A stretch of DNA of 32,434 nucleotides from Pseudomonadota bacterium (lineage in GTDB: Bacteria; Pseudomonadota; Alphaproteobacteria; Micropepsales; Micropepsaceae): NCBI GenBank assembly GCA_021804785.1, contig JAJZGY010000027.1:1-32434 (forward strand). The letters run 5' to 3'. The position numbers and the translations under genes are program-made. The notes under the pieces were generated by a model that was not told the origin of the DNA, ran no database searches, and saw nothing but the letters and a program-made list of their open reading frames with translations. Shown here piece by piece: positions 1-32,434 of this stretch. The stretch's first letter is position 1. The number at the start of each line of letters is the position of its first letter.

Positions 1-112
1 GAAACACAGGGGCCAGATCGAAGGGTCCTATGGCCACGGTGAGGGTGGTAACGGCGGTGAGGAAGAGTGCGAGCATCATGGCCGAGGTAGCATGGCCCTG
101 CGCCAATTGCAT
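1..112 (-). CDS. Possible N-terminal fragment of a membrane or exported protein (partial)
   Basis: An open frame runs off the left edge on the minus strand. From the ATG at 112 it reads MQLAQGHATSAMMLALFLTA and then a further hydrophobic stretch, which would suit a membrane segment or signal peptide. No Shine-Dalgarno sequence is visible before this ATG. Another minus-strand frame through about 190-110 also encodes a hydrophobic, signal-like stretch, so the true start could lie upstream in a different frame. I do not recognise the family and the call rests only on hydrophobicity and an open frame. Confidence 0.25.
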   Translation of the reverse strand, partial: MQLAQGHATSAMMLALFLTAVTTLTVAIGPFDLAPVF

Positions 113-178
113 CCGCCAAAGCGGTGCTGTCCACCACAGCCAGGCAGGAGGTGAGGATCGCGGCCGGCAAAGAGAAGA

Positions 179-203
179 GGGCGGCGCACCTGGCGCGCCG
201 CCC
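179..203 (-). terminator. Intrinsic-terminator-like hairpin after the thiolase gene
   Basis: A perfect 9-bp GC-only stem (GGGCGGCGC at 179-187 and GCGCCGCCC at 195-203) with a 7-base loop lies 21 bases past the thiolase stop codon. On the minus strand it is followed by a pyrimidine-rich, T-containing run (CTCTTCTCTTT), as expected for a factor-independent terminator ending the fadJ-thiolase transcript. Confidence 0.6.
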
Positions 204-224
204 CGGCTCCAAGGCGCTGTCCCG

Positions 225-1388
225 TCAGGCGTAGACTTCGAACAATCCGGCCGCGCCCATGCCGCCGCCAATGCACATTGAGACCACCGCATTCTTGATT
301 TTGCGCCGACGGCCTTCGAGCAGAACGTGCCCGGTCGTCCGTGCTCCGGTCATGCCGAAGGGGTGGCCGATGGCGATCGAGCCGCCATTGACGTTGTAGA
401 TGGAGGGATCAATGCCAAGCGTGTCTCGGCAATAGAGGCACTGGCTGGCGAAGGCCTCATTGAGCTCCCAGAGCTCGATGTCATCGATCTTGAGGCCGTG
501 ACGCTCCAGCAGCCGCGGAATGGCAAATACTGGACCGATGCCCATTTCGTCGGGCTTGCAGCCGGCCACTGCCCAGCCGCGGAACCGTCCCAGGGGCTGC
601 AGGCCACGTCGTTCGGCCTCCTTGGCTTCCATCAGTACCACCGCAGCGGCGCCATCAGAGAGCTGGCTCGCATTGCCGGCGGTGATGAACTTGCCCGGAC
701 CCTTGACCGGCGCCAGCGCCTGCAGGGCCTCAAGCGTGGTGTCAGGGCGATTGCATTCATCGCGCTCGACCACATAATCGACGATGCTCTCGGTGCCGCT
801 TGCCTTGTCGACCTTCTTCATCTTGGTCTTGACCGGGACGATCTCGTCCTTGAACTTGCCGGCGGCCTGGGCTGCTGCCATCAGTTTTTGCGAGCGCAGC
901 GAATATTCGTCCTGGTAGGCACGGCTGATGTTGTAGCGCGCCGCGACGATATCGGCGGTATCGATCATCGGCATCCAGAAGTCCGGATAGAGCTCGGTGA
1001 TGCGCGTGGACTGGCCGCCGCCGCCGCCGCCCTGGAAGCTGATGGAATCAACGCCACAGCCAACCGCAATCTGGCAGCCATCGTCGATGATGTAGCGGGC
1101 CGCAATGGCGATGGCATTGAGGCCCGAGGAGCAGGCGCGATTGACGGTAACACCTGAGGTGGTGACCGGAAGCCCGGCGAGGAGTGCGGCGGCGCGCCCC
1201 ACATTACCACTTGCCGCAACGCAGCCGGCGACCACGTCCTCTACCTCTTCGGGGGCACAGCGCGCGCGCTTGACTGCCTGTTCGATCGCTGCGCCGAGCA
1301 TGTCGGCATTGGACGTCATGTTGAATCCGCCACGCGCAGCCTTTGCCAGGCCGGTGCGTGCCGTAGATACGATTACTGCCTCACGCAT
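225..1388 (-). CDS. Acetyl-CoA acyltransferase (thiolase)
   Basis: A thiolase of 387 residues that would cleave 3-ketoacyl-CoA with CoA, the last step of beta-oxidation, or run as a biosynthetic acetoacetyl-CoA thiolase. The nucleophilic cysteine sits in NRACSSGL (Cys86), the histidine in [13 protein letters not shown] (His342), and the second acid/base cysteine in [11 protein letters not shown] (Cys372). Length is typical of the family (about 390). A run of six glycines encoded by GCC/GGC-type repeats lies near residue 120, where other thiolases have a shorter glycine/methionine loop. The gene follows the FadJ-like gene by 67 bases on the same strand, so the two probably form a fatty-acid-degradation operon. 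Chain-length preference cannot be read from the sequence. Confidence 0.93.
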
Positions 1389-1428
1389 GAAGACACCCTT
1401 TCACTGATATCGCTGATAGAACTGGAGA

Positions 1429-1451
1429 GCTGCCGGCCAGTATCCGGCAGC
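1429..1451 (-). terminator. Hairpin between the fadJ-like gene and the thiolase gene
   Basis: GCTGCCGG at 1429-1436 pairs perfectly with CCGGCAGC at 1444-1451 around a 7-base loop, starting 4 bases past the fadJ-like stop codon. No T-run follows on the minus strand, so it is more likely an mRNA-stabilising or partial-termination hairpin inside the operon than a full terminator. Confidence 0.4.
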
Positions 1452-1455
1452 CTGC

Positions 1456-3537
1456 CTATTTGAGATCCTTGAAGCCCTTGCCCTCTGCCACGAGCTTTTC
1501 GAGCAGGGCGGCGGGCTTGAACACATCGCCCATGCTCTTGTGCCAGCTCTGCATCCGGTCGAGAACTTTGCCGAGGCCGACCGCATCACCGTAATACATC
1601 GGGCCACCCTCATAGACCGGCCAGCCATAACCATTGATCCAGACGATATCGATGTCGCTGGCACGGATGGCTTTGCCTTCCTCAAGGATCTTGGCGCCTT
1701 CATTGATCATCGGATAGATGCAGCGCTCGAGAATTTCGCCGTCCTCGATCTTGCGCGCGGTAATGCCAGCCCTGGCCCTGAATTCGCTGATGATCTTCTC
1801 GGTTACAGGCGAAGGTTTGCGGTTGCGCTTCTCGTCGTAATCATAATAGCCGGCACCGGTCTTCTGGCCACGGCGATCCATCTCGCACAGCACATCGCGA
1901 ATGGTTTCGCCGCGTGAGTTCTCCTTCACCCAGCCGATATCAAGACCGGCCAGATCGCTCATCGCGAAGGGGCCCATCGGAAAGCCGAAGTCATAGAGCA
2001 CGCGGTCAACGTCCCACGGCATCGCCCCTTCCATGACCAGCTTCTGAGCTTCGCGCTGGCGCTGGGCCAGCATGCGGTTGCCGACAAAGCCGGGGCAGAC
2101 ACCGACCAGAACCCCGATTTTGCCGATCTTTTTGGCGATGGCCATGGCTGTGGCAATCACAGGTTTTGAGGTCTTCTCGCCCCGCACGACCTCGAGCAGG
2201 CGCATGACATTGGCCGGCGAGAAGAAGTGCATGCCGATCACCGCGTCTGGCCGCTTGGTGGCGGTCGCGATCTCGTCAATATTGAGATAGGAAGTATTGG
2301 AGGCGAGGATTGCACCCTGTTTGGCGATGCGGTCGAGCTTGGCAAAGACCTCTTTCTTGATCTCCATGCGCTCGAACACCGCCTCGATGATGAGATCGCA
2401 GTCGCCGAGACTTTCCAGTTCGAGTGAGCCTTTGATGAGACCCATGCGCTTGTCGACGTCGGCGGCGGTAAGCCGACCTTTGGCGGCGGTGTTGTCATAG
2501 TTCTTGCGGATGACGCCCAGTCCGCGTTGCAGGGCCGCGTCCTGGACTTCGACGATCGTCACCGCGATGCCGACATTGGCGAAGTTCATGGCGATTCCGC
2601 CACCCATCGTGCCCGCGCCGATGATGCCAACTTTCCGGACCGGAAGCTGCGCGGTGTCATCGGGAATGTCCGGCAGCTTCCACACCTGGCGCTCGGCGAA
2701 AAACACATAACGCTGGGCGGCGGCCTGGGGGCCGGTGAACAGCTCAATGAAGAGCCGGCGTTCTTCCTTCAGGCCCTCATCGAAAGGCAGGTTAACTGCA
2801 GCTTCGATGGCGCGAATGTTGTTCTCGGGGGCGTTGAAGCCACGGAACTGACGGGCATGGGCCTTGCGGAATTCGGCAAAGATCTCCGGATGGCCGCGGG
2901 CAGCTTCCACCTTTTCGTTCTGGTCGCGCACTTTGCGCAAGGGACGAGCCTCGCTGACGATCTTGCGGGCGAAGGCGAGGGCGGCTGTACGCAGCTCGCC
3001 TTCAGGTGCCAGCTCGTCGATGAGTCCGCTTGCGAGGCACTGCTTGGCATTGACATGCTTGCCGCTCGTGACCATCGCGAGGGCTTCCTCGACTCCGACG
3101 ATGCGCGGCAGGCGCTGGGTGCCGCCGGCACCCGGCAGGATGCCGATATTGACTTCCGGCAGTCCGCATTTGGCGCTCGGGACCGCGATCCGGTAGTGCG
3201 CGCACAGGGCCACCTCGAGGCCGCCGCCCAAAGCGGTGCCGTGAATGGCCGCGACTACAGGCTTGGGCGCACTTTCGATGGTGTCCTCGACCTCGAAAAG
3301 GCTTGCGCCTTTGGGCGGCTTGCCGAATTCGCTGATGTCGGCACCAGCGATGAAGGTCTTGCCCTCACAGATGAGGACGATGGCTTTGACCGAAGGATCT
3401 TTGATGGCGGCGTCGAAGGCGCCTTTGAGGCCGTCGCGTACCCCTGCCGAGAGTGCATTCACCGGCGGTGAATTGAGGGTGATCACGGCGATATCGCCAT
3501 CTTTGCTGAGATCGGTCACGGAATTGATGGCTGTCAT
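1456..3537 (-). CDS. fadJ: Multifunctional fatty-acid oxidation enzyme: enoyl-CoA hydratase/3-hydroxyacyl-CoA dehydrogenase
   Basis: A two-enzyme fusion of 693 residues acting in beta-oxidation. The N-terminal crotonase domain (about 1-190) shows the oxyanion-hole segments AGADISEFG and [12 protein letters not shown] and hydrates trans-2-enoyl-CoA. A linker leads to a Rossmann NAD-binding domain near residue 300 ([20 protein letters not shown]) with the dehydrogenase signature [15 protein letters not shown], then two C-terminal 3HCDH domains with [17 protein letters not shown] chose the ATG at 3537 ([11 protein letters not shown]); 18 more codons are open upstream but resemble no family N-terminus. 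The product feeds the thiolase encoded immediately downstream. Closest overall to FadJ/FadB-type alpha subunits; the choice between those names is uncertain. Confidence 0.92.
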
Positions 3538-3620
3538 GCCTGTCCCCGGGTGGTTTTCCGGGCGAAAGGATGCGCTGGCCGGGCCGCCCAAGTCCAGCGC
3601 TTTGGAACAGTTGGTATGGC

Positions 3621-4286
3621 TCAGGCACGACCCAGGGCGAGGTCACTGACAAAGGGGTTGGTCTTGCGTTCCCAGCCAAAGCTCGACATCGGGCCGTGGC
3701 CCGGGACGAAATTGGTGTCATCACCAAGTGGCCACAGCCGTTCGGTGATCGAGCCGATCAGGGAGTTGAAATCGCCGCCCGGAAAATCCGTGCGTCCGAT
3801 CGAGCCACGAAAGAGCACATCGCCGACAAAGGCGAGCCCTGCCTCCGGGGCATAAAAAACCACATGGCCCGGGGTGTGGCCTGGGCAGTGGCGGACCCGC
3901 AGGCGCACGGCCCCGAGTTCGACGCTGTCCTCGTCGTTGAGCCAGCGGGTGGGCAGGCAGTTCTCGGCGCCAGAAAAGCCGAACCGGCTGCCCTGTTCGG
4001 CCAGGCTGTCGAGCAGGAAGCGATCGCCCGCATGGGGACCCTCAATGGGCACACCATAGTGGCGGGCGAGCCGGGCGGCAGCGCCGGCGTGATCGATATG
4101 GCCATGGGTGAGGAGGATTTTTTCGATCTCGACCTCCTTGGCGCTGACCGCGGCAATGAGACGCTCGCTCTCTCCACCTGGATCGATGAGAGCACCCTTG
4201 TGACTCTCGCTGCACCAGAGCAAGGAGCAGTTCTGCTGGAACGGAGTCACCGGCACGATCACGGCGGTAAGGGGGCTCTGGGTCAA
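3621..4286 (-). CDS. Metallo-beta-lactamase-fold hydrolase, glyoxalase-II-like (YcbL type)
   Basis: A 221-residue metallo-beta-lactamase-fold hydrolase. The metal-binding motif THGHIDHAG gives His61, His63, Asp65 and His66; further ligands lie in HCPGHTPGHVVF and FVGDVLF, and near the C-terminus is FVPGHGP. Short YcbL-type proteins of about 215 residues hydrolyse S-lactoylglutathione-like thioesters, and that is the best guess here. The frame stays open far upstream without family resemblance. The start chosen is TTG at 4286, because AAAGGAG lies 7-8 bases before it and the family alignment begins there (LTQSPLTAVIVPVTPFQQNC). It is divergent from the outer-membrane protein gene at 4501. Confidence 0.85.
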   Translation of the reverse strand: MTQSPLTAVIVPVTPFQQNCSLLWCSESHKGALIDPGGESERLIAAVSAKEVEIEKILLTHGHIDHAGAAARLARHYGVPIEGPHAGDRFLLDSLAEQGSRFGFSGAENCLPTRWLNDEDSVELGAVRLRVRHCPGHTPGHVVFYAPEAGLAFVGDVLFRGSIGRTDFPGGDFNSLIGSITERLWPLGDDTNFVPGHGPMSSFGWERKTNPFVSDLALGRA

Positions 4287-4500
4287 GGCGTAGGCTCCTT
4301 TTGGTCCATTTTGGCACGCTTGGCCGCGTCTGTTCCCTGCCTGGCGCGCGCCCGGTGTGGCAAAAGCCGCGCCTTGTGGCCGGCAGGTCACAGAATTGCC
4401 GGGGTGCGGCGTTGATTGGAAGAGGTCATCTGATAAAGTCGGGTTCCATGCTCGACGACCTGGATTTTGGGACGTCGCATGGGGGAGATGTGGGGTTTTT

Positions 4501-5496
4501 ATGCGCGTGCGCAAGCTTGTGGTGGGCGTTGCCGCTGCAGCTGCGATGTTGGTCATCGCAGCTGGCGGATGTGCTCAGGCTGCGCCGGCGCGCCTGCCCG
4601 CCTCAAGCAGCCTGCCACAGAGCGACCCAACCGGCTCGGGCGCGCAACTCCTGCATCTTTCGGTTACGGGTGGCCCGGATCTGGGGGCGCGGCCTGGAAC
4701 GGGCGGGAGCTTCCATGGGCTCTTCCCAATGGCCAAGGCGGCACTGTCACCCTATGACAGCCTGACCCAGGGGGGCAGCTTCCTGTCGGCGGCGATTCGC
4801 CTTGCCAGCAATTTGCATTTCCGTGTCAGCGCCTCGAGCCTGTCGGCTGAACAGCGTCAGCAGGAGATGCCGCTGGCCACCACCCATGCTGCCGTCGTGG
4901 GGGGCTTTATGCCGGGGCAGACCAATGCCGCCCAGGCCGGGTTGACCTGGACGCTGCGGCCGTGGGCGCGGTTGTCGCTGTCCGCGGGCGAGGCTGAGGA
5001 AAATGCCGATCTCATCGGTGGTCCGGCACTTGCCAGTGCGGGCACCAGCAGCGTTGGAATGGCCGCGCATCTGGGGCTCGGTGATGGCTGGGTGACGACC
5101 TTTGCCTACCGGCAGGGTTCAACCCAGCTGGCGCTGAAGCCGGCCTTTGCCCAGGCGCTGCAAAACGATCGCTCCTACGGCGTGACGCTGATGAAGCAGG
5201 GCCTGTTCTCCAATCGCGATGCGGTCGGTCTTGCGATCGTCCGTCCGGGCGACATCTATACCGGCGGGATTGATCTGGCTGCCCCGATGGGCGTTGATCT
5301 GACGCGTACGCTCATCGATTCTCGCGGTCTCCTCGTCGGCGGCACCAGCGAAACCGATCTTGAGCTGGGCTATGTCACCACCTTCTTTGACGGTGCGCTG
5401 GCACTGCAGGCCAATGCCGGCTACCAGATGAACGTCGCCGGCCGCAACGGCAACAATGCCGTCACGGTGCTGTCGCGGGCGAAGATCAATTTCTGA
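4501..5496 (+). CDS. Probable exported outer-membrane beta-barrel protein
   Basis: A 331-residue protein of unknown function. It begins with a clear signal peptide (MRVRKLVVGVAAAAAMLVIA) followed by AGGCAQA-APA, which fits signal peptidase I cleavage after AQA; the cysteine is in only a poor lipobox (AAGGC). The rest is rich in alternating strands, Gly/Ala/Thr and aromatic residues, and the last residue is phenylalanine, the usual C-terminal signature of barrels inserted by BAM. The C-terminal half (about 150-331) resembles the barrel-like tails next to secreted serine proteases, but no protease domain is present. The start was set by the signal peptide; the upstream open frame of 48 codons looks non-coding. 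The family is not recognised with certainty. Confidence 0.75.
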   Translation: MRVRKLVVGVAAAAAMLVIAAGGCAQAAPARLPASSSLPQSDPTGSGAQLLHLSVTGGPDLGARPGTGGSFHGLFPMAKAALSPYDSLTQGGSFLSAAIRLASNLHFRVSASSLSAEQRQQEMPLATTHAAVVGGFMPGQTNAAQAGLTWTLRPWARLSLSAGEAEENADLIGGPALASAGTSSVGMAAHLGLGDGWVTTFAYRQGSTQLALKPAFAQALQNDRSYGVTLMKQGLFSNRDAVGLAIVRPGDIYTGGIDLAAPMGVDLTRTLIDSRGLLVGGTSETDLELGYVTTFFDGALALQANAGYQMNVAGRNGNNAVTVLSRAKINF

Positions 5497-5601
5497 TCCG
5501 ATTGCGGCGCGGACGGACAAAAGGCAATCATTGCACCTCTGGTGCCCCTCCGCTAAAACCCGCGCCACTTCAATTCAATCTGCCCCAAGGACGTGCACGC
5601 G

Positions 5602-7257
5602 ATGGCCGGACCGCAATTTGTCTATTTCATGAAGGATCTCTCCAAGACCTATGCGGGGGGCAAGCAGGTCCTCAAGAACATTTATCTGAGCTTTTATCCA
5701 GGTGCCAAGATCGGCATCGTCGGTGTCAACGGTGCGGGCAAATCGACCTTGTTGCGCATCATGGCGGGCATCGACACCGAGTTCACCGGTGAAGCCTGGG
5801 CCGCCGCTGGCGTCAATGTCGGATATCTGTCTCAGGAACCGCAGCTCGATGACGCCAAGGACGTACTCGGCAATGTCATGGAAGGGGTGGCGGCAAAGCG
5901 TGCCCTCGTCGATCGCTTTAACGAGATTGCGGCCAATTACACGGACGAAACCGCCGATGAAATGGCGGAGCTGCAGGACAAGATCGAAGCCGCCGGGCTT
6001 TGGGATCTCGAGTCGCAGGTCGAGATGGCCATGGATGCCTTGCGCTGTCCGGATGGCGATGCCGAGGTGAGCAAGCTGTCCGGCGGCGAGAAACGCCGCG
6101 TTGCCCTCTGCCGGCTTCTGCTTGAGGCGCCCGACATCCTGTTGCTCGACGAACCGACCAACCACCTCGATGCCGAAACGGTGGCGTGGCTGGAGAAGAC
6201 GCTCAAGGAGTACAAGGGTTGCATCATTCTCGTCACCCATGACCGCTACTTCCTTGACAATGTCACCGGCTGGATTTTGGAACTTGATCGCGGCCGCGGC
6301 ATTCCGCACGAAGGCAATTACTCGACCTTTCTTGGTGAACAGGAAAAGCGCCTGCTGCAGGAAGGCAAGGAGGCCGAAGCCCGCGAATCGAGTCTTGCGC
6401 GGGAACGGGAATGGATCTCGCGCTCGCCCAAGGCGCGGCAGGCGAAATCCAAGGCCCGCATCAATGCCTATGAAGAGCTGCTCGCTCGCTCGCAGGAGCA
6501 GCGTCAGGGAGCGGCGCAGATCCTCATTCCGGTCAGCGAAAGGCTGGGCAGCATCGTGGTCGAAGCCGATGGGCTTACCAAGGCCTATGGCGAGCGGCTC
6601 TTGTTCGAGAATGTGAACTTCAAGCTGCCGCCCGGCGGCATCGTTGGTGTGATCGGACCCAATGGTGCGGGCAAGACCACGCTCTTTCGCCTGCTCACCG
6701 GCCAGGAAAAGCCTGATGGCGGTATACTGCGCATCGGTGACACGGTGCAGATCGGCTATGTCGACCAGTCCCGCGATACGCTCAATCCCGACAAGACGGT
6801 GTGGGAAGAGATTTCGGGTGGTACCGACATCCTTGAATTTGGCAAGACCAAAATGAACAGTCGGGCCTATTGCGGCGCCTTCAACTTCAAGGGTGGCGAC
6901 CAGCAGAAAAAAGTCGGCCAGCTCTCCGGTGGCGAGCGCAATCGCGTGCACATGGCCAAATTGCTGCGTTCTGGCGCCAATCTGCTCCTGCTTGACGAGC
7001 CCACCAATGATCTGGACGTCGAGACGCTACGGGCGCTTGAAGCTGCACTCGAAGATTTTGCGGGATGCGCCATGATCATCAGCCATGATCGCTGGTTCCT
7101 CGATCGCATCGCCACCCACATGCTCGCTTTCGAGGGCGAGTCGCACGTCGAATGGTTCGAAGGCAATTTCCAGGATTATGAAGCCGACCGCAAACGCCGC
7201 CTTGGGGTCAGTGCTGACCAGCCGCACCGCATCAAATATAAGCGTTTTGCGCGGTAA
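5602..7257 (+). CDS. ettA: Energy-dependent translational throttle protein EttA (ABC-F ATPase)
   Basis: A cytoplasmic ABC-F protein of 551 residues with two ATPase domains and no membrane segment. EttA binds the ribosomal E site and gates entry into elongation according to the ATP/ADP ratio. Visible motifs are Walker [10 protein letters not shown] and GPNGAGKTT, signatures LSGGEKRR and LSGGERNR, and Walker B/D-loop pairs [11 protein letters not shown] and [11 protein letters not shown]. The linker between the domains carries the arm region typical of EttA ([17 protein letters not shown]). Length matches the family (about 555). The ATG at 5602 is preferred over the GTG at 5593 because AAGGA (about 5587-5591) is properly spaced only for the ATG. 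It stands alone in the plus direction. Confidence 0.95.
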
Positions 7258-7333
7258 TGGGGTAGCCGGACAGCTTGCGGACGGTTACGGGTACTCCGGG
7301 CGCCACGCGATTGTGGGTGGAAGGGAACTGGCG

Positions 7334-8042
7334 ATGGCCCAGAACCTCTACGATAATCGGGTGTTTTGCGCGCTACAGTCAGCTGCCACGACAGGTTCAG
7401 GGATGGCCCATGATGCGCGCCCTGTTGCCGGTGCTTCGTGGCAAGCGCATTGTTGATCTGGGGTGCGGCATGGGCTGGGCATCGCGCTTTATGTGCGATG
7501 AAGGTGCCGCGTCGGTACCTGGTCTTGATCTGTCACAAACCATGATTGCGTGAGCGCAAGCGGCGTCGTCAGATCCCGTCATCACCTATGTGATTGCCGA
7601 TCTGGAACAGCTTGAATTCCCGGCCCACAGTTATGATCTGGCCTTCAGCATGCCGGCCTTTCATTATGTGGCGGATTTTGCACGCCTTGTGGCAGTGATC
7701 CGCCAGACTTTGGTACAGGGCGGACAATTCGTATTTCCGATCGAGCATCCGATCTTCATGGCCGCGGCCAAACCGCGTTGGATTCAGGATGGAGACGGGA
7801 AGAAGTCCTGGCCAGTCAACAGCTGTGCCCTTGAAGGTGTCCGGCGCAGGGACTGGTTTGTCCCGGATGTCGTGAAATACCATCGTACGGTGGCAACGAC
7901 GCTGAATATGTTGATCGCTGCAGGCTTTTGCATTCGGCGGATGGAAGAATTCGCCCCGACCAAAGCGCAGATCGAAGACATGCCGGCATTGGCCGAAGAA
8001 CTGGAACGGCCGATGATGCTCGTCATATCTGCCTCCGCCTGA
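7334..8042 (+). pseudogene. Broken class I SAM-dependent methyltransferase gene
   Basis: The pieces spell out a methyltransferase usually about 240 residues long. The start (ATG 7334, after GGAAGGGA) reads MAQNLYDNRVF in one frame. The match then jumps to another frame at about 7366 (FARYSQLPRQVQG), a one-base insertion or two-base deletion. Next comes VQGWPMMRALL, which appears to lack about six residues present in relatives. The SAM motif VDLGCGMGWASRF follows, then LDLSQTMIA and an in-frame TGA at 7551-7553 where relatives have arginine (CGA to TGA would do it). The same frame continues through VIADLEQLEF and FHYVADFARL to the stop at 8042. Three independent lesions argue for a decayed gene rather than a sequencing slip. 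The family contains ubiquinone-biosynthesis-like methyltransferases, but the substrate is unknown. Confidence 0.8.
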
Positions 8043-8353
8043 GCAGGGTATCGAGGCCGTGCCGTGATCCTCTCTCGTCGGGCTTTGCCGCTCAGGGGTG
8101 TTCTTATCGCGACAGAACGTGACAGGCCTGGACGAGCCGGCATGGGACGCCTTAAGGGCGAGCGGACGGTGGCGGACCTCGCGCTGGACATGCAGCCTCT
8201 TAGTCTTCAATAGATGAGCCTGAGTGGACGTAAGTGCGCGATCGTGCGGCAGATCTTTTCCGGGCTGGCGGCCCTGTTATTAGGCTACGCCGCCGCCGCG
8301 AACTTGGGCAGGGCGCCGGGCGGCCCGTGCGGTGGGCGAGAGGGACGTGGAAT
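8043..8353. other. Intergenic stretch with no recognised gene
   Basis: Between the methyltransferase pseudogene and the VC0807-like gene. A short plus-strand frame from 8214 has a hydrophobic run (IFSGLAALLLGYAAAA) but overlaps the next gene in a different frame and lacks a convincing ribosome-binding site. I see no RNA gene, repeat or strong terminator here. Confidence 0.4.
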
Positions 8354-8986
8354 ATGTTTTTCCTGCGCAACGGTTTCGGTATTGAAATTCTGGTCAACAT
8401 CGTCCTGCCATGGCTGATCTATGTGCAGGCGCAGCCTTTGCTGGGACGTGTCCATGCTCTGATGATCTCGGCACTTCCGCCGCTGGCCTGGAGCGCGATA
8501 CAGCTTGCGGTGAAGAAGCGGCTTGATGCGCTCTCCCTCCTCGTGGTGGCCGGTATCGTTCTCTCCCTGGCCGCGTTTTTCGGCGGGGGATCGTTCAGAA
8601 TGCTCGAGCTGCGCGAGCACCTTGTCACGGGCATGATCGGCCTTGTGTTCATCGGCTCGGTCGCACTCGGCCGGCCACTTCTCGATGTGCTCCTGCGCGC
8701 GATGATGGAAGGCAAGTCGCAGGCCGACGCGGCAGTGCTCGAACGGCGCCTCGAGAATCGGTCGCGGATGAGGCTGCTGACACTCGGGATCGGCGGCCTT
8801 CTGCTGCTGCAGACCGCGGTGGCAGTCAGCCTGGTCTTCACCCTTCCCGTGCGCGAATTTCTGATTGTCAGCCCGCTGGTCACCTACGGCCTTTTGGGCC
8901 TCTTCGCAGGAGGTATCTTTTACCTGCGCTACAGAGATCGTGCCGTCTTGGCAAAGGGAGCGCCGAGCCCGCCGGAACGCGAGTAA
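8354..8986 (+). CDS. VC0807-like integral membrane protein
   Basis: A 210-residue polytopic membrane protein. About six hydrophobic segments are visible: IEILVNIVLPWLIYVQA, ISALPPLAWSAIQLAV, LSLLVVAGIVLSLAAFF, LVTGMIGLVFIGSVALG, LTLGIGGLLLLQTAVAVSLV and FLIVSPLVTYGLLGLFAGG. A charged loop (ERRLENRSRMR) precedes the fifth. The pattern, with an invariant-looking NIVLPWLIY near the start, resembles the VC0807-family proteins of unknown function. The ATG at 8354 is chosen because the hydrophobic family start follows at once and GAGAGGGA lies upstream; the 40 upstream codons are Arg/Gly-rich and unlike protein. No partner gene is adjacent. Confidence 0.75.
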   Translation: MFFLRNGFGIEILVNIVLPWLIYVQAQPLLGRVHALMISALPPLAWSAIQLAVKKRLDALSLLVVAGIVLSLAAFFGGGSFRMLELREHLVTGMIGLVFIGSVALGRPLLDVLLRAMMEGKSQADAAVLERRLENRSRMRLLTLGIGGLLLLQTAVAVSLVFTLPVREFLIVSPLVTYGLLGLFAGGIFYLRYRDRAVLAKGAPSPPERE

Positions 8987-9197
8987 TAACGCGGAGGCTT
9001 TAAGAGCCTGACGCCAAGAGCTGTCGATCGCGGGCGGACTAACGCAGCATTGGATGGGTTCACGCCCGTCCGCGGAAGCCGTCGCCACTCCCGGGTGTGC
9101 TGGATCCCGGCCATGCCTTTTACGAGCGGAGGCGGCCCCCTTGCCGTGCGGCCCGGGCGCTGTCGGTCTCATTCTCGGGGAGACGGCAAGGCGCGAT

Positions 9198-9223
9198 GGC
9201 CCGCGCAGTGTTCTGCGCGGGCC
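9198..9223 (-). terminator. Strong GC hairpin downstream of mlaC
   Basis: GGCCCGCGCA (9198-9207) pairs perfectly with TGCGCGGGCC (9214-9223) around a 6-base loop, 25 bases past the mlaC stop codon. There is no clear T-run on either side. It sits between the convergent VC0807-like and mlaC genes and could end transcription from both. The rest of 8987-9248 shows nothing recognisable. Confidence 0.5.
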
Positions 9224-9248
9224 GGCACCAGGGCTGCAGTCGGTGTTT

Positions 9249-9917
9249 CTAATGGGCCATCTGCGCGGTGTGCGATGACTGTGGGCTCATCTTCAGGCGC
9301 TGCGTCAGCTCTTCGAGGTGGTGGGTGAGGATGGGAACGCTGTCATTGTGCTGATCAAGGAAGGAGGTGAACTGATCGCGTTCTTCGATCGCAAGCCAGA
9401 CACCAACCACACCCACATCGATGACCTTGAAGCCGTTGCCGCTGGGGACAAGACGAAAATCAACCTGAATGGGCTTAGTGTCGCCGCCGGGCTGTACGAG
9501 GGTGGTCTCGACGATGAAGTCCCCTGGGGCCCGCTGAACGCCCCCCGTGACCTTGAGGGTCTGGCCCGAAAAAGCGGTGAGGCGGGCCTCATAGATGGCG
9601 AGCGCATAATTCCTGAAGGCGGCGACGAAGTCGCTGACTTCAGCTGGGGTGGCCGTGCGCCGGCCGGTGCCCAGGGTAAAGAGGGCGGTGCGGCGGATGT
9701 CGGAGAGCCTGATCAGGAAGTCGCGGAACTCCTGGCGGCGCTGGGCTTCGCTCAGGTTTTTGTCCGAGAGGATGCCGAGGCCGCGGTCAACATTGACCTG
9801 GACGAACTGTTGGGCCTCGGCCGTCGTGGCAGCACGGGCGGACGCTGGCAGGAGGGCTCCTGCAAGGCTGAGCATCAAGGCGAAGGCGGCAAAGCGAAGA
9901 GGGTAAGAAAGGGTCAT
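9249..9917 (-). CDS. mlaC: MlaC-type phospholipid-binding periplasmic protein
   Basis: A 222-residue exported protein of the MlaC/Ttg2D (toluene tolerance) family, which shuttles phospholipids between the outer membrane and the inner-membrane MlaFEDB transporter. An N-terminal signal peptide (MTLSYPLRFAAFALMLSLAG) ends at ASARA-A around residue 29. The mature part shows the family pattern: a helical VQVNVDRGLGILSD start, FRDFLIRLSDIRRTALFTLG, FVAAFRNYALAIYEARL, and the strand-rich end FRLVPSGNGFKVIDVGVVGV. mlaF, mlaE and mlaD are not next to it, so it is a solitary copy here. It is divergent from the ArsR-metF-metH operon. Confidence 0.88.
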   Translation of the reverse strand: MTLSYPLRFAAFALMLSLAGALLPASARAATTAEAQQFVQVNVDRGLGILSDKNLSEAQRRQEFRDFLIRLSDIRRTALFTLGTGRRTATPAEVSDFVAAFRNYALAIYEARLTAFSGQTLKVTGGVQRAPGDFIVETTLVQPGGDTKPIQVDFRLVPSGNGFKVIDVGVVGVWLAIEERDQFTSFLDQHNDSVPILTHHLEELTQRLKMSPQSSHTAQMAH

Positions 9918-10067
9918 GACAAGTCCTTAGCGGGTGGTGGCCGTCGAACGCGGGGGGCGTGACCGCTCCTATCCCAAGCTATTGCAGGGTTGATGGCAAG
10001 TTCATGGCGGATCAAAATTTGCCACAAAGAATGTCCACCTCTTTAGCAATATCACTTGCATATAGAC

Positions 10068-10085
10068 ATAAAGATATATTTATAT
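10068..10085. promoter_or_regulatory. AT-rich near-palindrome, candidate ArsR/SahR-type operator
   Basis: ATAAAGATATATTTATAT stands out in GC-rich surroundings. Its core 10068-10083 matches its own reverse complement at 14 of 16 positions. It lies 50 bases before the ArsR-methyltransferase start, in the intergenic region shared with mlaC. ArsR-family SahR regulators of methionine genes are known to use AT-rich palindromes, so autoregulation of this operon is a reasonable inference. Confidence 0.5.
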
Positions 10086-10135
10086 CCACATGCGATACGC
10101 GACCTCCCTTTGTAGCAACAGGAACCAGCCAGACG

Positions 10136-11122
10136 ATGGACCAGCTTCTGACCATGTTGCGGGCGGCCGGCGACGGCACGCGGCTGCGCCTGCTCATACT
10201 GCTGAGCGAGGCTGAGCTCACGGTGAGCGAGCTCACCCAGATTCTGGGCCAGAGTCAGCCGCGGGTGTCGCGCCATCTGAAGCTACTGTGTGACGGCGGG
10301 CTGATCGAACGCTTCAAGGAAGGCAGCTGGGTCTTCTACCGTGCGGCGGATACTGGTCCCGGCGCCGACTTTGCCCGCGCGCTCCTCGCCCTCACCGACC
10401 GGCAGGAAGGGGTAGCGCTCGCTGATGGTCGGCGGCTGAGCGAGGTACGCAAGGCAAGAGCTGAAGTGGCGGCCGCCTTCTTTGCCGCCAACGCAGCCCA
10501 GTGGGAGCGGCTGCGTTCGCTCCATGCGCCCGAAAAACATGTCGAAGAGGCCATTGTGCGCGTGATCAAGACGGCGCCGCTCAGCGCGCTTCTCGATGCG
10601 GGAACCGGCACCGGGCGCATGCTGGAACTTCTGGCACCTTTCATCGAACGCGGCGTAGGCGTCGATGTCAGCGCCGAGATGCTGGCGATCGCCCGCGACC
10701 GGCTCGCCCGCGCCGGCATTCATCACTGTCATGTGCGCCTCGCAGATATCTTCCATCTGCCCTTTGCGGCGGATGCGCCCAGCTTTGATGTAGTCCTGTT
10801 TCATCAGGTCCTGCACTATCTCGATGATCCGCAGGCCGCGATCATCGATGCCGCGCGCGTGCTGCGCCCTGACGGCCGCATTCTGGTGGCGGATTTCGCA
10901 CCGCATTCGGTTGAATTCCTGCGCACCGAGCTTGCCCATCGCCGGCTTGGCTTTTCCGACGCCGAGGTATCGGGCTGGTTTCGCGCGGCAGGCCTCAGCC
11001 CGGTTTCGACCGAGGCGATCGCGCCGACCACCGCCGCAAGCCACGATACCCTGACCGTCAAGATCTGGGTTGGTGGCCGCAACGCCCAAGACCTCAATCT
11101 TACACAGAAAGATGTGGCATGA
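10136..11122 (+). CDS. ArsR-family regulator fused to a SAM-methyltransferase domain (SahR-like)
   Basis: A 328-residue two-domain protein. Residues 1-95 form an ArsR/SmtB winged helix (LTVSELTQILGQSQPRVSRH is the recognition region, then LCDGGLIERFKEGSWVFYR), with no obvious metal-binding cysteine motif. Residues 150-315 form a class I methyltransferase fold (LLDAGTGTGRMLEL, GVDVSAEMLAIA, VLFHQVLHYLDDP). Such fusions next to metF/metH are thought to sense S-adenosylhomocysteine or SAM and control the methionine cycle, which matches this neighbourhood. The ATG at 10136 fits the family start; the longer frame from 9959 would run through the putative operator. It overlaps metF by 4 bases (ATGA), suggesting translational coupling. 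Whether the methyltransferase domain is catalytic is unknown. Confidence 0.85.
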   Translation: MDQLLTMLRAAGDGTRLRLLILLSEAELTVSELTQILGQSQPRVSRHLKLLCDGGLIERFKEGSWVFYRAADTGPGADFARALLALTDRQEGVALADGRRLSEVRKARAEVAAAFFAANAAQWERLRSLHAPEKHVEEAIVRVIKTAPLSALLDAGTGTGRMLELLAPFIERGVGVDVSAEMLAIARDRLARAGIHHCHVRLADIFHLPFAADAPSFDVVLFHQVLHYLDDPQAAIIDAARVLRPDGRILVADFAPHSVEFLRTELAHRRLGFSDAEVSGWFRAAGLSPVSTEAIAPTTAASHDTLTVKIWVGGRNAQDLNLTQKDVA

Positions 11123-12021
11123 GCCTGAAGCGCCTGGTCCGACTTGAGCCTGCGATCCGCGTGTCCTTCGAGTTCTTTCCACCAAAAAACGAGGACATGG
11201 AAGTTCAGCTGTGGCAGGCGATCCGCAGACTGGCACCCCTGGCGCCCAGCTTTGTCTCCGTGACCTATGGCGCCGGTGGCTCCACCCGTGACCGTACCCA
11301 TGCCACCGTCAAGCGTATCATCGAGGAGACCCCTCTGCTCCCGGCAGCTCATCTGACCTGCGTTGGCGCCTCAAGGGCGCAGGTCGATGATATCGTGCGC
11401 GCCTACTGGCAGGTCGGCGTACGTCACATCGTGGCGCTGCGGGGCGACATGCCCGACGCAGGCGCACCCTATCAATCCCATCCGGAGGGCTACGCCTCGA
11501 CCGCCGAGCTCGTGCGCGGCATTCGCGCGATTGCGCCGTTTGAGGTCTCGGTTTCGGCCTATCCCGAACGCCATCCCGAATCGTCAAGCTTCGCCCATGA
11601 TCTCGCGCTTTTGAAGGACAAGGCTGATGCCGGTGCGAGCCGTGCGCTGACACAGTTCTGCTTCTCCACCGAAGCCATGGCCCGCTTCCGCGACGACGCG
11701 GCGCGCCACAATATTCCCGTGACAATCGTACCCGGGCTCATTCCCACCACCAATATCAAGGGGATCGCGCGTATGGCGGCGCGCTCGGGGGCGCAGGTCC
11801 CGGACTGGCTGCTGCGCCTCTACGACGGTCTCGAACACGACCCCGAAACCCGCCGACTGATTGCCGCCAATGTTCTGGTCGAACAGGTCGAGGAGCTCTC
11901 GGCCGAAGGCTTTGAACAGTTTCACTTCTATACCCTCAACCAAGCTGATCTCACTTACGCCGCCTGTCGCATCCTCGGCCTCGGTGTGAGCGGAATACAA
12001 GCCCAAAAGGACCTCATATGA
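11119..12021 (+). CDS. metF: Methylenetetrahydrofolate reductase MetF
   Basis: A 300-residue TIM-barrel flavoprotein that reduces 5,10-methylene-tetrahydrofolate to 5-methyl-tetrahydrofolate, the methyl donor for MetH. Family motifs are [12 protein letters not shown] near the N-terminus (catalytic Glu), [24 protein letters not shown] and, later, [14 protein letters not shown] and [13 protein letters not shown]. The start overlaps the regulator stop (ATGA at 11119) and its own stop overlaps the metH start in the same way, so the three genes are translated as a coupled unit. Length is typical of bacterial MetF. Confidence 0.95.
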
Positions 12022-15000
12022 ATCGTGTCGATCGCATCTCGTGGCTAAAGTCGCAGGCCAGGGAACGTATCCTCGTGCTGGACGGTTCCTGGGGTGTGAT
12101 GATCCAGGGGTACAACCTTGCCGAAAAGGATTTTCGTGGCAGCCGTTTCGCCAACCACAGCCATGACCTCAAGGGTAACAATGATCTTCTGACCCTGACC
12201 CGTCCCGATATCATCGAAGATATCGGCAATGCCTATCTGCAGGCCGGTGTCGACATTCTGGAGACCAATACTTTCAACGCCACAGGCATCAGCCAGGCCG
12301 ATTACGGACTGCAGGATGTCGTGCGCGAACTCAATCGCGAAGGTGCCCGCCTAGCCCGCAAGATCTGTGATGCCCATACGACGGCAGAACGGCCGCGATT
12401 GGTAGCCGGAGTACTCGGTCCCACCAACCGTACCGCCTCATTGTCGCCGGATGTCAACGATCCGGGGTTTCGCAACGTCACCTTTGACGAGCTCGGTGCC
12501 ACCTATCTCGACGCCACGCTGGGGCTGATTGAAGGAGGTGCCGATCTCATCATGATCGAGACCGTATTCGATACCCTGAACGCCAAGGCCGCAATTTTTG
12601 CTGTCATGGAGGCCTTCGAAAAGAGCGGCGTCGACTTGCCGATCTGGATTTCCGGAACCATTACCGACCTGTCCGGGCGTATGCTCACCGGCCAGACGCC
12701 CGAAGCCTTCTGGCATTCGGTGCGTCACGCCAAGCCCTTTGCCATCGGCCTGAACTGCGCCCTCGGGGCGGCCGAACTACGGCCCTATGTTGCCGAACTG
12801 GCGCGTGTGGCCGACACCCTTGTGTCAGCCCATCCCAATGCCGGTCTGCCCAATGCTTTCGGCGGTTATGATGACACGCCCGAGCATATGGCCGAACTGA
12901 TCGGTGAGTTCGCCCGCTCCGGCATTGTCAATATCATTGGTGGCTGCTGTGGGACCACGCCGGAGCACCTCAAGGCGTTCGTTGCCGCGGTCAAGGATGT
13001 CCCGCCACGCCGGCTTCCCGAATTGCCACGTCACCTGCGCCTTGCTGGCCTTGAGCCTTTCACGCTCACGCCCGACCTGAATTTCGTCAATGTCGGGGAG
13101 CGCACCAACATCACCGGCTCGGCCAAGTTCAGAAAGCTCATCGAAACCGGCAATTACGAAGCCGCTCTTGATGTCGCCCGCGCCCAGGTTGAAAATGGCG
13201 CCCAGATCATCGACGTCAACCTGGATGAGGGCCTGATCGATTCGGAAGCGGCCATGGGCCGCTTTCTGTCGCTCATCGCCGCCGAGCCTGATATCGCCCG
13301 TGTGCCGGTGATGATCGACAGTTCCAAATGGAGTGTCATCGAGACCGGCCTCAAGGTGGTCCAGGGCAAGCCCATCGTCAATTCGATCTCACTGAAAGAA
13401 GGCGAACAGAAATTTCTCGAACAGGCCAAGCTGGTACAACGCTATGGCGCGGCGGTTATCGTCATGGCCTTCGATGAAGCGGGGCAGGCGGACAGCGAGA
13501 CCCGAAAGGTCGAGATCTGCACCCGCGCCTATCATCTGCTCCGCGAGCGTCTTGATTTTGCCCCGGAAGATATCATCTTTGATCCCAATATTTTTGCCGT
13601 TGCCACTGGCATCGAAGAACACAATGGTTACGGCCTTGCCTTTCTGGAGGCCGCGCGGCGCATTCGCGAGAGCCTGCCCCATGCCCATATTTCGGGCGGA
13701 GTGTCCAATTTCTCTTTTTCATTTCGTGGCAATGAGACGGTTCGCGAGGCGATGCACTCGGTCTTTCTCTATCACGCCATCAAGCTCGGCATGGACATGG
13801 GTATCGTCAATGCCGGTCAGCTTACGGTCTACGAGGATATTCCCACCGAATTGCGCGAGGGCATCGAGGACGTGCTGTTCAACCGGCGCGAGGATGCGAC
13901 CGAAAGGCTGCTGGATTTAGCCCAGCGCTTCCGCAATGACGCCTCCGGTGCCAAAAGCGAGACCTCACTCGCCTGGCGCAGCGCCAGCGTCGAGGAGCGC
14001 ATCAAATATGCTCTGGTGCACGGGATCACCGATTTCATCAGCGAAGATGCCGAGGAGGCCCGGCTTGCCGCGGCGCGCCCCCTGCATGTCATCGAAGGCC
14101 CGCTCATGGCAGGCATGAATGTGGTGGGTGATCTCTTTGGTGCCGGCAAAATGTTCTTGCCGCAGGTGGTCAAATCCGCACGGGTCATGAAGAAGGCGGT
14201 GGCGCACCTCCTTCCTTTCATGGAAGCCGAACAGGTGGAAATGAAGACCAAAGAGGCGGCCGGAAAGATCGTGATGGCCACCGTCAAGGGCGATGTACAC
14301 GATATCGGCAAGAACATCGTAGGTGTGGTGCTTCAGTGTAATGGCTATGAGGTCATTGACCTTGGCGTGATGCAGCCGGCGCAAGCCATCCTCGATGCCG
14401 CCCGCAAGGAGGGGGCCAATATCATTGGCCTCTCCGGGCTCATCACCCCCTCGCTCGACGAAATGGTACATGTCGCCAGCGAGATGGAACGTCAGGGCTT
14501 CACGATTCCGCTTCTGATCGGTGGGGCGACGACAAGCCGGGTACACACCGCCGTCAAGATTGCTCCGTCCTATCGGCGCAACCAGGCCGTTTATGTTACC
14601 GACGCCAGTCGGGCCGTGGGTGTGGTCTCAAGGCTGCTCAGTAAGACACAGTGCGCAGAGTACACCACCTCCATCCGCGATGAATATGAAGATATTGCAC
14701 GACGCCATGCGGCCGGACGGACGCAGCAGCGCCGCCTTCCGCTGAGCGCGGCGCGGGCCAATGCCGAGGTCCTGGATTTTTCCTCCTATACCCCCCCAAA
14801 GCCGAGCTTTCTGGGAGTGCGCGCCTTTGCCGACTACGATCTCGCGGAACTTGCCGAGTATATTGACTGGACGCCGTTTTTCCGCACCTGGGAGTTGGCG
14901 GGGCCCTTTCCCCAGATCCTCGACGACGAAAGGGTGGGCGAGGCGGCGGGTGGCCTCTACCGCGATGCGCGCGCGATGTTGGACAGGATCGTGCATGAAA

Positions 15001-15728
15001 AGTGGCTCACCGCGCACGCCGTCATTGGCTTCTGGCCTGCGGCACGCGATGGCGATGACATCATTCTTTTCAGCGATGACAGGCGTGACGCGGAACATGC
15101 GCGCCTGCACACGCTGCGCCAGCAGATGCCACGCGAGAGCGGGCGTCCCAATCTCGCTCTGGCTGATTTCATCGCTCCGGTAGGCGGGATTGCCGACTAT
15201 ATTGGTGGCTTCGCCGTGACCGCTGGTCTTGGTGAGGACGAACACATCAAGCGCTTCGAAGCGGACCGCGACGATTATTCGGCGATCCTGCTGCGGGCGC
15301 TTGCCGACCGGCTGGCCGAAGCCTTTGCTGAACGCATGCACGCCCGGGTGCGCCGGGAATTCTGGGGCTACGCAGCGGACGAAACGCTCTCGAGCGCCGA
15401 GCTCATTGCCGAAAATTACCGTGGTATCCGTCCGGCTCCGGGCTATCCGGCGCAACCGGATCACACCGAAAAGCGCACACTTTTTACGCTTCTGGATGCC
15501 CCCCAAGAGGCATCCATCACGTTGACGGAAAGCTGCGCGATGCTCCCGGCCTCCTCGGTCAGCGGGCTTTATTTTTCCCATCCGCAGGCGCGCTATTTCG
15601 GGGTCGGGAAGATCGAACGTGACCAGGTTGAAGATTATGCCCGCCGCAAGGCGATGAGCGTTGAGGAATGCGAACGCTGGCTCTCGCCCATCCTCAACTA
15701 TGATCCGAAGGCCCGCAATGCCGCCTGA
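12018..15728 (+). CDS. metH: Cobalamin-dependent methionine synthase MetH
   Basis: A full-length 1236-residue methionine synthase, transferring the methyl group of 5-methyl-tetrahydrofolate to homocysteine through cob(I)alamin. The domain order is the classic one. The homocysteine domain has zinc ligands Cys247 (GLNCALGA) and Cys310/Cys311 (GGCCGTT). The pterin domain follows from about 355 ([18 protein letters not shown]). The cobalamin cap and Rossmann domain carry the cobalt-ligating His761 in [11 protein letters not shown]. The C-terminal SAM-dependent reactivation domain contains [19 protein letters not shown]. Nothing is split or missing. It is translationally coupled to metF by the 12018 ATGA overlap and probably controlled by the upstream ArsR-type regulator. 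Confidence 0.97.
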
Positions 15729-15785
15729 TGGCAGCCCGCGCCTGCTGCGACAGCGCCTGTTGCATGCCGCGGGCTTCACCAATTC

Positions 15786-15815
15786 CTGACGGCGTGGTTG
15801 CAGGTTCGCCGTCAG
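15786..15815. terminator. Hairpin downstream of metH
   Basis: CTGACGGCG (15786-15794) pairs perfectly with CGCCGTCAG (15807-15815) around a 12-base loop. The flanking AATT and AATT can extend the stem past one mismatch. It lies 57 bases past the metH stop, between convergent genes, and is a likely terminator, though no long T-run follows. Confidence 0.5.
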
Positions 15816-15837
15816 AAATTGCGGGGACTTAAAGCAA

Positions 15838-15878
15838 TAGAGCGGTTTGTCGGGCCCACGAAACGATAATCCGCTCTA
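15838..15878. terminator. Second hairpin at the end of the 5-oxoprolinase gene
   Basis: TAGAGCGG (15838-15845) is the perfect complement of CCGCTCTA (15871-15878), with a partly self-complementary interior (GTTT, GGGCCC, AAAC). The right arm overlaps the 5-oxoprolinase stop codon. It could be a terminator for the minus-strand gene or a dispersed short repeat; only one copy is seen here. Confidence 0.45.
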
Positions 15879-18800
15879 ACCCTCAGGCCGGCCAAAGCCG
15901 CCACCACCTGGGGTTTCGATGACGATGACATCGCCCGGACTCAGCTCGACGCTGTCCCGGCCTTTCAGGATTTCCTTGCGCCCGTCATGACGCAAGATGG
16001 TGGTACGGCCACTTTGTGCGGCTTCGCCACCCTCCAGCCCGAATGGCCGGGTTTGGCGCCGCGTGGAGAGGATTGCTGCCGACATGGCTTCGCCAACGCG
16101 GATGCGACGTATTACCCCGTCACCGCCGTGGTGACGGCCGCGACCTCCGGAACCTGCGCGAATAGAAAATGCTTCAAGCACGACCGGAAAGCGGGCCTCA
16201 AGAACCTCCGGATCGGTCAGGCGCGAGTTCGTCATATGCGTGTGTACCGCCGACTGGCCGTCAAAATCACGTCCTGCCCCGGCACCACCGCAGATGGTTT
16301 CGTAATATTGGTAGCGTGCATTTCCGAAAGTGAGATTGTTCATCGTGCCTTGCGAAGCGGCAAGGACACCGAGGGCCCCAAAGAGGGTGTCGACCACTGC
16401 CTGGCTGGTTTCGACATTGCCACCGGCAACGGCGCCTGGTGGTCGCGGACTGAGAAGCGTGCCGTCGGGTATGTGGATCTCAAGGGGCTTGAGACAGCCT
16501 GCATTCATCGGAATGTCTCCGGCCACGAGACAACGGAAGACATAAAGGACGGCCGCTTTGGTGACAGAACGCGGTGCGTTCAGATTGTTAGGGGCCTGCG
16601 CACTGGTACCGCTAAAGTCTATCCTGGCCGCTCGCTTGCTCCGGTCAACGCGGATCTGCACTTTGATCTTTAGATCATCGTCCATCGGCATCACGAATTC
16701 GCCATCCTTAAGGGCCCCGATGACACGCCGTACGCTTTCTTCGGCATTGTCCTGGACGTGCCCCATATAGGCGCGCACGGCTTTGAGGCCATACTGACTG
16801 CACAGCCGGGAGAGCTCCTGCGCTCCCTTGGTGCAGGAGGCCGCCTGGGCCTTCAGGTCGGCAATGTTCTGGTCGGGATTGCGCGCGGCTATGGGTGCCA
16901 TCGCCAGGATTGTGCGCACGCAGCTCTCTTCGAAGCGGCCCTGATGGATCATGAGTTCGCCATCAAAAAGAACGCCTTCCTCGTCGATGGATTGCGAAAA
17001 AGGCGGCATCGAACCGGGCGAAATTCCACCAATGTCCGCGTGATGGCCACGTGCCGCAACAAAGAATGCGCGCTCCCCGTCAATGAAGACAGGTGCCACC
17101 ACGGTGATGTCAGGCAGATGAGTACCACCATCATAAGGCGCGTTGGTCACGAACATATCGCCATCGCTCATCAATGGGTGTTTGCGCAATACTGCCGTAA
17201 CGCAGTCGCCCATCGAGCCCAGATGCACCGGCATATGCGGCGCATTGGCGACAAGCGCGCCCGTGCCATCGAAGATCGCGCAGGAAAAATCCAGCCGCTC
17301 CTTGATGTTGACCGATGATGCGGTGTTCTGGAGCGTCGCTCCCATCTGTTCGGCAATAGCCATGAACTGATTGGCGAAAACTTCCAGAAGGACCGGATCG
17401 ACCTCAGTGCTGGCAAGTTGGGGACGGTGCGGGGACACGATGCGTTCGAGAATGAGATTCCGCGCTGGCGTGAGCCGGGCTCGCCAGCCGGGCTCCACCA
17501 CAATGGTCTGATGGGGCTCGATGAGGAGGGCTGGCCCGCTGATGCGGGCCTCTGGGCTCAGGGCGTTGGTATGATGAACGTCTGCGTCATGCCAGGCGTT
17601 CTGGGTAAAAATGCGGGTTCGTGCAGTCGGGCCGATGTTGTCCGCCTGTGGCAGGCTCACCGAGACATCGCCTCGGGCGGGATCATCGCTCTGTACTTCG
17701 ACTTCCAGGGTTTCGCAGATCAGTTCCTTGCCATCAAAGCCGAAGCCATAGAGGCGCTTGTGGGCACCGCAAAAGTCCTCTGCCATCTGCCTTAGAGAAC
17801 CAAGGTTCACGGGTAGCGTGGTATCGCTACCGCTGAAGCGGATATGCACCTTGTCTGTGACGCGCAGCTGGCGCGCGCCCTGTTCACGGATCTCCGTGCT
17901 CAAAGCCTGGCGCATGGCCCCTGCCATGGCAGTAATCTCGTGCAGCCGCGCCTCTGTCAGTACTCCGCCGAGGGCACGCTGGCGCAGGCTGCGCAACCGC
18001 GCCCGTTTCATGCCATAGGCCGAAAGTACCCCTGAGAAGGGATGGATGAGGATCGTGGTGATGCCGAGAGCGTCGGCTACCAGACAGGCATGCTGGCCGC
18101 CGGCGCCACCAAAGCAGTTCAGCGCGTAGTCGCGCGTATCATAGCCTTTGGCGACGGAGATCCGCTTGATTGCCGCGGCCATGTTTTCCACGGCGATACG
18201 GATGAAGCCGTCGGCGACGGCCTCTGGTGAGCGACCATCGCCAAGCTGCGCGGCAAGCTCGGCAAACTTGTCGCGCACCACCTCCTCATCGAGTGGCTGA
18301 TTGGCGGCTGGACCAAATATCGCGGGAAAATAGGCGCCTTTCAGCTTGCCGACCATGACATTGGCGTCAGTGACGCAAAGAGGTCCGCCACGGCGGTAGC
18401 AGGCGGGACCAGGATCGGCCCCGGCGCTTTCGGGGCCGGCGCGAAAGCGGGCGCCGTCATAGCTCAGGATCGAGCCGCCGCCGGCGGCGACGGTGTGGAT
18501 CGCCAGCATGGGCACGCGCAGACGTACGCCGGCCACCTGGGTTTCGTATTCGCGCTCATAGCTGCCATCAAAGCGCGACACGTCGGTGGAGGTGCCACCC
18601 ATGTCAAAGCCGATCGCCCGCTCAAAGCTGGCCTCGAGGGCGGTCTCGGCCATGGCCACAACCCCTCCGGCCGGTCCGGACAGGATGGCGTCCTTGCCGC
18701 GGAAATAATCCGGTGCCGCAAGCCCGCCATTGGAGGTCATGAAGCTGAGACGCACGCCCGGCAGGGCCCGGCCGATCCGTTCGGCATAGCGTGCCAGAAC

Positions 18801-19448
18801 CGGAGAGAGATAGGCATCCGCCACCGTGGTGTCACCACGGGAGACATACTTCATCAGCGCCACGGTCTCGTGACTGACGGAGATCTGGGTGAAGCCCAGG
18901 CCGCGGGCAATCTGCTGTGCCCGCGCTTCATGGGCAGGAAAGCGGTAGCCATGCAGGAAGACGATGGCGATGGTGCAGATGCCAAGCGCGCGCAGCTCAT
19001 GCATTTGCGCGGTCAGATCGTCTTCGTCGAGCGCGGTCAGCACCTCGCCGTTTGCTGCGATCCGCTCCTTGGCCTCGATGACACGCTCATAGAGCATCTC
19101 GGGAAGTTCGATATTGAGGGCGAAGAGCTTGGGCCGGTTTTGATAGCCAATGCGCAGCTGGTCGCGGAAGCCCTGCGTGGTCACCAGCGCCACCCGCTCC
19201 CCCTTGCGTTCCAGCAGAGCGTTGGTGGCGACCGTGGTTCCCATACGCACGTCGCCCACCCGCCCCGGCGGGATAGGGGCATTTGTGGGCAGGCCGAGAC
19301 AGCGGCGGATGGCTTCGAGGGCTGCGTCATCATAGGACGGGTCAAAGGACAGGAGCTTCATGGAGGTGAGTCGCCCATCCGGCGCCTCGGCGACGACGTC
19401 GGTAAAGGTGCCGCCGCGATCGATATAAAAATTCCACACACCGGACAT
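15876..19448 (-). CDS. ATP-dependent 5-oxoprolinase (fused hydantoinase A and B domains)
   Basis: A 1190-residue enzyme that would hydrolyse 5-oxo-L-proline to glutamate with ATP, clearing a damage product of glutamine and glutathione metabolism. The N-terminal HyuA half shows [32 protein letters not shown], the ATPase-fold motif [16 protein letters not shown] and [14 protein letters not shown]. From about residue 690 the HyuB half follows ([45 protein letters not shown]) and ends with [14 protein letters not shown] single fused chain of about 1200 residues is typical of 5-oxoprolinases, whereas N-methylhydantoinases are usually two proteins, so 5-oxoprolinase is preferred. The ATG at 19448 ([17 protein letters not shown]) is chosen; TTG at 19475 and GTG at 19466 are possible alternatives. 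Confidence 0.88.
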
Positions 19449-19544
19449 TGCGGCGATCAACTCCACGTTAGCCAAGCCCCGGCGCTGGGGCGATTGATGA
19501 ACTTACGCATCGCATTTTTTGGGCTGATGGCCTAATGCTTCCCC

Positions 19545-20264
19545 ATGTCAATCTGGGGAAAATTGAGTGGCGCGGCCGCCGGGCTGCTGGCCGGCGGACC
19601 GCTCGGTGCCCTTTTGGGCGCCATCACGGGGCATGTGCTGATTGACCGGTCTCAAGCCAGCGATCCCGATCACCCTGGCATTGCCTTCACGATCGCGGTC
19701 ATCGCGCTTGCAGCCAAGATGGCGAAGGCAGATGGCACCGTCACAAATGATGAGGTGGAAGCCTTCCGCCGGATATTTCGGGTGCCACCGCACGAAGAGG
19801 CCAATGTCCGGCGGATCTTCAACTTCGCCCGCCAGGACACGGCCGGCTACGAAACTTATGCCCGCCTGATCGCTAACCTGTTCCGCGGGCGCCCCGCCAT
19901 TCTTGAGGATGTGCTCGACGGGCTCTTTGAGATCGCCACGGCCGATGGCGTACTCCACCCTGGCGAGCTGAGTTTTCTTGAGCGCGTGGCTGACATCTTT
20001 GGGTTCACGCCGGATGCCTTCGCGCGCATCCGTGCTGCCCATCTCGGCCCGGAGGCAGCGGACCCCTATGCAGTTCTGGGAGTGGCGCGCGAGGCCTCGG
20101 ATGAGGAGATCAAGCGCACTTATCGGCTTCTGGTCCGCGAAAACCATCCCGATCGTCTGATCGCCCGCGGCGTCCCCGAAGAATTCATCGCTTTGGCCAA
20201 CGAGAAGCTCGCCGCCATTAACGGTGCCTATGAGGTCATCCGCAGAACGCGCCAAGTACTCTAA
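19545..20264 (+). CDS. djlA: TerB/J-domain co-chaperone, DjlA-like
   Basis: A 239-residue protein with a glycine-rich hydrophobic N-terminus (AAAGLLAGGPLGALLGAITG) that may anchor it in the inner membrane, as in DjlA. A TerB-like helical domain follows at about 45-160 (AKMAKADGTVTNDEVEAFRR and IATADGVLHPGELSFLERVA), then a C-terminal J domain (DPYAVLGVAREASDEEIKRT) with the DnaK-stimulating tripeptide His201-Pro202-Asp203. It would recruit DnaK/Hsp70 at the membrane. No good Shine-Dalgarno is visible before the ATG at 19545, though the family start supports it. It is the last core-type gene before the catabolic cluster. Confidence 0.88.
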   Translation: MSIWGKLSGAAAGLLAGGPLGALLGAITGHVLIDRSQASDPDHPGIAFTIAVIALAAKMAKADGTVTNDEVEAFRRIFRVPPHEEANVRRIFNFARQDTAGYETYARLIANLFRGRPAILEDVLDGLFEIATADGVLHPGELSFLERVADIFGFTPDAFARIRAAHLGPEAADPYAVLGVAREASDEEIKRTYRLLVRENHPDRLIARGVPEEFIALANEKLAAINGAYEVIRRTRQVL

Positions 20265-20445
20265 GTGTTAAGTGTACATGGCGACGTAGTCACCGTCGAC
20301 ATGATGGACATTGCCAGCTTGCCCAGGCGCGTTGGCGCCGGGCTACAGCGTCGACGCTCAATTTGTCAGCGTTCAGGATCACGGACGTCTCCCGTGCCGC
20401 GGGGGGCAGCCGGTTGGCCAAGGTCTGGGCCGGCGGTTTTGGCAC

Positions 20446-20474
20446 TTGAAGGGGGTTCTCTAATTATATATATG
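20446..20474 (+). promoter_or_regulatory. Predicted promoter of the suyAB-comC-slcC operon
   Basis: TTGAAG at 20446-20451 and TATATG at 20469-20474 are separated by 17 bases, a good sigma-70-type spacing, inside an AT-rich patch (TAATTATATATATG) that contrasts with the GC-rich flanks. Other TATATA registers overlap. The -10 region runs into the palindromic operator. The rest of 20265-20510 has only small self-complementary stretches, such as the perfect palindrome AGCGTCGACGCT at 20347-20358. Confidence 0.5.
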
Positions 20475-20489
20475 TCTTATATAAGACAT
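20472..20489. promoter_or_regulatory. Perfect 18-bp palindrome, candidate GntR operator
   Basis: ATGTCTTATATAAGACAT is exactly its own reverse complement. It begins within the predicted -10 element and ends 21 bases before the suyA start codon, the classic place for a repressor to block initiation. The GntR/UTRA regulator at the far end of the cluster is the obvious binding partner, and one arm of the palindrome recurs upstream of that gene. Confidence 0.65.
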
Positions 20490-20510
20490 GAAATCTAAAC
20501 GGGGGGACCG

Positions 20511-20798
20511 ATGGGCGCGCCTCATCTGCTCGTTCACAATCGAAAGGATAACGTCGGGGTCGTGGTGGTTGAGGGCCTGAAGGCTGGCACCCAGATGCTC
20601 TGCGTTATCACCGACGACAACAGCGATTTTATGCTCGAGGCCAAGCAGGACGTGCCGATCGGCCATAAAATCGCGCTGCGTGACCTCAGCCCGGGCGATA
20701 CCGTGATCAAGTACGGTGAAGATATCGGCCGCATCGTTGAACGCGTCGGCAAGGGCGAGCACGTTCATGTCCACAATCTCAAGACAAAGCGCTGGTAG
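20511..20798 (+). CDS. suyA: (R)-sulfolactate sulfo-lyase small subunit SuyA (SAF domain)
   Basis: A 95-residue SAF-domain protein, the small subunit of a split UxaA/SuyA-type lyase. Features are the strand [12 protein letters not shown], then [40 protein letters not shown] and HVHNL at the end, the usual closing motif of these subunits. With SuyB it would release sulfite from (R)-3-sulfolactate, leaving pyruvate. Altronate and galactarate dehydratases share the fold, so the assignment rests mainly on SuyB and the comC/slcC neighbours. A GGGGGA ribosome-binding site precedes the ATG; suyB starts 8 bases after the stop. It is the first gene behind the palindromic operator. Confidence 0.75.
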
Positions 20799-20806
20799 GT
20801 GAGACC

Positions 20807-21982
20807 ATGAACCTGTCACAACGTAAAATCTGGGGCTACCGCCGCGAAAATGGACGCGTTGGCGTCCGTAATTATGTCGCCATCCTGCCTCTTGACGATA
20901 TTTCCAATGCGGCCTGTGAAGCCGTGGCGAGTCACATTCAAGGTACGATCGCGTTACCTCATGCCTATGGGAGGCTGCAGTTCGGAGAAGACCTGGATCT
21001 GCACTTTCGCGTGATGATCGGAACGGGCTCCAATCCCAATGTCGCTGCCTGCATCGTCATTGGCATCGAAGAGCACTGGACCATGAAGGTGGTGGAAGGC
21101 ATCGCCAAAACGGGAAAGCCGGTGGCTGGCTTTTGGATCGAAGGTAGTGGCGATATCGCAACTGTAGCTGCAGCATCCCGCAAGGCTAAGGAATTCGTGC
21201 ATCTCACCTCTGGAATTCTGCGCACCGAGTGTCCGCTGGCGGATGTTTGGGTTGCCGCGAAGTGCGGCGAGTCCGATACAACAACCGGTCTTGCCTCGTG
21301 TCCAACGGTCGGCAACATGTATGACAAGCTGATACCATTGGGGCTTTATGGCTGTTTCGGAGAAACTTCGGAACTGACCGGCGCCGAGCATTTGGCCGCG
21401 GCGCGGGCGGCTACGCCTGAGATTGGCGAGAAATTCATGAAGGTGTTTTCCGCTTACCAGGCCGAAGTGATCGAGGCGCATAAAACCTCTGACCTGTCGG
21501 ATAGTCAGCCAACCAAAGGCAACATTGCCGGTGGTCTTACAACCATCGAAGAGAAGGCGCTCGGTAACCTCGAGAAAATCGGTAAGACGACACGCTTTAT
21601 AGATGTATTGAAGCCGGCCGAGGCGCCGGACAATGGTCCTGGGCTGTATTTTATGGACACCTCCTCGGCAGCTGCGGAATGCTGCACACTGCAGGCTGCG
21701 GCCGGGTATGTCGTGCATATTTTCCCGACCGGGCAGGGCAATGTGATTGGCAATCCGATCATGCCCGTGATTAAGGTCTCCGGTAATCCGCGCACGGTCC
21801 GTACGATGAGTGAGCACATCGATCTGGATGTGTCGGGTATTGTCCGCCGTGAGATGGTACTTGATGAAGCCGGTGACAAGCTGATCGCCATGATCGAGCG
21901 CACGGCCAACGGGCGCCTGACCTCCGCAGAAGCTTTGGGTCACAGGGAATTCGTAATGACCAAGCTGTACAGGAGCGCATGA
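20807..21982 (+). CDS. suyB: (R)-sulfolactate sulfo-lyase large subunit SuyB
   Basis: A 391-residue catalytic subunit of the UxaA/GarD C-terminal family, about the 42 kDa known for SuyB. It reads [20 protein letters not shown], then [19 protein letters not shown] and [10 protein letters not shown], where altronate dehydratase has a different SHTYGCSQLGDD-type segment. Further on are [57 protein letters not shown] and [14 protein letters not shown]. These agree with my recollection of SuyB more than of UxaA; this has not been checked by a search. The enzyme eliminates sulfite from (R)-sulfolactate. Its stop overlaps the comC start by 4 bases. Confidence 0.75.
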
Positions 21983-22998
21983 AAACTGTTGTTCTGACGA
22001 TTTCAGAGGCGGCAGCGCTGGCGACCCGTGCGTTAATGGCGTCTGGGGCGTCACAGGTAAGTGCAGCCTCGACCGCGGCGGCTCTCGTCGCGGCCGACGT
22101 GGATGGACAGTCTGGGCACGGGCTTTCTCGTCTGCCGAGCTATGCGCTCCAGCTCCGCGTCGGAAAGGTAAATGGCAAAGCTGAGCCGTTCGCGGAGATG
22201 CGCGGCCCGGCGAGCATTCGGATTGACGCAGGAGCTGGATTTGCCTATCCCGCGATCGATATTGCTGTCGAGCGGCTGGCAGAGTTGATTCCCCAGATGG
22301 GCGTGGCGGCTGCGGGTATCTTTGCCTCCCATCATTTTGGCCAGGCTGGGCGCCACGTGGAACGGCTTGCCGAAAGGGGCTTCGTTGCGCTGGCGTTTGC
22401 CAACTCGCCCAGCGCAATGGCCTTTCATGCCGGGCGGAAGCCTATGACAGGCACCAATCCGGTTGCCTTCGCTGCACCAGTTAAGGGGCGGGCACCTCTT
22501 GTAATCGATATGTCGCTGTCCGTCGCCGCCCGTGGCAAGATTGTCGCCGCTAGCAAGGCTGGCAAGCCCATTCCAGGTGACTGGGCCATTGACGCGGAGG
22601 GCCGGCCGACCACCGATGCGTCGGCGGCTCTTGGGGGTACGTTGCTGCCGGTTGGTGGGGTGAAGGGTGCAGCATTGGCACTGATGATCGAGGTGCTTTG
22701 TGGGGCACTTGTGGGTGGTCACTTTGGCTGGGAGGCAAGCTCATTGCTTAATGCAGAAGGTGGCCCTCCATTGCTCGGGCACCTGCTTGTCGGATTTAAT
22801 CCGTTCTCGTTTGTCGGGGATGGCTTTGGTGATCGCATGCGCATACTCGTGGACGCTGTGGAAGCAGAGTATCCGGCGCGTCTGCCGGGTAGCCGCAGAC
22901 TGGAGATGCGCTCCCGCGCTGGGGTTGAAGGCATAGCGATATCCGCTACCCTTCACGAAGAGATCATTGCCCTAATACGCGATGCGGAGCCGGCATGA
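21979..22998 (+). CDS. comC: (R)-sulfolactate dehydrogenase ComC (malate/L-lactate dehydrogenase family)
   Basis: A 339-residue NAD(P)-dependent 2-hydroxyacid dehydrogenase of the YbiC/Ldh2 type. It shows [16 protein letters not shown] near residue 45, the catalytic histidine in [12 protein letters not shown] (His119), [10 protein letters not shown], and [20 protein letters not shown]. In known sulfolactate degraders ComC reduces sulfopyruvate to (R)-sulfolactate, the isomer SuyAB uses. It overlaps suyB and slcC by 4 bases each, so the three are translationally coupled. In isolation the sequence could equally be a malate or other hydroxyacid dehydrogenase; the function comes from context. Confidence 0.7.
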
Positions 22999-23921
22999 GT
23001 GAAATTGTCATATCCGAGTTCATGTCCGAAGCTGCCATCGCGAGCGCGCTAGACGGATTTGACGTTCTTTACGATCCCTCGCTTGTTGACCGGCCCGATA
23101 TGCTCGCTGCGGCACTGGATGACTGTCGTGGGCTCATTGTACGCAATCGCACCCAGGTGAACGAGACGCTTTTAAATATCGCTCCACACTTGAAAGTTGT
23201 AGGGCGTCTTGGCGTGGGTCTTGACAACATAAACACCGAGGCTTGCGCCGCACGCAAGGTCTCGGTATTCCCGGCCACTGGCGCCAACGATTTGTCGGTA
23301 GCTGAGTATGTCATCACCGCAGCGCTGGTTCTGTTACGCCGGGCGTGGTTTGCCACCGCTGACGTCGCAGCGGGCTCTTGGCCGCGAATGCAGCTGATTG
23401 GCAGTGAAGCTGAAGGAAGGCGACTTGGCCTTGTTGGCTTCGGCGCAATTGCTCAGCTGACCGCAAAGAAGGCTCGTGCGCTGGGGCTCTCCGTTTGTGG
23501 TTTCGATCCGTACGTGGCTTCTGATGATCCCAGGTGGGCTGGTATTGAACAAATAAAATTTGGCGACCTTCTTGCTACGTGCGACATTGTCAGTCTTCAC
23601 GTACCGCTCAGTGCCAATACCCGCGGCATGATCAGTGCCGATGCGATAGCGCAGATGAAAAGGGGTGCGATCCTGATCAACGCGGCGCGCGGCGGAGTGG
23701 TAGATGAAGCTGCACTCGTGGAAGCACTCAAATCTGGACATCTTGGTGGGGCCGCACTGGACGTCTTTAGCGAGGAACCTGTTAGTGCGCGAAGCGGTGC
23801 AATTTTTAACGCAGTTCCAAATCTGATTCTAACTCCGCACATTGCCGGTGTGACCACGCAGTCAAATGAGCGCGTTAGCCTTGTGACCGCTCAGGCCGTC
23901 GCGCGCGCCTTACGCAGTTGA
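22995..23921 (+). CDS. slcC: (S)-sulfolactate dehydrogenase SlcC (D-2-hydroxyacid dehydrogenase family)
   Basis: A 308-residue SerA-like NAD-dependent dehydrogenase. The substrate-binding part contains VGRLGVGLDNIN; the Rossmann motif is GLVGFGAIAQ (from about 146); catalytic residues fit Arg232 (NAARGGVVDE), Glu261 (FSEEP) and His282 (TPHIAGVT). The N-terminus (VISEFMSEAAI, then VLYDPSLVDRPD) agrees with SlcC-type sulfolactate dehydrogenases as I recall them. SlcC oxidises (S)-3-sulfolactate to sulfopyruvate, which ComC then reduces to the (R) isomer, so the pair acts as a racemase. It starts inside the comC stop (ATGA) and ends 83 bases before the dehydratase gene. Confidence 0.7.
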   Translation: MSEIVISEFMSEAAIASALDGFDVLYDPSLVDRPDMLAAALDDCRGLIVRNRTQVNETLLNIAPHLKVVGRLGVGLDNINTEACAARKVSVFPATGANDLSVAEYVITAALVLLRRAWFATADVAAGSWPRMQLIGSEAEGRRLGLVGFGAIAQLTAKKARALGLSVCGFDPYVASDDPRWAGIEQIKFGDLLATCDIVSLHVPLSANTRGMISADAIAQMKRGAILINAARGGVVDEAALVEALKSGHLGGAALDVFSEEPVSARSGAIFNAVPNLILTPHIAGVTTQSNERVSLVTAQAVARALRS

Positions 23922-23956
23922 GGTACGCGCGAATTCGTCATTTTTGAGTAGGTCAG

Positions 23957-23982
23957 CTATACTGTGCGCATGCATGGTATAG
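23957..23982. promoter_or_regulatory. Inverted repeat in the gap before the dehydratase gene
   Basis: CTATAC (23957-23962) and GTATAG (23977-23982) are perfect 6-bp inverted arms around a 14-base spacer containing ATGCAT, 22 bases before the dehydratase start codon. TATACT at 23958-23963 could serve as a -10 element, but no good -35 is seen. It may mark an internal promoter or operator; it does not match the 18-bp palindrome upstream of suyA. Confidence 0.35.
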
Positions 23983-24004
23983 GCAGTACGCAGATGAGAA
24001 AGAT

Positions 24005-25732
24005 ATGACGAAATCGCGACCGCTCCGTAGTGCCCGCTGGTATGCGTCAGAGGACATGCGAGGGTTCGCCCATCGCCAACGCACGCAGCAGATGGGCTTG
24101 CGCCGCGAAGAATTCATGGGCCGGCCGGTCATTGCCATCGTCAACACCTGGAGCGAGATGAGCCCCTGCCACATCCATCTGCGCGGGGTCGCAGATGCGG
24201 TGAAGCGTGGGGTGCTTCTTGCCGGGGGATATCCCGTTGAGTTGCCCGCTCTATCCGTGGGCGAAGTGATGGTGAAGCCCTCCACCATGCTCTATCGAAA
24301 TTTTCTGGCGATGGAGACGGAGGAGTTGTTGCGCTCTCATCCCATCGATGGAGCGGTGTTGCTGGGTGGCTGCGATAAGTCGACGCCGGGGCTGCTCATG
24401 GGCGCGATCAGTATGGATCTTCCAGCGATTTTCTGTCCGGCCGGACCGATGTCAAATGGACGCTGGCGTGGTGTTAAGACTGGGGCTGGTACGCATACCC
24501 GAAAATATTGGGATGAGCTGCGTGCAGGCGAAATAACCACGCAAGACTGGGTAGACCTTGAAGCGCGGATGACGAGATCCATCGGGACCTGCAACACGAT
24601 GGGAACAGCATCAACGATGACGGGTATCGTCGATGCGATGGGCCTGACCCTGCCTGGTGCATCCAGCATTCCCGCTGCTGACTCTGGTCACCTGCGTATG
24701 GCGTCGCTGTGTGGAGAGCGGATTGTCAGCATGGTGGCTGAAGATCTGCGTCCTTCGGCACTGCTCACACGTGGATCATTTCTCAATGGAGCCGCTGCCT
24801 ATATGGCGCTTGGCGGTTCCACGAATGCGGCTATCCACCTCGTAGCGCTTGCTGGCAGGGCTGGAATAAAGCTGACGCTCGAAGACCTCGCAGAGGCGGC
24901 GAACCGTATTCCGGTGTGCGCCAATCTCTTTCCCTCGGGAAATGCGTTGATGGAGGATTTTTTCTTTGCCGGGGGGCTCCTCGCTCTGCTTGCAAAGCTG
25001 CGAGATCATCTCGATCTCAGCTGTCCTACGGTCAACGGTCTGGTCTTGGGTGAAAACATCGGGCATGCTGCGTGTTATGATGACGACGTGATCCGTGATC
25101 TGGATAATCCTGTCGTTCCTTTGTCGCGCGGACGTACGTTGGCGCTACTCCGTGGAAACCTTTGTCCGGATGGGGCGGTGATGAAGACGAGCGCGGCTGA
25201 TCCACGCTTCTTCAATCATACGGGACCTGCGCTGGTTTTTGACAGTAACGCCCATATGCTTTCGGCGATTGACGACCCAGCCACTGATGTGAGTGCCAAC
25301 CACGTACTCATCCTCAGAAATGCCGGTCCGGTTGGGGCTCCAGGCATGCCGGAATGGGGAAACTTACCAATTCCAAGGAAACTTCTTTCTGCAGGGGTGC
25401 GCGACATGCTCCGCATTTCTGATGCACGTATGTCTGGTACTCATTATGGTGCGTGTGTTGTTCACGTCGCGCCGGAGTCTGCCATAGGTGGACCGCTTTC
25501 CCTGGTGCGCACGGGTGATCCCATCCGGATCGACGTGCAGGCTGGAACGCTCGACATGTTAGTGAGTGACGAAGAGCTTGCTCGTCGGCGTGCTATTTGG
25601 CAGCGTCCAGCCCCTGCTTATAAGCGCTCTTATGCTGCTCTCTACCAGGCCCATGTGGGGCAGGCGCCGGAAGGCTGCGATTTCGACTTTCTCAGTGGCA
25701 CCAGCCCAGTTCCGGAACCGTCCATCTATTGA
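24005..25732 (+). CDS. IlvD/Edd-family sugar-acid dehydratase, candidate 6-deoxy-6-sulfogluconate dehydratase
   Basis: A 575-residue iron-sulfur dehydratase. The three expected cluster cysteines are visible: Cys55 (WSEMSPCHIHL), Cys123 (LGGCDKSTPG) and Cys196 (SIGTCNTMGTAST). Additional family motifs are PAADSGHLRMA, ALGGSTNAAIHL and ISDARMSGTHYGACVVHVAP. The sequence is closer to sugar-acid dehydratases such as L-arabonate dehydratase than to dihydroxy-acid dehydratase. In sulfo-ED an enzyme of this family turns 6-deoxy-6-sulfogluconate into 2-keto-3,6-dideoxy-6-sulfogluconate, which the next gene would cleave. The ATG at 24005 follows a weak GAGAAAG. The substrate is inferred from the surrounding genes; a pentonate or another hexonate remains possible. 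Confidence 0.78.
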   Translation: MTKSRPLRSARWYASEDMRGFAHRQRTQQMGLRREEFMGRPVIAIVNTWSEMSPCHIHLRGVADAVKRGVLLAGGYPVELPALSVGEVMVKPSTMLYRNFLAMETEELLRSHPIDGAVLLGGCDKSTPGLLMGAISMDLPAIFCPAGPMSNGRWRGVKTGAGTHTRKYWDELRAGEITTQDWVDLEARMTRSIGTCNTMGTASTMTGIVDAMGLTLPGASSIPAADSGHLRMASLCGERIVSMVAEDLRPSALLTRGSFLNGAAAYMALGGSTNAAIHLVALAGRAGIKLTLEDLAEAANRIPVCANLFPSGNALMEDFFFAGGLLALLAKLRDHLDLSCPTVNGLVLGENIGHAACYDDDVIRDLDNPVVPLSRGRTLALLRGNLCPDGAVMKTSAADPRFFNHTGPALVFDSNAHMLSAIDDPATDVSANHVLILRNAGPVGAPGMPEWGNLPIPRKLLSAGVRDMLRISDARMSGTHYGACVVHVAPESAIGGPLSLVRTGDPIRIDVQAGTLDMLVSDEELARRRAIWQRPAPAYKRSYAALYQAHVGQAPEGCDFDFLSGTSPVPEPSIY

Positions 25733-25742
25733 GGACCAGCCG

Positions 25743-26549
25743 ATGATCTATAATCGCTTCAAGTTCCGTCTGACAGATGGCAGTGAGCCACAGCTTGGTA
25801 CATGGCTAATGTCTGCTGCACCTTCTACCGCTGAGGCGATGGGTTTCTGCGGCTTCGATTTTCTTGTCGTTGACATGGAACACGTAGCGATAGAAGTGGC
25901 CGACATGGCGTCCATTCTTCGCGCGATTTCTGGTACGCCAGCCGATGCCGTGGTGCGCATTGCTTGGAACGATCAGGTGCTCATCAAGCGCGTCCTCGAT
26001 GGGGGCGCAAGAAGCATAATGATTCCATTCGTACAGAACGCGGATGAAGCTCGTGCTGCAGTATCGTTTACCCGCTATCCTCCGGAAGGGGTTCGTGGTG
26101 TCGCTGCTATCCATCGTGGTTCCCGTTACGGCAGAATGGATGGCTACTTCGCCCGCGCTAACCAGGACGTGGCGGTGATTGTTCAGATCGAAACTGCGGC
26201 CGCGGTGGAACGCATTGCGGAAATCGCGGCGGTACCGGGGATCGACGGGCTTTTTCTGGGGCCGGGCGATCTGGCCGCCAGTCTCGGTCATATAGGCAAT
26301 ATCGCTCATCCGGAAGTGCAGAAAATGATAGCGCTGGCGGCTCGTAGTGCCGCGAGTTCCGGAAAGCCCATTGGTATTGTGGGACCTAATCCCGAAATGG
26401 TAGGTAATTTTCTCGCCTTTGGTTACAGGTTTGCAGCAGTCTCGTCTGATATGGCCATGATGACCGGGCGTGCAGCGGAGTGGCTGCTTGCGTTGCGCGG
26501 TGCAAAAGAGGCTGGATCCGTTCCGTCGGCCCCTGAGGCGGCATATTGA
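25743..26549 (+). CDS. HpcH/HpaI-family class II aldolase, candidate KDSG aldolase
   Basis: A 268-residue metal-dependent pyruvate aldolase. Key positions fit the family: the catalytic base His47 in VVDMEHVAIE, Arg72 in VVRIAWND, metal ligands Glu150 (VQIETAAAVE) and Asp176 (FLGPGDLAAS). The family cleaves 2-keto-3-deoxy acids to pyruvate and an aldehyde; in sulfo-ED the aldehyde is 3-sulfolactaldehyde. The ATG at 25743 has a good GAGGA site and lies 10 bases after the dehydratase stop; the longer open frame upstream only shadows the dehydratase. The next gene begins within its stop codon. The fold does not reveal whether the substrate carries a sulfonate. Confidence 0.82.
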   Translation: MIYNRFKFRLTDGSEPQLGTWLMSAAPSTAEAMGFCGFDFLVVDMEHVAIEVADMASILRAISGTPADAVVRIAWNDQVLIKRVLDGGARSIMIPFVQNADEARAAVSFTRYPPEGVRGVAAIHRGSRYGRMDGYFARANQDVAVIVQIETAAAVERIAEIAAVPGIDGLFLGPGDLAASLGHIGNIAHPEVQKMIALAARSAASSGKPIGIVGPNPEMVGNFLAFGYRFAAVSSDMAMMTGRAAEWLLALRGAKEAGSVPSAPEAAY

Positions 26550-27418
26550 ACCGCGTCGTCACGCTCTCGGCAGGTCTTATGGAGGCTCGTATTGCGCCCG
26601 AGATCGGCGGAGCCTTGCTGTCGCTGCGATATGCCGGCCGGTCGTTGATGCGCGAGACGCCGAACGAAGCTATTGCGGCGGGAAATGTACGACTTACGGC
26701 GGGATTTCCGCTTGTACCTTATGGTAACCGGATTGCTGACGGCCGCTTTGAGTTTTCCGGTCGAAGTTGCCGCTTGGTCACCAATTTTCCCGGCAGTTCA
26801 CAACCGCTGCATGGCATTGGCTGGCAGCGTGCCTGGCGTGTTGTGAGCGAGACAAAGGATGGCTGCACGCTGGCCTATGAGAGTGGCGCCGGAGATAAGA
26901 GTGATTGGCCCTTCCGGTTTGGTACCGAACTGCACTATCGGCTCCGGCCCAATGGCATTGATGTTTCCCTCTACATGACAAATAAAGAAGAATTCCCGGC
27001 GCCCGCCGGTCTGGGCTTTCATCCCTTCTTCCTGATAGGCGAGCGGACGCGTGTTCGGTTTGCTGCAAAGGCACTATGGACGAATGATCCTGCATTTCTT
27101 CCGCTTAAGCCGATAGTGGAGGAGGCGCGACGCTTTGCGTCGGGCTGGCAACCGGCCGGAGGCCATTTGGATAACGATATCGAAGGGTGGGACGGACGCC
27201 TTTTCCTTACCGCCATGCCTGGGGACTTGGCTGTGACCATGACGGTTGAACCTGTGTTTAGCTGGCTGCGTATCTTCAACCCACCTAAGAGCAATAGCAT
27301 TGGCGTTGAACCAATGACGCATGCAACGAACGCGATTAACCGAAGTGATGTACCGCCTATGGCTGTCCTAAGCACAGGCGAACGCCTGGGTGGGACAATT
27401 TCCATCAACGTGTCGTAA
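26546..27418 (+). CDS. Aldose 1-epimerase, candidate sulfoquinovose mutarotase
   Basis: A 290-residue galactose-mutarotase-fold protein that would interconvert anomers of the sugar before oxidation. Family residues are visible: Arg62 in PLVPYGNRIADGRF, His89 in QPLHGIGWQ, His159 in GLGFHPFF and the catalytic Glu255 in GVEPMTH. The start is TTG at 26546 inside the aldolase stop (TTGA), with GAGG about 10 bases upstream; an ATG at 26579 (MEARIAPEIGG) is a less likely alternative because it removes the first strand. Mutarotases are known in several sulfoquinovose gene clusters. Confidence 0.8.
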   Translation: MNRVVTLSAGLMEARIAPEIGGALLSLRYAGRSLMRETPNEAIAAGNVRLTAGFPLVPYGNRIADGRFEFSGRSCRLVTNFPGSSQPLHGIGWQRAWRVVSETKDGCTLAYESGAGDKSDWPFRFGTELHYRLRPNGIDVSLYMTNKEEFPAPAGLGFHPFFLIGERTRVRFAAKALWTNDPAFLPLKPIVEEARRFASGWQPAGGHLDNDIEGWDGRLFLTAMPGDLAVTMTVEPVFSWLRIFNPPKSNSIGVEPMTHATNAINRSDVPPMAVLSTGERLGGTISINVS

Positions 27419-28287
27419 TGGCGATGACGGAATTTCGGCCCGTACTCGATGCTGGAACCATATTGGGCGAAAGTCCGGTTTGGTCAGATCGATGGCTGGC
27501 ATTATTCTTTGTCGATATCACCGGTAGGAAGTTGCACCGCTATGAGCCGGTGAGTGGCGGGCACAACGTCGTTTCGATAGACGAAGATATCGGCTGTGTG
27601 GCGCCGGCTTCCGATGGAGGATTTATCGCTGGCCTACGTTCGGGCATCTGGCGTCTGGACGCCGCGGGGCGCAAGTCTTGCAAACTTGCCTCCAATCCCG
27701 AAGACATACGTACTAGTCGATTTAATGATGGGCGCGTTGATCCGCGGGGACGCCTTCTCGCCGGTACGATCGATGAGCCGAAGGCCGGTGCAGCCGCATG
27801 CCTCTATCGCCTTGACGGCACAAAACTATCTGTTCTCGCCAAAGGATTAACTACCTCGAACGGCCTTGCGTTCTCACCTGATGGCCGCACACTCTACCAC
27901 TCGGATACGCCCCGCTTTGTGATTTATAAGTATGACTATGACGTGGCGACAGGCACAGTGGAAAACCGACGCATATTCGCGGAGCTTGAGCCCACAGGAA
28001 CGGACAGAGGGCGTCCTGATGGCGCGGCTGTTGATGCCGAGGGTTGTTACTGGACTGCACTTTATGAGGGCGCGCGTGTGCGGCGATACGATCCCGGAGG
28101 CCGTGTCATGGCCGACTATCCCGTCCCGGCACGGTATCCAACGATGATAGCATTTGGCGGCACCGATCGACAGACCCTATTTCTGACAACAGCGAACGGT
28201 GAGGGAGGCGGCGTACTTTATGCAGCCGATGTAGGCATCGGCGGTCTTGTTCCGCCAGAGTTTGTGAGCGAGGACCATCCGAAATGA
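27418..28287 (+). CDS. SMP-30/gluconolactonase-family lactonase, candidate 6-deoxy-6-sulfogluconolactonase
   Basis: A 289-residue six-bladed beta-propeller hydrolase. The four metal-binding residues of the family can be placed: Glu18 (ILGESPVW), Asn103 (SRFNDGRVD), Asn148 (TTSNGLAFSPDG) and Asp201 (RPDGAAVDAEG). It would open the sugar lactone made by the SDR enzyme encoded next. The start ATG shares one base with the mutarotase stop (TAATG), and the SDR gene overlaps its end by 4 bases. The fold is shared by lactonases for many sugars, so substrate identity is contextual. Confidence 0.82.
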   Translation: MAMTEFRPVLDAGTILGESPVWSDRWLALFFVDITGRKLHRYEPVSGGHNVVSIDEDIGCVAPASDGGFIAGLRSGIWRLDAAGRKSCKLASNPEDIRTSRFNDGRVDPRGRLLAGTIDEPKAGAAACLYRLDGTKLSVLAKGLTTSNGLAFSPDGRTLYHSDTPRFVIYKYDYDVATGTVENRRIFAELEPTGTDRGRPDGAAVDAEGCYWTALYEGARVRRYDPGGRVMADYPVPARYPTMIAFGGTDRQTLFLTTANGEGGGVLYAADVGIGGLVPPEFVSEDHPK

Positions 28288-29048
28288 ATGAAGCCTATGA
28301 GCATGTGCGGTACAAATCGTTGCACGATCGCTGTGTGGTGATCACGGGTGGAGCCTCGGGTATTGGTGCTGCACTGGTAGAAGCTTTTGTATCTCAAGGC
28401 GCGCGTGTCCATTTCCTTGACATCGACGATAAGGGTGGAGCGCGGATGGCAGTGGCGACGGGAGCACAGTTTCACCATTGTGACCTTCGCGACATCCCGT
28501 CGTTGCGCAAGTGTTTGTCGCAGATCGAGACGGACGCCCGAGGTATTGGAGTGCTGATCAACAATGCTGGAAAGGATGATCGGCAGGAGGTGATGTCGAT
28601 CGAGCCCGAGGCCTGGCGGCAGATGCTTAGCCTCAATCTCGATCATCAATTCTTCGCGTCGCAGGTGGTCGCTCGCGGCATGATGGAGCGCGGCGAAGGT
28701 TCGATCGTCATGCTGGGATCCGTGTCATGGATGCGGGGGCGACCGGGCATGGCCGGGTACACGACTTCGAAGGCCGCCATTAATGGATTAACTCGCACAC
28801 TTGCACGCGAATTTGGTCCCAGCGGTGTGCGAGTTAACTGCATCGTCCCGGGAGCTATCTTGACTGAACGGCAGCGTGCCTTGTGGCTTACGCCTGAACT
28901 CGATCGCCAGTTCATTGAATTGCAGGCACTGAAATTTCGGCTTATACCCGAGCACGTCGCACGCGTGGCGCTGTTTCTTGGGTCGGACGAAAGCGCCGGT
29001 TGCACCGGCGCGAATTTCATGGTTGACGCCGGCTTGACCCAGAACTAG
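28284..29048 (+). CDS. SDR-family sugar dehydrogenase, candidate sulfoquinovose dehydrogenase
   Basis: A 254-residue classical short-chain dehydrogenase. The cofactor loop is TGGASGIG (21-28), with Asp46/Asp48 at the end of strand 2 (FLDIDD) pointing to NAD rather than NADP. NNAG is at 93-96 and the catalytic set is Ser146, Tyr159 and Lys163 (GYTTSK). It ends with MVDAGLTQN, as usual for the family. In sulfo-ED such an enzyme oxidises sulfoquinovose at C1 to the lactone. It is the last gene of the coupled run from the aldolase on, and its stop lies 10 bases from the stop of the convergent regulator gene. Confidence 0.8.
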   Translation: MNEAYEHVRYKSLHDRCVVITGGASGIGAALVEAFVSQGARVHFLDIDDKGGARMAVATGAQFHHCDLRDIPSLRKCLSQIETDARGIGVLINNAGKDDRQEVMSIEPEAWRQMLSLNLDHQFFASQVVARGMMERGEGSIVMLGSVSWMRGRPGMAGYTTSKAAINGLTRTLAREFGPSGVRVNCIVPGAILTERQRALWLTPELDRQFIELQALKFRLIPEHVARVALFLGSDESAGCTGANFMVDAGLTQN

Positions 29049-29058
29049 GGCGGCTAAT

Positions 29059-29775
29059 TTAGCTCAGAGTTACTGCATAAGCCAGGTTTGGCGCGTATAT
29101 CCTGCTCAGCCTCCACTCCACTTTGCGGTCCTGAAGTGTTTTGGCTATGCGATCGATGCACTGGATCGGTGCACCAAGCGGGGCTCCGAGCATTTTTTGG
29201 TCGTCTTTGTTCGCGATATCGGGACGTAGCTGCTCTTCAGTTGAAATGATATTGATTCCGAAATCAGTCTGATAGAGCGAATAGAGCGTATTGGGCAGAG
29301 GACGGCGTGTTTCGATTCCTTGAAATAGCGATGCCGATAAAATGATTGTCTCGAGGATCGCAGGGCGTCCTTCAAGCAGCCTGGTTCGGGTGATCTCTAT
29401 CACACGCTGTTTTTTTGGAAGGTCGAGCCGCTTTTGCTCTATGGTGCGCGCCGCCCGCACGACCACGGTTTCTACGCCCCGGGCAGGCGTGACGCGTTCG
29501 CCGTCAGGCGTCACCATGCGGAAGAAACGGAATAATGAACGTTCCTGCGTATTGGAAGCGACAAATGTGCCTTTGCCCTGATGACGTTCCAGCAGGTTTT
29601 CCGCTGTCATGGCGTCGAGAACTTTGCGCATCGTGCCTTGGCTTACTCCAAGCTCGCGGGCCAATGCCTGTTCACTTGGCAGGGATTCACCGGCACGCCA
29701 GACACCCTTAGCGACTTTCTCGACCATAATGTCGTAAACTTGGCGATAGAGGGGGCGGTATCCTGGAAATTCCAT
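29059..29775 (-). CDS. GntR-family regulator with UTRA effector domain (HutC subfamily)
   Basis: A 238-residue regulator. The N-terminal winged helix (about 8-75) contains LPSEQALARELGVSQGTMRK and NLLERHQGKGTFV; the rest is a UTRA ligand-binding domain (ERSLFRFFRMVTPDGERVTP, RTRLLEGRPAILETIILSAS and a C-terminal IDRIAKTLQDRKVEWRLSRI). UTRA domains bind sugar or acid metabolites, so a pathway intermediate such as the sugar or sulfolactate could be the inducer. The ATG at 29775 has AAGGAA about 11 bases upstream; an in-frame TTG at 29811 is less likely. Convergent to the catabolic genes; the palindrome at 20472 is its likely target. Confidence 0.88.
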   Translation of the reverse strand: MEFPGYRPLYRQVYDIMVEKVAKGVWRAGESLPSEQALARELGVSQGTMRKVLDAMTAENLLERHQGKGTFVASNTQERSLFRFFRMVTPDGERVTPARGVETVVVRAARTIEQKRLDLPKKQRVIEITRTRLLEGRPAILETIILSASLFQGIETRRPLPNTLYSLYQTDFGINIISTEEQLRPDIANKDDQKMLGAPLGAPIQCIDRIAKTLQDRKVEWRLSRIYAPNLAYAVTLS

Positions 29776-31285
29776 GAGATGACAGTTCCTTGTATGACGA
29801 AACCTGACCAAGCTGATACTGAAGGCAGGCGTCGGGCATGCAAATCACATAAACAGTATAAGACAAAACATGACGTCATCATATCGTGGCAGAGCCTTGC
29901 GGCTCGAAGACCGCAAAACGTGATGCAGCCGTCCTGGGTGCCGCAACTTGGGGATGAAGCAGCTGGCACCTATCCTGCGGCCTTGGACACGCAGCGAGGG
30001 TCCATCCCCCGGTCGCGACAGTCCGTTAGGGTCCCAGGCGTGTTAGCAGATTGATCAGCTACCTATATTCTCGACAGTCGGTGACTATGTCACAGAGGAG
30101 ACTTGCTCTTGCATGGAATCATGACCCCATGGCACTGCCGCCAGGGGTGAGGTCTAGTGTGCGGGTTGGGCTGAACAGCCGTTGGGGTCTCTATCTCGTA
30201 AGAGCGAAGCGGCATGTCACCCGCCCAATAGCGGCCGGAAAAAAGACTGCATGCTGACGGTGCTAACGTCTTCTAGCTTTGGCAATTGACATGAGATAGA
30301 TGACCTATTGGCTAAGCGGGACGGGATCGCACGTCACCCGGCGGTAAGGAAGCACTTATACACTTGATTTAATTGCTAAAATCTCGCGCCGGCTGGCACC
30401 ATGGCCATGAAGGCTGGAGTGGGTCCGTGGGAGCCTGCGCCCAGAGGGCGTGGCCGCTGGGCATGTCGGCTCGCCTGATTGCGGCGTGCGCCTATTTTAG
30501 GGGGCTGATCCGCCGTTCTTGCGGGCGATGGCCATCGCTGGCTCATTTCCTAACAGATCGCGCGCGCGCAGTTCGTGTGGGTGGCGGAATAAAGATCCCA
30601 AAGGTGGGGTCGCGCAGCAGCGTCAGTCTCGGGCTCCGTCTGCAGGTGCAGGATAGGCCCACTGAATCTGCCCCGTTGGGACCGGACGAACCGGGATGAT
30701 CGGCTGGATCAATCGCTGCGTTGAGAGATGCTAGCCGGCAACGCGCGGTCCCAATCCCCGTGGGCACCTTCAGGCTGAACCTACGAATTTTGTGGTGAAC
30801 AAAATCTCACGACGGTGGTACCGCCACATCTGCCGGTTCACTGCAGAGGCCAACGAGGCTCACCGCCGAGCGCTCCGTGGCGCGGTAACCCCAAGTTAGC
30901 CAAGCGAAATGCTACTTGCCTTAAGGTCCGTAAAATATGGCCATTGACGGCTGTTTATCTCACTGAGACAGATTCACTCGATCGCCTGCTTTGTGCATGA
31001 ATTGGCGATCGCAACGGGTCCGCATCTTCTGCCTATCAGTCTCGCTGAGACAGTATTTCAGGTGCCGCCGGAGCCCGGGCTGGCTGGGTATCCAGTCAGG
31101 TTTCGCGTCTCTCTCTGGAAATTACCGCACCTTTAAGCGATCATCCTCTGATCAACTTGACCGATTGCGGCAAAAAGCAAAGCTAGTACGTTCCTGGGAT
31201 TACGGTCAGTGTATGTACGTTCTCAACCCATGAGAGCCTCATCAATCCTTACGATCCGCGATCGAAACAAACTGGAAGCGCCGTG
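29776..31285. other. About 1.5 kb without a convincing intact gene
   Basis: Only short frames are present, none with a good start and family resemblance. Some pieces look like decayed coding DNA. On the minus strand, LLRDPTFGIFIPPP (about 30640-30590) would continue after a frame change as HELRARDLLGNEPAMAIARK (about 30575-30510). On the plus strand, LTETDSLDRLLCA ends near 31000, and HELAIATGPHLLPISLAETV followed by FQVPPEPGLAGYPVRFRVSL (about 31000-31120) lies in a different frame. I cannot name the ancestors. The stretch before the regulator start holds its promoter region. Confidence 0.5.
29857..29865. promoter_or_regulatory. Half-site of the suyA palindrome upstream of the gntR gene
   Basis: TATAAGACA matches 9 of 9 bases of one arm of the 20472-20489 palindrome, 82 bases before the regulator start; the other arm is not conserved. 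A separate perfect palindrome, ATGACGTCAT (29870-29879), lies next to it. Together they suggest possible autoregulation, with low certainty because a 9-mer can recur by chance. Confidence 0.35.
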
Positions 31286-32308
31286 ATGTATGAAATCTCA
31301 GATCAGGAAAGACAGTCCGGAAGAATTTCCCCAGATACTCTGGAATCCATCGTCAGGGACGTTCAAAGAAGAGGCTACGCGGTTGTAAAAAATGTGGTTT
31401 CTCTGGAAACCTGTGCCTTTCTAAATGAAAGCATCCTAGAGGATGTCGCGCGAATACGTGTACCCGGACGGGTGACCCAGCATGAGATAAATACGGGCCG
31501 CGGACATCTGCAACTGGGAATTCGGCGCAACGCTCCATACGTTAAGCAGGAACTTCTCGCTAACCCCCTGGTTGAATGTGTTGTCGCCGGCGTATTGGGG
31601 CACGGCGCCTGGCTCGGGTTCTACAGTGGCAACATAAATTGTCCTGGTAGCACATGTCAGCCACTCCACTTTGACAGGCCATTTTCATGGAAGTCCCCTG
31701 TCGACGCTTCTCGGGATGGCGAGAGTTGGCCACCGCCCACAACCACTTTGAGCTGCTCAGTAGCACTTCAAGATATCACTGAGGCTAACGGAGCAACAGA
31801 AATTTATCCGGGGACACATCGCGAAACGGAAGTGGCTCAATGGTCCAGTAACCGGATCGGGGATCGTCCGGATCTGATCAAAAAATGGGCTCCATCGTTA
31901 CGGATGGAAATTCCAGCAGGTGGAGTTTGCTTTCGTGACCCAAGGATGTGGCACCGGGGTGTTCCAAATACAGCGAATAAGGCGCGTGCCATGATCGCAG
32001 TGACCTATCATGCTGGAAGGTGCAAACATTGGCGTGGACTATACCTGAGGGACCTCGATCCAGAAGTTGTCAAACGATGCGAGAGCGATCCGGCATTACG
32101 CGTAATGGATGACGGAAGGCTGGCTGACGGCCGTCTGCTCTTTCAGTCAGATACACGTGGGGTGTTCGACAGGGCACCTAACCCTTACGGCATATACAGA
32201 AATGTCCGCTTCATAGAGGAACCGGAGCGTGTCAATCACTTCCTGGACGCTCATAGCGTCGGTGGTGCCCGTGTTGTTAGGGGTGATATTTCACCAGACG
32301 AGGATTGA
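31286..32308 (+). CDS. Phytanoyl-CoA dioxygenase (PhyH) family Fe(II)/2-oxoglutarate oxygenase
   Basis: A 340-residue cupin-fold oxygenase. Iron ligands can be assigned as His128 and Asp130 (QPLHFDRPF) and His223 (RMWHRGVPN), with Arg234 (NKARAMIAVTY) placed to bind 2-oxoglutarate. Family members hydroxylate or oxidatively cleave varied small molecules; PhyH proteins of bacterial catabolic and natural-product loci rarely act on phytanoyl-CoA. The ATG at 31286 has GGAAG 8 bases upstream and is preferred over the GTG at 31283. The following epimerase-like gene begins 2 bases after the stop, so the two are probably co-transcribed. Base composition is more AT-rich than in the core genes. Substrate unknown. 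Confidence 0.8.
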   Translation: MYEISDQERQSGRISPDTLESIVRDVQRRGYAVVKNVVSLETCAFLNESILEDVARIRVPGRVTQHEINTGRGHLQLGIRRNAPYVKQELLANPLVECVVAGVLGHGAWLGFYSGNINCPGSTCQPLHFDRPFSWKSPVDASRDGESWPPPTTTLSCSVALQDITEANGATEIYPGTHRETEVAQWSSNRIGDRPDLIKKWAPSLRMEIPAGGVCFRDPRMWHRGVPNTANKARAMIAVTYHAGRCKHWRGLYLRDLDPEVVKRCESDPALRVMDDGRLADGRLLFQSDTRGVFDRAPNPYGIYRNVRFIEEPERVNHFLDAHSVGGARVVRGDISPDED

Positions 32309-32310
32309 AA

Positions 32311-32434
32311 GTGCGAATACTGTACATTGGCGGGACAGGAGAAATTTCCTCGGCGTGCGTAGAGGAATCCAAAAGAGCGGGGCATGAGGTTACGATATAC
32401 AATCGCGGGAAGACGGTAGCTATAAGCCCGCGGG
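32311..32434 (+). CDS. NAD-dependent epimerase/dehydratase, N-terminal fragment cut by the window edge
   Basis: Starts with GTG at 32311, six bases after a GAGGA ribosome-binding site, and runs off the right edge after 41 codons. It reads VRILYIGGTGEISSACVEES, then RAGHEVTIYNRGK. This is the first beta-alpha-beta unit of an extended SDR: the GGTGEIS glycine motif and the strand VTIYNRG, where an asparagine-arginine end to strand 2 is common in NADP- or NAD-binding sugar epimerase relatives. It follows the PhyH oxygenase gene directly, so a shared pathway is likely. Confidence 0.65.
   Translation, partial: MRILYIGGTGEISSACVEESKRAGHEVTIYNRGKTVAISPR

Follow-up and report, generated by a model that had tools for sequence, protein, structure and literature searches.

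The described regulator closest to the one considered here is SdhR, a GntR-family protein of the HutC subfamily with the motif TCTTATGTCTTATATAAGACATAAGA, which was omitted as exceptional from a correlation analysis (PMC4494728); a full-text search for the core sequence TCTTATATAAGA matched this paper alone. In another member of the subfamily, NagR, Arg38 and Arg48 read operator bases -5 and -4 (G-5 and G-4; PMC4333415). As for the enzymes concerned, SuyAB is the only heteromeric one among its superfamily's four functional enzymes (PMC6336799), and work on Chromohalobacter salexigens names a regulator gene, suyR, together with suyAB (PMC6018796). The sulfo-Entner-Doudoroff (sulfo-ED) pathway uses a dehydratase of family PF00920, and the sulfofucose variant one of PF13378/PF02746 (PMC12421959). 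A 2026 study of sulfoquinovose ecology reports that Elstera relatives have a sulfoquinovosidase of family GH31 and part of a sulfo-ED cluster; it mentions neither GntR nor a regulator (PMC13372026). In the literature searched, which leaves most subscription papers outside and so may miss prior work, no description was found of sulfoquinovose or sulfolactate genes under a GntR regulator, nor of any regulator of the sulfo-ED branch; the main texts of two reviews do not contain the words GntR, regulator, or repressor.

The DNA analyzed here (the window) is a stretch of 32,434 nt, one whole contig (C167) of a 3.29 Mb genome in 171 contigs that is 96% complete (G000). A first-pass annotation had pointed to an exact 18-bp palindrome within 20446-20489, AT-rich in GC-rich surroundings, and to a GntR/UTRA regulator gene at the end of the following cluster. 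All of this holds. The palindrome sits at 20472-20489, with its center 30 bp upstream of the suyA ATG (20511); GC content is 0.40 at 20441-20510 vs. 0.63 at 20265-20440 and 0.56 at 20511-21982; and a convergent GntR/UTRA gene ends the cluster (Table 1). From the comparisons below, the palindrome is very probably the operator of this GntR protein, which would repress the suyA promoter until released by a sulfonate of the pathway. Within this proposal, we infer the binding itself, repression rather than activation, the transcription start, a single transcription unit for the gene run, and the identity of the inducer.

Table 1. Features of the suyA promoter, the gene cluster behind it, and the regulator gene (positions in the window).
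Feature	Position	Strand	Basis or remark
Candidate operator, perfect palindrome ATGTCTTATATAAGACAT	20472-20489	.	Exact symmetry; identical in G020; core recurs at GntR-linked suyA promoters
Operator core TCTTATATAAGA	20475-20486		Inside palindrome ATGTCTTATATAAGACAT
Candidate sigma-70-type promoter TTGGCA-17-AATTAT	20439-20467	+	Promoter scan, 9/12; ends just before palindrome; TTGGGA in G020
Candidate sigma-70-type promoter TTGAAG-17-TATATG	20446-20474	+	TTGAAG 20446-20451, TATATG 20469-20474; choice of the first-pass annotation
suyA-like, SAF domain, first gene behind operator	20511-20798	+	Domain profile
suyB-like, GD_AH second and C-terminal domains	20807-21982	+	Domain profile
Ldh_2-family dehydrogenase, ComC-like	21979-22998	+	Best NCBIfam NF040650 (L-sulfolactate dehydrogenase), 183 bits, below cut-off of 500
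2-hydroxyacid dehydrogenase, SlcC-like	22995-23921	+	Label from context
IlvD/Edd-family dehydratase (PF00920), candidate sulfogluconate dehydratase	24005-25732	+	Family match
HpcH/HpaI aldolase (PF03328), candidate KDSG aldolase	25743-26549	+	
Aldose 1-epimerase, candidate mutarotase	26546-27418	+	
SMP-30/gluconolactonase family, candidate sulfogluconolactonase	27418-28287	+	
SDR	28284-29048	+	Best solved structure sulfoquinovose 1-dehydrogenase (9gwu, 282.5 bits; next 206.5)
gntR, proposed repressor: GntR HTH and UTRA, HutC subfamily	29059-29811	-	PF00392 66.6 bits, PF07702 77.2 bits, each above its cut-off
Half-site TTGTCTTATAC upstream of gntR	29856-29866	-	Shared with G020; may serve weakly in autoregulation

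Named by family and context, the genes behind the palindrome look like a sulfo-ED route joined to sulfolactate cleavage. SAF and GD_AH domains are on separate subunits, as in SuyAB, and the sulfo-ED set of SDR, SMP-30 lactonase, PF00920 dehydratase, and PF03328 aldolase is found together in the cluster; a scan of the cluster genes revealed neither a sulfolactaldehyde dehydrogenase nor any other aldehyde dehydrogenase. Sulfofucose was considered as the sugar on the strength of an NCBIfam L-arabinonate dehydratase label on the IlvD protein (883.5 vs. a cut-off of 882), and was set aside: its published dehydratase belongs to another family, the SDR has its best match in sulfoquinovose dehydrogenase, and a protein of G020, the closest relative to carry the cluster, is 66% identical to a GH31 enzyme of another genome (G210) for which the best solved matches are yihQ chains. 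The label, 1.5 bits over its cut-off, is probably misleading, and judging from these protein families the sugar substrate in G000 would be sulfoquinovose rather than sulfofucose.

In the proposed mechanism, a GntR dimer would occupy the palindrome, covering the place where the -10 region ends and transcription is expected to start, and would block the promoter of the gene run from suyA and suyB to the SDR gene. Judged by family, the products of these genes would yield pyruvate and sulfite from sulfoquinovose or sulfolactate. Binding of a sulfonated intermediate to the UTRA domain would then free the operator of GntR. The palindrome had been thought to begin inside a -10 hexamer. It does begin inside TATATG, but this hexamer, which is without the final T, is one of two -10 candidates. 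Both candidate promoters (20439-20474) are within the block conserved with G020, and from either of them transcription would be expected to start inside the palindrome or at its edge. This arrangement bears on whether the same GntR could act from this site as an activator or dual regulator instead of a simple repressor. The sequence does not fix the sign, and the extra symmetric boxes in the published SdhR motif mean that more complex binding is possible in the family; both candidate -35 elements, however, lie upstream of the site, which is at -10/+1, where a dimer would block, and the relative NagR is described as blocking transcription. Activation at this promoter is thus improbable, and repression is the preferred reading.

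In G020, where SuyB is 97% identical to that of the window, the cluster contig stops inside suyA, and the suyA start and promoter open another contig; suyA is 97-99% identical in the two pieces. The promoter contig has the identical 18-mer, beside the same terB-like and hydantoinase-like genes. Between window and G020, all 25 positions of 20465-20489 are identical, as are 92% of those at 20440-20464, while the seven 25-base stretches of 20265-20439 are only 24-68% identical. One UTRA protein was found in each genome, the cluster GntR in G000 and its orthologue in G020. A second genome of the same genus, G014 (SuyB 87%), lacks both a UTRA protein and a core site at up to one mismatch, the sequence before its suyA being ATGTCTTGTATATGTCCT, with four mismatches; G020 has both regulator and site.

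Site and regulator also occur together in two wider samples. Among 385 alphaproteobacterial genomes, SuyB was found at 1e-100 in 34, G000 and 33 others; 32 of the 33 loci were taken together with as much as 20 kb of flanking sequence, and G213, with suyB at a contig edge, was left out. All five loci with a GntR homologue in the region (G143, G210, G164, G369, and G266) have the core, with at most one mismatch, 52-119 bp before suyA, and G210 has a second core place 184 bp from it. At the same threshold the core is found in none of the 27 loci without GntR in the region (Fisher p = 5e-6), a count that includes two weak tests (G373, where the position of suyA could not be found, and G211, which offers ~80 bp before suyA) as well as several stretches below 20 kb and some loci on short contigs, for which a distant GntR could be missed. 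Two AT-rich GntR-negative loci (G331 and G242) have 2-mismatch matches before suyA. The gammaproteobacterial sample, drawn from the class to which G602 belongs (369 genomes), yielded 13 SuyB loci: the site (at most one mismatch) is in four of four with a GntR protein whose recognition helix begins S-Q-G-T, as in the window, vs. none of five without GntR (p = 0.008), and four with a GntR carrying V, I, or T for Q have no site at that threshold. Rows called SdhR-like (see below) and loci of G708, G632, G607, and G718 came via the motif and were excluded from both counts. At the L004 locus there is a 2-mismatch site only, between suyA and ilvD.

The first-pass annotation had made conservation upstream of orthologous suyAB clusters one of its tests; among the loci compared, at up to one mismatch, the site is present with GntR proteins of the S-Q-G-T type and absent without GntR. 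Its assignment to the cluster GntR gains support from this, the site tracking a type of regulator of which G000 has a single UTRA representative. That some other regulator of the genome uses the palindrome is accordingly quite unlikely. The cluster regulator does lack a full site at its own promoter, which has a half-site (autoregulation would therefore be weak), but no second UTRA protein was found in G000 to take its place, and G014 has neither site nor regulator.

Less probable still is an RNA hairpin or terminator in the suyA 5' leader. The palindrome transcript could pair 7 bp, but its fold z-score is -1.56, with 17 of 200 shuffles equally good, and at other loci the site is found between divergent genes, its distance from suyA ranging from 30 to 184 bp; no terminator-like site turned up and there is no Rfam match, leaving both terminator and riboswitch unsupported. 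A chance palindrome in an AT-rich promoter can practically be dismissed: perfect palindromes of at least 18 bp do appear in 68 of 300 (23%) dinucleotide shuffles of the whole window, but an 18-bp palindrome appears in none of 5000 shuffles of the local 71 bp, and the site is conserved and found with its regulator.

Because of the window-wide figure, length is not significant and was rejected as evidence for function; since length alone is weak, the case is built on conservation and co-occurrence with the regulator. Motif abundance is likewise unusable, as the core (at most one mismatch) has 28 places in 10 genomes vs. 27 for its reversed control. The location of the core is telling; its abundance is not. 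The genome scan suggested by the first-pass annotation gave a single place in G000 for the 18-mer at up to three mismatches, and the core is unique there within one. A 14-bp pattern with up to three mismatches has 19 places in G000 vs. 78 for its control, so that no further regulon member can be named in this genome. In a scan across the phylum, the 18-mer was found within two mismatches in 45 of 397 genomes, vs. 12 of 397 for the reversed control.

Sulfolactate is a first guess at the inducer, because in G369, G266, G708, and G632 the regulator gene is accompanied by suyAB and slcC/comC-like genes, whereas the sulfo-ED genes of the window have no counterpart in the region taken; the first two of these came from the SuyB sample and the others via the motif, so that suyAB-bearing loci were favored by sampling. 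For the subclade of the window protein, a compound from the sulfoquinovose stage is another possibility. S-Q-G-T regulators are also found, with core sites, in stretches without suyAB (L083 in G243, L084 and L137 in G332, G073, and L140 in G607), which weakens the case for any one inducer. L140 and L083 include genes for MocA-type oxidoreductases and for TRAP or tripartite tricarboxylate transporters.

The regulator itself has an N-terminal GntR HTH and a C-terminal UTRA domain, the HutC-subfamily arrangement (domain and helix assignments are from HMMs and alignment). Its gene opens with TTG at 29811, and codon 13 is an ATG (29775); since the G210 relative also has an M at this alignment position, translation may really begin at the shorter start. 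Two near-identical sequences, TCTC(A/G)CTGAGACAG, lie at 30958-30971 and 31040-31053, in the interval that separates gntR from the gene at 31283-32308.

In a tree of 62 regulator rows, for which the program warns of long branches, S-Q-G-T and S-V/I/T-G-T regulators form one clade of 35 rows, including the window regulator (support 100/98). At several 18-mer loci of the phylum scan there are GntRs 31-36% identical to the window's, which we term SdhR-like; 11 such rows form a subclade of their own (100/100) without the window protein. This subclade joins three S-V/I-G-T suy regulators (99/93) and is placed among sulfonate-linked rows at lesser support (87/79, 90/90). The genes beside SdhR-like GntRs we take, from their N-termini, to be those for malate or succinate dehydrogenase, and some 18-mer sites precede what is presumably isocitrate lyase, also named from its N-terminus. 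The window regulator belongs to a different, six-member group (98/91). Five of its members are encoded beside suyA, and the sixth comes from a Niveispirillum MAG (L003), at whose locus none of the other window cluster genes was found within 10 kb.

A comparison of 55 UTRA proteins suggests how the DNA would be read. S-Q-G-T is found at the start of the recognition helix in 27 of them, and most of the other 28 have S-R-x-T at this position. A core site is within 700 bp for 21 of the 27 vs. none of the 28, which belong to a set of 89 places; 20 of the stretches taken have short flanks, making site absence a weak test for some of them. For the 12 S-Q-G-T rows that came from protein search rather than the motif, the figure is seven. 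One of the 28, L215 (S-V-G-T), is inside the clade, as the regulator of the G602 suyAB contig. In the window protein, Q48 and Q58 align with Arg38 and Arg48 of NagR, and Q48, Q58, and G59 are at the positions of NagR's DNA-reading residues. Across 29 distinct site sequences that differ from the core at one base at most, C-5 and T-4 never vary in either half, partly by construction, since resemblance to the core was how they were selected; the G1019 site deviates at +4.

Two suyA promoters, in G602 (L260, 10756) and G1065 (L257), have instead TCATATATATGA, a symmetric change at -4 alone, and both regulators have V at the Q58 position (S-V-G-T), that of G602 being encoded 4.7 kb from suyA. The base changed in these two promoters is the one touched by the equivalent NagR residue. 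At the G824 (I) and G781 (T) loci, neither standard nor variant site was found. G602 also has an SdhR-like S-Q-G-T regulator with a standard site (L143). It is conceivable, although we would sooner bet against it, that one UTRA clade reading TCTTATATAAGA runs many proteobacterial sulfolactate and sulfosugar genes, with SdhR as a late offshoot, and that where SdhR-like and sulfonate regulators share a genome, as seen in G602, V for Q pairs with A for T at -4, which would keep the circuits apart. Such a residue-base covariation was not met in print, no dedicated search having been made.

In G210, five of six genomic core places (at most one mismatch) fall within 16 kb: one between GH31 and AMP-binding genes, one between TonB-dependent receptor and aldehyde dehydrogenase genes, a third upstream of gntR, and the remaining two in the interval from which suyA and ilvD diverge. 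In or beside this region are GH31 (of the yihQ/sulfoquinovosidase kind), TonB receptor, Aldedh, gntR, suyAB, and sulfo-ED genes; the yihQ matches of the GH31 protein score 1029 bits, and a match named sulfoquinovosidase 709 bits. The GH31 homologue of G020 is ~2 kb from a TonB receptor gene preceded by a 1-mismatch site. Neither the G210 GH31 enzyme nor the G020 TonB receptor has a match in G000, where loss or an assembly gap is possible, the window being a whole contig. In G073, a perfect core lies between genes for a ComA-family protein (phosphosulfolactate synthase) and a TauE-type sulfite exporter (L085, 15089-16837), in a stretch without suyAB, and further perfect core sites are near a TctC-family gene.

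Sulfoquinovose is among the most abundant organic sulfur compounds (PMC12890257). A concrete regulator, an operator, and a candidate contact residue make regulation of the sulfo-ED branch testable, and the operator motif could be used to find further sulfonate genes.

Compared with known systems, the proposed circuit resembles in role that of CsqR (YihW) of E. coli, a sulfoquinovose-responsive repressor of the sulfoquinovose pathway (PMC6278857); CsqR, however, is of the DeoR family, which the source prints as DoeR, and E. coli uses the sulfo-EMP pathway. In architecture the regulator resembles the HutC-subfamily repressors NagR/YvoA and DasR, which share the GntR and UTRA domains and are the nearest solved structures, but where NagR reads G-5 and G-4 with Arg38 and Arg48, the window has Q48 and Q58 and a site with C-5 and T-4. 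The operator type is already known, being that of a HutC-type regulator with an SdhR-type motif; its use for sulfosugar or sulfolactate genes was not found in the literature searched. The published SdhR motif contains the window 18-mer ATGTCTTATATAAGACAT letter for letter as its inner part, and SdhR-like rows and the window regulator have the S-Q-G-T helix start and the 35-row clade in common. Unlike SdhR, the window gene is in a sulfonate-type cluster rather than an sdh/mdh context, its product falls outside the SdhR-like clade, and the full outer boxes of the 26-bp motif are missing (by eye, ATATAT at 20468-20473 vs. TCTTAT, 3/6; ATGAAA at 20488-20493 vs. ATAAGA, 4/6). By these sequence features, the window protein has the DNA-reading type of SdhR, yet is not SdhR.
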